From positions 33,814 to 97,813 of the forward strand of contig JAAVCH010000013.1 in the NCBI GenBank assembly GCA_014802425.1: 64,000 bases of DNA, read 5' to 3'. Shown in pieces: positions 1-64,000 of the stretch. The number at the start of each line of letters is the position of its first letter. The first letter of the stretch is position 1. The notes under the pieces are model-generated. The model was not told the DNA's origin. It searched no databases and saw only the letters and a list, made by a program, of their open reading frames with translations. The translations under genes were made by a program, and so were the position numbers. The stretch comes from Bacteroides sp. (GTDB lineage Bacteria; Bacteroidota; Bacteroidia; Bacteroidales; Muribaculaceae).

Positions 1-1
1 C

Positions 2-2005
2 ATAAGGGATGTGAGGATATCGGGCGTACACACCGGAGCCGGAGCCCTGGCCGGCCGGGCCAGAGGGCGCGTAGTGGTAAGCGACGTCAGCGCCGCAGGA
101 TCCGTCAGCGGCGACCTGAATACCGGCGGCCTCATCGGAGAAGCCGAAGGTGAGCTGCATGTTTCCGGAGTGAGCGTCGACATGACAGTCCGTGGAGGCG
201 ACAGGACCGGAGGCCTGATCGGCGCCTTCGCCCATCAGAGCTCCGACGCCTCGGAATTCATGGATACCGAGGTCAAGGGGGAAGTCGAGGGCTCCAATTA
301 CACGGGCGGCCTCATCGGCCTCCTCAAGGCCACGAAAGCCCCCAAGGCCGGAGGGATTGAAGTGACGGCGTCTGTACGGGGCGCCGAGGATGTGGGAGGA
401 TTTGTCGGAAGGATGGACAAATGTATCCTTGACCTGACGGCCGACTGCACCTACGCCGGCGCACGCCGTGGCTCCTATTCCATCGAAGGCACCTCCGACG
501 TCGGAGGATTCGCCGGATATATCGACCTCAACGGAGCCTGCTACCTTCATCTGGACTCCCACGCCCTGAACCTGAACGCCGCCATCCACGCCGGCAACGG
601 GAATGCCGGCGGAGTGGCCGGATTCGCTAAGGCCGGCCATATAAAGGTGAATAAGGTCAACCTCGGCTATGACGGCGCCACGGTGGTGGCCGACGGAGAC
701 TGCGTCGGCGGACTGTTCGGGCGTCTGGAGGGGGTCTATCTCCTGGGAGACCACAGCGTGAATGTGAAGAAGGAGCTTCCCGCAGCCGGCTCCTACACCC
801 CGCATGTGGCCATACCGGTGCGTGGCCGCGATTATGTGGGAGGATGCGTGGGCTATGCGGAGCGGACAAGGTGGGGCGATCCGCTGATGCCGCGCGGAAG
901 CATTACCGGACTGGTATGCCGGGCCGACGTGACGGCTCTAGGAGAGATTGCCGGCGGAGTGGCCGGATGGTTCGAAGGGAACATGAATGACTGTGTCTTC
1001 TCCGGCACGGTGCGCGGAATGTCCGACGGCATAATCGGAGGCATCGTCGGCAAGGCGCAGGAATACATCGATATGTACAGATGCGTCAATTACTCCGACA
1101 TCGCCGGGGGTAAATACCAGGGGGGCATCTGCGGATATGCTAATCCGGCCAAGGCGGATGGGGAGGAATACTTTACCGACTTCACCGACTGCTACAACAT
1201 CGGTTCCCTCAAGGATGGCATGACCGTAGGAGGAATCGTAGGTTACGCCGGCCAGCGCAACGGTGGCTGCAGTTTCCGTATAAGGCAATGCGAGAACTAC
1301 GGCGCCATCGATGCCGCCGGCAATGCCGACCACTCCGTGGGGGGCCTTGTGGGGGACGTCGACAATGACGAGGCCATTGTGGAATGGAGCGCCAACTATG
1401 CCGATGTCCACAGCCGCAAGGTACAGTTTGTGATCGGCGGCGTGGTGGGCAAGATTGGCCGCAGCCAGATAACGCAGAACGACGTCCATGTCACCGGATG
1501 CACCAACCTCGGCACCGTCACCTGCGACGACCGGGCCACCAAGATCGGAGGCATCGTGGGCCATATGATGTACGGCGGAGCCGGCATCGTGGCCGGATGC
1601 GTCAACTGGGGCGCGATTCCCGGCGACCAGAAATCGGATACGGGAGGAATACTGGGATGCGCCACATCATTCAACTATATCCACCGCAACTGGAACCGAG
1701 GCACCGTAAGCCACGGCAACGCGATCGTGGGCACCCATCCGGGAGGCACGACCTTCGACCATTACGGCAACTATTACCTGCAGGGGAGCGGCAAAAACTG
1801 GCCCGACGCCATAGAGATCACCGCCGACCAGATGACCCACGCCTCTTTCTTCCCATTGCTGACCTGGGGACCGAATCAGGATTATATCGGCTACACGGGG
1901 GAATGGTTCCAGATGTCGACGGAGGGGCCCGTCACCATGTCGTTCGATTTCATACACTGGGATGTGGCGAAGCTGCGTCCTGCCGGATGGCACGTGGAGC
2001 GCTGA
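2..2005 (+). CDS. GLUG-repeat surface protein, 5' end outside the window
   Basis: The reading frame is open through the left edge (codons run from base 2), so the true start lies upstream and only the last ~667 residues are seen. The protein is built from about 17 copies of a GLUG-like motif (GGLIG, GGFVG, GGVAG, GGIVG, GGICG, GGILG and so on) spaced roughly 30-45 residues apart, with strand-rich glycine-poor stretches between, as in beta-helical adhesins and the GLUG regions of surface peptidases. The last ~90 residues lack the motif and may be a capping region. No sortase-like or membrane anchor is visible at the C-terminus. A strong terminator follows. A surface or secreted adhesin-like role is inferred; the N-terminal domains that would decide it are not in view. 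Confidence 0.8.
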   Translation: MRDVRISGVHTGAGALAGRARGRVVVSDVSAAGSVSGDLNTGGLIGEAEGELHVSGVSVDMTVRGGDRTGGLIGAFAHQSSDASEFMDTEVKGEVEGSNYTGGLIGLLKATKAPKAGGIEVTASVRGAEDVGGFVGRMDKCILDLTADCTYAGARRGSYSIEGTSDVGGFAGYIDLNGACYLHLDSHALNLNAAIHAGNGNAGGVAGFAKAGHIKVNKVNLGYDGATVVADGDCVGGLFGRLEGVYLLGDHSVNVKKELPAAGSYTPHVAIPVRGRDYVGGCVGYAERTRWGDPLMPRGSITGLVCRADVTALGEIAGGVAGWFEGNMNDCVFSGTVRGMSDGIIGGIVGKAQEYIDMYRCVNYSDIAGGKYQGGICGYANPAKADGEEYFTDFTDCYNIGSLKDGMTVGGIVGYAGQRNGGCSFRIRQCENYGAIDAAGNADHSVGGLVGDVDNDEAIVEWSANYADVHSRKVQFVIGGVVGKIGRSQITQNDVHVTGCTNLGTVTCDDRATKIGGIVGHMMYGGAGIVAGCVNWGAIPGDQKSDTGGILGCATSFNYIHRNWNRGTVSHGNAIVGTHPGGTTFDHYGNYYLQGSGKNWPDAIEITADQMTHASFFPLLTWGPNQDYIGYTGEWFQMSTEGPVTMSFDFIHWDVAKLRPAGWHVER

Positions 2006-2032
2006 TACGCCGCCGGCCTGCCTACATACACG

Positions 2033-2080
2033 ATAAGCGTGGACTGACCGCCCGGTCAATCCACGCTTATTTCTTTATTT
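2033..2080 (+). terminator. intrinsic terminator after the GLUG protein gene
   Basis: An 18-base arm beginning ATAAGCGTGGA pairs with a matching arm ending TCCACGCTTAT (one mismatch, 2-base loop) and is followed directly by a T-rich run. It lies 28 bases after the stop codon and between convergent genes; the T run serves the plus strand. Confidence 0.85.
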
Positions 2081-2142
2081 TCATAATCCATATGCGGCAG
2101 TCCCTCCGGATTCCCGGGGAAGCGTCGTTGCCGGGCGCCTTA

Positions 2143-2514
2143 TCAGCGGATGATGGCGCGGCCGGCCCATACGCAGAGCACGCCGAACACAACGCTCAGG
2201 CCGAGATATATGCCGAATGTGACCCAGTCACCTTTCTGACCGAGCACCCACATATCGTCGGCAAATGAGGAGAAGGTGGTGAAACCGCCACAGAATCCCG
2301 TGATGAGGAGCACATTCTCCTGAGGCGTCATGACCTTGGCGTTCTCAAGCAGACCGAAGAATATACCGATGATGAAGCATCCGATTATATTGACCAGAAA
2401 CGTTCCCATCGGGAATGCTCCGTGCCATATTCCGTCTGACCATTTTCCCACAAGATAACGTCCCGCAGTACCGACAAAACCGCCGCAGCCTGCGATAAAG
2501 ATTTCTTTAAACAT
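2143..2514 (-). CDS. crcB: CrcB/Fluc fluoride channel
   Basis: A 123-residue protein of four hydrophobic helices, the usual size for a Fluc subunit, which works as an antiparallel dimer in the inner membrane to let fluoride out. Family marks are present: the GG-x2-G-x3-RY motif at residues 11-20, GTFLVN ending at Asn42, and the Gly-Phe-rich break TGFCGGFTTFSSF at 72-84 that holds the Phe box and the central sodium site. It is read toward the GLUG gene. I looked for a fluoride riboswitch in the ~130 bases upstream and did not see its conserved blocks, so regulation is not evident. The family assignment is secure. Confidence 0.95.
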   Translation of the reverse strand: MFKEIFIAGCGGFVGTAGRYLVGKWSDGIWHGAFPMGTFLVNIIGCFIIGIFFGLLENAKVMTPQENVLLITGFCGGFTTFSSFADDMWVLGQKGDWVTFGIYLGLSVVFGVLCVWAGRAIIR

Positions 2515-2642
2515 AATGAATGATTTTTATAGTTTTATATCTGTTTTTTATAACATCCGTCCATCATCCATGGTTTATTCCATCTTTTCATCTTTCATCA
2601 CCCGAGGCCGGGTCCGGCAGCGGATGCGCCGGGTCCGGGACA

Positions 2643-2825
2643 TCACATATGCAGCTCTTTCTTATGCCCTATCGTGCGGGTATAGCTGAGTATTCCGGCG
2701 CAAAGCGCGAATCCCATGCTCAGGTAGAGACAGGTCTTCACGGCGTCCATCTCCCCCGCGCTCACCCAGTCGAATTTCGGTTTATCCCCGGTTTCAGGGT
2801 TCTTCGGCAATAGCCTCCAGCCCAT
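2643..2825 (-). CDS. small membrane protein, possibly truncated at its N-terminus
   Basis: A 60-residue ORF with one clear membrane helix (about residues 29-48, AVKTCLYLSMGFALCAGILS) and charged ends, upstream of and codirectional with crcB. I do not recognise the family. Codons before the ATG stay open for nine residues (DYSGVIAFI) back to a TAA at 2853, and those residues look like the second half of another membrane helix. So either a non-ATG start is used or the gene has lost its front. Amino-acid composition looks like real protein rather than a shadow frame. Function unknown. Confidence 0.5.
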   Translation of the reverse strand: MGWRLLPKNPETGDKPKFDWVSAGEMDAVKTCLYLSMGFALCAGILSYTRTIGHKKELHM

Positions 2826-2895
2826 TATGAATGCTATGACGCCCGAATAATCTTATCTGTGTCGTTTGTCTATCGCCCTCACCGGACTAATACCA

Positions 2896-2944
2896 GGATA
2901 CCCGCTTCCGGAGGATGACAGCCATCCTTCGGAAGCGGGTATCC
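2896..2944 (-). terminator. strong hairpin after the small secreted protein gene
   Basis: Perfect 15-base arms (GGATACCCGCTTCCG and its complement) enclose a further 7-bp stem (one G:U) and a 5-base loop, giving a 22-bp stem that starts 21 bases after the stop of the minus-strand gene ending at 2966. There is no clear T run on either side, so it may be a rho-aided terminator or an RNA-stabilising hairpin rather than a classic intrinsic terminator. Confidence 0.55.
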
Positions 2945-2965
2945 GTCATATCGTATGTCCTACTC

Positions 2966-3277
2966 TCAGAAGTTCCCGGGGAAAAGCCTATGGAGCACCA
3001 CATGCTTCGGTAAGCCTATCACTTCCCTGTCCTTGCGGAGCACTTCCCCGTCCGGCAGGGAGTAGGTGCGCTCAATCACCGTACGGCTGTCATCGTTAGT
3101 GACAGCGGTCACTTCGGTGGTCACGATCACCTCGACTCCTCCGTCAGTGCTGCCCTTGCAAGGGTTATGCTTCTGCGAAAGGTCGATTTCAGAACCATAG
3201 TAATGTGCGGTGATGGTCTCCGCAGACACGGGGAGGAATCCACACAACGCGAGTACAGGGATGAGAATCTTTTTCAT
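2966..3277 (-). CDS. small secreted protein of unknown function
   Basis: A 103-residue protein with a clean signal peptide (MKKILIPVLALCGFLPVSA, cleavage expected after residue 19). The mature part is ~84 residues, strand-rich, with one cysteine (in NPCKG), so no disulfide within the chain. I recognise no family. It stands alone, with a hairpin downstream and a promoter upstream whose spacer contains a perfect inverted repeat, suggesting a dedicated repressor or activator. Probably periplasmic or exported. Confidence 0.65.
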   Translation of the reverse strand: MKKILIPVLALCGFLPVSAETITAHYYGSEIDLSQKHNPCKGSTDGGVEVIVTTEVTAVTNDDSRTVIERTYSLPDGEVLRKDREVIGLPKHVVLHRLFPGNF

Positions 3278-3290
3278 ATGGCTGTGGGTT

Positions 3291-3321
3291 AAAGTTTACC
3301 TTTACAAGGTAAACAATCAAA
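3291..3321 (-). promoter_or_regulatory. promoter with an overlapping inverted repeat (candidate operator)
   Basis: Read on the minus strand, TTTG (3318-3321) is followed after 19 bases by TAAACTTT (3291-3298), a -33 match with a weak -7 box. Between and over them sits a perfect inverted repeat with 9-base arms, GTTTACCTT at 3294-3302 and AAGGTAAAC at 3306-3314. Its place over the promoter suits an operator; the same repeat would also form an RNA hairpin at the 5' end. Confidence 0.5.
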
Positions 3322-3346
3322 TTGCCGTATCGGTTCACCCGTCAAC

Positions 3347-3377
3347 TTGATTCGCTCCGGATATTTCGTTATATTTG
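3347..3377 (+). promoter_or_regulatory. Bacteroidetes-type promoter before the decayed ORF
   Basis: TTGA at 3347-3350 and TATATTTG at 3370-3377 are separated by exactly 19 bases, a full match to the TTTG / TAnnTTTG pattern. The next ATG on this strand is at 3424. Confidence 0.6.
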
Positions 3378-3423
3378 CTGAAGCAACTGACTTCATACCG
3401 CCACCGATACTGCAAACACGGAA

Positions 3424-3618
3424 ATGGATATCCTGCGTAAGGAACTCGATGAAATCTATCTCTCCCAATCCCTTGACAGGACTACGGCACGGCAGAGGAA
3501 TTCCGCAAGCTCGTCGACATCATGGGTGGAAGAGTTCGGAATCGACGGCGTAAGATGCGACGTAGTGGAGAAAGATCCTCTGGAAGCATACCTGTTTATG
3601 GAGCGGGGCATGCGGTAA
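3424..3618 (+). pseudogene. short ORF with two compensating frameshifts, probable gene remnant
   Basis: The open frame gives 64 residues: MDILRKELDEIYLSQSLDR, then a serine/threonine/arginine stretch that looks out of frame, then VEEFGIDGVRCDVVEKDPLEAYLFMERGMR. Reading the middle in the next frame, by re-using the last base of codon 19 (near 3480), gives DYGTAEEFRKLVDIM, a normal-looking helix, and returning near 3527 restores the first frame. So a -1 and a +1 change seem to have hit one small coding sequence. It has a good promoter 47 bases upstream. The opening residues resemble the start of some Bacteroidales AraC-type regulators, but the match is weak and I would not name it. Confidence 0.35.
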
Positions 3619-3640
3619 TGGAGAACCGGCATGGACGCCA

Positions 3641-5098
3641 CTAATCAAGCACCATGGATGAAGCGGAGAGGCCACGCTTCCAGTAGAGGAAGAGCGCGGT
3701 GCATACCGCCGTGGCAAGGACTCCGATGCATTCCGCCACCGGCAGCGGAAGTCCGATGCCCTCCGCATATGCGCCCAGAGGGGCGTAGCAGATGAAGGTG
3801 ACGCAAAGGGCCGTCATGAACACAGCCGGAATCATGGTGATGAGATATGCCTTCCGGCACTTGGCGAGGTAGACGCTGCAGGCCCAGAGCGTGAAGATGG
3901 AAAGCGTCTGATTGCACCAGGCGAAGTAACGCCACAGCACATCGAAATTCACTTTGAGAAGCAGGTAGCTCACCACGATGATGGGCAACGTGACCAACAG
4001 GCGTTTCACGAACTGACGCTGGCTGATTCCGAGGGCGTCGGCCACAATGAGCCGCAGGCTGCGCATGGCGGTGTCTCCTGTCGTGACGGGGGCTGCGATG
4101 ACTCCCAGTATCGCCAGCACTCCGCCGAAGGCGCCGAGCCATTTGACGCAGACCCGATGCACGAGGATACCGGCGTCCTGACCGTTGTCGGCCATATATG
4201 ACGCGAGCCTGTCATATCCTCCCGTAAAGGCAATCGCGGCGGCCGCCCAGATAAGGGCCACAATCCCCTCCGACACCATGGCGCCATAGAACACCTTGCG
4301 TCCGTGCCTCTCATTGTTCAGGCACCGGGCCATCATCGGGCTTTGCGTGGCATGGAAGCCGGAAATGGCCCCGCACGCGATCGAGATGCACATCATCGGG
4401 AATATGGGAGCCGCCTCACCTGCCGGATGCCGGTTGAAAAGGCCCTCCGAGAATCCGTCGGGAATCGCCACGCCGTTGACCACCATGTAGCCCATTATAC
4501 CCACGGCCATGAAAAGAAGCGCAAAGCCGAAAAGGGGATACAGGTTGCCTATCAGTTTGTCGACCGGCAGCAGCGTGGCAAGCACGTAGTAGAGGAATAT
4601 GCATATGGCCCAGAAAGTGGCGTCAAGATGCTCCGGGGTCAGAGTGGCGAGAAGGTTGGCCGGTGTCCTTACAAAGACGGCTATCACCATCACGAGGAGC
4701 ACGCATGTGAAGACACTCATGACGAGCTTGATTTTCTTGCCGAGTTCGGATCCCACGATTTCCGGCAGCGATTTTCCGCCCAGACGGAGGGAGATCATAC
4801 CTGAAATGAAATCGTGGACGGCACCGGCGAAAATAGTGCCGAAAACAATCCACAGGAATGCGGCCGGACCGTACATCACGCCCATTATGGCTCCGAAGAT
4901 CGGTCCCACACCCGCGATGTTGAGAAACTGGATGAGATATACCTTCCATGTCGGCATGGCCACATAGTCTATGCCGTCGGCCATAGTTGTGGCCGGGGTG
5001 GGTCGCGACGGGTCGGTACGGAAGATTCGCTCCACGAATCCTCCGTATATGAAATAGCCCGCTATCAGCGCCACGAGCGCTATTAAGAATGATACCAT
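3641..5098 (-). CDS. cstA: CstA-family carbon starvation / pyruvate transporter
   Basis: A 485-residue polytopic inner-membrane protein with about 13 hydrophobic segments. Family marks include the N-terminal motif of the CstA superfamily (FLNIAGVGPIFGAIMG near residue 58, GPAAFLWIVFGTIFAGAVHDF near 76) and SGFHATQSPM near 245. E. coli CstA is ~700 residues; shorter forms of about this length are usual in Bacteroidetes. The E. coli proteins import pyruvate (CstA, BtsT) and peptides are also reported, so uptake of a small carbon source is the likely role. It is a single gene. Upstream lie six TTAGG-like pentamers instead of a recognisable promoter. Confidence 0.9.
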   Translation of the reverse strand: MVSFLIALVALIAGYFIYGGFVERIFRTDPSRPTPATTMADGIDYVAMPTWKVYLIQFLNIAGVGPIFGAIMGVMYGPAAFLWIVFGTIFAGAVHDFISGMISLRLGGKSLPEIVGSELGKKIKLVMSVFTCVLLVMVIAVFVRTPANLLATLTPEHLDATFWAICIFLYYVLATLLPVDKLIGNLYPLFGFALLFMAVGIMGYMVVNGVAIPDGFSEGLFNRHPAGEAAPIFPMMCISIACGAISGFHATQSPMMARCLNNERHGRKVFYGAMVSEGIVALIWAAAAIAFTGGYDRLASYMADNGQDAGILVHRVCVKWLGAFGGVLAILGVIAAPVTTGDTAMRSLRLIVADALGISQRQFVKRLLVTLPIIVVSYLLLKVNFDVLWRYFAWCNQTLSIFTLWACSVYLAKCRKAYLITMIPAVFMTALCVTFICYAPLGAYAEGIGLPLPVAECIGVLATAVCTALFLYWKRGLSASSMVLD

Positions 5099-5110
5099 AG
5101 AGTGTTAAGG

Positions 5111-5140
5111 TTAGGTTAGGTTAGATTAGGTTAGATTAGG
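5111..5140. repeat. pentanucleotide tandem repeat upstream of cstA
   Basis: Six direct 5-base units on the plus strand: TTAGG, TTAGG, TTAGA, TTAGG, TTAGA, TTAGG. It begins 13 bases upstream of the cstA start codon and would lie in the leader or promoter spacer of that gene. Unit number could change by slippage. Confidence 0.85.
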
Positions 5141-5207
5141 TAAGCAAGGCGTTTCCTGAAGCATCTGTCGGGCCTCGGTCACACATCGGCAGCGCATAGG
5201 CCCGGCC

Positions 5208-6545
5208 TCAGTCACGCCGGAAGAGATCGCGCGTATAGACTTTTTCCTCCACATCCTGGAGGTCGGGGCCGAAGCGGTTGGCTATGATGGCATCCGACAT
5301 GCGCTTGAATTCCGTCAGGTCATTGACCACCCTGGAGCCGAAGAAGGTCGTGCCGTCGGGAAGGGCAGGCTCGTAAATGACTACCGTCGCACCCTTGGCC
5401 TTGACGCGCTTCATGACTCCCTGTATCGACGACTGCCGGAAATTGTCGGAGTTCGACTTCATCGTGAGGCGGTAGACCCCTATCACGCACTCCCCTTCCT
5501 TGCCGTGGTCATAGGCATTGTCGGACGCATAGCCGTAATAACCCGCTTTCTTAAGCACACGGTCGGCTATGAAATCCTTTCGCGTGCGGTTGCTCTCCAC
5601 GATGGCCGACATCATGTTCTGCGGCACATCGGCATAGTTGGCCAGAAGCTGTTTGGAATCCTTCGGAAGGCAATATCCTCCGTAGCCGAACGACGGATTG
5701 TTGTAATGTGTGCCGATTCGGGGGTCAAGTCCGATACCCTCGATTATGGCCCGCGAATCGAGGCCCTTCACCTCGGCGTAGGTGTCAAGTTCATTGAAGT
5801 AGCTCACCCGGAGGGCCAGATAGGTGTTGGCGAAGAGCTTCACCGCCTCGGCCTCCTTCAGGCCCATGAACAGGGTCGGGATATCCTGCATGATGGCGCC
5901 CTCCTTCAGGAGCGACGCGAAGACCTCGGCCTGACGGCGGAGGTAATCCAGGTCGGCAAGCGCGGAAATAGCCTCGTTTTCGGCCGAGAACTCTTCCGCA
6001 TGTATGAGCTTCGGTATGCCCACTATGATGCGGCTCGGATAGAGGTTGTCGTAAAGGGCCTTGCTCTCGCGCAGGAATTCAGGGGCGAACAGGAGGTTGA
6101 GGCGTTTCACCCCGCGGCGCGCGTAGCGCAGATACAGCGAGCGGCAGTAGCCTACCGGAATCGTGGATTTGATGACTATCGTCACGTCAGGATTCGCACT
6201 CAGGGCAAGGTCGACCACCTCCTCCACTTTCGAGGTGTCGAAGTAGTTCTTCTCGGAGTCGTAGTTGGTGGGGGCGGCCACTATCACGAAATCGGCCCCG
6301 GCATAGGCGGCCGCTCCGTCGAGGGTGGCCTTAAGCGAGAGTTCCTTTTCGGCAAGGTATTTCTCTATGTAGTCGTCCTGAATGGGCGCCTCGCGCCGGT
6401 TCACCTGTTCCACTCTCTCCGGCACCACGTCTACGGCCGTGACATCGTTGTGCTGGGCCAGCAATGTGGCGAGGCTCATGCCGACGTAGCCTGTGCCGGC
6501 CACCGCTATGTTGTATCGTTTCATCTGTGTCTTGTCTGTTTTCAT
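5208..6545 (-). CDS. ugd: UDP-glucose 6-dehydrogenase
   Basis: Oxidises UDP-glucose to UDP-glucuronic acid with two NAD, supplying an acidic sugar for the polysaccharide made by the neighbouring genes. Visible marks: the N-terminal Rossmann loop GTGYVG at 17-22, the FAPEFLRE segment at 153-160, the helix [22 protein letters not shown] around 231-252, and the catalytic Cys292 in [10 protein letters not shown]. At 445 residues it is a full-length enzyme with a C-terminal UDP-binding domain. Met8 (at 6524) is an equally good start and gives the more typical opening [10 protein letters not shown]. Other nucleotide-sugar dehydrogenases look similar, but the length and motifs favour Ugd. Confidence 0.92.
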
Positions 6546-6575
6546 TTTTTACATTCAGCCGGATCCGGGATGGGG

Positions 6576-8471
6576 TCAGTCCACACGCATGCGGATCAGC
6601 TTTTCCCTTTTACCGTCGTGTCCGACCCTTATCATGATTCCCGTGTGGCTCCACGGATCGGCTATCCGCATTCCGGTCATGTCGTAGTATTCCGGTGTGT
6701 CGAGGCGCACCCTCAGTGCCGTGCCGGAAGTACCGGGTTCCGCCCCGGCAAAAAGGGGTATGGACATCGCTTCGTTCTCCTCCGGATTGAAGTAGGATGC
6801 CTCTCCCGTGGGAGCCACAATGAAGTGGGGATAGGTCTCAAGGTCGTCGAGCAGATGCCAGCGGTCCATCCCGATCCTGACCCCGCCGTTGTAGTATCCC
6901 TCGGCCACGCGGTTCCCCATAAGCTCGAACCCTTCGGTGCTGCCTACGTTGAGCATCCCTTTTTCCAAAGCGTACGCAAGCAATGCGCGAAGCATGTCAA
7001 GGCGCGTACCCGGACATGGATGCCATTCGCTCCATGAGGAGATACCGAGGTTCGCGGGAGGTGTCAGCGGATCTTCGAGAAAGTCCATTCCGGCCAGCGG
7101 ATCGACCCATTCATCGGGATAATCACCCCCTTCCGACACAAGCGCGCCGGGAAGCGCATTGCGCCAGCATCGTCTGTAGGCATGAAGCCCCATCACAAGC
7201 CAGCCGCGCTCTGCGACGCATCGGTCGATCCAGTCGACATACCATTCGTACTGCTCCGCGTCCCAGGAATTGTCGTCGGAAGCCTCCCCTTTGTAGCCGG
7301 GAGCCGACTGCCCTTCCATCATTATCCGCGTGGCCGTGGAGCGCAGCGGTGGGAGGTTGTACTGGTACGGAGGCACCATGTCGCTGAATCCATAAGGTGA
7401 ATAGGAGTTTATGGCCCGGGCGTAGGCATGCGAGGTGATGGCGTTGTGCTGCACCCATGCCTTGCTCCGGAATCCGAACTCCCCGGCCAGACGGAACCAT
7501 TCCCCCCAGTGATAGTCCACATCGTGGGCCGGGTTATAGAGCACCACCCTATTCGTAGCCGGGTCGGCGGCATACGGCTTTATCTCACGGGATTCGGCTT
7601 CGATCCAGCCTTCGTGGTCGGCTGAGGGGAAGTATTGCCGCCCGGTCCGTAGGTCGTAGACACTCGCGCATTTCTGCGGGTCGCCCGCATATCCCGACTC
7701 CGCCAGCACTTTCAGCGCCTCGGGGGATCCGAGGCTGTCCACGACCCAGTTGTTGAGCGTCTGCCCCAGCACTTCCATGGAATGGGCCTGGATTTCCCAG
7801 CCTGCCTCGTTCTGGAGCCTCAGCATCACCCGTGCGTTGTCGTTGGGTGCCGGAGGGGTGCCGGTCATTCCGCAGCGCCACCCCTCGGCCGATACGCAGC
7901 CCCGCAATCCAAGGCTCGTAAGCAGCGGATAGAGTATAGTGAAGTATCCGTTGCGGTCGGGAAGGTGCGTCGCCCCGCACGAAGGGATTTTTCCGTCGAC
8001 GCCGTCGTCGTCGTGGATGGTAAGCATCGGGAGCCCGGTCCACTCCCCTCCGGCCTTATGCCAGGCCCCTGGGATGACGAGGGCGCGCAGCTCCTCCTCC
8101 GTGTACGGCATCTCGGCCACCTCCACCGTCAGCGGAGAGTAGGTCAGGAAGCCTGCGGGAACCTCAAGCCGCCATTCCGCTCCGGGCACGCTTTCCAGCG
8201 CTTCGGCGGGCAGGAACCTCACCTCCCTGTCGGTGATCTTCTCCACCCTTACGCCGACGGCCGACCCGTCGTCGCAGTACAGCATGGGCCGCAGGTACTC
8301 CCCCGATTCCGACATGGCGCGGATGTCGAGCCTGCCCTCATAATCCCGGGGCAGGCTCACGAGCACCTCTTCACCGGATGAACGTGTCACGACGGCCTCG
8401 GCACCGGCCGAAGCGCCCCCTGCGGCCATTAACGCCGACAGCAGCATTGACCTGTATCCGGTAAGTATCAT
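6576..8471 (-). CDS. secreted polysaccharide-deacetylase-like protein
   Basis: A 631-residue protein with a signal peptide (cleavage near GASA, residue ~22). The middle resembles the NodB / polysaccharide deacetylase barrel: LTIHDDDGVDG sits where the family has its metal-binding Asp-Asp motif, and GWEIQAHSMEV sits where the His-x3-His motif is expected, though the second histidine is not obvious. A strand-rich N-terminal domain and a ~90-residue C-terminal domain ending in a sorting-tail-like strand (YYDMTGMRIADPW, resembling Bacteroidetes C-terminal carbohydrate-surface domains) flank it. It follows ugd by 30 bases on the same strand. A role in trimming the exported polysaccharide is inferred. 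Substrate unknown. Confidence 0.6.
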   Translation of the reverse strand: MILTGYRSMLLSALMAAGGASAGAEAVVTRSSGEEVLVSLPRDYEGRLDIRAMSESGEYLRPMLYCDDGSAVGVRVEKITDREVRFLPAEALESVPGAEWRLEVPAGFLTYSPLTVEVAEMPYTEEELRALVIPGAWHKAGGEWTGLPMLTIHDDDGVDGKIPSCGATHLPDRNGYFTILYPLLTSLGLRGCVSAEGWRCGMTGTPPAPNDNARVMLRLQNEAGWEIQAHSMEVLGQTLNNWVVDSLGSPEALKVLAESGYAGDPQKCASVYDLRTGRQYFPSADHEGWIEAESREIKPYAADPATNRVVLYNPAHDVDYHWGEWFRLAGEFGFRSKAWVQHNAITSHAYARAINSYSPYGFSDMVPPYQYNLPPLRSTATRIMMEGQSAPGYKGEASDDNSWDAEQYEWYVDWIDRCVAERGWLVMGLHAYRRCWRNALPGALVSEGGDYPDEWVDPLAGMDFLEDPLTPPANLGISSWSEWHPCPGTRLDMLRALLAYALEKGMLNVGSTEGFELMGNRVAEGYYNGGVRIGMDRWHLLDDLETYPHFIVAPTGEASYFNPEENEAMSIPLFAGAEPGTSGTALRVRLDTPEYYDMTGMRIADPWSHTGIMIRVGHDGKREKLIRMRVD

Positions 8472-8539
8472 ATCGTAAGATTGGGTAATGTGGGTAATGG
8501 TTTAAGGAACGGTTCTAAGGCTTCCGGACGCACGTGGAT

Positions 8540-9826
8540 TCAGTTGCCGTCGGGGAATCCCTGAGGGAGCGGGGAGCTTTCGGGCGCAGGCAGCTCCTCG
8601 GGGTCAGCCTCCTCCTCTTCTCCGGCTCCCTCGTCATAGTTCCAGCGCATCACGCCGAGGCCGAGCACGTACGGCAGCAGCCATGAATACCATGTCGGGT
8701 AGGCGCGTTGCAGGAATATCATGACTATGAGCAGGAAGAAGGAGGTGCCGTAACGCAGGTTGCACCCCGGGGGAATAAGCATGAGATAGAGCATCATAAC
8801 GAACGCCAGGCCGATGAAGCCGTTGCGGAGGATGAAGATCTTGTAGCCGGCGCCGGCTATCTTGAGCTTGTCGGCCTTCAGCGAGCGCACGCCCAGCACG
8901 GCCGTGCCGTCGGACACACATTCCCTGAAGAAGTAGTCGGTGTGACGCAGCGTACGGTTGTTGCCCTTGATGCCCTTGTCCTTGTCGAATTCAAGTCGCT
9001 CGAAGATAAGTTTGTTGACGGGGTTCTGACCGCCGTTCCACACCACGGTGCAGAAAAGCCATGTACCGCCCACGATGAAGACTATGCCCGCCATCGTGTA
9101 GATGTTTTTGATCTTCGCCATCGCCCATCCCACGAACAGGATCAGGTATCCGGCCAGAGAGAAGGAAAGGACCACACTCACCACCAGTATCCACATCAGG
9201 GGCTGGCGCTTCATCCTGAACCGGTTGGCGAAAAGCAGCAGGGCGCATATCAGCGACTGGTGGCCCGGCTCAAGGAATGGGCCTCCGAAGCGGAATATTC
9301 CCGCATTCTCCGACAGGTACATGTTGGTCTTCATGAAGAAGTAGTAGTTGTCGAAGGTCAGATAGGAATCGGAAAGCTCGTATGGCAGGAATAGCGAGCT
9401 CGGGAGCGGCACCAGGAACGAGAGGCCGAAAAAGACTATGCTGACGCCCATCATTATGGAGAACCATTTGGTGACATATCCCAGGAGGTCCTTCTGCAGC
9501 TGCTCTTCGAGCGTGAAGAGCAGCACTGCCGGAAGATATGAGAAGAATATGGTCAGCGCGTAGTTGAAATCGAGGATATAGAGGGAGTAGACCGAGTAGA
9601 GCACCAGTACCCCCAGGATGCCGTAGGCACGCGGCGTCACCCTGAGCCGGAAATGGCCGAAAGCGAAGCACATCAGGAACAGACCGCTGACTATGAGCGG
9701 GATATAGTTGCGCGGGAGAAGGAAAGCGAACCAGATGTAGCTCGAAACGAGCAGATATATCAGGTTCGTGAATTTAAAGATCGTCCACATGGAGGTTTCT
9801 TCGTTAGGGAGTTGTTTGTATCTCAT
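8540..9826 (-). CDS. Wzy-like O-antigen/capsule polymerase
   Basis: A 428-residue inner-membrane protein with about 10-12 hydrophobic helices, a large periplasmic loop in the middle (rich in aromatic and polar residues, including FRFGGPFLEPGHQS, a pattern common in O-antigen ligase/polymerase proteins), and a soluble acidic, proline-rich tail (GEEEEADPEELPAPESSPLP). Wzy proteins join lipid-linked repeat units in the periplasm. The context (Wzx flippase, glycosyltransferases, ugd) supports this. Met13 (MWTIFKFTN) is an alternative start. Polymerase versus ligase cannot be decided from sequence, but a polymerase is expected in such a locus. Confidence 0.75.
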   Translation of the reverse strand: MRYKQLPNEETSMWTIFKFTNLIYLLVSSYIWFAFLLPRNYIPLIVSGLFLMCFAFGHFRLRVTPRAYGILGVLVLYSVYSLYILDFNYALTIFFSYLPAVLLFTLEEQLQKDLLGYVTKWFSIMMGVSIVFFGLSFLVPLPSSLFLPYELSDSYLTFDNYYFFMKTNMYLSENAGIFRFGGPFLEPGHQSLICALLLFANRFRMKRQPLMWILVVSVVLSFSLAGYLILFVGWAMAKIKNIYTMAGIVFIVGGTWLFCTVVWNGGQNPVNKLIFERLEFDKDKGIKGNNRTLRHTDYFFRECVSDGTAVLGVRSLKADKLKIAGAGYKIFILRNGFIGLAFVMMLYLMLIPPGCNLRYGTSFFLLIVMIFLQRAYPTWYSWLLPYVLGLGVMRWNYDEGAGEEEEADPEELPAPESSPLPQGFPDGN

Positions 9827-9915
9827 TAAGAAACGTGCGCGTAACGCCTTAACGTGTATCAGGGCCGAAATTTATTTCACATTTGCGGTCAATCCCCTTT
9901 TTCAATCTTCCATTC

Positions 9916-9946
9916 TTTGCCGACTCATAAAATTTTAGTAATTTTG
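9916..9946 (+). promoter_or_regulatory. promoter with the shared TTTGCCGACTC element (glycosyltransferase operon)
   Basis: TTTG at 9916-9919, 19-base spacer, TAATTTTG at 9939-9946. The bases from the -33 box onward read TTTGCCGACTC, identical to three other promoters in this window. Predicted start of transcription is ~75 bases before the first gene at 10024. Confidence 0.8.
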
Positions 9947-10023
9947 TAGATGCCTCACCTCTGACTCTTCGCCTTCACTCCTCGTTACTTCAAGTACCCC
10001 CCTCGGGCTTTCCCGGTCTATAC

Positions 10024-11184
10024 ATGAAAATCCTGTTCGTTTTCCACATATCCTCCATGATGGGAGGAGCCAATATCTCCGGACTGAATCTGGTGCGCGG
10101 GCTGAGGTCGTACGGTCACGATGTGACTGTGCTTTGCCCGGGGCCAGGCCACCTCCACGATACCCTCATGACTGAAGGTTTCGAGGTGATTGTGGAGCGC
10201 TTTTTCATGGCATGGCCTCATCTCGACAACAACCTTTCCTCCTACATGAAGTTTTTCCCGAAGGCCCTGCGCAACAGCATCCACAACCGTAAAGCCCTTA
10301 AGGAAGTGCTGCCGAGGCTACGCGCCATCAATCCCGACATCGTACACTCCAACACCGGCGTGATGGATTTCGGACTGAAGATAGCCAAAGCGCTCGGGAA
10401 GCCCCATATCACGCATTTCCGCGAATTCGGCTACCGCGACACCGGATCGATGATGTGGCATTCCTCGGCGTTCCGCAAATATCCGCGCCAGTGGAACATT
10501 GCAATCACACGCGAGACCGCCGACTTCCACCGCCTCCCCGCATCGCGCACCGACATAATCTACAATCCGGTCTACAGCCTGCATGAGCGACGCGAGCTCT
10601 CCGCCGCTCCGGGCGAATATATCCTTTATGTCGGCGGCCTGTACCCCTCGAAGGGGCTCGAGGACCTTATCGAGGCCTACGCCGCGCTGCCGCCCGACCT
10701 CCGGACCTCACATTCCCTCAAGATAGCCGGCACGACTTTCGACCATGTCTATGAGGCGTCGCTCCGGCAGAAATGCGAGTCGCTGCGCATAGCCGGCTCA
10801 GTGGAATGGCTCGGACACCGAGACGATGTCTCCCTACTGATGTCGGGCGCGATGGTCACCGTCATCCCAAGCCATAACGAGGCTTTCGGGCGCACCATGG
10901 CGGAAGCTATGTTCAACAACTGCCTCGTGATCGCACGCGACGCCCACGGACTCCACGAGCAGTTCGAAATCGGCATACAGCGCACGGGGCATGAGATAGG
11001 CCTCAGGTTTACCGATGTCCCATCCCTCACCCTACGCCTTACGGAAGCCCTCACCAATCCACGCGGACATTACCGGCAGATGGTCGATGACGCCCGCGCC
11101 ACGGTGGAGCAGGAATACTCCACCGAGGGCAACATCGCCTCCGTCGACCGGCTCTACAAGACCATCGCCTCATCAGAAAAGTGA
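10024..11184 (+). CDS. glycosyltransferase family 4
   Basis: A 386-residue cytoplasmic enzyme of GT-B fold. The N-terminal half opens MKILFVFHISSMMGGANISGLNLVRGL, with the glycine-rich acceptor-side loop of GT4. The C-terminal half has YVGGLYPSKGLEDLIEAY (donor-domain start, near 197) and the HNEAFGRTMAEAM motif (near 296), the family's E-x7-E nucleotide-sugar site with both glutamates kept. It is first in a seven-gene plus-strand run driven by the promoter at 9916. It adds one sugar to the lipid-linked repeat unit; donor and acceptor are not predictable. It ends at 11184, just before the next gene. Confidence 0.88.
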   Translation: MKILFVFHISSMMGGANISGLNLVRGLRSYGHDVTVLCPGPGHLHDTLMTEGFEVIVERFFMAWPHLDNNLSSYMKFFPKALRNSIHNRKALKEVLPRLRAINPDIVHSNTGVMDFGLKIAKALGKPHITHFREFGYRDTGSMMWHSSAFRKYPRQWNIAITRETADFHRLPASRTDIIYNPVYSLHERRELSAAPGEYILYVGGLYPSKGLEDLIEAYAALPPDLRTSHSLKIAGTTFDHVYEASLRQKCESLRIAGSVEWLGHRDDVSLLMSGAMVTVIPSHNEAFGRTMAEAMFNNCLVIARDAHGLHEQFEIGIQRTGHEIGLRFTDVPSLTLRLTEALTNPRGHYRQMVDDARATVEQEYSTEGNIASVDRLYKTIASSEK

Positions 11185-11231
11185 TGCCTATTCCCTGCTC
11201 CACCCAATCCGACACAAGCCTTAAGCACGTC

Positions 11232-12191
11232 ATGAACACTGATCCACTGGTGGCCATAGTAATCCCTGCCTATAAACCGGATTTCCTCAGGTCTACGCTT
11301 GAATCCATAGCCGCCCAGACCGACCGGCGCTTCCACGTGTTTATAGGCGACGACGCAAGTCCGCACGACATCGCCTCCATAGCCGCCGAATTCGAAGGGA
11401 GGCTCCCGCTGACCTACCACCGCTTTGCCGACAACCTCGGAAGCACCGACCTTGTCGGCCAGTGGCACCGCTGCATCGGCCTCACGGGCGACATCCCTTA
11501 CATCTGGCTTTTCAGCGACGATGACGTAATGGGATCCGAATGCATACGCGATTTCCTCAGCCTTCCGAAAAGGGTGCGCGACGAGTCGGTGCTGCGCTTC
11601 TCCCTCCGCATCATCGATGCCGAAGGGCGTCACATCGAGGATGCCCCCTCCTACCCCTTGCGCGTCACCCCCGCCGAGTATCTCAAGGGTAAGCTTGAAG
11701 GAGGCCTGACAAGCTATGTCGTGGAGTTTATCTTCCCCCGCAGGGTCTACGACGCTGTCGGAGGATTCGAGAATTTCGACCTGGCGTGGGGCTCCGATTT
11801 CATGACCTGGATCAAGATGGCCAATGCCACGGCAAACGGAATAATCACCATCGGAGGCCCGGAGACATTCGTGGCATGGCGCCGGAGCGACCTCAACATA
11901 TCACCCGATGTAAGCCACCCGGTCGTGGTGCGCAAGTGCCGCGCCCTAATCGAGAACGCCGTGTTCCTGCAGCGCTTCATGAAGAATCACCCCGAGGAGT
12001 TCCGCTCCATAGGCGGGGCGCGGTTCCGCTGGGTCCGGTTCCCGCTCGGCGAACTGGTGCGCCGCCGCCGGATTCTCGGATATAAGGATATCTTACGTCT
12101 CTCAAAGGAATATTCACAAAAAGTAGGTTACCCGTTTATATCATTTCCCATAGGTTTTAGCGTTACTATCTTAAAGCGCCTTGGAAAATGA
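11232..12191 (+). CDS. glycosyltransferase family 2
   Basis: I choose the ATG at 11232 because it gives the standard GT2 opening LVAIVIPAYKPDFLRSTLESI; the frame stays open back to 11181, overlapping the previous gene, so a longer start there is possible. The 319-residue GT-A protein has the GDDASP nucleotide-binding turn and the metal-binding DDD of WLFSDDDVMG. After the catalytic half there is a basic tail but no membrane helix. It sits in the polysaccharide operon and overlaps the next gene by four bases. Role: transfer of one sugar from a nucleotide donor; specificity unknown. Confidence 0.87.
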   Translation: MNTDPLVAIVIPAYKPDFLRSTLESIAAQTDRRFHVFIGDDASPHDIASIAAEFEGRLPLTYHRFADNLGSTDLVGQWHRCIGLTGDIPYIWLFSDDDVMGSECIRDFLSLPKRVRDESVLRFSLRIIDAEGRHIEDAPSYPLRVTPAEYLKGKLEGGLTSYVVEFIFPRRVYDAVGGFENFDLAWGSDFMTWIKMANATANGIITIGGPETFVAWRRSDLNISPDVSHPVVVRKCRALIENAVFLQRFMKNHPEEFRSIGGARFRWVRFPLGELVRRRRILGYKDILRLSKEYSQKVGYPFISFPIGFSVTILKRLGK

Positions 12192-13300
12192 AAGAAAAGA
12201 CACGCATCTGCTGGATCACGGCTTCTTATTTTCTTGACGTGGATCTGCCTGTTGTCCCTTCGCTTATGGATGATTTCATAATCGACTGGACTGTCATCAC
12301 CACTCCCGGCCAGCTGCGGTCGGACTCTGACTATATACGCTCGCAGACCGGCCGGAACGTGAATGTGGTCACCGCCCCGGCACGCTTCTACTCCCCCGCG
12401 CTTTTCACCTTCTTCAGGAGCCTCGTGCGCCGCATCGCCGAGGCGCGCTACGACCTTTATTACCTCGACATCAGCGACCTGCTGTTTCTCTTTCCGCTGG
12501 TGAAGAAATACCTTCCCGCCGACAGAGTCATCGTGGCCACCCATAACGTAAGCGTCCCCAAAGGGGCCCGCCTCGCTCCGCTTGCCAAGATGACGATGCG
12601 ATACATCCTCTCCCGGTTCCGGCATTTCCAGGTATTCTCCAAGTCGCAGCTGGAGGTGCTGAAATCACGCCGGCCGGATGCCGATGTGTTCTATTGCCCG
12701 CTGATGCTTAAGGACTACGGCCCGCTCCCCGCAGACGTGAAAAAGGAGCCGGGCATACGCACATTTCTTTTCTTCGGCAAGATCATACGCTACAAGCGTC
12801 TCGACATACTGCTCCGCGCCGTCAACCTGCTGGCCGACCGTGGCGTGGGCGGCTTCCGCGTGGAAATCTGCGGCTACTGCGGCGCCCACACCTGGCAAAA
12901 GGAATATCAGCCGCTCATCGAGCACCCTGACCTCGTGAGCACCGACATCCGCCGCATCCCCAACGAGGAGGTGGCCCGCTGCTTCGCGAAAAGCGATTTT
13001 TTCGTGATGCCCTATCAGGACATAGCCCAGAGCGGCGCACTGACCGTGGCGCTCAATTACAATCTCCCCGTCATAGCGAGCGATCTTCCGGCATTCAAGG
13101 AATTCCTTACTCCCGGCGTCGACTCCATGTTCTTCGCCTCGGGCGACGCCGCAGCCCTCGCCGACGCGATGCAGAAAGCCATCGAGATGCCTGCCGGCGA
13201 ATACATGGCCATGGAGCGTTCCCTGGCCGATATGGTCAGCGACCGCCTCTCCCACGTGGCCATCATATCCTCCTACCGCAATTATCTCAATTCGCTCTGA
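12188..13300 (+). CDS. glycosyltransferase family 4 (divergent N-terminus)
   Basis: A 370-residue protein overlapping the previous gene by four bases. The C-terminal half is clearly GT-B/GT4: FLFFGKIIRYKRLDILLRAV (near 191-210), then the donor-site region MPYQDIAQSGALTVALNYNLPVIASDLPAF, where the usual acidic residue of the E-x7-E motif is replaced by Gln-Ser-Gly, a pattern seen in some GT4 subfamilies. The N-terminal half is poorly conserved, as expected for the acceptor side. It acts in the cytoplasm on the growing repeat unit. Donor unknown. Confidence 0.8.
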   Translation: MKEKTRICWITASYFLDVDLPVVPSLMDDFIIDWTVITTPGQLRSDSDYIRSQTGRNVNVVTAPARFYSPALFTFFRSLVRRIAEARYDLYYLDISDLLFLFPLVKKYLPADRVIVATHNVSVPKGARLAPLAKMTMRYILSRFRHFQVFSKSQLEVLKSRRPDADVFYCPLMLKDYGPLPADVKKEPGIRTFLFFGKIIRYKRLDILLRAVNLLADRGVGGFRVEICGYCGAHTWQKEYQPLIEHPDLVSTDIRRIPNEEVARCFAKSDFFVMPYQDIAQSGALTVALNYNLPVIASDLPAFKEFLTPGVDSMFFASGDAAALADAMQKAIEMPAGEYMAMERSLADMVSDRLSHVAIISSYRNYLNSL

Positions 13301-13301
13301 C

Positions 13302-14567
13302 ATGCCGTTGCCCGTACTTGCCTCCGATAAGACCTGCACCGGATGTCTGGCATGCTCCAACGTATGCCCGGCGGCGGCCATTGTCGCCGCTCCGCGCGCC
13401 GACGGACACACGGGCATCTCCGTCGATGCCGACAGATGCATCCGCTGCGGGCGCTGCGAGAGGGCGTGCCCGGTCGTGAACGGCAGGCCCTACGGCCGTC
13501 AGGAGGCTCCTGGCGCCGCCCTTGCCGCCTGGGCCAATGATGACGCCGTGCGGCGCCGGGGCGCCACCGCCGGAATATTCGGCGCGCTCGCCTCGCAATT
13601 CCTCCGCGAAGCCGGCGGCTTCGTGGCAGGCGCCGTAATGGATGGGCTGCGATGCCGCTACATACTGACTTCCGACCTCAACGACCTCCCGCGGCTGCAG
13701 GGCTCCAAATACATGGCCTCCGATCCGGGCGACATCTACCGCCGGGTGCTTTCCGCGCTCAAGGAGGGAGGCCGGGTACTGTTCTGCGGGGTGCCCTGCC
13801 ATGTGGCGGGGCTTCTCAACGTAATCCCTCCGCGCCTGCAGGAGCGTCTTTTCACCGTCGACCTCATATGCGGCGGGGTGTCGTCGCCGCTGCTTGTCGA
13901 CCGGTTCGCCGAGGCACATCCCGACATGACGGGGATAAGGAGTTTCCGCGACAAGGAGGAGGGCTGGAATCCGCGAGGCTACCGCTACAGGCTTCAGTAC
14001 ATCGGTGCGGACGGAAGCGTCATCCGTATGAATCCCGCAGTGAAGAATCTCGTCACCGACGGATTCGCCTGCGAGCTTACCGACCGGCATAGCTGCTACC
14101 GCTGCCGGATGGCCTTCCCGTCGCGGAATTCCGACCTCACCATAGGTGACCTTTGGGGCGACCGGAGGTTTACCGCCCAGCACCGTAAGGGGGTCAGCCT
14201 GGTCCTTGTCCACTCCCCGAAAGGGGAAGTCCTTCTGACAGAGGCGGCCATCGAGACCGCCCCCGTCGACCCCCGCGAGGCCCTGGCCGGCAATTCCCGC
14301 ATCTTCAACGGCGACTCCGCCAAACGCTTTTTCCCGGAGCGGATCTTCTTCCCGCGCCTTGTGCGCAGGCTCTCTTTCTCCGCGCTCGAACGCGTCTATG
14401 CCGGCCGGCGCGACGGCGCCTCGCCGCTGTGGCTCCCGTTCTGGGCATGGAGGCTCATATCGTTCCGGCTCGCCGGGATGCTCCGCAAGGCAACGGACCG
14501 TCGACTGATTTCCCGGATTTTCACGGAAAGGCACACTTCATCTTTAAATGACACATCGGAAAAATGA
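13302..14567 (+). CDS. FrhB-like iron-sulfur flavoprotein, polysaccharide-locus type
   Basis: The 421-residue protein begins with two 4Fe-4S ferredoxin motifs, CTGCLACSNVCP near residue 12 and CIRCGRCERACP near residue 46, followed by the N- and C-terminal domains of the coenzyme F420 hydrogenase/dehydrogenase beta subunit family (VLFCGVPCHVAGLL near 162; DLTIGDLWG near 280). Members occur widely in bacterial capsule and exopolysaccharide loci, nearly always next to a pyruvyl transferase as here, and do not use F420 in these hosts as far as is known. The starting ATG is one base after the previous stop. A redox step on a sugar or pyruvyl group is a guess; the substrate is unknown. Confidence 0.85.
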   Translation: MPLPVLASDKTCTGCLACSNVCPAAAIVAAPRADGHTGISVDADRCIRCGRCERACPVVNGRPYGRQEAPGAALAAWANDDAVRRRGATAGIFGALASQFLREAGGFVAGAVMDGLRCRYILTSDLNDLPRLQGSKYMASDPGDIYRRVLSALKEGGRVLFCGVPCHVAGLLNVIPPRLQERLFTVDLICGGVSSPLLVDRFAEAHPDMTGIRSFRDKEEGWNPRGYRYRLQYIGADGSVIRMNPAVKNLVTDGFACELTDRHSCYRCRMAFPSRNSDLTIGDLWGDRRFTAQHRKGVSLVLVHSPKGEVLLTEAAIETAPVDPREALAGNSRIFNGDSAKRFFPERIFFPRLVRRLSFSALERVYAGRRDGASPLWLPFWAWRLISFRLAGMLRKATDRRLISRIFTERHTSSLNDTSEK

Positions 14568-15610
14568 ACGTCGGAATACTCACATATCACTGGGAAGACA
14601 ATTACGGAGCCACCCTTCAGGCCTACGCCACGTATAAGGCCGTCGCCTCGCTCGGACATAATCCGGTCTTCATCGACCTTCGGCTCCCCTACAGCCCGGG
14701 ACTCATCGGCCGCATCGTTTTCGGCCTGAAGCACAAGCGGTTCGATGATTTCCGGAAGCGGTTCTTCCGCCACCTCACCCCCGTCACCTACCGCGACGTA
14801 GACTCCCTGCGCAGGAATCCCCCTGCGCTCGACGTCTATCTCACCGGGAGCGACCAGACCTGGAATCCCCTCATAGCCAAAGACCTTCTTCCGGCGTTTT
14901 TCCTGACCTTCGGCGACACGGACGTACGCCGCGTGACCTACGCCACGAGCATCGGCCTCAACGAATGGTCGGGTTCGCCGGCCATTTCCGACGATGAAAT
15001 CCGCACCGCCCTCGACTCTTTCAGCCATATCAACCTGCGCGAGGACTCGGCCATCGAGATATGCCGCGCCAGATTCGGCCATGAGGCGCGCCAGGTGGTA
15101 GACCCCGTGCTTCTTTTCAGCGACTATCCCGAGCTGGTGCCCGACCGCGCGGAGTCAGGCGAAGTAGTGGTCTATAAGCTTATCGACGACAGTGAGTTCT
15201 ACCGCCTCGCGCTTGCGACGGCACACCATATCGGAGCTCCCATACGCTCCATCGGCAGCGTGCGCCGCCCGAAAGGGTTCCGCGCCGGCTATCCGGAGCG
15301 CGTGGAGAAATGGGTGGAGCGCATCGCCACCGCCCGGCTCGTGCTTACGGATTCCTTCCACGGCACGGTGTTCAGCCTGCTCTACCACCGCCCGTTTGTG
15401 GTGTATGTCGGCGATCCGGCGCGTGTGACCCGCATACGGTCGCTTCTTGAGCAACTTGGCCTCACCGACCGCATCCTCTCCCATCACTCCTCGGTGGCCG
15501 ACATGAAGCGCCTCGCCATGACCCCCATAGACTGGGACCACGTCGATTCGACACTCGCCTCCCTGAGAAAGGATTCCTTCGACTCCCTCTCCCGCTCCCT
15601 CACCCCCTGA
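14564..15610 (+). CDS. polysaccharide pyruvyl transferase family protein
   Basis: A 348-residue protein related to CsaB/WcaK enzymes that place a pyruvate ketal on sugars from phosphoenolpyruvate. Visible marks: the glycine-poor opening MNVGILTYHWEDNYGATLQAYA typical of the family, LTGSDQTWNP near 105, the conserved VDPVLLF near 183, and LVLTDSFHGTVFSLLYHRPFV near 263, which holds the family's His-Gly motif. It overlaps the FrhB-like gene by four bases, so the two are translationally coupled and probably act together. It suggests that the polymer is acidic through pyruvylation. Exact acceptor unknown. Confidence 0.87.
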   Translation: MNVGILTYHWEDNYGATLQAYATYKAVASLGHNPVFIDLRLPYSPGLIGRIVFGLKHKRFDDFRKRFFRHLTPVTYRDVDSLRRNPPALDVYLTGSDQTWNPLIAKDLLPAFFLTFGDTDVRRVTYATSIGLNEWSGSPAISDDEIRTALDSFSHINLREDSAIEICRARFGHEARQVVDPVLLFSDYPELVPDRAESGEVVVYKLIDDSEFYRLALATAHHIGAPIRSIGSVRRPKGFRAGYPERVEKWVERIATARLVLTDSFHGTVFSLLYHRPFVVYVGDPARVTRIRSLLEQLGLTDRILSHHSSVADMKRLAMTPIDWDHVDSTLASLRKDSFDSLSRSLTP

Positions 15611-15632
15611 ACCTGAAAAACCTTATCCCACG

Positions 15633-16376
15633 ATGGATATCCGCGCATTCGTTGACAACATCACCACCACATCAGCCGGCTTCCCCGACCGCACTTTCTC
15701 AGAAAAAGGGAAGGCATACACCTGCGTCAATCCCTATTCCTATCATATCGTGAGACGGAATCCGGAGGTGTTCGCACGTATGGACGGCCTGTTTGTCGAC
15801 GGGATGCTGATGTGCCGGTTCATCAACCTTCTCTGGAAACGCCGCATCCCGCGCCTGAGCTTCGACATGGCCGGCATGGCGGTGGATCTCTTCAACCGCC
15901 TCAACTCCCCCGGCTGCGCCGAATCCCTATATCTGATAGGCGCACGCAGCGGGCAGCTCGAACTCACCGTCGGCCAGATCCGCGGCACTTACCCCGGCAT
16001 CGACATCGCCGGGTACCGTAACGGCTATTTTTCCGACGCCGAAGAGCGCCGGGAGGCGATACGCTCCATCGTCAGCCTTAATCCGGATTTCGTACTGGTG
16101 GGCATGGGGTCTCCTCTGCAGGAGCGTTTCGCGGCCGACCTGCGCGACGCAGGTTTCAAGGGGATTGTCTTCACCTGCGGAGGATTCCTGCATCAGACTT
16201 CAAGACGCATCAATTACTATCCCGAATGGGTCAACCGCTTCAATCTACGGGCCTTCTACCGACTGTACAGGGAGAAGGGTCTTTTCAAGCGCCTTTACAA
16301 CGTGCTTCTGGAATTTCCGGTGCTATTTACGCTTGATACGTTCAAGGCCCGGAAGGCGGCTCGCCACGGCTCGTAG
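15633..16376 (+). CDS. WecG/TagA/CpsF-family glycosyltransferase (GT26)
   Basis: A 247-residue protein with the family marks YTCVNPYSYHIVRRNPE near the N-terminus, the RMDGLFVDGMLM segment, and FVLVGMGSPLQERFAADL near 150, matching the VGxGxPxQE signature. Members move ManNAc, ManNAcA or related sugars onto lipid-linked GlcNAc in teichoic acid, enterobacterial common antigen and capsule synthesis. Start is 22 bases after the previous stop. Its last 54 bases overlap the end of the convergent Wzx gene. Specificity cannot be read from sequence. Confidence 0.88.
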   Translation: MDIRAFVDNITTTSAGFPDRTFSEKGKAYTCVNPYSYHIVRRNPEVFARMDGLFVDGMLMCRFINLLWKRRIPRLSFDMAGMAVDLFNRLNSPGCAESLYLIGARSGQLELTVGQIRGTYPGIDIAGYRNGYFSDAEERREAIRSIVSLNPDFVLVGMGSPLQERFAADLRDAGFKGIVFTCGGFLHQTSRRINYYPEWVNRFNLRAFYRLYREKGLFKRLYNVLLEFPVLFTLDTFKARKAARHGS

Positions 16377-17873
16377 CACAAAGCCACGGTCGTCGCCGTC
16401 AAGTCCGATCCACCATATCACCGCCAATGCCGTCACGAATCCCGTGCCGACCCTGAGCATCCCCCCTACGGAGCCTTCCGGGAAAATCCCCGTGCCGAAT
16501 ATTTCGTAGACCGCAGCCAGCACCCCCGATACCCTCAGGGCCGGAAAGGCCACCTGACTCCAGTATGCCCCGAGACTGAGGCCGATCTCCTTACGGGCTA
16601 TGAGCACACGCAGGCCAAGCACGAGGATAAAGAGCACTATGAGCGTCACGAGAGTGCTTGTGGGTCCTCCCCCGAGCCAAAGCACCAGGGCGGCTATCGG
16701 GATATACATGAGGGTGCATACACCCACTTTCACCTGATAGTCGCGTATCCGGCCCGTGGCGCGTATCATCTGCGTGATGGGGGGCTCAAGGCTCACGATC
16801 AGGGCGTAGACGAGAAGCAATTGGGAGAATACGGTCATCGTGGGATTGACCTGGTCGGCTCCGAGCCACACCGACAGCACCTCTTTCATGCCGCATATCA
16901 GCGGAAAGCCGAGCGCCACGAGAAGGAAGAACGAGAATTTCGAGCTTTTGAGTCCGAGCTGCATCATGCGCTCCACATCGCCCGCGGCATACGACTTCAC
17001 TATCTGGGGCGAGACGGCCATGAAGAAGTTGATGGAGAAGTTTATGACGGTGGAATAGACCTTGTCGGCTATGGCCTTGGCTGTGTTGACGAGGGGGCCG
17101 AAAAACATGTTGAGCAGGATGCCCTGACCCTGCACCACGAGCATCCCCGATATGGAGCCGAAGAGGTTCCAGCCGGCATACGAGCCTATTTCGCGGGCCA
17201 GAGCGCGGTCGGTGACGAAGCTTACCTTGCAGAATGGGAATCTGCGCCTGCAGTAGATCACGTAGATGCTCCACATTATCCATCCCTGTACGGCCAGCAG
17301 CGCGCCGTACCACACCAGGCGTCCGTGGGGCAGCGCCAGCAGGATGAACACCACCCCGAGACGCATCACCCCTTCGGCGATGCTGAAGTAGGCGTAGACG
17401 CCCATCTTTTCGTTGGCCACTATCTGGGCGTTGTAGGGCACCGTCATGACCGACGCCACGAATGTGAGTATAGTGAACTGGTACACTTCTTTTGCGGCCT
17501 CAAGCCGGGACGGGGGGATGACGAGAATGTCGTTGAGGAACCAGGGCCCCACGGCCTCGGCTATGATTATGACGGCCACCGAGATGAGCACGAAGCCCCA
17601 CAGCAGCAGGCTGAACGCCCGGCTGTAGGCCCTGTAGTCGTTGCGCCCCAGATGATAGGCGAGAAACCTCTGCACGGCCGACGACATGGTGGCCATCAGG
17701 AAGTTGAGCGACGCCACGATGTTGGCCACGACATTGTAGATGCCGTAGTCCATCGCGCCGAGCGCCTCCAGGGTGACCCTGACCGTGTAGAGGCTGATCA
17801 GGATCAGCAGGATCATGCGCACATAGAGCATCGCCGTGTTCCGGGCGATACGGGCGTTAGCGGAGGAGGCCAT
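16323..17873 (-). CDS. Wzx-like polysaccharide flippase
   Basis: A 516-residue inner-membrane protein with about 12-14 helices, of the MATE/Wzx (polysaccharide transport) fold; it should move lipid-linked repeat units across the inner membrane. The frame stays open another 34 codons upstream, but that part is the antisense-frame image of the GH18 gene end (a threonine/arginine-rich run), so I choose Met at 17873 (MASSANARIARNTAMLYVRM), giving a 17-base overlap with the GH18 gene. Recognisable segments include the N-terminal ARNTAMLYVRMILLILISLYTVRVTL and the family's conserved middle loop around SYAGWNLFGSISGML. Both ends overlap other genes. Confidence 0.85.
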   Translation of the reverse strand: MASSANARIARNTAMLYVRMILLILISLYTVRVTLEALGAMDYGIYNVVANIVASLNFLMATMSSAVQRFLAYHLGRNDYRAYSRAFSLLLWGFVLISVAVIIIAEAVGPWFLNDILVIPPSRLEAAKEVYQFTILTFVASVMTVPYNAQIVANEKMGVYAYFSIAEGVMRLGVVFILLALPHGRLVWYGALLAVQGWIMWSIYVIYCRRRFPFCKVSFVTDRALAREIGSYAGWNLFGSISGMLVVQGQGILLNMFFGPLVNTAKAIADKVYSTVINFSINFFMAVSPQIVKSYAAGDVERMMQLGLKSSKFSFFLLVALGFPLICGMKEVLSVWLGADQVNPTMTVFSQLLLVYALIVSLEPPITQMIRATGRIRDYQVKVGVCTLMYIPIAALVLWLGGGPTSTLVTLIVLFILVLGLRVLIARKEIGLSLGAYWSQVAFPALRVSGVLAAVYEIFGTGIFPEGSVGGMLRVGTGFVTALAVIWWIGLDGDDRGFVLRAVASRLPGLERIKRK

Positions 17874-18918
17874 GGAGCGTGCGCGCCATCGTGTGGCGGG
17901 AGTCGTCGTTGTCGTAATGCCAGTAGAACGCTCCGGCCAGTCCGTGGTCACGTATGTAGCCGGCCTTGTACCCAAGGGAGCGTTCGTTGTCGAAGGATGC
18001 GGTCATGTTGCCGTCCGCGTCGGTGAAGTAAGGAGCTTTCGCCTCGTCGTCCCAGACTTCGGTGCGCCCGGGAAGATAACGGTCGAATCGGTCGCGGTCC
18101 ACTTCCATGCCGTCGGCCTTGCGGGCGTAGAACGGTATGCCCAGCAGTATCTTCCCGGCGGGCACTCCCGCCGAGATGTGCTTGCGCACGCTTTTGTCGA
18201 CCGACCAGTCGCCGCAGGCCTCGCTCGAATAGAGGTTGCTCTGGTGCTTGGGCGGCAGCCCGAGGTTGTAGCCCGACACCATCACGTAGTCCACATAGGG
18301 CAGCATGCCGGCTATGTCGACGTAGGCCGCGCCGTTGTTGGAGTAAAACGACAGCTCGGCATTCTTGCCGAGCGTCTTGCGCAGCTGTTCCATCACCTTT
18401 ACGTAGTTTTCGGCATCGTCAGGCGCGGCGGTATGCCCTCCGCGGGTAGTGGTGGGAAATTCCCAGTCGAGGGTGATTCCCGCAAGGCCGTACCGCTTCA
18501 TGAGCGCCTTGCATTCGCTGGCGAAGGTCTTGCGCTTTTTTGATGAGGCGGCCATTTCGCTGAATCCCTCCTCCGGGCCTTCGCCGATGCAGAGCACTAT
18601 TTTGAGCGCGGGGTTCTTGGCGCGCAGGGCGAGTATCTTTTCGAAGCGCTCGGGGTTGCGCACGGTTATGTGGCCGTCGGTGTCGGTGAATATCCCGAAG
18701 GCGTAATAGAGATGGGTCATGAGCGAGGGATCGGGGATGGTGTCGCGCGTATAGCGCACGAATGCGCCCACGATTTTGTCGTTGCCTGCGGCCCGGGTGC
18801 CGTCGGAGGTCCGCACCACGTCGCCCGACGCGCTCAGGGCGAATCCGGCTATTACGGCAAGTCCCAGGATGCACGCCGCAAGATGGCCGGCGTTCAGGAA
18901 TCGTTTCAGGTATCTCAT
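17857..18918 (-). CDS. exported GH18-family protein with an altered active-site motif
   Basis: A 353-residue chitinase-like barrel behind a long N-terminal hydrophobic segment (residues ~12-30) that is a signal peptide or anchor. Barrel landmarks: LMTHLYYAFGIF (strand 2), LKIVLCIGEGPEEGFSEMA (strand 3), LAGITLDWEFP (strand 4), VDYVMVSGYNLGLP (strand 6), KILLGIPFYAR (strand 7), GAFYWHYDND (strand 8). The catalytic D-x2-D-x-D-x-E motif reads A-G-I-T-L-D-W-E: Asp151 and the acid Glu153 are kept, the first two Asp are Ala146 and Thr149. It may therefore be a slow or altered hydrolase, or a binding protein. Being in the polysaccharide locus, overlapping wzx, it may trim or release the polymer. Confidence 0.85.
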   Translation of the reverse strand: MRYLKRFLNAGHLAACILGLAVIAGFALSASGDVVRTSDGTRAAGNDKIVGAFVRYTRDTIPDPSLMTHLYYAFGIFTDTDGHITVRNPERFEKILALRAKNPALKIVLCIGEGPEEGFSEMAASSKKRKTFASECKALMKRYGLAGITLDWEFPTTTRGGHTAAPDDAENYVKVMEQLRKTLGKNAELSFYSNNGAAYVDIAGMLPYVDYVMVSGYNLGLPPKHQSNLYSSEACGDWSVDKSVRKHISAGVPAGKILLGIPFYARKADGMEVDRDRFDRYLPGRTEVWDDEAKAPYFTDADGNMTASFDNERSLGYKAGYIRDHGLAGAFYWHYDNDDSRHTMARTLHGLLR

Positions 18919-18973
18919 AAGGCAGTCAGTCTTATTTTCTCAGGTATCTCGTCAGTGAGTCAGTCATTTTAGG
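18906..18973. repeat. 34-base imperfect tandem duplication over the GH18 gene start
   Basis: Two adjacent units (18906-18939 and 18940-18973) share the blocks TCAGGTATCTC and AGTCAGTC at the same 34-base spacing, with differences between. The first unit contains the GH18 start codon, the second lies just upstream, so the translation start region of that gene is duplicated. Confidence 0.7.
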
Positions 18974-19119
18974 GAGGCAGGGTCCTTGACAGAGCCGCAC
19001 GCCGGCTCTCCTCTCCTATTCACTATAACGCCGGGGGAACCTTACATATTGCCGGCCGGCATCCCCGATACAATTACTTTCCCGGTCTTCACGTTTAGAT
19101 AGTAAAAACGATAACCTAC

Positions 19120-20256
19120 ATGTCCTCCACCCCGTCAGTACCCGCTTCCGCTCCTTTGAGAGTCATTATGGTATGCACCGTCCCCACCGACCGCAGCGGC
19201 ATCCCCATGGTGATGTACAACCTTCTGCGCAATATGGACCTCAACGGAATGGACGTGACCTATGTGGCCATCAATGAGCCACCGGCTGAAATGCAGGCCA
19301 TGCTCGCCGGCCTCGGCGTGCGCCTGGCCGTAATCCCCCGCAAGCTTTCGAATCCGGGAGCCTACCTGCACGCGCTCTCGCAGATGGCCAAGGGGGCGGA
19401 TGTGGTCCATGTCCACGGCAACAGCGCCACCATGGCGCTCGACCTTTCGGCCGCGGCACTCGCGGGAGTCCGGGTGCGTCTGCCGCACTCCCACACCACT
19501 TCATGCCGGATGAAACTCATCCACGCCTTTTTCAAGCCTTTGTTCCACCGCCTTTCCACCGGACGCCTCGCATGCTCGCGCCCCGCAGGGGAATGGCTTT
19601 ACGGCGACCGCCCGTTCATCGTGGTGCGCAATGCGGTGGAGACATCCCGGTTCCGTTTCTCGCCCGATGCCCGAAAGGAAGTGCGCCGCCGCCTCGGCAT
19701 CGGGGAGCAATGCGTCATCGGCCATGTGGGGAGCCTTATCCCGGTGAAAAACCACGATTTTCTTCTCGATGTCTTCGAAGTGTTTCAGAAATCCAATCCG
19801 GATTCGCGCCTTCTCCTTGTAGGCGACGGAGAGCTTCTGCCCTCACTCCGCCGGAAGGCACATGACCTGAATATAGCCGACAAGGTGATATTCTGCGGAA
19901 GCGTGCCCGACCCCCAGGATTATCTCAGCGCCATGGACCTCGTCATAATGCCTTCGCTCTATGAAGGGCTGCCGCTGGCACTCGTGGAACAGCAGGCAAA
20001 TGCCCTTCCGATCCTGGCCTCCGACGTCATCACCCGCGAAGCCGACCTTACAGGCTCCATCCGCTATCTTCCCCTCTCCCTTCCCCCCTCCGGCTGGGCC
20101 GAGGCCGCCGCCGAGGCCCTCGCCGCCTCCCGGCACACGCCGGAAGGCTCCGAACGCAATATACGCGCCATCACCGAGGCCGGCTTCGACATCCGCCGCG
20201 TAGCCGCCGACCTCCGCGACTACTACTTCTCTCTGGCCGCCGCCGTCCGGCAGTAG
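19120..20256 (+). CDS. glycosyltransferase family 4
   Basis: A 378-residue GT-B enzyme. The acceptor half opens LRVIMVCTVPTDRSGIPMVMYNLLRNM and contains DVVHVHGNSATMALDLSAAALAGV; the donor half has IGHVGSLIPVKNHDFLLDVF near 204 and the full E-x7-E donor motif in MPSLYEGLPLALVEQQANALPILASD near 279. Divergent from the GH18/wzx/… block and separated from it by ~200 bases in which I see no consensus promoter. Followed after 52 bases by an acyltransferase gene. It adds one sugar to the repeat unit; specificity unknown. Confidence 0.87.
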   Translation: MSSTPSVPASAPLRVIMVCTVPTDRSGIPMVMYNLLRNMDLNGMDVTYVAINEPPAEMQAMLAGLGVRLAVIPRKLSNPGAYLHALSQMAKGADVVHVHGNSATMALDLSAAALAGVRVRLPHSHTTSCRMKLIHAFFKPLFHRLSTGRLACSRPAGEWLYGDRPFIVVRNAVETSRFRFSPDARKEVRRRLGIGEQCVIGHVGSLIPVKNHDFLLDVFEVFQKSNPDSRLLLVGDGELLPSLRRKAHDLNIADKVIFCGSVPDPQDYLSAMDLVIMPSLYEGLPLALVEQQANALPILASDVITREADLTGSIRYLPLSLPPSGWAEAAAEALAASRHTPEGSERNIRAITEAGFDIRRVAADLRDYYFSLAAAVRQ

Positions 20257-20308
20257 GCGCCCGCACGGTGACTCTCCCCCTACCGTAAATTCAGAACCGA
20301 CATATAAA

Positions 20309-21397
20309 ATGACAAAAGAAATATCCGGGTCCCGGCTTTCCGCCCCCTCCGTGACTTCCGGACGCTCCCTGGCCATAGATGTCATCAAGGCCCTGTGCAT
20401 CATCCTCATGGTAGTGGGCCACTCCGGCGCCCCGGCCGATCTGGAGAAGATGATCTCCTCGTTCCATATCCCCGCTTTCTTCATCGTCTCGGGCTTCCTT
20501 CTGAAACCCGACTACACGGCCGACCTGCGCGGATTCGCCCGCAAGCGCATGAAGAGCATCTGGTGGCCATTCGTCTTCTGGACCATCGTCTTCATCCTGC
20601 TCCACAATGCGTTCGCCTATCTACAGCTGTATCCGGAGCCATACGCGCCAAAGGAGTTCGCCCATCATCTCATCAAAGGGATACTGATGCTTTCCACCGA
20701 GCAGCTGCTTGGAGGCTTCTGGTTTCTCGTATCGCTTCTGTTCGCTTCGGTGTTCTCCATCCTATGGCTGAGGATAACCCGCTTCACCCGGGCCGGAATA
20801 CTCGGGGGAATCGGCCTGTGCCTGTTGCTCACCGTAGTCCTGTCCGGGGGGCTGCTGCCGGAATTCCTCTATTTCAACTCGCATAATTTCTTTTCCACCG
20901 CATTTTTCCTGACCGGCACCTTCATGGCCCGCGAGAAGCTGCAGCTCACTGCACGCCGCAAGGCCGTCGTGGCCGGGGCCATCGTTTCGCTGGTGATCGG
21001 CACTTTCTGGATACGCCGCGCCATCACCAACATCACCCCCGAAATGACCCTGCCCTATTACCTCACGGCCACCTTTATCACGTGGGGGCTCATCATAGTC
21101 TTCTGGCGTCTCCCGTCCGAGGGGTTCTGGCGCTATCTGGCCATGATCGGGAGCCGCACCCTCGACATCCTGATATTTCATTTCCTGACATTCAAGGTCA
21201 TCACCTGGCTGCGCGTGACGCCCGGCTCGCTGCCGGCCTCAGCCCTGTCGGAGTTTCCTGTCCCCGGTTTTCCGGAGGTGATGCAGGATTCCGGATGGTT
21301 CTGGCTCGTTTATTCCCTGGCCGGGATATCCATCCCCCTGCTGCTCTCCGTAGGTAAGGACCGCCTCAACCGTCTCCTCGGCATCAGTATACCCTGA
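20309..21397 (+). CDS. membrane acyltransferase, family 3 (OafA-like)
   Basis: A 362-residue inner-membrane protein with about 10 helices. The N-terminal segment SLAIDVIKALCIILMVVGHSGAPADLEKMISSFHIPAFFIVSGFLL carries the family's catalytic-type His (VVGHSG) and the F-H-I-P-x-F-F-x-x-S-G-F/Y motif. Such proteins O-acetylate or otherwise acylate sugars of surface polysaccharides from the cytoplasmic acyl-CoA pool. Its place between a GT4 gene and gmd-fcl supports polymer acylation. Which acyl group and sugar are unknown. Confidence 0.85.
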   Translation: MTKEISGSRLSAPSVTSGRSLAIDVIKALCIILMVVGHSGAPADLEKMISSFHIPAFFIVSGFLLKPDYTADLRGFARKRMKSIWWPFVFWTIVFILLHNAFAYLQLYPEPYAPKEFAHHLIKGILMLSTEQLLGGFWFLVSLLFASVFSILWLRITRFTRAGILGGIGLCLLLTVVLSGGLLPEFLYFNSHNFFSTAFFLTGTFMAREKLQLTARRKAVVAGAIVSLVIGTFWIRRAITNITPEMTLPYYLTATFITWGLIIVFWRLPSEGFWRYLAMIGSRTLDILIFHFLTFKVITWLRVTPGSLPASALSEFPVPGFPEVMQDSGWFWLVYSLAGISIPLLLSVGKDRLNRLLGISIP

Positions 21398-21435
21398 TCC
21401 GGGGCGCGGCCCACACGCCACGGCGCTCCCCTCTT

Positions 21436-21466
21436 TTTGCCGACTCACGAAAATTCACTAAATTTG
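21436..21466 (+). promoter_or_regulatory. gmd promoter with the shared TTTGCCGACTC element
   Basis: TTTG at 21436-21439, 19-base spacer, TAAATTTG at 21459-21466, four bases before the gmd ATG at 21471. Transcription would start at or beside that ATG, so the message would be leaderless. The -33 region reads TTTGCCGACTC as in three other promoters here. Confidence 0.8.
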
Positions 21467-21470
21467 CAAC

Positions 21471-22559
21471 ATGAAGAAAGCACTGATTACCGGCATCACC
21501 GGACAGGACGGCAGCTATCTGGCCGAGTTCCTGTTGGAAAAAGGTTACGAAGTACACGGCACTATCCGCCGCTCGTCGGTGGATTTCCGTGAGCGCATAG
21601 CCCACCTCGAAGGGCGCCCCGGGTTTCACCTCCATTACGCCGACCTGGGCGACTCCATGTCGATGATGCAGGTGATCTCGAAAGTGCGTCCGGACGAAAT
21701 CTACAACCTCGCCGCCCAGAGCCACGTGCAGGTATCGTTCGACTGCCCGGAGTTCACGGCCAATGTCGACGCCGTAGGCGTGCTGAGGATTCTTGAGGCA
21801 GTCCGGCTTTGCGGCCTCAGCTGCTCATGCCGCATATATCAGGCCTCCACTTCGGAGCTTTACGGCAAGGTGGAGGAAGTGCCCCAGAATGAGAAGACAC
21901 CTTTCCATCCCTACAGCCCCTACGCCGTGGCGAAGCTTTACGGCTTCTGGATCGTGAAGGAGTACCGTGAGGCCTACGGCATGTACTGCTGCTCGGGCAT
22001 ACTATTCAACCATGAGTCGGAGCGGCGAGGCGAGACTTTCGTCACACGTAAGATCACCCTTGCCGCCGCACGCATAGCCCAGGGGAAGCAGGAGAAGCTC
22101 TATCTCGGCAATCTGAGTTCGCTGCGCGACTGGGGATACGCACGTGACTATGTGGAGTGCATGTGGCTAATTCTCCAGCAGCCCGAGCCCGACGACTACG
22201 TCATAGCCACCGGCGAACAGCACAGCGTGCGCGAGTTCTGCATACTCGCTTTCCGCCGGGCCGGAATCGATCTCCGGTTCGAGGGGGAAGGCGCCGACGA
22301 GAAAGGGATCGACGCCGCCACCGGCAGGGTGCTCATCGAGGTGTCGCCCGATTTCTACCGCCCCACCGATGTGGTGAATCTGCTCGGCGACCCCACCAAG
22401 GCACGCGAGAAACTCGGATGGGACCCGAAAAAGACCAGTTTCGAACAGCTCGTCAACCTGATGGTGGACGCCGATATGGAGAAGGTGGCCGTAGAGCGCG
22501 CGGGCGATGAAGTGCGCACCAACCTTGCCGAATATCTCGAAAAAGGAATAGTAAAGTAA
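21471..22559 (+). CDS. gmd: GDP-mannose 4,6-dehydratase
   Basis: First step of GDP-L-fucose synthesis: GDP-mannose to GDP-4-keto-6-deoxymannose. The 362-residue extended-SDR protein has the cofactor loop [11 protein letters not shown] at residues 7-17, the NADP-site arginines in TIRRSS, the [11 protein letters not shown] segment with the catalytic Ser/Thr and Glu, and the active-site Tyr-x3-Lys in [29 protein letters not shown] near 178 is a strong Gmd mark. The stop is directly followed by the fcl ATG with no gap. It has its own promoter with almost no leader. Confidence 0.97.
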
Positions 22560-23501
22560 ATGGAAAAGGAAGCTAAGATATATGTGGCCGGCCACAAAGG
22601 AATGGTCGGCTCAGCGATAGTACGCGAACTTAAGCGTCAGGGATACACGAATATCGTGACACGCACGCATGCCGAGCTTGACCTGACCGACCAGAAGGCC
22701 GTAGAGGAGTTCTTCGCCGCCGAGCGGCCGGAATACGTCTTCCTCGCCGCAGCCAAGGTAGGCGGAATAGCCGCCAACGATGCCGCTCCGGCCGATTTCA
22801 TGTACCAGAACATGATGCTGGAGATGAATGTCATCCATTCGGCCTGGCGCAACGGCTGCCGGAAGCTGGAGTTCCTCGGTTCGTCATGCATATATCCGCG
22901 TCTCGCTCCTCAGCCCATGCCGGAGAGCTGTCTTCTGACTTCTTCGCTTGAGAAGACCAACGAAGCGTATGCCCTCGCCAAGATTTCGGGCCTGAAATAC
23001 TGCGAGTACCTCAACCGCCAGTACGGCACGGACTTCATCTCCGTAATGCCCACCAACCTTTACGGCCCCAACGACAACTACCATCCCACGCATTCCCATG
23101 TGCTTCCGGCCCTTATACGCCGTTTCCACGAGGCCAAGGAGCGGAATGCTCCGGAGGTGGTGTGCTGGGGCGATGGTTCCCCGCTGCGTGAATTCCTGTA
23201 CGTCGATGATCTGGCCGACCTCTGCGTCTTCCTGATGAACAACTATTCCGGCAACGAGACCGTCAACGCCGGCACCGGAAAGGAGCTCTCCATCCGTGAG
23301 CTCGCGGAGACAGTGGCGGAAACGGTAGGATATGAGGGGCGCATCGTGTGGGATGCCACCAAGCCCAACGGCACCCCCCGCAAGCTCCTCGATGTAAGCA
23401 AGGCCACCGCTCTCGGCTGGACCTACCGCACCGAGCTCCGCGACGGCATACACCTCTCATACGCCGACTTCCTCGCGAATCCCGTCCGGGCCGAACGCTG
23501 A
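22560..23501 (+). CDS. fcl: GDP-L-fucose synthase
   Basis: Epimerase-reductase that turns the Gmd product into GDP-L-fucose with NADPH. The 313-residue SDR protein has the loop [16 protein letters not shown] at the N-terminus, [13 protein letters not shown] near 61, the SSCIYP segment with the catalytic Ser and Cys, and Tyr-x3-Lys in [13 protein letters not shown]; the His of the [13 protein letters not shown] segment is also kept. It abuts gmd and ends the plus-strand polysaccharide block, with a bidirectional-looking terminator 65 bases on. In gut Bacteroidales GDP-fucose also feeds protein O-fucosylation, so it may serve more than this locus. Confidence 0.97.
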
Positions 23502-23566
23502 CGGCTGACATCCGACCCCCAACCGCCTGTAATCGACATCCCGCGCCCGACCGCCGATAATAAACA

Positions 23567-23599
23567 GCGGGGCTCCGGCTCAGATGCCGGATGCCCCGC
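23567..23599 (+). terminator. hairpin between convergent fcl and the barrel gene
   Basis: GCGGGGCTCCGGC at 23567-23579 pairs with GCCGGA-T-GCCCCGC at 23586-23599 (one bulged T, 6-base loop). It is followed on the plus strand by a short pyrimidine-rich run and lies between two converging genes, so it may end transcription from both sides. Confidence 0.7.
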
Positions 23600-23615
23600 T
23601 TCCTGCCTAAAAACA

Positions 23616-25756
23616 CTAATAAGTACGTTGGGATTCACGTTCCTTGCTGTCGCGGTAGACGTTGTTGACCTTTCTTCCACCGAAGGAATAGGCGATGTGC
23701 AGCGCCGTGGAATGCTGGTGGACGTTGACTCTGGTCTTCAGGGTGTATTCGTCGAATACGGTCGTGGAGCGAGTGATGCTCCAGCCGAAGGGATCGGTTA
23801 CGGATGCCGACAGCGTCAGCCGGTTGTCGAGCAGCATGTACCTTATTTCAGCCGAAAGGAAGGTGTGGGCGCCGTAGCTCACCATCCTCTCCTGATAGGG
23901 GAAATACTGCGTGCATCTAAGGGTCATGACGAGGTTCTTCTTTCGGGTGAGCATCCAGGAGGTATTCAGTTCGGCTTTTCCGCTCCAGCTGTGGGCGGAG
24001 GGCTGACGGTAGTACAGGCTCTTCGAACGGGTATGCGAGTAGAAGGCCTCACCTCCGACGGTCATGGACCAGAAGTCGAACAGCGAGCGGCTGTATGAGG
24101 CGTACAGACCCGTTTTGGTTGTGTTGAGGCAGTTCTCCGGGGTGGTCCACTGCATTCCGTCGGCATCGAAACGTGTGATGTAGCCCACGGCATTACGGCT
24201 CCAGTTGCCGTAAATCACCGCGTAAAGGCCCCTGTAGCTGTAATTGACGCCTGCGTTGTGTGGCTGAGCACCGCCCGAAGGTCGGGATTGCCTGTGAAGT
24301 AGTCCTTGACCGTGTTGTAGTAACGGAACGGATTCATGTCGCCGAAGCTCGGGCGCGCGATGCCCGCCGAATAGTCGGCCGAGAGGCGTCCGCCTGACGG
24401 AATCGACCAGCTTACTATCGCTGACGGAAACAGGTTGCCGTAGTCCGTGGCGTGATGTCCGGTATCTTCTTTCTGGCTCCCCCTGCCGTAGGTATGCTCA
24501 TACCTCAGTCCTATCTTTCCGTATATTCCTGATGCGAAGTTCCTTTCGGCCGTCAGATACGCGGACGCCGTCCGCTCGTGGTACACGAAATCATTGCTCT
24601 GCAAGGGATTGTCCACCATCTCTCCGTCAATTTCATCGGCTATGCCGAGTCTTGTGCGGTTCCCTATCGAAGTGTATGCCAGCCCGGCCTCCATCTTGAA
24701 TCCGGAAAACGGCAGCGCCGCGTCGAGCTTGACGGAGTGGATCCTGTACCTGTTGGACGCATCCCTTGTCAGCCGGGATGTCTCATCCGTGTTCCATGCC
24801 GTAATGACGTCCGAAAGCGCGTCGCTGCGTTTGTCAAACAGATTGTAGGTCAGGCTCAGTGTCTTCCCCGCCGGGTCGATGTTCCAGTCCACGAACCCTG
24901 TAAGGGTGAGCGCGTCCTCGGGATACATCGGGGTTACGGACTCCGACAGCATTACGGTGCTTCCGACGGATGTCCGGTCGTAACGGTCGGACTTCGAGAG
25001 GTTACGGCTGAAATTGACCATCACTCCCGCGCTAAGCCCGGGGTTGAACCTGTACCTGAACATGCCGTTGGCGCCGAGTGTCCGCCACGTGAAACGGTGG
25101 TTGCGGTCCGAGACCTGAAGATGGTCGGCGAAACGGTATTCGCTGTATGTGTCGTTCTTACCCCGCCTGTCGTTCCAGCCAGCATCGACCGAGAGCTCGG
25201 TCTTCCGCGAGGTATGGCATACATTCCCGCCGAAAGAATACCCGAATGAATCGGAGTATCTGCCGCGGCCCCATACATTGCCGCGTGCGCCGAGGGTTTC
25301 GTTGCGTGTCGTGATGCTGATGAAGGCGGTATTGTTGCCGGCGGCATATCTGGCAGGGGGCGTGGTGAGAAGCTCAATCTTCTCAATCCCGTCAGCCTGG
25401 AGATTCCTCAGCCTCATCGACAGCGCCTCGCCGGTCATCTCAAGCAATTGTCCGTCCACTATATACCTCACTTCGTTTTTTCCGGCCACGCTCACCTGAT
25501 CGTTGACTACCGACACCCTCGGGATCCTGTCAAGCAGTTCCATGCCGTTCAGTCCGACGGCGTAGGGATCGTTCTTTATCAGGTACACGATGCGCCCCGG
25601 ATCCTGCTTGACCGACTGGCGCCGGGCCACCACCACCAGTTCGTCGAGGTCCATTTCCTTTCCTCCGCCGAGGGAAGCGCTGTCACTGGGTTCCGCCGCA
25701 AAAACGGGTGTGGCGATTGCTGCCGCTCCTAAGAGCAGCATGATGGATTTCTTCAT
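23616..25756 (-). pseudogene. outer-membrane beta-barrel receptor gene interrupted by a 2-base frameshift
   Basis: Two frames on the minus strand make up one gene: 513 residues (from 25756) that stop at 24215, and 200 residues that finish the barrel to 23616. The first starts with a signal peptide, a plug-like domain (GRIVYLIKNDPYAVGLNGMELLDRIPRVSV, YIVDGQLLEMTGEALSMRLRNL) and then barrel strands; the second continues the strands and ends near -SFGGRKVN. At minus-strand CACACA (24257-24262), removing one CA gives the reading SHNAGVNYSYRGLYAVIYGNWS and a continuous 712-residue protein. It resembles the OMP_b-brl_3 group of TonB-receptor-like barrels rather than SusC. It may be dead, switched by CA-repeat slippage, or a sequencing error. 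It follows the sigma-factor operon on the same strand. Confidence 0.8.
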
Positions 25757-25887
25757 ATGTAGAGTGGAATTATGGGTTGTGTGTCAGATCGCCGTTACGG
25801 AGCCGATTCCGCAGTGCGTCCCGACCATGCCGCAACCCGGTCAGCAAGTTCAGTCAGATATGATGTCAGGCATCCATTACAGGCTAT

Positions 25888-26274
25888 TCATTCGAATGCC
25901 CTCTCGGTGCCGGTTATGAACAGGTAGCAGGAATTGGGGGAGGGAAACGACAGGCCTACGGTGATTTTCTCACCGTTGTTGATAAACGTGCTGTTGATGA
26001 AGGTAAGCGTCCCCGAGGTGATGAATTCCTGCGAGCTCTCGGCCACCGCCTCATCCTTGCGGAACATGGCGGTCACCTTATCCACCAGCGCGGCATCGTT
26101 CTGCACTGTAAAGCCACGGTAATATTTCGACTTGGACTTGGAGATGTGGATCGACACATTCTTGTTCGTATTATACGACCCGTCGAAAAATTTCTCCACA
26201 TTCAGCTTAAGGGGTTTGGCGAGGGCCGTAAGGCCTATCAGCAGGCAACACAGGGCTATCATGTATCTTTTCAT
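25888..26274 (-). CDS. small exported protein of unknown function in a sigma-factor operon
   Basis: A 128-residue protein with a signal peptide (MKRYMIALCCLLIGLTALA, cleavage near residue 19) and a mature strand-rich domain (LNVEKFFDGSYNTNKNVSIHIS, YRGFTVQNDAALVDKVTAMFRKDE, GTLTFINSTFINNGEKITVGLSFP). It resembles the DUF6108-type proteins of Bacteroidetes, a label I give with low certainty. It overlaps the preceding anti-sigma-like gene by four bases and so is made with it. Periplasmic location is likely. It may be the sensing or output partner of the sigma system. Confidence 0.7.
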   Translation of the reverse strand: MKRYMIALCCLLIGLTALAKPLKLNVEKFFDGSYNTNKNVSIHISKSKSKYYRGFTVQNDAALVDKVTAMFRKDEAVAESSQEFITSGTLTFINSTFINNGEKITVGLSFPSPNSCYLFITGTERAFE

Positions 26275-26807
26275 AGCTTTTTATCAGTCATTTGCATTAA
26301 ACGCTCTATTTTCTCCATCTCTTCGCGGTCTCTGGCCTCAGCCAGCGCCAGAAGTTCATCGGCCATCTTCATCGACTCCCGTATGGCCTTGTCGGCATCC
26401 TCCGGACTCAGACGCCGGCCCCCTTCGTAGGCTATGCTGACGGTTTCCTGTGCCGTGGCGGCCATAATCAAGCCATCGTCACCCCCGGATTTCGGAACAT
26501 TGTCCCTTACCGCGACCGACAGCACTACAGCCACAGCCGCCGAGGCGGCTATTCCCGCCACAAGTCCCGGCCACCTGAACCACCGTTTCGGCCGTGTCGT
26601 AACGGCTCCTGACTTCCGGATATCCAACAATCCCTCGGCCACCATCGACTCGCGGGCCTCATCGATTACGGGACTGCCGTAAGCCTCCATCCGGCCGAGC
26701 ACATACTGGAGTTCCTTTTCCTCCAGCGCCGACAGACGGCACTCCAGGTACAGCCGGCAGAGTTCCTCCGTCTCCTGCAATGACAGTATAAGATTGTTGT
26801 CTTTCAT
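26271..26807 (-). CDS. putative anti-sigma factor, single-pass membrane protein
   Basis: A 178-residue protein: a cytoplasmic helical part (residues 1-75, rich in Glu/Leu, LQETEELCRLYLECRLSALEEKELQYVL), one membrane helix (about 79-98, PGLVAGIAASAAVAVVLSVAV) and a periplasmic tail ending in a charged coil. Size, topology and the four-base overlap with the sigma gene upstream fit an anti-sigma factor or regulator that holds the sigma at the membrane, although the canonical zinc-binding anti-sigma motif (H-x3-C-x2-C) is absent. The next gene also overlaps by four bases. Confidence 0.7.
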   Translation of the reverse strand: MKDNNLILSLQETEELCRLYLECRLSALEEKELQYVLGRMEAYGSPVIDEARESMVAEGLLDIRKSGAVTTRPKRWFRWPGLVAGIAASAAVAVVLSVAVRDNVPKSGGDDGLIMAATAQETVSIAYEGGRRLSPEDADKAIRESMKMADELLALAEARDREEMEKIERLMQMTDKKL

Positions 26808-27283
26808 CGATTCAGTTTTTTATAATTCTCTCGTATCTTCCTTCTTGCCCGGCTCATCTGCATCCTGACGGCCTCTACCGTCATGCCGAGCATGCGGGCG
26901 GCATCCTCATATTCCATTCCCTCGTTCACCACACAGGCGTAGACCTTGCGCTGGGTGTCGGACAAATCCGCCGAAAGCAGCCTTTCGAGACGCTCCATAT
27001 CCTCCGGCGGCTCCGTCTCTACGGCCATGGATTCCTCCATCCCTTCGGGCAGCCTCATGCTGCGCGGCCGCCGCAACCGGTCAATACACAGATTGCGCAA
27101 AACGGCGAACAGCTTATTCCGGGCCTCCGCGTCCGACTCCACATTTCCGACCCGCCACAGCCTGAGAAACGTATCCTGCAGTGCGTCCCGGGCATCCTCG
27201 TCATCACGAAGGAACCCCATAGCACTCCGGTGAAGCTTCTCCCGGAGGGCCAGAAACGAGTATGTCAGTATGTCCTTTTTCAT
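26804..27283 (-). CDS. ECF-type RNA polymerase sigma factor
   Basis: A 159-residue sigma-70-family protein. Region 2 spans about residues 8-75 (FLRDDEDARDALQDTFLRLWR, then KLFAVLRNLCIDRLRR) and region 4 spans 100-155 (LSDTQRKVYACVVNEGMEYEDAARMLGMTVEAVRMQMSRARRKIRENY, a helix-turn-helix). It is the first gene of a three-gene operon with an anti-sigma-like protein and a small exported protein. Its promoter shares a 19-base inverted repeat with that of purC. Targets are not deducible here. Confidence 0.92.
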   Translation of the reverse strand: MKKDILTYSFLALREKLHRSAMGFLRDDEDARDALQDTFLRLWRVGNVESDAEARNKLFAVLRNLCIDRLRRPRSMRLPEGMEESMAVETEPPEDMERLERLLSADLSDTQRKVYACVVNEGMEYEDAARMLGMTVEAVRMQMSRARRKIRENYKKLNR

Positions 27284-27334
27284 ATCCTTTCACCATAGAT
27301 ACGCAAGACCACACCAAACGTAACACCCGAAATA

Positions 27335-27365
27335 CAAATTTAAGATAAATTCGCGAGTCGGCAAA
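27335..27365 (-). promoter_or_regulatory. promoter of the sigma-factor operon with the shared TTTGCCGACTC element
   Basis: On the minus strand, TTTG (27362-27365), 19-base spacer, TAAATTTG (27335-27342). The -33 region reads TTTGCCGACTC. It is divergent from the purC promoter and forms the left arm of the 19-base inverted repeat. Confidence 0.8.
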
Positions 27366-27401
27366 GAGCGCAAATCGGCAGCCTCTTTGCCGACTCGCGA
27401 A
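27350..27401. repeat. 19-bp inverted repeat joining two divergent promoters
   Basis: Left arm TTCGCGAGTCGGCAAAGAG (27350-27368) and its exact complement (27383-27401) are separated by 14 bases. Each arm is the -33 region and first spacer half of one promoter: left for the sigma operon, right for purC. The arms carry the TTTGCCGACTC element, so one protein dimer or a pair could govern both. Confidence 0.85.
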
Positions 27402-27416
27402 AATTTAGTAATTTTG
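27386..27416 (+). promoter_or_regulatory. purC promoter with the shared TTTGCCGACTC element
   Basis: TTTG at 27386-27389, 19-base spacer, TAATTTTG at 27409-27416; predicted leader ~23 bases. The bases from TTTG match three other promoters in the window for 11 bases. Confidence 0.8.
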
Positions 27417-27442
27417 CCACCTGAAAGCAATTCTCAACAACA

Positions 27443-28390
27443 ATGGCTACAACTCTTACGCACACCGACTTCGACTTCGCAGGTCAGGAGTCAGTCTATC
27501 ACGGCAAGGTCCGCGACGTCTACAATATTCTCGACAAATACATGGTGATGGTCGCCACCGACCGTATATCCGCATTCGACGTCATCCTCCCCGAAGGCAT
27601 ACCTTACAAGGGCCAGGTGCTCAACCAGATCGCCGAATTCTTCCTTGACGCCACCTCCGACATCGTGCCCAACTGGAAAATCGCCGTACCTGACCCGATG
27701 GTCACTGTCGGCATCAAATGCGAACCCCTCAAGATCGAAATGATCGTACGCGGCTACCTCACCGGCTCAGCCTGGCGTGAATACAAAGCCGGAGCCCGTG
27801 AAATCTGCGGCGTACCCCTCCCCGACGGCATGCGCGAGAACGAGCGCTTCCCTCACCCCATACTCACTCCCACCACAAAGGCCGACGAAGGCCATGACGA
27901 AAACATTTCCCGCGAGGAAATCATAGCCCGCGGCATCGTAGCCGAAGACATCTACAAGCAGGTGGAGCGCTATGCCCTCGCCCTCTTCGAGCGCGGACAG
28001 CAGATGGCGGCCGACCGCGGCCTCATCCTGGTCGACACAAAATACGAATTCGGACTCCACGACGGCAAAGTAATCCTCATCGATGAGATCCACACACCCG
28101 ACTCCTCCCGCTACTTCTACGCCGACGGCTACGAAGAGCGCTTCGAGAAAGGCGAAGAACAGCGTCAGCTCTCCAAGGAATTTGTACGCCAATGGCTCAT
28201 CGCCCACGACTTCATGGGTAAACCCGGCCAGACAGTACCCGAAATGACGCCCGAATACTGCGAAGAAGTCAGCCGCCGCTACATCGAGCTCTACGAGCAC
28301 ATCACCGGCCGCAAGTTCATCCCCGCCGAAGAGTACGACCTCCCCCTCCGCATCTTCCGCAACGTATCCGACTGCCTCGCCAACCTCTGA
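27443..28390 (+). CDS. purC: SAICAR synthetase (phosphoribosylaminoimidazole-succinocarboxamide synthase)
   Basis: Joins aspartate to CAIR using ATP in de novo purine synthesis. The 315-residue form matches the longer class found in Bacteroidetes and yeast. Visible marks: [11 protein letters not shown] (phosphate-binding start), [51 protein letters not shown] near 96, [16 protein letters not shown] near 137 and [30 protein letters not shown] near 196. It stands alone, on the strand opposite the main pur operon, and shares its upstream region with the sigma gene. Confidence 0.97.
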
Positions 28391-28434
28391 TCCTCCTCCC
28401 GCGCGAAGCCGTCCCAACCGACGGCTCTGCCGCC

Positions 28435-29436
28435 TTACTTGAGCCTAAGACGCCCGGCGGCAACCATAGCCGCGATATCATTCATCCTGACACAGTCCGC
28501 CCGCGAAGCATAAGCCTTCCCGGGCGGATATTCATTCGCCCCTATCACAAGCAGCCGCCCCTCGTCAAGCAACGGCAAAAAAGAATCGCCCACAGTAAAA
28601 TTCGGTCCTATCCCCTCATGGAGCACCACCACGAGCCTCCCCCCGTTAGCGGCCCCCCAATCCCGCACCCTCCGCTCGGCCGCCGAGACAAATGGCGATA
28701 CAAGCACACCCCCGTTCTCCACCGTATGCATCCATCCCCTTTTCCGCCGTTTCAGCTCCTCCTCCGAATAACTCCGGCTCACCCTTACCGCCTCTATCTC
28801 GGGCTCCTCCAGCAAATCAGGATTTCCGTAAAATTCAAACTCCTCCCCTGATCCGGCAACCACCCATCCCCTCTGTCGGAAACTCCCGGCCCTGTCCCTC
28901 CGCAACCTCCGCCCGGGATTAGACCTGACAAACTCAAACATCCGCCTAAGATGCTCCTCGTCATGCGGCCTTAGAATCCTATGATGCATCCCCGGAGCAA
29001 ATACAGACTCCCTGCAATCCGTCCCCGCAATCCGCCGCGACACCTCCCTCTTCAGCGTCATGACGAACTCCGACAGCATATTCACGCCATCTCCACCTCC
29101 GCCGCATACCACACAATGCAGATGATCCGGCATCACCATATACTCCAATACCTTCATACCCCTCATCTCCCTTCTCAACACCTGCACTCCGGCCTCCACC
29201 TCCGACCCTTCATACGTCAGCTCGCACCGCACATCCTCGCCCTTCCCCACCGTCACTCCGTCCCCTTCCGCATTCCCCCTCTCATCCGCCCCATATCCTG
29301 CCTCCTCCACAATCTCACTCCATTCCCCAGCTCCCTCCGCCTTATCCAGCGTCAGCAGATACACCCTCCTCGCGGCCCCATAGTCGTTCCATGCCTTTAT
29401 CCGGCTCCCATTCACATTCTTCGGTCGCAACGCCAT
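28435..29436 (-). CDS. RAYT-like HUH-fold protein with an unassigned C-terminal domain
   Basis: I choose the ATG at 29436 because an AAAGGAGG Shine-Dalgarno lies just upstream, rare in this genome; the frame stays open to 29484. The 333-residue protein has an N-terminal Y1/HUH transposase-like fold: EYMVMPDHLHCVV at 99-110, with the metal-binding His105-x-His107, and FEFVRSNPGRRL at 168-178 in place of the YIHxNP motif. No tyrosine is present in the helix where the catalytic Tyr is expected (FVMTLKREVSRRIAG). From residue ~240 a second, probably alpha/beta domain follows (GGVLVSPFVSAAERRVRD, GGRLVVVLHEGIGP, EGRLLVIGANEYPPG, SRADCVRMNDIA) that I cannot name with certainty. It ends convergently with purC. 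Confidence 0.7.
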   Translation of the reverse strand: MALRPKNVNGSRIKAWNDYGAARRVYLLTLDKAEGAGEWSEIVEEAGYGADERGNAEGDGVTVGKGEDVRCELTYEGSEVEAGVQVLRREMRGMKVLEYMVMPDHLHCVVCGGGGDGVNMLSEFVMTLKREVSRRIAGTDCRESVFAPGMHHRILRPHDEEHLRRMFEFVRSNPGRRLRRDRAGSFRQRGWVVAGSGEEFEFYGNPDLLEEPEIEAVRVSRSYSEEELKRRKRGWMHTVENGGVLVSPFVSAAERRVRDWGAANGGRLVVVLHEGIGPNFTVGDSFLPLLDEGRLLVIGANEYPPGKAYASRADCVRMNDIAAMVAAGRLRLK

Positions 29437-29516
29437 AATTCCTCCTTTTAAATTAAATCCACAATCGTGATTCCGTAAAAACAAACGCCTTAAAACTCAT
29501 GACACTTCCATTTACA

Positions 29517-31808
29517 CTACCCATCGACACCCTCCTGCCTGTCCGGTAAATCCTCAACCAGATCGCGGAGCTCCGCATACTGAGGGTCATACCGTTCAGA
29601 TTTCGGACCATACCCTTTAAGACAGGAATCCAGTGCCGATGAATCAAGCTCTCCCGAGGCAGTGAATTTCATCAGGGCATAAAGGAACACCACCGGCTCA
29701 TCAGAGTCAGGCCGGGAAGGATTCTTATTGGTCATATAGTAGTCAGACGGTACCTTGTCGCGCGGAATAAACCTTACAGGCTCCGTCAGCCCGAAAAGAT
29801 GCTGACCGTCCTTCTTGCGTGTATGGAAAAGCACAGCGCCGATTTTTGCGGCATTTTCCAGCAATTCCATTCCAGACTCAGTATATTTTATAGGCACAGC
29901 TATCTTTCCGGCTGAGCTGAATCTGGGGAATTTCTTATCATAGTTTTCCATCATCACCATAAAGATTCCCTCCTTTTCGATTTCAGGAAGCTTGACGGCG
30001 CTTATGCGCGGAGGCGGCAGCAAGGACCTCGGGTCTTCTTTCAGACTTTTCAGCTCCACACAGTCAAACGCTGTCTTAAGCAGAGCCAACACATCCGCGT
30101 TCTCCGCCTCTACCTTCTTACGCTCCTCCGGATCCGGCACACTCTCAGGTTTTACCAAAGCCAATGCGATTATTCCTTTGTCATTCTCATACGGAGCGAA
30201 CACTTTCCCTATTATGTCGGCGAAATGCTCTTTAATCCATTTTCGGGAATTTATCCCCGGAAATGCCCGCATGGCGTGAAACCGGTACCTATGGCTCAAC
30301 TCCTCTCGTATCTTGTCGCGAAAGATGTCGCGCACCTTATCACGCCAGCTTTTCTTCTGCATGGCGTTATCCCGCGCATAAAGCGAAAGCACAAACAAAA
30401 AGTTCACATCATAATGAGTCACCAGAAGCGTATCCCGGTCAAACAGCCTGTTGACATACTGCCGAGACACAAATGTCCGGGCAGTCCGCCGTGTAGCTTC
30501 GATGTTATCCTTATAGTTAAGGTCTTCCGGCACCGTACCCGAGATAAAGAAATTCGGAATCACATTATACCCCTCCGTGACCTTATCGCGCAGGCAGAAA
30601 TCCGTTTCATGCCTTTCATCGCGCTGCCCATCCTCTCCGAAGAAAAGATTGAGGTTCCACTGGATCACATTACGGGCATACGTGAACTGCTTGGCCACTG
30701 ACTTGGGGCCGATACTGTTTTTCTGCTTGTAGTATTTTGAGTCGCCTATATAGTATGTCATGCGGTCACCTTTCCGCTCCTCGTCATCGCGGCGTACGCG
30801 GGTAAGTGAGTCCCAAAGAAAAAGATGGTCGACCTCCTTACCGTCCTCCTGCACCTTGTTAAGGCGGTCGGGAAATGTATGGTCTCCTATCAGCTCGTCG
30901 ATAATTGCCTCAAAGACCATATTGAAGTTCTTGGCTAAAAGGAACTCGTTCATCTGTGAGGCCATGCGTATCTGCTTCGACTGCTCGAAGAACGCGAAGC
31001 AAAGGTCCCACAATTCCAGTGCCCGGTCTGAAAAATACTTATACTTGATCTGACGCAGACGCCGTATGCCCAGTCCGTCCATATACTGCCGGAACTTCCT
31101 TCCGGTGATCAGATCGTAGTTGACATTGATCTCCACCGGAAAGCCGAATTCCTGATGGATATGATTGAGGATGGAATAGAATATCACCAGCAGTTCCTCA
31201 TCGAAATTCACCATCCTCTTTTTATTGACCGGATTGAGGTAGACAGGAGTGTCATGCTGCACCACCATCTGACTCCTCGTGAGGGTCCGCGTCCAGTTTA
31301 TCCTGTCATATCCGCTGTGGATATTCTTTAACAGGAACATGAACCAGTCACGGTGCTCCCTGGAAAAATCAAGCAGGGAGAGAATGATGTCCAGGTAGGT
31401 ATTTGCAGTCCGATTCCGGCCTTTTCCCTGCCTCACGATGTTCTGCTGACGGATGATGGTATGGTCGCGGCCCGATGTCCTGCAGTCCTCGCGGTATACG
31501 GCTATGGCGCGATATATCCATACCGCCAATCCGTAGATAAACTCCTTATCCGTTTTGGACAACGGCGAATCATCAGCCTCCGGATTGATTATATCCTCCG
31601 GTTCATATCGACCGAACACCTTACCGCTATCCTTGTCGATTACCACTTTCGGGAGGATGAACACACTCTCACCTGCAGCGACATGATAGTAATAACCGAC
31701 GTATTTGACCCTCGCCACATCACTGGCCGGATCCCGTTCATCGACATAGGGAAACAGGCTGTTCAGCGTCGCTACCGGATAATCGTGTTCCTCTACCAGA
31801 AGTTTCAT
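29517..31808 (-). CDS. LlaJI/McrC-type restriction nuclease subunit
   Basis: A 763-residue protein coupled by a four-base overlap to the McrB-like motor gene, the arrangement of LlaJI R2 and McrC. The nuclease core is of the PD-(D/E)xK kind: Glu300 in VFEAIIDELIGDH, Asp327 in KEVDHLFLWDS, then Asp356-Ser-Lys358 in YYIGDSKYYK. The N-terminal ~290 residues would contact the motor ring. The C-terminal ~250 residues are unlike McrC and may be extra. It cuts DNA only when its motor partner acts. Lower GC than nearby host genes. Specific site unknown. Confidence 0.82.
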   Translation of the reverse strand: MKLLVEEHDYPVATLNSLFPYVDERDPASDVARVKYVGYYYHVAAGESVFILPKVVIDKDSGKVFGRYEPEDIINPEADDSPLSKTDKEFIYGLAVWIYRAIAVYREDCRTSGRDHTIIRQQNIVRQGKGRNRTANTYLDIILSLLDFSREHRDWFMFLLKNIHSGYDRINWTRTLTRSQMVVQHDTPVYLNPVNKKRMVNFDEELLVIFYSILNHIHQEFGFPVEINVNYDLITGRKFRQYMDGLGIRRLRQIKYKYFSDRALELWDLCFAFFEQSKQIRMASQMNEFLLAKNFNMVFEAIIDELIGDHTFPDRLNKVQEDGKEVDHLFLWDSLTRVRRDDEERKGDRMTYYIGDSKYYKQKNSIGPKSVAKQFTYARNVIQWNLNLFFGEDGQRDERHETDFCLRDKVTEGYNVIPNFFISGTVPEDLNYKDNIEATRRTARTFVSRQYVNRLFDRDTLLVTHYDVNFLFVLSLYARDNAMQKKSWRDKVRDIFRDKIREELSHRYRFHAMRAFPGINSRKWIKEHFADIIGKVFAPYENDKGIIALALVKPESVPDPEERKKVEAENADVLALLKTAFDCVELKSLKEDPRSLLPPPRISAVKLPEIEKEGIFMVMMENYDKKFPRFSSAGKIAVPIKYTESGMELLENAAKIGAVLFHTRKKDGQHLFGLTEPVRFIPRDKVPSDYYMTNKNPSRPDSDEPVVFLYALMKFTASGELDSSALDSCLKGYGPKSERYDPQYAELRDLVEDLPDRQEGVDG

Positions 31809-33634
31809 TGCGGCAGATCCTCAAACTCCACATCAAGGGATTCAGCAAGCGCCTTGATCTGCGGAATGAATTCCTTTTTCCACTGGTTGGTGATTACAAA
31901 GGTCTTTCCATCCTTCGATGCAAGAGGTTTATAATTATACCATCCGTTCTCTTTCTGATATCCTTCTGCAGAAGGAATGGTCTTGATTATTTCCCTGTCG
32001 CGATGAATATGCGTCTTAAGGGCCTCCACTATCTGACTATAACTCATCGATTCGGCCACAGCCTGAAGAATATTATACAATGCGGAAGTGATGGTCCCTA
32101 CCTTTATACCGTTAACACGGGCGCTGATTCCGGCCTTTACGACTTCCCCTCCGTCCATATCCTCCGCCCCCGCAGTTTCTCCAAGCGGACGCAGTTTAAG
32201 ATTAGTGATGAAGCACTCCACCTTGGATTCGACGCACTTGCCGGATTCATCGAAGTAATCTGAGAATTCCATCGGCATCCCGTTTCCATCCTGGAAAATG
32301 GCATCGGTCGTGCCGTAATCCTTATACACATCTCCATAAAGGTAGAACAGCACTTTACTCAGGAAGCGGTCAGCCGTGATTACCTTCTTTCCATCTTCTT
32401 CCATTGCCTTCACAAAGAAATATCCGAGTTTCTTATCCTCCTGTGAAGTATTCGTGCCGATATGGCTGTTGATGGCCTGCACAAATTCCCACCAATCATA
32501 CTCGTTGCCATTGACTTTTATCCGATAGTCCTTGCCGCCGTCGGCAATCTTGATGTACTTCCAGTCCCAACGACGCTTGAATGCCGAATCAATCGGGAAA
32601 AGCGACTGGTCACTGGTGTTCATCGTAGCCCAGATATAGAGATTGTTGGGCAGCACAAGGGAAGAGCCGGCCATTATCTGGCTCACCACACCCCTCCCGG
32701 CATACATTTTATCTATATTAGCGGCATCGGCGACCTCCAGCCCCTTGAATTCCTTGGCAAGGACCTTACTTATGTCGGAATCCGGATGTACCGGATATTC
32801 AGAGAAACCATCCTCATTTCGGTCAAGCAACTGGAAGAGGTCGCCGAAAATCTGGGCGCAGTTTCCACGGTTTATCTCTTCGATCACAAGAAATACGGGG
32901 GCAGGATTCTCATTCTTCCGTTGACGCCAAGCCGCTACGTAAGCCTTAAGGAAAGCCTGCTGCACGAACTCATAGGAGATCCTCTCTTCCCTCACCTCCT
33001 CACCATCCTCCTTAATAGGATGTCCCGACATATCACGAAGCGTCACCTCCTTCATAGTAGGCTTATACGCTCCGACAAACGATGCATAGTCGGTATCCGG
33101 ATGAAAAGTCACCCGATAATGCTCATGTACCTGACACTCCTCCTTTATCTCATGCGACTTACCGGTGCCGGGAGCTCCGAAGAAAATCTGCTGGAGAGGA
33201 CGATTCCTATTCAATGCTGTGTGACCATTACTAAAATCCATATAGAAGTTTTTTTCATCTATTTTAGTAATAGTCATATAGTCCCTTCCATAATTAATGA
33301 TGTCCTGTGAAGTAATTTGGCTTCCAAAGGGTAATCCAAGACGTTTACGGATGTAACGGCCCAATATAGTGTTGTCATCCGGAGACTGAATACACGTACC
33401 CTCATCCGATTTTTGCGCACGATTCATAATGAGGGTTTCTCCATCATCAGTACGTATGACGAAATAATTTCCTTTTGTGGGGAAGTAATCACTTTTATAT
33501 ACCTCGGGAGACAGCTGTAGGTATGATTCATCTGGTTTTCTATTATCTCTATGGCCCCAGTTAAGACCATACTGAGCATTTCCTTTCGAATCAAGAAGGT
33601 TAATTCTAATTGTTTGAGTATTATTTGCCATCAT
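31805..33634 (-). CDS. McrB-like AAA+ restriction motor with an N-terminal B3-like DNA-binding domain
   Basis: A 609-residue protein. Residues ~10-136 match the B3-like DNA-binding domain known from LlaJI R1 and the C-terminus of NgoFVII-type enzymes (YGLNWGHRDNRKPDESYLQL, YFVIRTDDGETLIM, ILGRYIRKRLGLP). The AAA+ part has Walker A GAPGTGKS at 153-160, Walker B VFLVIEEINRGN at 247-258, the McrB-type sensor MNTSDQS at 338-344 and arginine fingers near 354-355. It forms a nucleotide-driven ring that moves DNA to the nuclease subunit. Four-base overlaps link it to the methyltransferase before and the nuclease after. Confidence 0.88.
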   Translation of the reverse strand: MMANNTQTIRINLLDSKGNAQYGLNWGHRDNRKPDESYLQLSPEVYKSDYFPTKGNYFVIRTDDGETLIMNRAQKSDEGTCIQSPDDNTILGRYIRKRLGLPFGSQITSQDIINYGRDYMTITKIDEKNFYMDFSNGHTALNRNRPLQQIFFGAPGTGKSHEIKEECQVHEHYRVTFHPDTDYASFVGAYKPTMKEVTLRDMSGHPIKEDGEEVREERISYEFVQQAFLKAYVAAWRQRKNENPAPVFLVIEEINRGNCAQIFGDLFQLLDRNEDGFSEYPVHPDSDISKVLAKEFKGLEVADAANIDKMYAGRGVVSQIMAGSSLVLPNNLYIWATMNTSDQSLFPIDSAFKRRWDWKYIKIADGGKDYRIKVNGNEYDWWEFVQAINSHIGTNTSQEDKKLGYFFVKAMEEDGKKVITADRFLSKVLFYLYGDVYKDYGTTDAIFQDGNGMPMEFSDYFDESGKCVESKVECFITNLKLRPLGETAGAEDMDGGEVVKAGISARVNGIKVGTITSALYNILQAVAESMSYSQIVEALKTHIHRDREIIKTIPSAEGYQKENGWYNYKPLASKDGKTFVITNQWKKEFIPQIKALAESLDVEFEDLPQ

Positions 33635-34677
33635 TTGATATTAGGTTCTATTGAATCGTACGGTATACCGGCAAAGCTATTTAAAATAGCTGTGACGACA
33701 ATATTTGCAAGTTTACAAGGTACAGCCATACCGATTTGCTTACGCACGCTGGAATATTTTCCAACAAAATCATACCAATCTGGAAAAGTCTGGATTCTGG
33801 CTCTCTCACGATTTGTCAGTTCTCTGTTTTCCCAGTGGTATCCAAACGTTCCTCCCCCGCCGGAAGCAGTTATGGTATAGCTGGGTTTTTCAGGATCCAG
33901 TTTCCGATATATCTGAGAAATACGTGTTTGTGTCTTAATTCTCAAATGCTCTGGTATATTTTCTTCGGCCTGCCATATATTTTGCCCTGGCTTTATATAG
34001 GAGAGTCTTTCAGTTACAGTGGATGACAATTCCCGTATCTCATTATGGGTCACATCCCTGGGAATATTTGAGAGTGCAACTCTGGATGATATTTCAAGGG
34101 ATGACTTTGTTGTAGGAGCAGGAACCTTGAATTCAATATCTAAATCATTGCGAATTCCAACAATAATAACTCGATGTCTGGTCTGTGGAACACCATACTC
34201 CTCTGCTTTATACAGATGGACAGTAAGGTTATATCCTACTGCATTCATGTCGTTTAAGATAATGTTAAAATCATTGGAGCCCGCTGAGCGAATACCACTT
34301 ACATTTTCCGCTATAAACCATTTTGGTCTGAATCTCTGCATCACTCGTATACCATACCAATAAAGCTGACCAAATTTTTCATTGGCCAATCCTTTATGTT
34401 TTGATACCTGAGAAAAACTATTGCAGGGAAATCCATATGCAAATGCATCAATATCCTTCAAGGCGTCAATATCAAGATTTCTTACATCTTCACATATAAC
34501 CGTTTCCGGAGATTCAGGACATAGATTATTAGCGTAAGTCTCGCATGAATCCCTGTCGTAATCAGATGACCATACATGAACAACTCCATACTGACTATTG
34601 GCACTTCGGGAAGTCAAAGCACCATACGCCAGCCCGCCAGGTCCACAAAATAATTCTCCTAATCTGAATTTTTCCAT
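33631..34677 (-). CDS. DNA cytosine-5 methyltransferase
   Basis: A 348-residue C5-cytosine methyltransferase: motif I ELFCGPGG (8-15) for S-adenosylmethionine, motif IV GFPCNSFSQ with catalytic Cys85, motif VI ENV (124-126), motif VIII QTRHR (165-169), a target-recognition region around 230-290, and a motif X-like GMAVP near the end. It protects the host from the restriction subunits encoded by the two next, overlapping genes. LlaJI has two methyltransferases; only one is seen here. Clearly AT-rich relative to host genes, a sign of transfer. Confidence 0.93.
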   Translation of the reverse strand: MEKFRLGELFCGPGGLAYGALTSRSANSQYGVVHVWSSDYDRDSCETYANNLCPESPETVICEDVRNLDIDALKDIDAFAYGFPCNSFSQVSKHKGLANEKFGQLYWYGIRVMQRFRPKWFIAENVSGIRSAGSNDFNIILNDMNAVGYNLTVHLYKAEEYGVPQTRHRVIIVGIRNDLDIEFKVPAPTTKSSLEISSRVALSNIPRDVTHNEIRELSSTVTERLSYIKPGQNIWQAEENIPEHLRIKTQTRISQIYRKLDPEKPSYTITASGGGGTFGYHWENRELTNRERARIQTFPDWYDFVGKYSSVRKQIGMAVPCKLANIVVTAILNSFAGIPYDSIEPNIK

Positions 34678-34846
34678 CAGTATGAAATTTCCAAGTAGAC
34701 AGACGGGCGACTAACCATTTTGCGGCTACAAGGAGCTGTCATTTATATAACCGTATATTTTGATTTCATCCGAAGTCTTGAGTCTGCTTAACCGCAAAGC
34801 TGATTACAAAGATACAAAAAAAACAACATACTTTTATAACCAATTG

Positions 34847-34877
34847 CAAAATTAGCATATAACTATTTGGCATACAA
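34847..34877 (-). promoter_or_regulatory. promoter of the restriction-modification operon
   Basis: On the minus strand TTGT (34874-34877), 19-base spacer, TAATTTTG (34847-34854), inside the AT-rich 217-base gap between vsr and the methyltransferase gene. A second -7 match, TATCTTTG, lies at 34807-34814 but without a good -33 box. The methyltransferase group can thus be expressed apart from vsr. Confidence 0.55.
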
Positions 34878-34894
34878 CAATTCATAAGCATCGT

Positions 34895-35383
34895 TTAGAC
34901 CTTTCTATACATATCCGTTTCATCCGGATCGGCTGCAATCAGTGGAGTCTCTGGGGAATTTGTGTCGGGGTTGACGATGCGGTCGTAAAGGGAGTTTAGG
35001 TAGGCCTGACGGCCGGTGACGGCACGGATATCGCATTCCCAGACACGGAGTACGCGCCAGCCTTGTGCGACAAGGTCTTTTTCATTGCGTAGGTCACGTG
35101 ACACATTGCGCTCGATTTTGGCACGCCAGAAATCGACATTGGATTTGGGCAGACGAAAATAGCGGCAGCCCTCGTGGCCGTGCCAGAAGCATCCGTCAAC
35201 GAATACTACCGTACGGTATTTCGGCAACACGATATCAGGACGTCCCGGAAGTTTTCCGACCTGTACACGGTAGCGCAGACCACGGGAGAAAAGATATTTC
35301 CGCACTATCATCTCGGGCTTCGTATCCTTTCCCTTTATCGCCGCCATACACCGGCTTCGCTCCTCCCTTGTCATGGTATCCAT
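34895..35383 (-). CDS. vsr: very short patch repair endonuclease
   Basis: Vsr nicks beside T:G mismatches left by deamination of 5-methylcytosine, so it belongs with a cytosine methyltransferase such as the one downstream. I choose Met at 35383 (MDTMTREERSRCMAAIKGKDTKPE), the usual Vsr opening; the frame runs to 35422. The 162-residue protein has GRPDIV with Asp50, FVDGCFWHGHEGC with Cys65, His68, His70 and Cys73 (zinc and active-site region), and the FWRAKIERNVSRD segment. The last ~40 residues are not typical. Confidence 0.93.
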   Translation of the reverse strand: MDTMTREERSRCMAAIKGKDTKPEMIVRKYLFSRGLRYRVQVGKLPGRPDIVLPKYRTVVFVDGCFWHGHEGCRYFRLPKSNVDFWRAKIERNVSRDLRNEKDLVAQGWRVLRVWECDIRAVTGRQAYLNSLYDRIVNPDTNSPETPLIAADPDETDMYRKV

Positions 35384-35586
35384 ATCACTATAACAATCCG
35401 GACAAAGGCATTTCCCAATCAACGGTCCATAATCCCGCTATATAAAATACATCAGTCAGCAGAACCGCATAAATCAGTGAAGCGGCTCCATGTCGGAGAG
35501 ACGAATAACGCAATGTGGCCGCATAAACCCAGAGAACAACCACAATCAGAAGTGGCACTCAAATCCGGGGGCAGCATAAATCAGAA

Positions 35587-35633
35587 GACCCGCACCGGGA
35601 AGCCTTCATAAGGCTGTCCCGATACGGGTCCGA
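35587..35633 (-). terminator. terminator-like hairpin after guaA
   Basis: A near-perfect ~20-base stem, GACCCG..TCGGGA..AGCCTT against AAGGCT..TCCCGG..CGGGTC with a G:U and a bulge, lies 84 bases past the guaA stop at 35717. The following T run is weak (TTCTGATTTAT), so termination may be partial. The rest of the 333 bases between guaA and vsr holds nothing else I can support. Confidence 0.6.
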
Positions 35634-35716
35634 TGTGTTTCACCACTGTTCGGGGACTGGCTCAACGATGTGGAGTCAGTCACTTATGTGCGGGGGTTAT
35701 GAGGGGATATGGGGGG

Positions 35717-37243
35717 TTACTCCCACTCGATTGTTGCCGGCGGCTTGGAGGAGATGTCGTAGACTACTCTGTTGATGCCGCGGACTTTGTTGATGATCTC
35801 GTTGCTGACTTTGGCCAGGAATTCGTAGGGAAGGTGTACCCAGTCGGCGGTCATGCCGTCGGTCGACACTACGGCACGCAGGGCGCAGCAGCGCTCGTAC
35901 GTGCGTTCGTCGCCCATCACTCCCACACTCTGCACGGGGAGCAGCATGACTCCGGCCTGCCATACCTGGTCATAGAGTCCGGCCTCGCGGAGATTGTCGA
36001 TGAATATCTTGTCGGCCTGCTGGAGGATATGCACTTTTTCCGCAGTGACTTCGCCAAGGATTCGGATGCCAAGGCCGGGTCCCGGGAAAGGATGGCGGCC
36101 AAGAAGCGCCTGGTCGATGCCGAGGGCACGGCCCACACGGCGCACTTCGTCCTTGAACAGCAGACGAAGCGGCTCGACGATGCTCAGGTGCATCTTCTCC
36201 GGAAGTCCACCCACGTTGTGATGGCTCTTGATGGTGGCGGAGGGACCCTTTACCGATACACTTTCGATTACGTCAGGGTAAATCGTGCCTTGAGCGAGCC
36301 ATTTGGCACCCTCGAACTTCCGGGCCTCTTCGTTGAAGACCTCGATGAAGTCGCGGCCGATCACCTTGCGTTTCTGTTCGGGGTCGGTCACTCCCTTGAG
36401 GTCGGCGTAGAAACGCTCGGATGCATCGACTCCGACTACGTTGAGCCCCATTCCCTTATACTGTGCCAGCACGTCCTCAAACTCATTGGCGCGGAGCAGC
36501 CCGTTGTTGACGAAGATGCACTGCAGGTTATGGCCGATGGCCTTGTTGAGAAGCACGGCCGCCACGGTTGAGTCGACACCGCCGGAGAGGCCGAGTATCA
36601 CCTTGTCGTCGCCGAGTTTTTCCTTAAGTTCGGCCACGGTCGAGTCTATGAACGAAGCCGGGCTCCAGCTGCCCGAACATCCGCAGATGTCCATGACGAA
36701 GTTGGAGAGCAGGCGCGGTCCGTCGGTGCTGTGGAACACTTCGGGATGGAACTGTATGCCCCATGTCATCTCTCCGGCGATGTGGTATGCCGCTACACGC
36801 ACATTGTCGGTCGAGCCGATGATCTCGTATTCAGCAGGGATACCGGTGATGGTGTCGCCGTGCGACATCCATACCTGTGTCGGCGAGGGAAGGCCGTGCA
36901 TCAGCGGGTCTTCAGGAGCCACTACGGTGAGCATGGCGCGGCCGTACTCACGGCTCGGAGCCCCCTCTACCTCACCGCCGCCGAGCAACGCGAGGAGCTG
37001 GGCGCCGTAGCATACGCCGAGCAACGGCAGTTTGCCGCGGATCTGCGAGAGGTCGGGACGCGGAGAGTCGGCGTCGCGCACACTCGACGGGCTGCCAGAA
37101 AGGATCACTCCCTTGACGTCGGCATCGATGGCGGGCACCTTGTTGTAAGGATGGATCTCGCAGTAGACGTTGAGCTCGCGCACACGGCGTGCGATGAGCT
37201 GCGTGTACTGGCTGCCGAAATCCAGAATCAGTATCTTTTCCAC
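35717..37243 (-). CDS. guaA: GMP synthase (glutamine-hydrolysing)
   Basis: Turns XMP into GMP using ATP and glutamine nitrogen. The 508-residue protein is a standard two-part enzyme: a class I glutamine amidotransferase with the nucleophile Cys in LLGVCYGAQ and the triad His in IQFHPEV, then the ATP-pyrophosphatase loop LSGGVDST near 218 and the C-terminal dimer domain ([16 protein letters not shown], ending [14 protein letters not shown]). It is the last gene of the minus-strand pur-gua operon, 70 bases after guaB, with a hairpin downstream. Confidence 0.97.
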
Positions 37244-37313
37244 TTTATAGGGTATGAAATATTAGAATTAAAAAAAGTATCAGACAGAGCGGATGCCCTG
37301 GCTGCCGCCCGGT

Positions 37314-38780
37314 TCAGCGCGAGTAGTTGGGAGCCTCCTTCGTGATGGTCACGTCGTGGGGATGGTTCTCGATTACGCCGGCCGATGTGATGCGGGTGAA
37401 CTTGGCGTTGTGCAGGTGGTCGATGTCGGGAGCGCCGCAGTATCCCATGCCCGAGCGCAGGCCGCCGATGAGCTGGTAGACTGTCTCGCTCAGAGTCCCC
37501 TTGTAAGGCACACGGGCCACGATGCCTTCCGGCACGAACTTGCTGGAGTCGGTCTTCTCGCTCTGGAAGTAGCGGTCCTTCGATCCGGCCTGCATGGCCT
37601 CGATCGAGCCCATCCCACGGTAGGACTTGAACTTACGGCCGTTGTAGATGATCGTCTCGCCCGGAGATTCCTCCACGCCGGCGAGCATGGATCCCATCAT
37701 CACGGAGTCGCCGCCAGCCGCGAGGGCCTTGACGATGTCGCCCGAGTAGCGGAGGCCTCCGTCGGCAATGACTGGGATGCTGTACTGGTGCGCCACTTTA
37801 GCCACGTTGAATACGGCGGTAAGCTGCGGCATGCCCACTCCGGCCACGATACGGGTAGTGCAGATCGAACCGGGGCCGATACCCACCTTGATGCCGTCGG
37901 CGCCGGCCTTGATGAGGTATTCGGCTGCCTCGGCTGTGGCGATATTGCCCACCAGCACGTCGAGGTCCGGATATTTCTCCTTTACTTTCTTAAGCGTGTT
38001 GACCACGTTGGCCGAATGGCCGTGGGCGGTGTCGATGACCACTGCGTCGACTCCGGCCTCCACAAGAGCGTCGACACGGTTGATGGTGTCGGATGTCACA
38101 CCCACACCGGCCGCCACGCGCAGACGTCCCTTGTCGTCCTTGCAGGCGTTGGGATAGTCCTGGATCTTGGTTATGTCGCGGTAAGTGATGAGGCCTACCA
38201 GACGGTTGTCGGCGTCCACCACCGGAAGCTTCTCGATCTTGTGGCGGAGCAGGATTTCGGATGCCTCGGCCAGGCTCGGGTTGGTGGTGGTCACGAGGTT
38301 GTCCTTGGTCATGACATCGGCGATGCGGATGTCCATGTCGGTCTGGAAGCGGAGGTCACGGTTGGTGACGATGCCCGTGAGTTTACCTTCAGAGTCCACT
38401 ACAGGTATGCCGCCGATGTGGTTTTCGTGCATGAGGCGCAGCGCGTCCCCCACGGATTCCTCTTCAGTGATGGTGACGGGATCGTAGATCATCCCGGACT
38501 CGGCACGCTTCACCTTGCGCACCTGCGCGGCCTGCTCGGCGATCGACATGTTTTTATGGATCACACCTATACCTCCCTCGCGGGCCATGGCTATGGCCAG
38601 GTCGGACTCGGTCACAGTGTCCATGGCGGCCGACACCATCGGGATGTTGAGGTTGATGTTGCGGGAGAAGCGGCTGCCGAGTTTCACCTGGTGGGGCACC
38701 ACCTCCGAATATGCCGGAATCAGAAGCACGTCGTCAAACGTCAGGCCTTCTTCCGTAACTCTTTCATCTATGAATGACAT
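37314..38780 (-). CDS. guaB: inosine-5'-monophosphate dehydrogenase
   Basis: Oxidises IMP to XMP with NAD, the first step toward GMP. I start at 38780 ([27 protein letters not shown]), the usual IMPDH opening; the frame extends to 38864 without support. The 488-residue enzyme has two CBS domains (about residues 95-205, which bind nucleotides), the IMP/catalytic loop [17 protein letters not shown] with the nucleophile Cys near 306, and the flap [11 protein letters not shown] near 415. It lies between purA and guaA in the operon. Confidence 0.97.
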
Positions 38781-38889
38781 ATGTGTTGCTCTTGTGAGAT
38801 AAATTTTGATGTGATATGGATTTTCAGGGGAGCGGGGCAAGCACGTAGAGAGGTACGTCCACACCCCGCCGCCCCTTATGAGGCAGGGC

Positions 38890-40185
38890 TCAGAAGCGTC
38901 TGAGGCTTTCGGAGAGAGTGATGGTCTGCGTGCGGTCGGGGCCTACGGATACGATGCCTACGGGAATCTCCGTCAGTTCCTCTATCTTGCGCACATAGGC
39001 CTTGGCGGCCTCGGGGAGTTCCTCGAAATCGCGCACGCCTGTGATGTCTTCCTTCCAGCCTTCCATCTCGATGAAGACGGGCTTGCACTTCTCCAGACGG
39101 GATATGGTGGAGGGAGGAGCGGTAAGCACCTCGCCGTCGCACTCGTAGGCCGTGCAGATCTTGATTTTATCAAGGCCGGACAGCACATCGAAGAGCATGA
39201 GGGCCCAGTTGTCGATGCCGGCGAGCATGCCTGTGTAGCGGGCCACTACGGCGTCGAACCAGCCCACACGGCGTGGGCGCCCCGTCACTGTGCCGTACTC
39301 ATGGCCGCGTTCGCGGATTTCATGGGCGATTTCGTCATGAAGCTCCGTGGGGAAAGGACCGCTGCCTACACGCGTGCAGTAGGCCTTGGCCACGCCGAGC
39401 ACATTGTCGACCCACTTCGGCGCTACTCCGGCTCCCACGCACACACCTGATGAGGAGGGGCTGGAGGAAGTGACGAACGGATACGTGCCGTGGTCGCAGC
39501 AGAGCATCATGCCCTGAGCCCCCTCGAAGAGGATCTTCTTTCCCGGCTCGCGGATAGCCTCGTTGATCAGCGCCGAGGTATCGCAGATGCGGGGCCCGAG
39601 GATGGCTGCAAGCTCCATGTAGCGGTCATATACTTCCTGGAAGCCATACTTCGGCAGGCCGAGCATTTCGAGCTCCATGTTCTTCACCTCAAGGGCGGCA
39701 CGTAGGCGCTCGGCGAAGTATTCGGGCTCAAGGAGGTCGCCCATACGCAGGCCGATGCGCGCGTATTTATCGCTGTATGTGGGGCCGATCCCTTTCTTGG
39801 TGGTGCCGATGAGGGCGCCCCCCTTCTGCGACTCGTATGCTCCGTCGAGCGCGGAATGCCAGGGCATCACCATGGCGGCGCGGTCGGAGATATAGAGCTG
39901 ATAGTCGGTGATGCCGCGGTCGTGGAGCTTCTGAAGCTCGGCCACCACGGATTCGGGGTTGACCACCATACCGTTGCCCATGACGTTGACGGTCCTGGGA
40001 TTGAACACGCCGCTGGGGATGCTCTGAAGGGAGTACTTGTTGCCGTCGAATGCCACCGTGTGGCCGGCGTTGTTGCCCCCCTGATAGCGCACCACCATAT
40101 CGGCCCGGCATGCGAAATAGTCGGTGATTTTTCCTTTGCCTTCGTCTCCCCACTGGGAGCCGATGACTACGAGACGTTCTGACAT
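38890..40185 (-). CDS. purA: adenylosuccinate synthetase
   Basis: Joins IMP and aspartate with GTP to give adenylosuccinate. The 431-residue protein has the N-terminal signature [14 protein letters not shown] with the catalytic Asp, [10 protein letters not shown] with the catalytic His, [12 protein letters not shown] near 132, and [12 protein letters not shown] near 300. The 28-base gap to purB and 109 bases to guaB place it in the pur operon at the IMP branch point, beside guaB, which draws on the same substrate. Confidence 0.97.
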
Positions 40186-40214
40186 TGTCTTTATCTTGTG
40201 TTAGGAGGATTGTT

Positions 40215-41507
40215 TTAGATGTTGTTGCGGTCGTAGATGTAGTCCACGTTCTTCATGTAATAGTCGAGGGTGAAGCAGTTGGCCAGCTCTTCGGGGGTGA
40301 GCATCTCGCGGATTACCTCGTTCTCGGCCAGGAGGTCCTGATAGGCGGCACCGGTGGCCATGGCCTGCATGGCTATGGGCTGGACGGTGTCGTAGGCCTT
40401 CTCACGCACGAATCCCTTGTCGATGAGGGCGTTCATGACGCGCTGGGCGAAGATTACGCCGTTGGTCATGTAGATGTTCTGCTTCATGCGGTCCTCGAAC
40501 ACCACGAGGTTCTCCAGGATACCCATCATGCGGTTGAGCATATAGTCGAGCAGGATAGTGGCGTCGGGCATCACGATGCGCTCGGTGGCGGAGTGGGATA
40601 TGTCGCGCTCGTGCCAGAGGGCCACGTTCTCGTAGCATGTCACCATATAGCCGCGGAGCACCCGGGCGCAGCCGCAGATGTTCTCGCTGCTGATGGGATT
40701 GCGCTTGTGGGGCATGGCGCTGGAGCCTTTCTGTCCCTTGCCGAACGATTCCTCCACTTCATGCACCTCCGTGCGCTGGAGATTGCGCACCTCCATGGCC
40801 ATCTGTTCGAGAGTGGCGCCGATAAGCGCGATAGTGGCCATATAGTAGGCATGGCGGTCACGCTGTATCACCTGGGTGGAGATATTTGAGGAGGCTATGC
40901 CGAGATGCTCGCATACATAGTCCTGAACGAAGGGGGGGATATTGGCGAAGTTGCCTACTGCGCCGGAAATCTTACCTACCTCCACGCCGCGGGCGGCCTC
41001 GCGGAAACGCTTGATGTTGCGCTGCATCTCCTCATGCCACAGCACCCATTTGAGGCCGAAGCTGGTGATGTCGGCGTGGATGCCGTGGGTGCGTCCGATG
41101 CAGGGCGTGTATTTGAAACGCCTGGCCTGACGGCGCAGCATGTCGGCGAATTTCTCAAGGTCGGCCTCTATTATGGCGTCGGCCTGCTTGAAGAGGTAGC
41201 CGTTGGCGGTGTCCACCACGTCGGTCGAAGTGAGGCCGTAGTGCACCCACTTGCGTTCGTCGCCGAGGGATTCGCTGACGGCGCGTGTGAATGCCACGAT
41301 GTCGTGGCGCGTCTGGAGTTCGATTTCCTTGATGCGGTCGATGCTGAATGTGGCGTTGGCGTTGAGCTTCTCCACATCCTCGGCCGGCACCACTCCTAAT
41401 TCCCTCCAGGCCTCGGCGGCAAGGAGCTCCACTTTGAGGTATGCGCGGAATTTGTTTTCTTCAGTCCAGACGTCGCGCATCACGTCTCTTCCATATCTTT
41501 CTATCAT
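40215..41507 (-). CDS. purB: adenylosuccinate lyase
   Basis: Acts twice in purine synthesis: it splits fumarate from SAICAR and from adenylosuccinate. The 430-residue protein of the fumarase/aspartase fold has RTHGIHADITSFG (general acid/base His region, near 142), TSTDVVDTA near 92, and the signature loop GSSAMPHKRNPISSEN near 261 with the catalytic Ser. It is 22 bases after folD and 29 before purA. Confidence 0.97.
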   Translation of the reverse strand: MIERYGRDVMRDVWTEENKFRAYLKVELLAAEAWRELGVVPAEDVEKLNANATFSIDRIKEIELQTRHDIVAFTRAVSESLGDERKWVHYGLTSTDVVDTANGYLFKQADAIIEADLEKFADMLRRQARRFKYTPCIGRTHGIHADITSFGLKWVLWHEEMQRNIKRFREAARGVEVGKISGAVGNFANIPPFVQDYVCEHLGIASSNISTQVIQRDRHAYYMATIALIGATLEQMAMEVRNLQRTEVHEVEESFGKGQKGSSAMPHKRNPISSENICGCARVLRGYMVTCYENVALWHERDISHSATERIVMPDATILLDYMLNRMMGILENLVVFEDRMKQNIYMTNGVIFAQRVMNALIDKGFVREKAYDTVQPIAMQAMATGAAYQDLLAENEVIREMLTPEELANCFTLDYYMKNVDYIYDRNNI

Positions 41508-41529
41508 GACGTTGTTGAGTTTTATGTTT

Positions 41530-42384
41530 TCAGTCCCACTGCATCTTGCGTGTGTAGCAGTCGAGGGTGTTCTCCATCAGGCAGGCTATTGTCATCGGAC
41601 CCACGCCTCCGGGCACCGGAGTTATGACCGAGGCCTTCGGTTCGACTTCGGCGAAGTCGACGTCGCCGGAAAGCTTTCCGGTCTCCGGATCGTGGGAGAT
41701 TCCCACGTCGATCACGGCGGCGCCCTCCTTCACCATATCGCCCTTGATGAGCTTCGGCACCCCGATGGCCACCACCAGAATATCGGCCTGGCGCGTAATG
41801 GCCCCGAGGTCAGCCGTATGGCTGTGGGCGATGGTGACGGTGGCGTTGCGGTCGAGAAGCATCTTGGCCACAGGAAAGCCCACGATGTTGCTGCGCCCTA
41901 TCACCACGGCATGCCTGCCCGCGATCTCCACTCCGGCCTTGTCGAGGAGCTTGATGATTCCTTTCGGCGTGCAGGCGCGCACTCCGGGCAACTTATGCCA
42001 CAATGCGTCCACATTGCGTGAGTGGAAACCATCGACGTCCTTGTTGGGGTCGATGGCCTCTATCACCCTGTGCTTGCGGATATGCTTCGGCAGCGGCAGC
42101 TGCACGAGTATGCCGTCGACGCTGTCGTCGTTGTTGAGCTCATGTATCCTGTCGATGAGCTCATGCTCGGTGATGGTGTCGGGCAGAAGCAGCTCAGTGT
42201 GGGAGAATCCCACTTCCTGGGCGGCCTTTCCCTTGCCGCGCACGTAGGTGTGGCTGTTGGGGTCGTCGCCCACGAGTATGACGCAGAGATTGGGTTCACG
42301 GCCGTACTCTATACGGTAGCTCGCCACTTTCCTCGCAATGTTCTCGCGCACCTCACGCGCCAGATCTTTTCCACTTATAATCAT
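41530..42384 (-). CDS. folD: methylenetetrahydrofolate dehydrogenase / cyclohydrolase
   Basis: Makes 10-formyltetrahydrofolate, the one-carbon donor used by PurH (and PurN) in this same operon, which explains its place. The 284-residue protein has the VGDDPNSHTYVRGKGKAAQEVG segment with the catalytic Tyr and Lys, QLPLPKHI near 97, the NADP loop VIGRSNIVGFPVAKML near 163 and the closing PVPGGVGPMTIACLMENT near 258. It lies between purD and purB. Confidence 0.97.
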   Translation of the reverse strand: MIISGKDLAREVRENIARKVASYRIEYGREPNLCVILVGDDPNSHTYVRGKGKAAQEVGFSHTELLLPDTITEHELIDRIHELNNDDSVDGILVQLPLPKHIRKHRVIEAIDPNKDVDGFHSRNVDALWHKLPGVRACTPKGIIKLLDKAGVEIAGRHAVVIGRSNIVGFPVAKMLLDRNATVTIAHSHTADLGAITRQADILVVAIGVPKLIKGDMVKEGAAVIDVGISHDPETGKLSGDVDFAEVEPKASVITPVPGGVGPMTIACLMENTLDCYTRKMQWD

Positions 42385-42479
42385 CTTTTACCTTTACCTT
42401 TCGATATTTTACCTGCAGGCATCCCGGTTTCCCCTGACGCCCGCTTCCCCATACCTGTCAATTCCCCTCCGGACGGCTG

Positions 42480-43739
42480 TCAAAGCGCCGCCTTGCCGAT
42501 GTCGGTGCGGTGGAAAAGACCATCGGCCTTGATGCGCCCGATGTCGGCGAGCACCCCGGCATTGGCCTCGGCGAGGGTCTCCCCCGCTCCCACCACCATC
42601 AGCACGCGTCCGCCGGCACTCTGAAGCGAGCCGTCGGCGCCGAGCGCGGTACCCATATGGTAGGCCTTGCCCGAAATGGAGTCGAGGCCTTCGATGCGCA
42701 CCCCCTTTACGTACTTGCCGGGGTATCCCTCGGCCGCCATCACCACCCCGAGATATGCCTTGGGGCTCCAGCGGAGCTCGCACTCGCCGCCGTCGACGGC
42801 AGCCTCGAAGAGTTCCACGATGTCGGATTCGAGACGCGGGAGCACCACTTCCGTCTCAGGGTCGCCGAAGCGGGCGTTGAACTCAATCACCTTCGGGCCC
42901 TCGGCCGTAAGAATCAGTCCGCCGTAAAGCACTCCGGTGAACGGCACGCCCTCGGCCACCATGGCCTTGGCGGCGGCCTTCAGCACTTTTTCAAGGGCCT
43001 CTTCGCGCACGTCATCGGTGATGAAAGGCACCGGGCTGTAGGCACCCATACCCCCTGTGTTGGGTCCCTTGTCGCCGTCATAGGCGCGTTTATGGTCCTG
43101 CGCTATGGCAAGGGGATACACCTTCTCGCCCGACACCACGGCCATGAACGAGAATTCCGGCCCGCTGAGGAATTCCTCCACGATGACCTTTCCCTTGCCG
43201 AATGTGGCGTCGAGAAGCATATCGCGGAGAGCGGCCTCGGCTTCCTCATAGGTCGTGGCCACAACCACTCCCTTGCCTGCCGCCAGACCGTCGTACTTGA
43301 TCACGGCCGGAAGCGGACGCCGGCTTACGTACTCCCATGCAGGCTCGAATTCGGTAAATGTCTCATAGGCTCCGGTCGGTATGCCGTACTTCATCATTAT
43401 CTGCTTGGCGAATTCCTTACTGCTCTCGATGCGGGCCGCGCTCTTCGTGGGGCCGAAGATGCGGAGTCCCTCTGCCCGGAACGCGTCGGCTATGCCGGCG
43501 GCCAGGGCCGCTTCTGGCCCTACGACGGTGAGGTCGACCCCCTCTTCCCTGGCGAGCTTAAGCAGGGCATCTATATCGGTGACGGGTATGTCGACGCATT
43601 CAGCCTGGGCGGCTATTCCGGCATTGCCCGGAGCGCAGATGATGCGGCCTGCCTGCGGCGAACGCGAGATGGCGTCGACGATGGCGTGCTCTCTGCCGCC
43701 GCTTCCTACCACGAGAATCGTTTTCTTCTGTTTCTCCAT
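42480..43739 (-). CDS. purD: phosphoribosylamine-glycine ligase (GAR synthetase)
   Basis: Second step of purine synthesis, joining glycine to phosphoribosylamine with ATP. The 419-residue ATP-grasp enzyme has VVGSGGREHAI at the N-terminus, KYDGLAAGKGVVVA near 148 (the ATP-grasp loop), GPNTGGMGAYSPVPF near 223 and YGGLILTAEGPKVIEFNARFGDPETEVVLPRL near 279. A strong hairpin fills the 82-base gap from purH. Confidence 0.97.
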   Translation of the reverse strand: MEKQKKTILVVGSGGREHAIVDAISRSPQAGRIICAPGNAGIAAQAECVDIPVTDIDALLKLAREEGVDLTVVGPEAALAAGIADAFRAEGLRIFGPTKSAARIESSKEFAKQIMMKYGIPTGAYETFTEFEPAWEYVSRRPLPAVIKYDGLAAGKGVVVATTYEEAEAALRDMLLDATFGKGKVIVEEFLSGPEFSFMAVVSGEKVYPLAIAQDHKRAYDGDKGPNTGGMGAYSPVPFITDDVREEALEKVLKAAAKAMVAEGVPFTGVLYGGLILTAEGPKVIEFNARFGDPETEVVLPRLESDIVELFEAAVDGGECELRWSPKAYLGVVMAAEGYPGKYVKGVRIEGLDSISGKAYHMGTALGADGSLQSAGGRVLMVVGAGETLAEANAGVLADIGRIKADGLFHRTDIGKAAL

Positions 43740-43768
43740 TATATAACGGACTTATATAAATCATCCGG

Positions 43769-43805
43769 TGTCACTGCCGCCGGACTGAAGCCGGCGGCGG
43801 TGACA
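43769..43805 (-). other. strong hairpin between purH and purD
   Basis: Arms TGTCACTGCCGCCGG (43769-43783) and CCGGCGGCGGTGACA (43791-43805) pair fully with one G:U across a 7-base loop. There is no T run after it on the transcript strand, so it is more likely an RNA-stability or processing hairpin within the operon than an intrinsic terminator. Confidence 0.7.
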
Positions 43806-43821
43806 GCCGTAGGACTCTGGA

Positions 43822-45351
43822 TTAATGTTTGAAATGACGCATGCCGGTGAAGAGCATAGTGATGCCCTTCTCGTCGGCCTTGCGGATGGCGTCTTCGTCG
43901 CGGATGCTGCCGCCGGGCTGCACGATGGCCGTGACGCCGAAGCGGGAAGCGAGTTCCACGGTGTCGTCAAAGGGAAGGAATCCGTCGGAAGCCAGCACGA
44001 GGCCGTGCTTGTGGCCTGCGTCGCGGGCCTGACGGAGGGCGATTTCAGCCGAGCCGACACGGTTCATCTGGCCGGCGCCCACGCCGAGTGTCATGCCGTC
44101 CTTCACGACGCAGATGGCGTTGCTCTTGACGTGCTTCACGATCTTCCAGCCGAAATCCATGTCGGCGAGTTCATCGGCTGTCGGGCGTCGCTCGGTGACA
44201 CACATGTCGTCGGTCACGGTCTTGATGTCGACATCGGCATCCTGCACGAGCAGGCCGCCGTTGACACCCACATACTGCTTCTGGGGCTCGCGGCTGTTGT
44301 CCATCTTCACTTCGAGCAGGCGCAGGTTCTTCTTGGAGGCGAGCACTTCGAGGGCGCCCTCCTCAAATGCGGGAGCCATCACGATCTCAAGGAATATGGG
44401 TTTCATCAGGGCGGCCACTTCAGCCGTCAGCGGACGGTTCATGGCCACGATGCCGCCGTAGATGCTGACCTTATCGGCCTCGTAGGCGCGGGTCCACGCC
44501 TCCTTGAGGTCATGGCCGGTGGCGGCGCCGCAGGGATTCATGTGCTTCAGGCCCACGCAGAACGGAGCCTCGAATTCCCGCACTATGCTGAGGGCGGCGT
44601 TGGCGTCCTGGATATTGTTGTAGGAAAGCTCCTTTCCGCCGAGCTGACTGGCGAACGCCACTGAGTACGGCACCTCCTTCGACGCACGGTAGAAGGCCGC
44701 CTTCTGATGGGGGTTCTCACCGTAGCGGAGAGTCTGCACGATGTCGAAATCAAGGAACAGCTTCTCGGGCAGTCCGGCCTGCTTGCGCATGTACTCGGCT
44801 ATGTGGGAGTCGTACTCGGCGGTGTGGGTATATGCCTGGGCCGAGAGGCGCAGGCGCGTGGCGGGCAGCGTGTTGCCGTTCTCGCGGATTTCCTCGAGCA
44901 CCGTGGCGTAATCGTCGGGATCGCACACCACCGTCACGTCGCGGAAGTTCTTGGCGGCTGAACGGAGCATCGAGGGGCCGCCTATGTCGATGTTCTCCAC
45001 GGCATCCTCCATCGTGACACCCTCCTTGGCGATTGTGGCCTCGAAGGGATAGAGGTTGACGCATACCATGTCGATAGGCTCGATGCCGTTTTCGTACATC
45101 TGGCGGAGATGGTCCTCAAGGTCGCGACGGCCAAGCAGCCCGCCGTGTACCTTGGGATGGAGTGTCTTGACGCGGCCGTCGCAGATTTCGGGGAAGCCTG
45201 TGATGTCGCTGATGTTGATGATCGGGAGTCCAGCCTCGCGGAGGGTCTTCATAGTGCCCCCGGTGGCGATTATCTCCCACCCCATTTCATGGAGGGCCGT
45301 GGCGAACTCGACTATGCCACGCTTATCTGATACGCTTATAAGTGCTTTCAT
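43822..45351 (-). CDS. purH: AICAR transformylase / IMP cyclohydrolase
   Basis: Last two steps to IMP. The 509-residue bifunctional enzyme has an MGS-like cyclohydrolase domain (residues ~1-135: SVSDKRGIVEFA, IIATGGTMKTLREAG, HPKVHGGLL, NLYPFEAT, ENIDIGGPSMLRSAAKN) and a transformylase domain (ENPHQKAAFY near 212, LSYNNIQDANAA, LKHMNPCGAA with the catalytic Lys-His pair, ending SIRDEDAIRKADEKGITMLFTGMRHFKH). It is 10 bases after purM and needs the formyl donor made by FolD. Confidence 0.97.
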   Translation of the reverse strand: MKALISVSDKRGIVEFATALHEMGWEIIATGGTMKTLREAGLPIINISDITGFPEICDGRVKTLHPKVHGGLLGRRDLEDHLRQMYENGIEPIDMVCVNLYPFEATIAKEGVTMEDAVENIDIGGPSMLRSAAKNFRDVTVVCDPDDYATVLEEIRENGNTLPATRLRLSAQAYTHTAEYDSHIAEYMRKQAGLPEKLFLDFDIVQTLRYGENPHQKAAFYRASKEVPYSVAFASQLGGKELSYNNIQDANAALSIVREFEAPFCVGLKHMNPCGAATGHDLKEAWTRAYEADKVSIYGGIVAMNRPLTAEVAALMKPIFLEIVMAPAFEEGALEVLASKKNLRLLEVKMDNSREPQKQYVGVNGGLLVQDADVDIKTVTDDMCVTERRPTADELADMDFGWKIVKHVKSNAICVVKDGMTLGVGAGQMNRVGSAEIALRQARDAGHKHGLVLASDGFLPFDDTVELASRFGVTAIVQPGGSIRDEDAIRKADEKGITMLFTGMRHFKH

Positions 45352-45361
45352 TTTCTACAGT

Positions 45362-46387
45362 TTATTTCATTGTCACTCCGGAGCCTTCCACGACACGGCC
45401 GATGACCGATGCCTTTTCTCCGGCCTCTGTGAGGATTCCGATGGTGCGCTCCACGTCTTCGGGGGCCACAGCGAGAACCATGCCTATGCCCATGTTGAAG
45501 ATGTTGAACATCTCGCGGTGCGGAATCCTGCCGTACTTCTCAAGCATGCGGAACACGGGGAGTATTTCCCAGCTTCCCTCTTCGACCTCCACGCCCTGGC
45601 CCTCCTTGAGGATACGGGGGATGTTCTCGTCGAATCCGCCTCCGGTGATGTGGGCCAGACCATGCACATCCACCTCGGAGAGGACCTTGAGGATGGGCTT
45701 GACATAAATCCTGGTCGGAGTCAGGAGCATCTCGCCCAGAGTCTGGGGAGCTGTCTCGGGGAGTGTGTCGGAATAGCTGAGGGAGTTGTCGCTCACGATC
45801 TTGCGCACGAGGCTGAATCCGTTGCTGTGGACTCCGCTGGAGGCGATGCCGACGAGCACGTCGCCGACGCTGACCTTCGAGCAGTCGATTAGCTTGGATT
45901 TCTCTACCGCGCCCACCGTGAATCCGGCTATGTCGTACTCGTCTTCGTCGTACATGCCGGGCATCTCGGCGGTCTCGCCGCCCACCAGGGCGCATCCTGC
46001 CTGACGGCACCCTTCGGCCACTCCGGCCACGATGGCCTCCACGACTTCGGGATGGTTCTTGCCGACGGCCACATAGTCAAGGAATACGAGCGGCTCGGCG
46101 CCCTGCGCGAGAACATCGTTGACGCACATAGCCACGGCGTCGATGCCGATGGTGTCGTGGATTCCGCTGGCGAAGGCTATCTTGAGCTTGGTGCCCACGC
46201 CGTCGGTGCCGCTCACCAGGACGGGGTGCTCGTAGCCTAAGGATCCAAGGTCGAACATGCCGCCGAAGCTGCCGATGTTACCCATCGAGCCGCGACGCTC
46301 CGTAGACTTGACATGCTTCTTGATACGGCTTACTACTTCGTATCCGGCTTCCAGGTTGACCCCGGACTCTTCATAAGATTTAGCCAT
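45362..46387 (-). CDS. purM: phosphoribosylformylglycinamidine cyclo-ligase (AIR synthetase)
   Basis: Closes the imidazole ring: FGAM to AIR with ATP. The 341-residue protein has [11 protein letters not shown] at the N-terminus, [13 protein letters not shown] near 60, [24 protein letters not shown] near 87 (the family signature), [11 protein letters not shown] near 136 and [14 protein letters not shown] near 228. It sits between purL, which makes its substrate, and purH. Confidence 0.97.
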
Positions 46388-46408
46388 TGCTGTATATTGG
46401 TCTTTTTT

Positions 46409-49400
46409 TTAGTTTTTCTTAAAGTATTTCACGGCGTTGGCGAAGAGGTTCTGGTTCTTGTCGCCGTGGATGTTCTTCATCAGCCCTTCGGCGTAACGCT
46501 CGGAGTGGCCCATCTTTCCCAGCACGAGTCCGTCGGGGCTTATGATACCCTCGATGGCGAATGTGGAGCCATTGGGATTGGCCGGCGAGGTCATTGTGGC
46601 GTGCCCTTCGGCGTCGGCATACTGGAATGCTATCTGGCCGGCCTTCAGGAGGTTCTCGGCCATCTCTTCCGAGCATGTGAACTTACCCTCGCCGTGCGAG
46701 GCGGCGATGCTGTGGAGCTGGCCGATGCGGAAGCCGTCGAGCCAGGGGGAGGCAAGCGTGCCGACACGTGTCTCCACGATCTGGGAGATGTGGCGGTTGA
46801 TGTCGTTATGGAAGAGCGTGGGTGATTCCGAGGAGAGTTCACCGATTTTGCCGTAAGGCAGGAGTCCGCTCTTCACCAGGGCCTGGAAACCGTTGCAGAT
46901 ACCGATCACGAGTCCCTTGCGGGCAAGCAGGCGCTCGATGGCGCCTTTCACCTTGTCGTTCATAAGCACGGATGCGATGAACTTTCCGCTGCCGTCCGGC
47001 TCGTCGCCCTCGGAGAAGCCGCCGCTTATGGCGAGGATATGGCAGTTGTCGATGCCTGCCACCATCTCTTCCACGGAGGACGTGATGTCGTCGGCCGAGA
47101 GGTTGCGGAACACCCTGTACGCGCATTCGGCCCCCTCACGGGTGAAGGCCTTGATCATGTCGTAGTCGCAGTTGGTGCCCGGGAATACGGGGAGGTACAC
47201 GCGGGGATGCTCCGTCGGCTCGCCGGGCCAGTGGCCGGTGAAGGCCGGGCCGGTGGCGTCGGGCGCGTCGCCGGTCACTCCCGACCGGTCGGGATACACT
47301 TCACGGAATTTGGCCTGATTGGCTTTCTCCAGTTCGAAGATGTCCATCTTCTCGCCGTTCACTTCGAGCACGGCTTCGCCTACAGTGCGTCCGATCTCCA
47401 CAAAGCCCGGGAGATCGATCTTCTCGCGGCTTTCCACAAGAATCGAGCCATAGCTCAGGTCAAACAGGCGGTTCTCATCCACCTTCACTTCCGCGCCCAC
47501 GGCATTGCCGAAGCTCATCTTAGCCAGGGCCTCGGCCATGGAGCCCGCGCCGAGGGCGTAGGCTGCCACTATGCTGCCGTCGGCTATAAGCCGCTCGACG
47601 TTCTCGAAATTGGCGGTAAGCTGTGCGGTGTCCGGGAATCGGTCGGCACGCGGGGTGTGCTCGACGAGATAGAGATAGTCGCCCCCCTGCTTGAATTCGG
47701 GCGAGATGACGCGGCGTGCGTCGACGGCGCCCACTCCGAAGGCTATCAGAGTCGGGGGCACATTGATGTCGGCGAATGTGCCGCTCATGGAGTCCTTGCC
47801 GCCGATCGACGGAAGACCGAACTCCACCTGCATTCGAAGTGTGCCGAGCAATGCGGCCAGGGGCTTGCCCCATGCCAGTTCGGATGCCATTTTCTCGAAG
47901 TATTCCTGATAGGAGAAACGCATCGTCTTATGGCGCTGACCTGCGGCCACGGCCTTCGCTATGGCCTCCACCACGGCGTAGGCTGCGCCGTGGTACGGGC
48001 TCCAGGCCGAGATTTCGGGATTGAAGCCGAAAGCCATGAGGGAGGCCGTGTGGGTGGTGCGGTTGCCCACGGGGAGCTTCTGCACACTGACCTGAGTCTC
48101 TGTGGCCTGACGGCGTCCGCCGAAAGGCATGAGTACCGTAGAGGCGCCGATCGAGGAGTCGAACATCTCGATCAGACCCTTCTGCGAAGTGACGTTGGGC
48201 TGCGCCAGCACGGTCTTGAACTTTTCCGTCAGCGTCGAGCCGGCGGGAGTCCTTACGAACGGCGCGGCGTCGAAGTCGACGGCCCCCACTACGGCGCTTG
48301 CGTAATGCGGCGCGCCGGCCGAGTCGATGAAGTCGCGGCGGAGGTCGGCCGCGAGCTCACCCTTGTAGTACATGCGCATACGGGCCGTGTCGGTGACATC
48401 GGCCACATGGGTCACCTCAAGGTTCTCTTCGGCGCAGTATCTTTCAAATTCCTCACGGTCCTTGGGATCGATCACCACGCTCATGCGCTCCTGTGATTCG
48501 GAGATGGCGAGTTCGGTGGGATTAAGTCCGGAGTATTTAGTCGGCACACGGTCAAGGTAGATGTCGAGTCCGTCGGTAAGCTCACCGATGGCCACGCTGA
48601 CACCTCCGGCGCCGAAGTCATTGGATTTCTTGATAAGGCGTGTCACCTCGGGGCGACGGAAGAGGCGGGCGATCTTACGCTCTTCGGGAGCGTTGCCCTT
48701 CTGCACCTCCGAGCCGCATTCCTCAAGCGAAGCGGTGGTGTGCTCCTTCGACGAGCCCGTGGCTCCGCCGATGCCGTCGCGGCCGGTGCGGCCGCCGAAC
48801 ATGAGGATGATGTCTCCCGGCACGGGGCTCTCGCGGCGCACATCGGAGGCCTTAACGGCTCCTACTACGGCGCCGACTTCAAGACGCTTGGCCACGTAGT
48901 CGGGGTGGTAGACCTCACGCACGTGTGTGGTGGCCAGGCCGATCTGGTTGCCGTAAGAGGAATATCCCGAGGCCGCCCTCTGGGTGATGACGCGCTGGGC
49001 GAGCTTACCCGGCATGGTCTCCCCTACGGGCTGCCATATGTTGCCGGCGCCGGTGACGCGCATTGCCTGATAGACATAGCTACGGCCGCTCAGCGGGTCG
49101 CGGATGGCTCCGCCCAGACAGGTGGACGCACCGCCGAAGGGCTCGATTTCCGTAGGATGGTTGTGGGTCTCGTTCTTGAACTGCAGGAGCCAGCGTTCAG
49201 TCTCACCGTCGACGTCGACGTCCACATAGACAGAGCATGCGTTGTTCTCCTCGCTCTGCTCCATGTCGTCGAGCAGGCCCTGTTTCTTGAGATAGCGCGC
49301 GCCGATTGTGGCGAGGTCCATCAGGCAGAGGCTTTTCTCATCCCTGCCGAGTTCATGGCGGATTTCGTGCCACTGCTTCACGGCATCGCGTATGTCGTCG

Positions 49401-50131
49401 GCCACGGGGGCATCCTCCACACGGATATCGGTAAGGTTGGTGGTGAAGGTCGTGTGGCGGCAGTGGTCGCTCCAGTATGTGTCAAGAATCCGGAGTTCCG
49501 TCTCGTTGGGGTCGCGGCCTTCTGTACGGAAGTATTCCACTACCTCCATAAGGTCGTCGGCATTCATGGCCAGCCCCTTTCCTTTGCAGTATGCGGCCGC
49601 ATCGGCCGGGGTGATTTCCCGGAATCCGGCGAGTGTCTCCACGGGAGAGGCCTGGGCCTTTTCCACGGGAGCCAGCCGCGTGAGGTCCTTGCGGCGGGAT
49701 TCCACGGGATTGATGCAGTAGCGGGCTATCTTCTCAAGGTCCTCCCCGCTCACGGAGTCATCGAAAATCATGAGGCGGGCGGAGCGTATCTCCACATCTG
49801 CCTCCGGGTCGAGAAGCTTCACGCACTCTTCGGCAGAAGCCGCGCGCTGGTCAAACTGGCCGGGAAGATACTCCATGGCCAGGAAGGGATGCCCCTCGTA
49901 TTCCGTCTCGAAGTCGGGAGCGAAAGCCACCTTGTCCGTGGCAGGCTCTCCGAATACTCGGTAGGAGCTTTTCTCGATGAGCTCGGGAGTGAACCCGAAT
50001 AGGTCATAGACACAGACCAGACGGAGGTCCTTGATGTCGAGGCCGAGGTTGCCATTAAGTTCGCGACGCAGACTGTCGGCCTCTATACGGTAAGGCTCGG
50101 TCTTCTCGACGAAAATTCGGTTCTTGTTCAT
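46409..50131 (-). CDS. purL: phosphoribosylformylglycinamidine synthase, large single-chain form
   Basis: Makes FGAM from FGAR, glutamine and ATP. At 1240 residues this is the long form that joins PurS-like, PurL and PurQ parts in one chain. Visible parts: the N-terminal PurS-like region; TYWSDHCRHTTF near 204 and FKNETHNHPTEIEPFGGASTCLGGAIRD near 320 (synthetase domain); GKDSMSGTF near 775; and the C-terminal amidotransferase with GICNGFQALVKSG near 1085 (nucleophile Cys) and a triad His/Glu near the end. So no separate purS or purQ is needed. Confidence 0.96.
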   Translation of the reverse strand: MNKNRIFVEKTEPYRIEADSLRRELNGNLGLDIKDLRLVCVYDLFGFTPELIEKSSYRVFGEPATDKVAFAPDFETEYEGHPFLAMEYLPGQFDQRAASAEECVKLLDPEADVEIRSARLMIFDDSVSGEDLEKIARYCINPVESRRKDLTRLAPVEKAQASPVETLAGFREITPADAAAYCKGKGLAMNADDLMEVVEYFRTEGRDPNETELRILDTYWSDHCRHTTFTTNLTDIRVEDAPVADDIRDAVKQWHEIRHELGRDEKSLCLMDLATIGARYLKKQGLLDDMEQSEENNACSVYVDVDVDGETERWLLQFKNETHNHPTEIEPFGGASTCLGGAIRDPLSGRSYVYQAMRVTGAGNIWQPVGETMPGKLAQRVITQRAASGYSSYGNQIGLATTHVREVYHPDYVAKRLEVGAVVGAVKASDVRRESPVPGDIILMFGGRTGRDGIGGATGSSKEHTTASLEECGSEVQKGNAPEERKIARLFRRPEVTRLIKKSNDFGAGGVSVAIGELTDGLDIYLDRVPTKYSGLNPTELAISESQERMSVVIDPKDREEFERYCAEENLEVTHVADVTDTARMRMYYKGELAADLRRDFIDSAGAPHYASAVVGAVDFDAAPFVRTPAGSTLTEKFKTVLAQPNVTSQKGLIEMFDSSIGASTVLMPFGGRRQATETQVSVQKLPVGNRTTHTASLMAFGFNPEISAWSPYHGAAYAVVEAIAKAVAAGQRHKTMRFSYQEYFEKMASELAWGKPLAALLGTLRMQVEFGLPSIGGKDSMSGTFADINVPPTLIAFGVGAVDARRVISPEFKQGGDYLYLVEHTPRADRFPDTAQLTANFENVERLIADGSIVAAYALGAGSMAEALAKMSFGNAVGAEVKVDENRLFDLSYGSILVESREKIDLPGFVEIGRTVGEAVLEVNGEKMDIFELEKANQAKFREVYPDRSGVTGDAPDATGPAFTGHWPGEPTEHPRVYLPVFPGTNCDYDMIKAFTREGAECAYRVFRNLSADDITSSVEEMVAGIDNCHILAISGGFSEGDEPDGSGKFIASVLMNDKVKGAIERLLARKGLVIGICNGFQALVKSGLLPYGKIGELSSESPTLFHNDINRHISQIVETRVGTLASPWLDGFRIGQLHSIAASHGEGKFTCSEEMAENLLKAGQIAFQYADAEGHATMTSPANPNGSTFAIEGIISPDGLVLGKMGHSERYAEGLMKNIHGDKNQNLFANAVKYFKKN

Positions 50132-50191
50132 TATCGGTCAGAAAGAAGTTGTATTCCTGTAAGGGTATTTCGTTTTTCCGGAGGCGCGGCA

Positions 50192-50659
50192 TCAGTCGTT
50201 GGCGGCGAGCACCTTCTCAGCCTGGCGTTTACGGAAATCGGCGAGTTTGCCGGCGAGCGAGGCGTCAGTGACGGCCATTATCTCCACGGCAAGGAGGGCG
50301 GCGTTCTTGGCGCCGTCGATGGCCACCGTGGCCACAGGTATTCCGGAGGGCATCTGCACCATCGAGAGAAGCGAATCGAGTCCCTCAAGCGAACGTGATT
50401 TCACAGGCACCCCGATGACGGGAAGCGTGGTGAACGCCGCCACGACTCCGGCGAGATGGGCCGCACCCCCTGCGGCCGCGATTACGGCTGCGAATCCGCG
50501 CTCGCGCAATTCGCTCACCCATGCCTCAAGGGCAGCCGGTGTGCGGTGAGCCGAATAAATCTTCACCTCATGCTCTACGCCAAACTCCCGAAGCACCTCG
50601 GAAGCGCCGTCCATCACGGGGCGGTCGCTGGCGGAACCCATAACTATTCCTACTTTCAT
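50192..50659 (-). CDS. purE: N5-CAIR mutase, PurE
   Basis: Moves the carboxyl group from N5-CAIR to give CAIR. The 155-residue protein has [21 protein letters not shown] at the N-terminus, YSAHRTP near 40 with the catalytic His, [26 protein letters not shown] near 60, and [19 protein letters not shown] near 106. It reads like class I PurE, which normally works with PurK; purK is not in the window. It is the first gene of the pur operon, ~300 bases after the promoter, with a terminator between. Confidence 0.96.
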
Positions 50660-50756
50660 TTTCTTATTTAGTTATCCGTTTTTTATTTCATCTGTAGCCC
50701 GCAATGCCGGCTTGCCCTACGCTTTGCCGCCGTCGGATACCGGAGCAAGCCAGTAA

Positions 50757-50800
50757 AAGAAAAAAGCTGTGGCCGTACAGACTGTATCTGTACGACCACA
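50757..50800 (-). terminator. intrinsic terminator in the pur operon leader
   Basis: On the minus strand TGTGGTCGTACAGA and TCTGTACGGCCACA (50800-50787 and 50781-50768) make a 14-bp stem with one G:U and a 5-base loop, followed after two bases by six T and then CTTTT. It lies between the only consensus promoter and purE, so it must be read through or relieved for the operon to be made. Confidence 0.85.
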
Positions 50801-50809
50801 CTGATTCTT

Positions 50810-50956
50810 TCAAGTCGCCGCATAGGCACACCCACATCCGCACATTTCCCCGCACACCCGCTTACGCGGGCGTTCGCCCGGGCGAGCCGACGCCTGTCGG
50901 CACCCGTATATGAGATCTGCTGAATGCATACGTACTATGGCGGCTGACTGTCTCAT
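50810..50956 (-). CDS. possible 48-residue leader peptide before purE
   Basis: ATG at 50956 lies ~8 bases after the predicted transcription start and opens MRQSAAIVRMHSADLIYG, ending in GEMCGCGCAYAAT with TGA at 50810, ten bases before the terminator stem. Its position suits a leader peptide whose translation could alter folding of the leader, but it overlaps the RNA hairpins and its arginine/cysteine-rich second half looks like chance coding over a structured RNA. I favour the RNA reading. Confidence 0.2.
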   Translation of the reverse strand: MRQSAAIVRMHSADLIYGCRQASARPGERPRKRVCGEMCGCGCAYAAT

Positions 50957-50967
50957 GCTGGATTCTG

Positions 50968-50998
50968 CAAAGTTAGCAATTTTTTTCCACTTTGCCAA
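50968..50998 (-). promoter_or_regulatory. promoter of the pur operon / leader RNA
   Basis: On the minus strand TTGG (50995-50998), exactly 19 bases, TAACTTTG (50968-50975). No other TAnnTTTG match is found between here and purE. Confidence 0.75.
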
Positions 50999-51073
50999 GA
51001 ACTCCAGTCTACCTTGCGCGGACTTGCGCCCTGCCGCATGGCCGGAGGCCGGTCCGCCACGGGTCCGGAATCT

Positions 51074-52525
51074 CTATTTCGGATTTACGATCTGGTCAAG
51101 GAAGGGGTTGGCGGCAGCCTGGAGGTACAGGGCCTCCGGATCGTCTTTCTGGCGGCGGAGGCACTCCGGGCACCAGTGTCCCCCTTTGAGCACCGTACGC
51201 GGATGCAGTTCGAACTCATGGCCTTCCGAGCAGCGCCAGCGCATCGGCTGGTCGGCTCCTATGCCCACGCCCTCTGCCGGGCCGAGGCATTCCCCGCCCC
51301 TGTAGAGCGCTGCCTGTTCGTAATCGCCGAGGGTCAGCTCTTCGAAAGGGCGTTTTTCGTCATATCCGTGATTCAGGAAGCCCGGGCGGCGGGACAGACG
51401 CCACTCCCTGTCCTGCTCCCACGACGGGATACGCCTGTACTCCTCCATGCTTCCGAAAGCGGCCCGGATACGTCCCTTGTCGGCTGTACGGAGCCAATAA
51501 AGCGTGCCGAGCCCCTTGGTCAGGGCCACTCTCTTCATGACCGCCTTGATGGCCACGGCCGGGGCCAGCGGGGCCAGCCGGAAGTACCATGGCAGTTCCT
51601 TACGGATGCGGGCCATATAGGCCGGAAAGGTCTCACGGCCACGGAAGTGAAGCAGTTCTTCCAGTGCATCGGAGTCCGTGTACCACATCCCGTGGAAATT
51701 ACGAGTGGCGAACCAATTGCGTTCAAACGCCTTGTAAGCCGGCGGACATCCCACGGCCTCAAGCGTCATGTTGAGGAAGTCGTAGTTGGTGACGCGGTAG
51801 GTCTCCCCTCCTCCGATATTGTAGAATCCGCACCAGAATGATCCGGGGATATCGTCGGCAGTGCAGAGATTGGCGAGGAGGCGCCCCGACTGCTCGTCGG
51901 TGACCCACTCGAGACATCCGCGCACAGGCACATGGAACGATATCGGATCCGAAGCCTTCATCAGTATTCCGGGATACATGATTCCCGTCTGGCGCAGCGA
52001 TACCCATTCCTTGAGCCCCGACTCTGCGAGCATCCTTTCGGCCTCGCATTTCGAGAGGGCGTAGGCGTCGTAGGCCGACACACTTATCGGATCCCCGGCG
52101 CGTCCCCAGTGGGCGCGCTCGGGCCGGTTGCCGTACTGAGATACGGAGCCGATGTAGACCACCCGCACGTTCCGTCCCTGACACTGTTCCTGCAGGGCGG
52201 CGGAAATGATGCCGTGCATCGACACGGTGTTGACCTTCAACGTCAGCTTCGGTTTCCAGTCGGCCATAGGGCTTACCATCCCTCCGACATGGAGCACGAT
52301 ATCCGCACCGGCCACGCCGCGACCCACGTCGGCGCCATTCAAAAGGTCGCCCCAGATCACCTCCACCCCTTTCTCCATGAACGGGGCGAGCTTGCGGCGA
52401 TTCGTTTTGGAGTCACGCGCCAGTACGGTAAGGTGTATTTTCTCCGAGGTCCCGGGAGCGGTGAGACGGCGCATCGCCGCCATTCCCATCACTCCCGTGG
52501 CCCCGGTAAGGAATACGCGCTTCAT
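51074..52525 (-). CDS. NAD(P)-dependent epimerase/dehydrogenase fused to a C-terminal zinc ribbon
   Basis: A 483-residue protein. Residues 1-~290 are an extended SDR fold: [11 protein letters not shown] at 8-18, YIGSVSQYG near 138 and the active-site Tyr-x3-Lys in [10 protein letters not shown], as in NAD-dependent sugar epimerases and 3beta-HSD-like enzymes. After a middle part (~290-425) with no family I recognise, a compact zinc-ribbon-like motif follows: Cys432-x3-His436 and Cys452-x2-Cys455 ([17 protein letters not shown]). The gene overlaps pyrB by four bases, ending the pyr block. Function in pyrimidine synthesis is not known; the zinc ribbon is the clue that it may bind RNA, DNA or another enzyme. 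Confidence 0.75.
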
Positions 52526-53610
52526 TTGGGTTTGGACTCACAGTACACGCAGCGCCATTCACCTTCCTTGTCGGCAGCGGGACGGAAGAGGGTGTCTACG
52601 TTCACTTCCATGTTGGAGATGCAGCGCGGGTTGCGGCAGGTGAACCGGTTGCGCACGGCGTTCTCCGGCACGAGCACGTTCTTCTTATCCTCGCGCCCGG
52701 CCCATTTGAGGAGGGAGAGTATAAGGGCCATACGCACGAACTTGCCGTTCTCCACCTGACGGAAATACGCAGCGCGGGGGTCGGAGTCGACGTCGACAGC
52801 TATCTCGTTGACACGCGGCAGGGGATGGAGCACGCGCATCTCGGGTTTGGCGGCGGCGAGCTTCTTGGCGTCGAGCACGAAGCAGTCCTTCACGCGGTCG
52901 TATTCGTCCTCGTCGAAGAAGCGTTCCTTCTGCACGCGGGTCATATAGAGCACGTCGAGCTCCGGCATCACTTCCTCAAGGGTCGACACCTCCTTATAGG
53001 GGAGGCCGTTGACGTCAAGCACCTCCTTCTTCATATAGCCGGGCAGACGGAGCTGCTCGGGAGCGATGAGCACTACATTGATTCCCTTATAGCGCGAGAG
53101 GGCCTTGATGAGCGAGTGTACGGTGCGGCCGAACTTAAGGTCGCCGCAGAAGCCGATGGTGAGGTCGTCGAAGCGGCCGATCTCGCGGCGGATCGTGAGC
53201 AGGTCGGTCAGCGTCTGCGTGGGATGGGCGTGCGAGCCGTCGCCGGCGTTGATGACGGGTATGCGGCTGTTGAGCGCCGACACGAGTGCGGCACCCTCCT
53301 CAAAATGGCGCATGGCGATGATGTCGGCGAAGCAGTTGATCACCTTGGTGGTGTCGGCGCAGGTCTCTCCCTTGCTGACCGATGTGTTCTGGGCGTCGGA
53401 GAAGCCGAGCACGTTGCCGCCGAGCTCCATCATTGCCGACGTGAAGCTGAGGCGCGTGCGGGTGGAGGGTTCGTAAAAGAGGGTCGCAAGTTTCTTACCC
53501 TTGCAGGCTTCGGAATATTTTTCGCGGTTGGCTATGATGTCGAGGGCCAGGTCGATGATTTCCTCGGTTTCCTCTTTGGTGAGGTCGGTAGGCTCGATGA
53601 GGTGTTTCAT
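52522..53610 (-). CDS. pyrB: aspartate carbamoyltransferase catalytic chain fused to the PyrI zinc ribbon
   Basis: First committed step of pyrimidine synthesis, carbamoyl phosphate plus aspartate. Residues 1-~302 are a whole PyrB: STRTR at 49-53 (carbamoyl-phosphate site), the 80s loop [27 protein letters not shown] near 123-137, and HPLPR at 262-266. Residues ~312-362 then match only the C-terminal zinc domain of the PyrI regulatory chain: Cys325-x4-Cys330 (CRNPRCISN) and Cys354-x2-Cys357 (WRCVYCE). The ~100-residue nucleotide-binding domain of PyrI is absent. No separate pyrI is present nearby. Overlaps the epimerase gene by four bases. Confidence 0.93.
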
Positions 53611-53670
53611 TTTTGTCCTGAGTTGATGTGTTGGGTCGTATTATAGGTTGAAGGCACCGGATGGCGTAGC

Positions 53671-54312
53671 TTATTTCTGCATCCAGGATTCATCGGAAGG
53701 ATTGGCCATGAATTTCTTCAGGCGCGCCTCGTCTTCGGGCTTCACATATCCCTTTTCCACGGCCACACCCACGAGAGTGTCGAAGTTGGAGAGGGAATGG
53801 TTCTCGACTCCGGCGGCCGCAAGGCGGTCAAGTCCTTTCTGCATTCCGTAGGTGAAGATGCTGACCACTCCGAGCACATCGGCTCCGGCCTCGCGCAGTG
53901 CCTCCACGACATCGATGCAGCTGCCGGCCGTGGAGATGAGGTCCTCCACCACCACTACCTTCTGACCCTTTTCGAGGCGACCCTCGATACGGTTGTTTCG
54001 GCCGTGGTCCTTGGCGCTGCCGCGCACATAGCCCATGGGCATGCCGAGAAGATGGCCCGCGATGGCGGCGTGGGCTATTCCGGCTGTGGATGTACCCATC
54101 AGCACTTCCGCCTCGGGATAATATTCCTTCACCGTGTCGGCTATGGCCTGCTCCACTATGTCGCGGGCCTCGGGAGAGGTAAGGATAAGACGGTTGTCGC
54201 AGTAGATGGGGCTTTTAATGCCGCTGGCCCATGTGAAGGGTTCATCGGGGCTAAGGAACACTGCCTTGATGCCGAGAAGCTGCTCGGCCACCTTCTTTGC
54301 TGTATCGCTCAT
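53671..54312 (-). CDS. pyrE: orotate phosphoribosyltransferase
   Basis: Makes OMP from orotate and PRPP. I start at 54312 (MSDTAKKVAEQLLGIKAVFLSPDEPFTWASGIKSPIYCDNR), the family's usual opening; the frame runs to 54399 but those codons are arginine/glycine/proline-rich and not conserved-looking. The 213-residue protein has the PRPP-binding motif VVVVEDLISTAGS near 120. It lies between pyrF and pyrB, next to the gene for the following step. Confidence 0.96.
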   Translation of the reverse strand: MSDTAKKVAEQLLGIKAVFLSPDEPFTWASGIKSPIYCDNRLILTSPEARDIVEQAIADTVKEYYPEAEVLMGTSTAGIAHAAIAGHLLGMPMGYVRGSAKDHGRNNRIEGRLEKGQKVVVVEDLISTAGSCIDVVEALREAGADVLGVVSIFTYGMQKGLDRLAAAGVENHSLSNFDTLVGVAVEKGYVKPEDEARLKKFMANPSDESWMQK

Positions 54313-54408
54313 TTTTCGATGTTTTTTCAGTATGAATGGTTTTCGGCCGGCGCCGGAGGGTGCGGGCCCTGCCTGCGGGCCGGACATTATGGAAATCAAC
54401 GGACCGGA

Positions 54409-55119
54409 TTATCCCACAAACTCCTTCACGCATCTGCGCCAGGCCTCTACGGGATCCCCGGCGGCAGTGATGGGGCGTCCCACCACGATGAAGTCGCTGC
54501 CTATCTCGCGGGCGCGCTCGGGTGTGGTGATGCGCACCTGGTCGTCGGCGGCGGAGTCGGCGAAGCGTATTCCGGGAGTGACGGTCATGAAGTCGGGGCC
54601 GCAGGCCTCCTTCACAAGTCCGGCCTCAAGGGGCGAACATACCACTCCGTCCAGTCCGGCCTCCTTGGCGTTGCGGGCATAGTGGGCGATGACGTCGTTG
54701 ATGTCACCCTCCACTTTGAGCTGTTCGTTCATCGCCTGCTGGGAGGTAGAGGTGAGCTGTGTCACGGCAATGAGCAGAGGGCGGGTGCCGTCCTCACGGG
54801 TAAGCCCCTCGATGGCGGCGGCCATCATTTCGCGGGTGCCCGAAGCGTGTACGTTGACCATATCCACATCAAGCGCCGAAAGCACTTTCATGGCCTTGCG
54901 CACGGTGTTGGGGATGTCATGAAGTTTGAGGTCGAGGAAGATTCTGTGGCCACGGCGCTTAAGCTCCTTCACGATTTCGTTGCCCGCGGCATAATAGAGC
55001 TCCATGCCGATCTTCACAAAAGGTTTACGTTCCTCGCCGGCGAACCTGTCGAGGAAGGCAAGGGCCTGTTCGGCGCTGCCGAAGTCACATGCTATGATGA
55101 CGTCTCTTTCTTTTTCCAT
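54409..55119 (-). CDS. pyrF: orotidine 5'-phosphate decarboxylase
   Basis: Turns OMP into UMP. The 236-residue barrel is the short type 1 form: VIIACDFGSAEQALAF at the N-terminus, FVKIGMELYY near 34, the signature IFLDLKLHDIPNTVRKAM near 60 with the catalytic Asp-Lys-Asp set, and PGIRF near 182 with IVVGRPITAAGDP near 209. Many Bacteroidales carry the longer type 2 enzyme, so the form may be a useful lineage mark. Codirectional with pyrE across a 96-base gap. Confidence 0.96.
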   Translation of the reverse strand: MEKERDVIIACDFGSAEQALAFLDRFAGEERKPFVKIGMELYYAAGNEIVKELKRRGHRIFLDLKLHDIPNTVRKAMKVLSALDVDMVNVHASGTREMMAAAIEGLTREDGTRPLLIAVTQLTSTSQQAMNEQLKVEGDINDVIAHYARNAKEAGLDGVVCSPLEAGLVKEACGPDFMTVTPGIRFADSAADDQVRITTPERAREIGSDFIVVGRPITAAGDPVEAWRRCVKEFVG

Positions 55120-55190
55120 GATTTCTTTACGCGGGGGGACCGATTTCCACGTCCCCGATGGAATATATGTTTGGTTGGGTTATCTCTTCA

Positions 55191-56165
55191 TTACTTGCAG
55201 GCACCGATTATCTCGCTCAGCGAGCTGATGCCGAGGCGCTCCATCTCCGCCGGGAGGGAGGCTATGATGCGGGGACAGGCATAGGGATCGCGGAGGTTGG
55301 CCGCCCCAACCTGCACGGCCGTGGCGCCGGCCATCATCATTTCAATCACGTCGCGTGCCGTCGACACGCCGCCGCATCCCATGACGGGAACTCCGCAGGC
55401 CTTGGCCACCTGATAGACCATGCGCACGGCCACGGGGAAGATGGCGTCGCCCGAGAATCCGCCCATTACGTTGGCTATGACCGGACGCCGGGTCCTGATA
55501 TCGATGCGCATGCCGAGCATGGTGTTGATGAGGCAGATTCCGTCGGCACCTTCTTCAACGGCGGCAGAGGCGATGGAGACTATGTCGGTGACGTTGGGCG
55601 AGAGTTTCACGTACAGCGGCTTGCTGACCACCTTGCGCACCTCGCGGGTCACTTCCTCCACGCTTCCGCATTGCGTGCCGAAGCTCATGCCGCCGCCGTG
55701 TACGTTGGGACAGCTGACGTTGAGCTCGATTATCGCCACACCGTCCTCCTTGTCGATTTTTTCGCAGCACTCCACATATTCGTCGATGGAGAAGCCGCTG
55801 ATGTTGGCTATCACGGGCTGATGGAATGCGGCGCGCATCCTGGGGAGCTCGTCGGAGATCACACGGTCGATGCCCGGATTCTGAAGCCCGACGCTGTTGA
55901 TCATTCCGGCCGGACATTCAGCCACACGCGGCAGGGGGTTTCCGAAACGGGGCTCACGGGTGGTGCCCTTAAAGCTGATGGAGCCGAGGCAGTCGATGTC
56001 GTAATACTCGGCCATTCCGTAGCCGTAGCCGAAGCATCCGGATGCGGGCACAACGGGGTTGCGCAGTTCGACTCCGCTGAGGTTCACGCGGAGTTCCGGA
56101 CGGTCCGCCAGGGCGAGCCGCATGATTTCCTCGATAGGCATCAGGGAGATGGGGTTCATTTCCAT
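55191..56165 (-). CDS. pyrD: dihydroorotate dehydrogenase, class 1B catalytic subunit
   Basis: Oxidises dihydroorotate to orotate with FMN; class 1B enzymes pass electrons through PyrK to NAD. The 324-residue barrel has NPVVPASGCFGYGYGMAEYYD near 36, KGTTREPRFGNPLPRVAE, the catalytic Cys in ELNVSCPNVHGGGMSFG near 150, and GVSTARDVIEMMMAGATAVQVGAA near 270. About 24 residues precede the usual family start; Met3 is an alternative. Overlaps the end of pyrK by 10 bases, supporting the 1B pair. Confidence 0.96.
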   Translation of the reverse strand: MEMNPISLMPIEEIMRLALADRPELRVNLSGVELRNPVVPASGCFGYGYGMAEYYDIDCLGSISFKGTTREPRFGNPLPRVAECPAGMINSVGLQNPGIDRVISDELPRMRAAFHQPVIANISGFSIDEYVECCEKIDKEDGVAIIELNVSCPNVHGGGMSFGTQCGSVEEVTREVRKVVSKPLYVKLSPNVTDIVSIASAAVEEGADGICLINTMLGMRIDIRTRRPVIANVMGGFSGDAIFPVAVRMVYQVAKACGVPVMGCGGVSTARDVIEMMMAGATAVQVGAANLRDPYACPRIIASLPAEMERLGISSLSEIIGACK

Positions 56166-56902
56166 ATCAGGTCCTCCTTTCTGAACACGGGTCCGTCCTT
56201 ACATATGCGGCGTGCGCCGTCACGGGTCTCAAGACTGCAGCACATGCACACTCCGAAGCCGCATGCCATCCGCGCCTCCAGGCTGAGCTCGCCGTCGACG
56301 GGGAGGGCGGCGCAGAGGGCGCGCAGCATCGGGAGCGGACCGCAGGCGTAGAAGTAGGTATGGGCCGCATCGTGTATGGCCTCCACGTCGGTCACGAATC
56401 CTTTCGTGCCCTCGCTGCCGTCGACCGTAGCCACGTGGGTATCTACTCCGAGAGCGCGGAATTCATCGGCCCACACCACATCGGCCGCAGTGTTGAAGCC
56501 GAGTATCACGCAAGGCTTCTTTCCTCCGGCCTTAAGTTCGCGGGCGAGCCTGTAGAGCGGGGCCACGCCGATGCCTCCTCCGAGCAGGAGCGGTGAGTCA
56601 CCCCCGCGCAGGGGGTCGAAGCCCGTACCGAGGGGAGCGAGGATGTCGGCCACATAGCCGGGCGCCCAGCGCGACATTTCGGAAGTGCCCTCTCCGACGG
56701 TATCGTAAAGGAGCGTCACGGTGTCCCCTTCATAGTCGCACACCGATATGGGGCGGCGGAGATACTTTCCTTCGATAGCGAGGTTGACGAACTGGCCCGG
56801 CTGTTCGATCACCCACTCCGGGCCGCGAAGGCGCATGAGGAACGTGCGTGAAGTAAGCCGGCGGTTTTCCACCACTTCGAATCTATGTTCTATATTTTTC
56901 AT
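56156..56902 (-). CDS. pyrK: dihydroorotate dehydrogenase electron transfer subunit
   Basis: Ferredoxin-reductase-like partner of PyrD. The 248-residue protein has the FAD-site RRPISVCDY near 50, the glycine-rich LLLGGGIGVAPLY near 107, and a C-terminal 2Fe-2S cluster from Cys in MACGFGVCMCCS and RRICKDGP. It sits between pyrC and pyrD and overlaps pyrD by 10 bases. Confidence 0.96.
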   Translation of the reverse strand: MKNIEHRFEVVENRRLTSRTFLMRLRGPEWVIEQPGQFVNLAIEGKYLRRPISVCDYEGDTVTLLYDTVGEGTSEMSRWAPGYVADILAPLGTGFDPLRGGDSPLLLGGGIGVAPLYRLARELKAGGKKPCVILGFNTAADVVWADEFRALGVDTHVATVDGSEGTKGFVTDVEAIHDAAHTYFYACGPLPMLRALCAALPVDGELSLEARMACGFGVCMCCSLETRDGARRICKDGPVFRKEDLIWK

Positions 56903-56975
56903 GACAGGTCTTTTCTACCTTTCAGGATCATTTGGTTCTCAGTTTGAAATCAGTAGTCGGCTGTCCCGGGCCGTG

Positions 56976-58247
56976 TCAACGGTCAAGCCAGTCGGTGACC
57001 GTGCCGACCGCCCAGCCTTGGAGCACCTTACCCTCGAAGGGAGTGGAGCGGCCGGTGCCCTTGAATACGTCGGCGTTTACGGTGCGGGTCGCGTTCAGGT
57101 CAACAAGCGTGAGCATTGCGGGGTCACCTTCGGCGATGCCGCCGCTTTCGAATCCTTCGAGTCCGAGGATGCGGCGCGGCTTGAGCGACATGAGCTCCAC
57201 GAGCCGGTCAAGCGTGATGCGCCCCGACAGCACGAGCTGCGTGTATGATGCCGGGAAGGATATCTCAAGGCCCACGACGCCCATGGCGCTGTGCTCGAGG
57301 TCCTTGTCTTTCTCCCGGTCGGCATGGGGGGCATGGTCGGTGGCTATGGCGTCGATCGTGCCGTCCTTGATGCCGTGGATAAGGGCGCGCCAGTCAGGCT
57401 CGCTGCGCAGCGGCGGGTTCATTTTCCAGCGTCCCTCGTTGGAGAGGTCCTCGTCGGTAAACCAAAGGTAGTGCGGGGCTGTCTCGCAGGTCACGGGCAG
57501 ACCCTCGCGCTTGGCATTGCGTACGAGGTCCACGCTTTCGGCCGTGGATATATGGCATATGTGGAGACGCACGCCGGTCTCCCGGGCGAGGTTGATGTCG
57601 CGCTCCACTTCACGCCACTCGCTTTCGGAACATATGCCGCGATGGTTGTTGAAATGTGCGTAGTCGCCGTCGTGGATGTAGCCTCCGCGAAGCAGTTCGT
57701 TGACTTCGCAATGGGCCGCGAGGATTTTGCCGGTGCCCGCGATGCGGCGCATGGCCGCGCGCATCACGTCTTCCGACTGCACTCCTGAGCCGTCATCGGA
57801 GAACCCGGCCACGTAGGGGGCCATCTCCTTGTAGTCGGCAAGCGTGTCCTCGCCCAGACGCTGGCGCGTGATGGTGGCGTAAGGGAGGATCTGCACGTCG
57901 TTCTGCCGCGCGATGGCGTCGAGCTGAACGCGCAGATGCGCCATCGTATCAGGCGCCGGCTTCAGGTTGGGCATGGTGCAGACCGTGGTGAACCCTCCGG
58001 CCTTCGCGGCCCTTGCGCCCCCCTCGATGGTCTCCTTGTATTCGAATCCGGGTTCGCGGAAATGCACGTGGAGGTCGGTAAGACCCGGCAGCACAGTCAG
58101 TCCGCGGCCGTAGATGATGTCCATATCCTCGTCGGCCTCTATATGGGGGGCTATCCGCGCCACGTGCCCGTAGCTCACAAGGAGATCTCCCCTCACGAGT
58201 CCGGAGGCGGTAAATATATCAGCGTCCTTTACGAGTCTTCTATTCAT
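56976..58247 (-). CDS. pyrC: dihydroorotase, class I
   Basis: Closes carbamoyl aspartate to dihydroorotate. The 423-residue zinc amidohydrolase has DLHVHFREPGFEYKETI near 58 (metal-binding His pair), FTTVCTMPNLKPAPDT, ICHISTAESVDLVR near 239, and DAIATDHAPHADREKD near 308 with the catalytic Asp. It is the first gene of the pyr block, preceded by a leader with an intrinsic terminator. Confidence 0.96.
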   Translation of the reverse strand: MNRRLVKDADIFTASGLVRGDLLVSYGHVARIAPHIEADEDMDIIYGRGLTVLPGLTDLHVHFREPGFEYKETIEGGARAAKAGGFTTVCTMPNLKPAPDTMAHLRVQLDAIARQNDVQILPYATITRQRLGEDTLADYKEMAPYVAGFSDDGSGVQSEDVMRAAMRRIAGTGKILAAHCEVNELLRGGYIHDGDYAHFNNHRGICSESEWREVERDINLARETGVRLHICHISTAESVDLVRNAKREGLPVTCETAPHYLWFTDEDLSNEGRWKMNPPLRSEPDWRALIHGIKDGTIDAIATDHAPHADREKDKDLEHSAMGVVGLEISFPASYTQLVLSGRITLDRLVELMSLKPRRILGLEGFESGGIAEGDPAMLTLVDLNATRTVNADVFKGTGRSTPFEGKVLQGWAVGTVTDWLDR

Positions 58248-58302
58248 GTCTCTGTCGTGTGGTATGCCGGCTTATGGCCAACGGTTTGTAATGCTCCGCA
58301 TA

Positions 58303-58344
58303 AAGAAAAATGAGGCCTTTCCGCCAAAGCGGTAAGAGCCTCAT
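58303..58344 (-). terminator. intrinsic terminator in the pyr operon leader
   Basis: On the minus strand ATGAGGC (58344-58338) and GCCTCAT (58316-58310) close a stem that also holds CCGC-TTTG-GCGG inside, followed by TTTTTCTTT. It lies between the consensus promoter and pyrC, ~55 bases before the gene, so the operon is made only by read-through. Confidence 0.8.
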
Positions 58345-58443
58345 CAGTCGATATTTCGTTTACGGTGTCTCAAATTGTGTAATCAAGTCAGTCGTTTCCG
58401 GGCGGATAAGGAGTAGCGGAACCGATGTCCGCCTACCCCATTT
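58303..58443 (-). promoter_or_regulatory. pyr operon leader, candidate attenuator
   Basis: The ~140-base leader before the terminator has a GGCGGA segment (about 58432-58427) that can pair either with TCCGC-TAC just downstream or with TCCGCC a little further on, two mutually exclusive hairpins. A 28-codon frame (58446-58360) opens at the -7 box edge and ends 16 bases before the terminator stem; if the start of transcription is upstream enough it could be a leader peptide, but that is doubtful. The layout matches control by transcription attenuation. The ~110 bases from 58448 to 58558 hold only the promoter. Confidence 0.5.
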
Positions 58444-58447
58444 CATA

Positions 58448-58479
58448 CAAAATTACGAAACATTTCCCGTACCTCCAAA
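58448..58479 (-). promoter_or_regulatory. promoter of the pyr operon
   Basis: On the minus strand TTTG (58479-58476), 20 bases, TAATTTTG (58455-58448); the overlapping TTGG gives a 19-base spacer. Predicted transcription start is ~58443, ~195 bases before pyrC. Confidence 0.7.
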
Positions 58480-58558
58480 ATTTATGCACACATTTTACCA
58501 TTCTGTGCAGCCATGCCGTCCCGGCCTCACTTCCGGCGTCGGGGGGGGAGCGGGATAA

Positions 58559-59743
58559 TCAGCGGTGCCCCAGGAGACGCCCCATAAGGGCGAGGTACAG
58601 CCCGGAGAAGCGCCGCGACACATACCAGCTACCGGTGCGGTAGACCAACGCCGAAATCACTGCCGTCACGAAATACACCCCGCACAGCGACAGCGTGGGC
58701 TCGGCGTAAGGGGAATGAAGGTCAAACAGGTATCTGCCGAACAAATGCCTCACCACAGGATGGACTATATATATGTAGGCGCTCAGTCCGCCGAAGGCCG
58801 CCATGGCCGACGACAGCAGCGGCAGCCTCTCGATCAGCAATGCCGCGGCCAGCACGACCACGACGGCGGCCAGCGAAGTGCCCTGCCATCCCAACGGGGT
58901 ATCCATAAGATAAATGAAGTAAAGCACCGCCCCGGCAAAGGCCGCGCATATGCCGTAAAGCGGAAAGTCCTTACGCCGGGCCGCCGACACTCCCGCCACA
59001 AACGGAAGCATCCAACCCGTAAAGTTATGCCGCAGGTATTCCACCCATTCATATCCCGCACGCAGGTAGCCGGGAGTGACGAGGATATATATCACCGCAT
59101 AGCAGGCCAGCGCGACACTCCACATCACCCATGCGGGCCTGCGGTGGACGGCAAGGGCATAGACCACATACAACTCAAAAGCCAGACCGAGATACCAGTA
59201 CACTCCCGGCACTACCGGAAGCCACTTCTCGAACAGCCCGTTAAGTTCCGTAAGGGGAATGAGCATGCGCATCATCATCTCCGCGTTGACGCTGCCGTCG
59301 GCCGCGGCTATGTCAAGCAGATATTCCCCGCAGAGTATCACCACGGCCGGAAGCATCAGGAAGAAGAGTTTCCGCCAGTTCTTGAAAAGGAACCGGCCGG
59401 CGTCAAACGCCGGGCCCTCCCCATACCGCCTTGCAAGTCCGAACCCGGAAAGGAATATAAACACCGGCACGCCGTACCAGCCGATGAACGACAGTAAATC
59501 GTAGACCAGAAGATGGTTGTCCCACCGCATCCGGGCAAAGAAACCGGCGTTGAGGCCGGGATTGAAGTTGAACTCGCATTCGCTGACCACTTTCGGGAAC
59601 ACATGCACGAGATTGTGCATCATTATCAGCAGAATCGACAGGCCGCGGGCTATCACGGTAGTGCGCCGCGACAGGTCGACTCTTGCCGCGCCGGCCCGGC
59701 GCAGCCCTGACAATACCCTACCGATGGCTGCTGAGGTGTTCAT
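58559..59743 (-). CDS. membrane acyltransferase, family 3
   Basis: I start at 59743 (MNTSAAIGRVLSG), because the longer frame to 59806 begins with TTG inside the promoter -7 box. The 394-residue inner-membrane protein has about 10 helices. Near the N-terminus TVIARGLSILLIMMHNLVHVF carries the family His, and GWYGVPVFIFLSGFGLARRYG matches the V-x-x-F-F-x-x-S-G-F/Y segment. Members acylate surface sugars. It is divergent from the phosphoethanolamine transferase-like gene, which also modifies the envelope. Target unknown. Confidence 0.8.
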   Translation of the reverse strand: MNTSAAIGRVLSGLRRAGAARVDLSRRTTVIARGLSILLIMMHNLVHVFPKVVSECEFNFNPGLNAGFFARMRWDNHLLVYDLLSFIGWYGVPVFIFLSGFGLARRYGEGPAFDAGRFLFKNWRKLFFLMLPAVVILCGEYLLDIAAADGSVNAEMMMRMLIPLTELNGLFEKWLPVVPGVYWYLGLAFELYVVYALAVHRRPAWVMWSVALACYAVIYILVTPGYLRAGYEWVEYLRHNFTGWMLPFVAGVSAARRKDFPLYGICAAFAGAVLYFIYLMDTPLGWQGTSLAAVVVVLAAALLIERLPLLSSAMAAFGGLSAYIYIVHPVVRHLFGRYLFDLHSPYAEPTLSLCGVYFVTAVISALVYRTGSWYVSRRFSGLYLALMGRLLGHR

Positions 59744-59803
59744 GACTTTAAGGTTACGTTCCTCCCGGACTGACGCGGAATCCCGGAAATTGCATATTCT
59801 ATG

Positions 59804-59820
59804 CAAATTTAGTAAATTCG
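59804..59820. promoter_or_regulatory. back-to-back -7 boxes of divergent promoters
   Basis: TAAATTTG on the minus strand (59804-59811) faces TAAATTCG on the plus strand (59813-59820), one base apart. The plus promoter also has TTGC at 59790-59793, 19 bases before its -7 box; the minus one lacks a good -33 box. The two genes served encode envelope-modifying enzymes. Confidence 0.6.
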
Positions 59821-59884
59821 CCTGATATTTCCCCTCTTCTCCCGACCTATCTTAACCGTAAGCCGTAATAATCATAATAATAAG

Positions 59885-61726
59885 GTGAAATCATTGGGCT
59901 ACATAACGGGCACGTGCGCCAAATGGGTCCGGAGCGCCGGCGGGTTGCTCCGCCGGGGGTGCGCCGGATTCATCGACATCCTCTACTCCAATCTGTGGAT
60001 GTGTCTTTTCTATATGCTGCAGCTCGGCGGGATAGCGCTTTTCCTCTGGACTCCCGACGGCTCCCTCCAACTGAGCTGCACCGGATTGCTGCGCGGGCTC
60101 CGGAGCGCGTTTCTTCCCGCAGCGGTGCTGATGACGGTGCGCGCACTGGTCCTCCTGGGGCGCCCCGGGCGCTGGCGCCGCCTTGCCGCCGGATGCATCA
60201 CGGCTCTTGTCATGCTCCCCTGTATGGCAGAGACCTGGATGTCGTTCATGCTCCATACCCGCTGGAGCGACCGCATCATCCGCCTTATCGCCGACACCAA
60301 TCCCGGAGAGTCAGGCGAGTTCTTCAGCCTTTACCTCCTCACCCCAAAAAGTCTTTGCGTCCTGGCGGGCTATCTGCTCGCTTCATGGATTGCCTACCGC
60401 GGTCTCCGATTGGCCCGACACGCATTGCGTATGCCGCAGCGCCACGCCCTCAGGGGGGCGCTGCGTGCCGGGACAGTGCTGCTGCTCGGTGCCGGAGTGT
60501 GGTGGTGGTCGCTGCCGGCCGAAAACAATTTCAACGCCGAGAATTCGCTCAACACCTTCACCCGGATGCATAAGATGATGGCTGTACACCGGCGCACGCT
60601 TAAGAACATAAAGGCCCTTGAGAAGACACCGGCCCTGGCCGACGGACATATTCCGGACAGCGTATCTCCCCCCGCCCATATAGTATGGGTCATCGGGGAG
60701 TCGGATTCCAAGGCCCACTGGAGCCTCTACGGCTATGGCCTCCCGACCACTCCGCACATGGAGCGGCGCGCCGCCGAGGGGGAAGTGCTGAAATACGAGG
60801 ATGTGGTATGCTTCGAGCCGCGCACCTACCGCATGATGGAGATTCTGTTCAGCCCGTATGTAGTGAGGGAGAAGTCGGCGCTCTATCTGAAGAATCCCCT
60901 CACTCCCATGCTGCTGCGCAAGGCCGGATATGCAGTGCGTCTCCACGACAATCAGGCCACCCTCGTGCGCGGCGACGACCAGGCCGAAGTGGGCACGAGC
61001 AATTTCATGAATTCCCGTGTGCTCAGCCACGCCAATTTCGACTGGCGCAACGACCGGATGTACCGTTACGACATGGACCTGCTCCGCGCCGCCATGCCGA
61101 TGCTCCGCGAGCCGTCGGCCCATGACTCCGTAAGCCGCCCGACAGTCGACATACTCCACATCAACGGCCAGCACTTCTCGGCCGAGAACCGCTACCCGGC
61201 CAGCTTCGGCCCCTTCACCGCCGCCGATTACCCCTCGCGCACCGATCTCAGCCTGGAGGAGAAAGGCCAGGTGGCTGCCTACGACAACGCCACCCTCTAT
61301 GTCGATGCGTTCCTCGACGCCCTTATGGACTCACTTAAAGGTCAGGACGCAGTGGTTATCTACCATCCCGACCACGGCGAGGAGATGAACGACGAACGAC
61401 ACTGCCATGTGCGCACGATGGACAGCCACAAGCTGGCCCGGTCGGCCCCCTACGTGCTGGAGATTCCGTTCCTGGTCTACACCACTCCGGAGTTCCGGCG
61501 TCTTCATCCCGGGCTTTACTCCCGCCTCCGCGCGGCGGCATCCGAAAAGCAGTCTCTCATCTATTTCAGCCATTTCCTGCTTGACGTGGCCGGGGTGGAT
61601 TCCAGATTCCGACGCCCGGAGTTTTCGCCCCTTTCGCCCGAATGGAGCCGCCCTCCACGGGTGGTGAAGGACATCGGCGCCTACGACCGCTGGCTCGAAC
61701 GGGTGCGCCCTTCGGGCAAGGATTGA
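59885..61726 (+). CDS. phosphoethanolamine transferase-like sulfatase-fold membrane protein
   Basis: The 613-residue protein starts with GTG at 59885; no upstream ATG is in frame. About five N-terminal helices (to residue ~205) anchor a periplasmic alkaline-phosphatase/sulfatase-fold domain. Its active site reads VIGESDSKAHWSLYGYGLPTTP at 269-290: Glu272 is a metal ligand and Ser273 stands where EptA has Thr. Other marks are the metal-binding HPDHGEE near 498 and the MDSHKLARSAPYVLEIPFLVYTTPEF segment. Homologues such as EptA put phosphoethanolamine on lipid A or other glycans; here lipid A is likely but not proven. A weak hairpin follows. Confidence 0.82.
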   Translation: MKSLGYITGTCAKWVRSAGGLLRRGCAGFIDILYSNLWMCLFYMLQLGGIALFLWTPDGSLQLSCTGLLRGLRSAFLPAAVLMTVRALVLLGRPGRWRRLAAGCITALVMLPCMAETWMSFMLHTRWSDRIIRLIADTNPGESGEFFSLYLLTPKSLCVLAGYLLASWIAYRGLRLARHALRMPQRHALRGALRAGTVLLLGAGVWWWSLPAENNFNAENSLNTFTRMHKMMAVHRRTLKNIKALEKTPALADGHIPDSVSPPAHIVWVIGESDSKAHWSLYGYGLPTTPHMERRAAEGEVLKYEDVVCFEPRTYRMMEILFSPYVVREKSALYLKNPLTPMLLRKAGYAVRLHDNQATLVRGDDQAEVGTSNFMNSRVLSHANFDWRNDRMYRYDMDLLRAAMPMLREPSAHDSVSRPTVDILHINGQHFSAENRYPASFGPFTAADYPSRTDLSLEEKGQVAAYDNATLYVDAFLDALMDSLKGQDAVVIYHPDHGEEMNDERHCHVRTMDSHKLARSAPYVLEIPFLVYTTPEFRRLHPGLYSRLRAAASEKQSLIYFSHFLLDVAGVDSRFRRPEFSPLSPEWSRPPRVVKDIGAYDRWLERVRPSGKD

Positions 61727-61764
61727 GCGGCGACACCGCCGCTTCACTTGATTCTCCCCCTTGA

Positions 61765-62571
61765 TTACGGCCGGTTCTGCGTCAGGGCATAGAAGCTTAC
61801 CGCCGAAGCGGCAGCCACATTGAGAGAGTCCACGCCGTGGTGCATCGGGATGCGCACCACATAGTCGGCGTCGGCTATCACCCGGTCGGCGAGGCCGTCG
61901 CCTTCGGTGCCCATCACTATCGCCAGACGCGGCTCCGCCTCAAGGCGCGGATCGGAGAGGAGTATGCTGTCGTCGCGCAGGGCCATGGCCACGGTACGGA
62001 ATCCATATGCCTTGACGTCGGCGGGGTCGTCGATCCATGTCCACGGGATAAGGAAGACGCTCCCCATCGAGACTCGGATGGCCCGGCGGTTGAGCGGATC
62101 GCATGATGTGCGGGTCAGCACCACGGCGTCCATCCCCAGAGCGGCCGCGCTGCGGAATATGGCACCGATGTTGGTGGTGTCGCTCACCCCGTCGATCACG
62201 CAGATGCGGCCCGCGCCTTCAAGCACTTCGGCAAGATTCCGCTCGGGCTGCCTGCGCATGGCGCAGAGCACCCCCCGTGTAAGCTTATACCCCGTCAGCG
62301 ATGCAAGCAGTTCGCGGCTTCCCGTGTACACCGGCATTTCTTCCGGACACCGGGGCAGCACCCCGGAGGCATCCCCGGTGATGTGACGCTCCTCGCATAG
62401 AAGGGAAAGCGGCTCCCATCCCCGGTCCAAAGCCGTGGCTATCACCTTCGGACTCTCCACTATCACCACCCCCCGCCCGGGATCGACCCGCGACCGCAGC
62501 TGCGCCCCGGTCAGCGAGGCATAGGCCTCAACCCTCTCATCTCCCAGATGCTCTATTCTTTCTATCTTCAT
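61765..62571 (-). CDS. TrmH/SpoU-family RNA methyltransferase
   Basis: A 268-residue SPOUT enzyme that methylates a 2'-O position in tRNA or rRNA with S-adenosylmethionine. The N-terminal ~95 residues are a substrate-binding domain (VIVESPKVIATALDRG). The catalytic, knotted domain has TTNIGAIFRSAAALGMDAVVL near 130, IVMGTEGDGL near 215 and the C-terminal IPMHHGVDSLNVAAASAV near 240, the three family motifs with the catalytic Arg and Ser. Which nucleotide it modifies cannot be said. It ends convergently with the sulfatase gene, 38 bases apart. Confidence 0.93.
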   Translation of the reverse strand: MKIERIEHLGDERVEAYASLTGAQLRSRVDPGRGVVIVESPKVIATALDRGWEPLSLLCEERHITGDASGVLPRCPEEMPVYTGSRELLASLTGYKLTRGVLCAMRRQPERNLAEVLEGAGRICVIDGVSDTTNIGAIFRSAAALGMDAVVLTRTSCDPLNRRAIRVSMGSVFLIPWTWIDDPADVKAYGFRTVAMALRDDSILLSDPRLEAEPRLAIVMGTEGDGLADRVIADADYVVRIPMHHGVDSLNVAAASAVSFYALTQNRP

Positions 62572-62625
62572 AAGCGGCTATTTTTACATTTGTCGGCGAA
62601 AGGCTCCCGAGCGCCTTCCAAAACA

Positions 62626-62656
62626 CAAAGTTACTCTATTCCTCGATGCCTTACAA
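62626..62656 (-). promoter_or_regulatory. promoter of the RNA methyltransferase gene
   Basis: On the minus strand TTGT (62656-62653), 19 bases, TAACTTTG (62633-62626). Leader ~50 bases. Confidence 0.7.
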
Positions 62657-62742
62657 GCGGCGCAGCTTACAAATCGAGCGTCAAAGAGGCAATCTTATAT
62701 GCCGTAGAAATATGTTGTAAAACATAAAAATCATTAAAATCC

Positions 62743-62773
62743 TTGGTTTCTTTTAAACTTCTTTATACCTTTG
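62743..62773 (+). promoter_or_regulatory. promoter driving the GC-rich leader and lysozyme gene
   Basis: TTGG at 62743-62746, 19 bases, TACCTTTG at 62766-62773. Transcription should start ~62778. Confidence 0.7.
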
Positions 62774-62777
62774 CAGT

Positions 62778-63105
62778 CAAACTATCGCACTGTATCAGCG
62801 TTTTAGTAATGGTCTGCGGGGGAAAGCGCCCCGGGTGAGCCGGATGCCGGGTGTCAGAGCCCGGCGGGACCCTCCCCTTTCCACCCCCCTCTCAGGCATT
62901 GATGCCGGAGTCCCGCCGCAGATTTCCCCGGCAAGTGACAGCCCGCCCCATCCACAGGGGCAGGAGCCGGGAAAGATTAGTAAGTATGTAACCCTAAAAT
63001 TAAATGTCCTGACATTCCCCCGGGCGCGGAAAGAGAGGAGAGTGACCGACGGCCGCAGATCGCGATGATCAGGCCGTCCAACCATCGACGGGAATGTGTT
63101 TTGTT
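62778..63105 (+). other. long GC-rich, highly structured 5' leader or non-coding RNA
   Basis: About 330 bases separate the promoter from the lysozyme start. No convincing ORF is present. It contains GCCGGG/CCCGGC with an 8-base loop (about 62846-62865), GGCAT-TG-ATGCC (about 62895-62906), GCCCC/GGGGC closed by CCCGGC/GCCGGG (about 62927-62972), and the short palindrome AATGTC-CT-GACATT (63003-63016). TCTGCGG/CCGCAGA and GGGGAAA/TTTCCCC can pair over a distance but not together. I looked for RNase P, tmRNA, SRP and cobalamin marks and saw none. The remaining part of the 535-base gap (62572-62742) has only the divergent promoter and a TATGTT-GTAA-AACATA hairpin. Confidence 0.4.
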
Positions 63106-63603
63106 ATGAGAAAGTTTATTGTATCGTTGATTATCACGCTTGTCGGCATGATCGGCACCACGTCATTCGCCGCCACCACCCACACACAGTCCTATTCGGA
63201 GCATGATTTCGAACAGGCGGTGCAGCTGATAAAAAAGTACGAGACCCTGCACACTCCCACCAACTGGCCCCTTATCGGCTACGGCCACAAGGTGATGCCA
63301 GGGGAGAAGTATGCCAGGGGACAAAAACTGACTGAGTCGCAGGCCGACGCGCTCCTGCGCAAAGACCTTAAGAAATTTGTCGACCTTTACAAAAACTACG
63401 GCAAAGACTCCCTCCTCCTCGGCGTGCTGGCCTATAACGTAGGGCCGGGCCGCGTCAACAAATCCAATGTCGTGCGCCTGCTTAAGAACGGCAACCGCAA
63501 CATCCGCGAGGCTTTCGAGGCCATGTGCCGCTACAAAGGCAAGGTGCATAAGCAGATTCGCGCACGCAGGATCGAAGAGTTCCAGACCCTCTTCAAGCAT
63601 TGA
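63106..63603 (+). CDS. exported phage-type lysozyme (GH24)
   Basis: I start at 63106 (MRKFIVSLIITLVGMIG), four codons inside the longest frame, because it gives a normal signal peptide (cleavage near SFA, residue ~23). The 165-residue protein is T4-lysozyme-like: AVQLIKKYETLHTPTNWPLIGYGHKVMPGEKYARGQKLTESQADALLRKDL holds the catalytic Glu (in KKYE) and the glycine-rich turn of the family, and GVLAYNVGPGRVNKSNVVRLLKNG matches the C-terminal lobe. No phage genes are nearby, so it is more likely a chromosomal wall-remodelling or interbacterial enzyme. Preceded by a long structured leader and followed by a palindromic terminator. Confidence 0.88.
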   Translation: MRKFIVSLIITLVGMIGTTSFAATTHTQSYSEHDFEQAVQLIKKYETLHTPTNWPLIGYGHKVMPGEKYARGQKLTESQADALLRKDLKKFVDLYKNYGKDSLLLGVLAYNVGPGRVNKSNVVRLLKNGNRNIREAFEAMCRYKGKVHKQIRARRIEEFQTLFKH

Positions 63604-63643
63604 TGCCGTCTATCCGCCCCCTTGCGGCGGACAGAAGACATAA

Positions 63644-63675
63644 TCGCCGGGAATCCCGATCGGGATTCCCGGCGA
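63644..63675 (+). terminator. perfect 32-base palindrome after the lysozyme gene
   Basis: TCGCCGGGAATCCCGA (63644-63659) is followed at once by its exact complement (63660-63675), giving a 32-base palindrome with no separate loop, then TTTGCTTTG. It can form a hairpin in RNA and lies ~40 bases past the stop. Confidence 0.75.
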
Positions 63676-63836
63676 TTTGCTTTGCCCTGCCCCTATGACC
63701 GGCCTGCCACATTCGGCATCTGACGACGGACCTGCCCGCGTTCGCCATTTTATGACAGGGCTCCACGCGCCGGTGTTTTCTCCGTCATTACGACCGATGT
63801 TTTACGGCTTATTGCTGTAATTGGGCGGGACGGATG

Positions 63837-63867
63837 TTGCAAATCTGAATTTTCAGAGCTATCTTTG
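63837..63867 (+). promoter_or_regulatory. promoter of the Fur-family gene
   Basis: TTGC at 63837-63840, 19 bases, TATCTTTG at 63860-63867, twenty bases before the ATG. TTGCAAA at 63837-63843 and TTTGCAC at 63864-63870 form a short inverted repeat that might be self-regulatory, but it is too short to press. Confidence 0.65.
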
Positions 63868-63886
63868 CACTCAGACCAGACAGACC

Positions 63887-64000
63887 ATGCAGACACAACC
63901 CTCCGAAATACAGTACCTGCGTCAGCAACTAACTGAGTTTCTCCGCGTACGCCATCTGCGCAAGACCCCGGAGCGCTTCGCCATCCTGGATAAGGCCGTG
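63887..64000 (+). CDS. Fur-family transcriptional regulator, 3' end outside the window
   Basis: The first 38 codons are seen: MQTQPSEIQYLRQQLTEFLR, then VRHLRKTPERFAILDKAV. The LRKTPERFAIL segment is the start of the winged-helix DNA-binding domain of Fur/PerR/Zur proteins in Bacteroidetes. These metal or peroxide sensors repress uptake or stress genes. The metal-binding half is beyond the edge, so Fur, PerR or Zur cannot be told apart. Confidence 0.85.
   Translation, partial: MQTQPSEIQYLRQQLTEFLRVRHLRKTPERFAILDKAV

Follow-up and report, generated by a model that had tools for sequence, protein, structure and literature searches.

Purine operons are best known for control by repressors or riboswitches, and the purE-purL-purM operon studied here raises the question of what kind of element lies between its promoter and its first gene. 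The window, that is, the whole stretch of DNA that was analysed, covers 64,000 nucleotides. A sequence-only reading of it had described the purE leader as a structured RNA ending in a terminator, either a new purine-sensing attenuator or a separate small RNA such as 6S RNA. The analysis reported here points to a pyrBI-type transcription attenuator coupled to translation, a reading to which a probability of roughly 0.78 can be given from comparisons of sequence.

Promoter, Leader ORF, and Terminator

The promoter is of the Bacteroidota type and lies on the minus strand, with 20 nt between its -33 and -7 elements and an RNA start predicted at about 50961-50965 (-). As the sequence-only reading had stated, it is the sole consensus promoter about 300 bases from purE: the distance is ~310 nt, and TAnnTTTG occurs a single time in the 600 nt before the gene. 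The full intrinsic terminator that had been announced is also present, as a 15-pair hairpin (50800-50768) with a U tract after it. The main features are as follows.

50996..50998, minus strand: promoter -33 element, TTG (from the sequence; the consensus is general knowledge of Bacteroidota promoters)
50968..50975, minus strand: promoter -7 element, TAACTTTG, which is also found ahead of the purE leader at most loci of the genus
50810..50956, minus strand: leader ORF of 48 codons, MRQSAAIVRMHSADLIYGCRQASARPGERPRKRVCGEMCGCGCAYAAT, stop TGA; the stop-at-terminator layout is kept in relatives
50768..50800, minus strand: intrinsic terminator hairpin of 15 pairs (from the fold), with its U tract at 50767-50756
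50192..50659, minus strand: purE, the first gene past the terminator (TIGR01162)
46409..50131, minus strand: purL (FGAM synthase), the second gene (TIGR01857)
45362..46387, minus strand: purM, the third gene (TIGR00878)

The central feature was missed by the sequence-only reading: promoter and terminator are separated by an open reading frame, which was misread as non-coding. It runs from the ATG at 50956, just past the promoter, to the TGA at 50810, spans the entire "structured RNA", and leaves 9 nt between its stop and the terminator hairpin, beyond which purE, purL, and purM follow.

Conservation of the Layout in Relatives

The regions upstream of purE were compared in about 80 genomes of the same genus having the same PurE type. 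The genus probably belongs to the Muribaculaceae (Bacteroidales), identical loci being found in metagenome-assembled genomes (MAGs) labelled Muribaculaceae and Porphyromonadaceae; the comparators are probably mostly MAGs, and the species are not independent. When the leader was searched by nucleotide BLAST in 60 genomes, almost all matches fell on the promoter, the rest of the DNA being hardly conserved. The order promoter, terminator, purE is found in about 50 relatives, with the stop codon of a leader ORF at the terminator; the terminators are kept, with altered stem sequences. Counting as qualifying those ORFs that begin with ATG near the promoter, have at least 25 codons, and end between -8 and +12 nt from the terminator base, a leader ORF was found at 39 of the 53 loci having both promoter and terminator (28 of 42 when redundancy is removed), against 3.4±1.9, with a maximum of 9, in dinucleotide shuffles. 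The gaps between stop and terminator mostly range from about -6 to +12 nt, and the ORFs are 3 to ~80 codons long. At several loci of the genus, the layout is absent or no assignment could be made.

Some same-genus loci carry ORFs of only 3-13 codons that end at or in the terminator (e.g., MKK*, MKGK*, and MKRASIKTP*). In the minimal leaders L147, L160, L164, L166, and L177, the ATG is close to the predicted RNA start. Such short leaders leave little room for a ribosome behind the polymerase, and possibly work in a different mode.

Outside the genus, MAGs of Alistipes and Tidjanibacter have similar purE leaders. In Alistipes L048 and L051, two candidate leader ORFs overlap upstream of purE; one of them is broken in L048, and the other, of 65 codons, is intact in both. 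Another type of PurE, ~50% identical, mostly comes without the leader layout. It is found in other genera of the family and in some species of the genus (L191-L200, L202-L229). From these distributions, the leader appears to travel with its purE lineage, and the split of PurE types among genera and within the genus suggests replacement or transfer of the purE operon.

The Leader Peptide

In three families of leader ORFs, each of one length (45, 29, and 56 codons), the frame is kept open, whereas most of the alternative frames are interrupted by stops. Their pN/pS ratios are 0.66, 0.61, and 0.92, respectively: the peptides drift under weak constraint. The leader peptide composition is near that of shuffled nucleotides, the comparison with shuffles reveals no regulatory codon run, and searches of six leader peptides with Pfam and NCBIfam gave nothing above the cut-off. 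These results bear on an alternative in which a metabolite, or the scarcity of an aminoacyl-tRNA, would cause the nascent peptide or specific codons to stall the ribosome at the terminator. By eye, basic residues and a Cys followed by Gly or Ala do turn up repeatedly in the C-terminal part of several families as well as of the Alistipes peptides, and Lys and Arg slightly exceed their frequency in shuffles (z 6.9 and 2.9, respectively). Nevertheless, with pN/pS between 0.6 and 0.9, a near-random composition, a weak Cys excess (z 2.9), and leader ORFs of as few as 3 codons, control by the peptide or its codons is unlikely.

RNA Folding

The minimum-energy fold of the leader (50966-50755) reaches -97.7 kcal/mol (z = -5.7), and none of 200 shuffles folded as well. 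Much of this value is supplied by the terminator, as z is -2.4 without it. The other folded elements all lie on the minus strand.

50935..50949, minus strand: closing stem, 5' strand, inside the ORF (from the fold)
50813..50825, minus strand: closing stem, 3' strand, in the final ORF codons (from the fold)
50879..50906, minus strand: inner hairpin 1, not general in relatives (from the fold)
50851..50876, minus strand: inner hairpin 2, with a GUAA (GNRA) loop, not general in relatives (from the fold)

The bulged 12-bp closing stem described by the sequence-only reading is present, as 13 bp with two single-base bulges, but it is not a conserved structure. Its 5' and 3' strands are no more complementary when taken from one species than when taken from different species (p=0.24); covariation across relatives does not support the stem, and its conservation was rejected. 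Three compact hairpins had likewise been listed, one of them with a GNRA loop; the GUAA hairpin is there, but the minimum-energy fold holds only two together, the third, GGGCGAACGCCC, overlapping the GNRA hairpin. Conserved inner folding was also rejected, as the leaders of the relatives have a mean z of -1.3 (terminator apart), with many near 0. Finally, no antiterminator was detected: nothing upstream pairs with the 5' arm of the terminator better than chance (mean z +0.34; 0 of 35 below -2). The RNA, thus, has no visible alternative state, which leaves the ribosome to decide termination.

A new class of riboswitch, in which the closing stem and the inner hairpins would form an aptamer controlling the terminator, could account for the better-than-shuffled folding of the window's leader, both with and without the terminator. 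It could also account for a nucleotide element common to the relatives, NACATATC, which contains an ATA codon and to which some of them add GGATAT..GATAACCGAA upstream. However, searches with Rfam at gathering and permissive thresholds (E up to 5 in the window) gave nothing credible in the window or in 20 relatives, in agreement with the sequence-only reading, which recognised no known riboswitch class. As the inner folds are not general, no antiterminator is seen, the closing stem does not covary, and the ORF layout lies far above chance, a riboswitch is very unlikely here. The presence of ATA, an Ile codon, in the shared element suggests that the RNA rather than the peptide is constrained at this position. 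In L112-L120, L126, and L183, the ATG has GGATAT..GATAACCGAA upstream and (C)GAAACACATATC downstream. A search for a wider regulon using the shared element CAGTCGAAACACATATC found exact copies at purE only.

A 6S RNA or another separate small RNA, with purE expressed in another way, would fit a ~200-nt transcript having a closing stem and its own terminator, all the more as the Rfam models find no 6S RNA elsewhere in the genome. However, the leader has a coding layout and no general fold, is conserved within the genus no further than the promoter, and gave no hit with the RF00013 or 6S-Flavo models; nor does the window contain another TAnnTTTG promoter ahead of purE. The layout, the promoter-only conservation, and the lack of a general fold also speak against the conserved non-coding rod with a central bubble that is expected of 6S RNA. 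The 6S models (RF00013 and RF01685) detected no 6S RNA in the nearly complete source genome, so that they are a weak test of the leader. Bacteroides has a 6S RNA (PMC7366714), and the models may be insensitive for this family. Taken as a whole, the evidence makes this the least probable of the readings, and an extremely improbable one. The earlier proposal of a pur attenuator is well supported by the layout of promoter, leader ORF, terminator, and purE seen in about 50 relatives; a metabolite-binding RNA is not supported.

Proposed Mechanism

In the proposed attenuator, transcription would begin just 5' of the short leader ORF, the stop codon of which lies at the base of the intrinsic terminator. 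A ribosome following closely behind RNA polymerase would cover the 5' arm of the terminator, the hairpin would not form, and the pur genes would be transcribed. If the polymerase were ahead of the ribosome, the hairpin would form and transcription would stop, leaving a leader RNA of ~200 nt. We infer that the leader ORF is translated and that the ribosome blocks the hairpin in the source organism. The least certain part is the signal, which might be a shortage of ATP or GTP that slows RNA polymerase. Coupling between transcription and translation is, to our knowledge, not established in Bacteroidales, and this counts against the attenuator reading.

Measurements in E. coli provide a scale for such an occlusion. 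Translation of the upstream ORF lowers the efficiency of a terminator placed 5 bp past a stop codon from ~90% to <10%, and the effect is lost, with full termination, at >27 nt from the stop (PMC4824070). The pyrBI-type reading is favoured because the gaps of the purE leaders fall within this measured range. Several features expected of this type were found, namely a terminator between promoter and gene, a stop codon at occlusion distance, a peptide whose sequence is unimportant, and no antiterminator.

Comparison with Known Systems

E. coli pyrBI, with its UTP-sensing leader gene pyrL, similarly has a leader ORF that overlaps or adjoins an intrinsic terminator, ahead of a nucleotide-biosynthesis operon (PMC4824070, PMC3641672); the pyrBI terminator sits within its own leader gene (PMC4824070). 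In pyrBI, the position of the ribosome decides termination (PMC4824070, PMC3641672), which is a proposal for the purE leader. In contrast with pyrBI, the purE leaders belong to a purine operon of Bacteroidales and vary freely in ORF length and peptide, without a clear pause tract. ATP sensing by a leader ORF whose peptide is not conserved has a precedent in Salmonella mgtM, in the mgtCBR leader; this ORF is also short, and its reading of ATP has been proposed to occur via transcription-translation coupling (PMC3641672). However, mgtM uses alternative stem-loops and is on at high ATP, whereas the purE leader shows no alternative stem and the opposite sign would be expected.

Attenuators of the trp/his type, which respond to amino acids, also place a leader ORF and an intrinsic terminator before a biosynthetic operon, but the purE leaders lack their regulatory codon run and their antiterminator. 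The purine, PRPP, and ZTP riboswitches of pur genes likewise act through premature termination, whereas the purE leader has no Rfam match and no shared aptamer fold. Searching the open-licence literature, no paper on a purE leader-ORF attenuator in Bacteroidota was found. The transcriptome of B. thetaiotaomicron contains small ORFs in long 5' UTRs that are reminiscent of leader peptides and are unvalidated (PMC7366714).

A Possible Purine Signal and the pyrC Leader

Over the 30 nt before the terminator, the purine fraction is 0.614 in the pur leaders, vs 0.557 at same-genus gene-end terminators (p=0.0009) and 0.510 in pyrC leaders (p=0.0004), a small effect that was found on looking, among species that are not independent. 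The pur leaders show no enrichment of long purine runs (longest 7.40 vs 7.46+-0.26), which leaves no clear purine-specific pause site. An ATP-sensing leader of the mgtM type would be expected to have a conserved adenine stretch in its ORF; the longest A run in the leader ORFs is not above that of shuffles. The A fraction is 0.45-0.55 directly before the stop; over 30 nt, it is not above that of gene-end terminators. The slightly purine-rich stretch before the terminator is a hint of ATP/GTP sensing, and purine sensing by the pur leader is plausible, at odds close to even or a little below.

In the same gene cluster, the adjacent pyrC operon carries a leader of the same kind, with a promoter, ORF, and terminator of its own (58455-58304, minus strand) and the following features.

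58446-58360, minus strand: pyrC leader ORF, MKWGRRTSVPLLLIRPETTDLITQFETP
58349-58305, minus strand: pyrC leader terminator

Several relatives have a U-rich tract directly ahead of the pyrC terminator, as UTP sensing would predict. A tentative proposal, for which the chances are judged somewhat short of even, is that polymerase speed, read by a ribosome on a throw-away ORF, would report ATP/GTP shortage to the purE operon, beside a pyrBI-like UTP attenuator on pyrC.

Implications

The purE leader serves as a warning that a well-folded leader RNA may be an ORF in disguise. A ribosome-occlusion attenuator on a pur operon would also make it testable whether ribosomes track RNA polymerase closely in Bacteroidota. 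If the proposal is true, it would provide evidence for coupled transcription and translation in Bacteroidales, and one simple device would serve both nucleotide branches, purine and pyrimidine, in a lineage of gut Bacteroidales.
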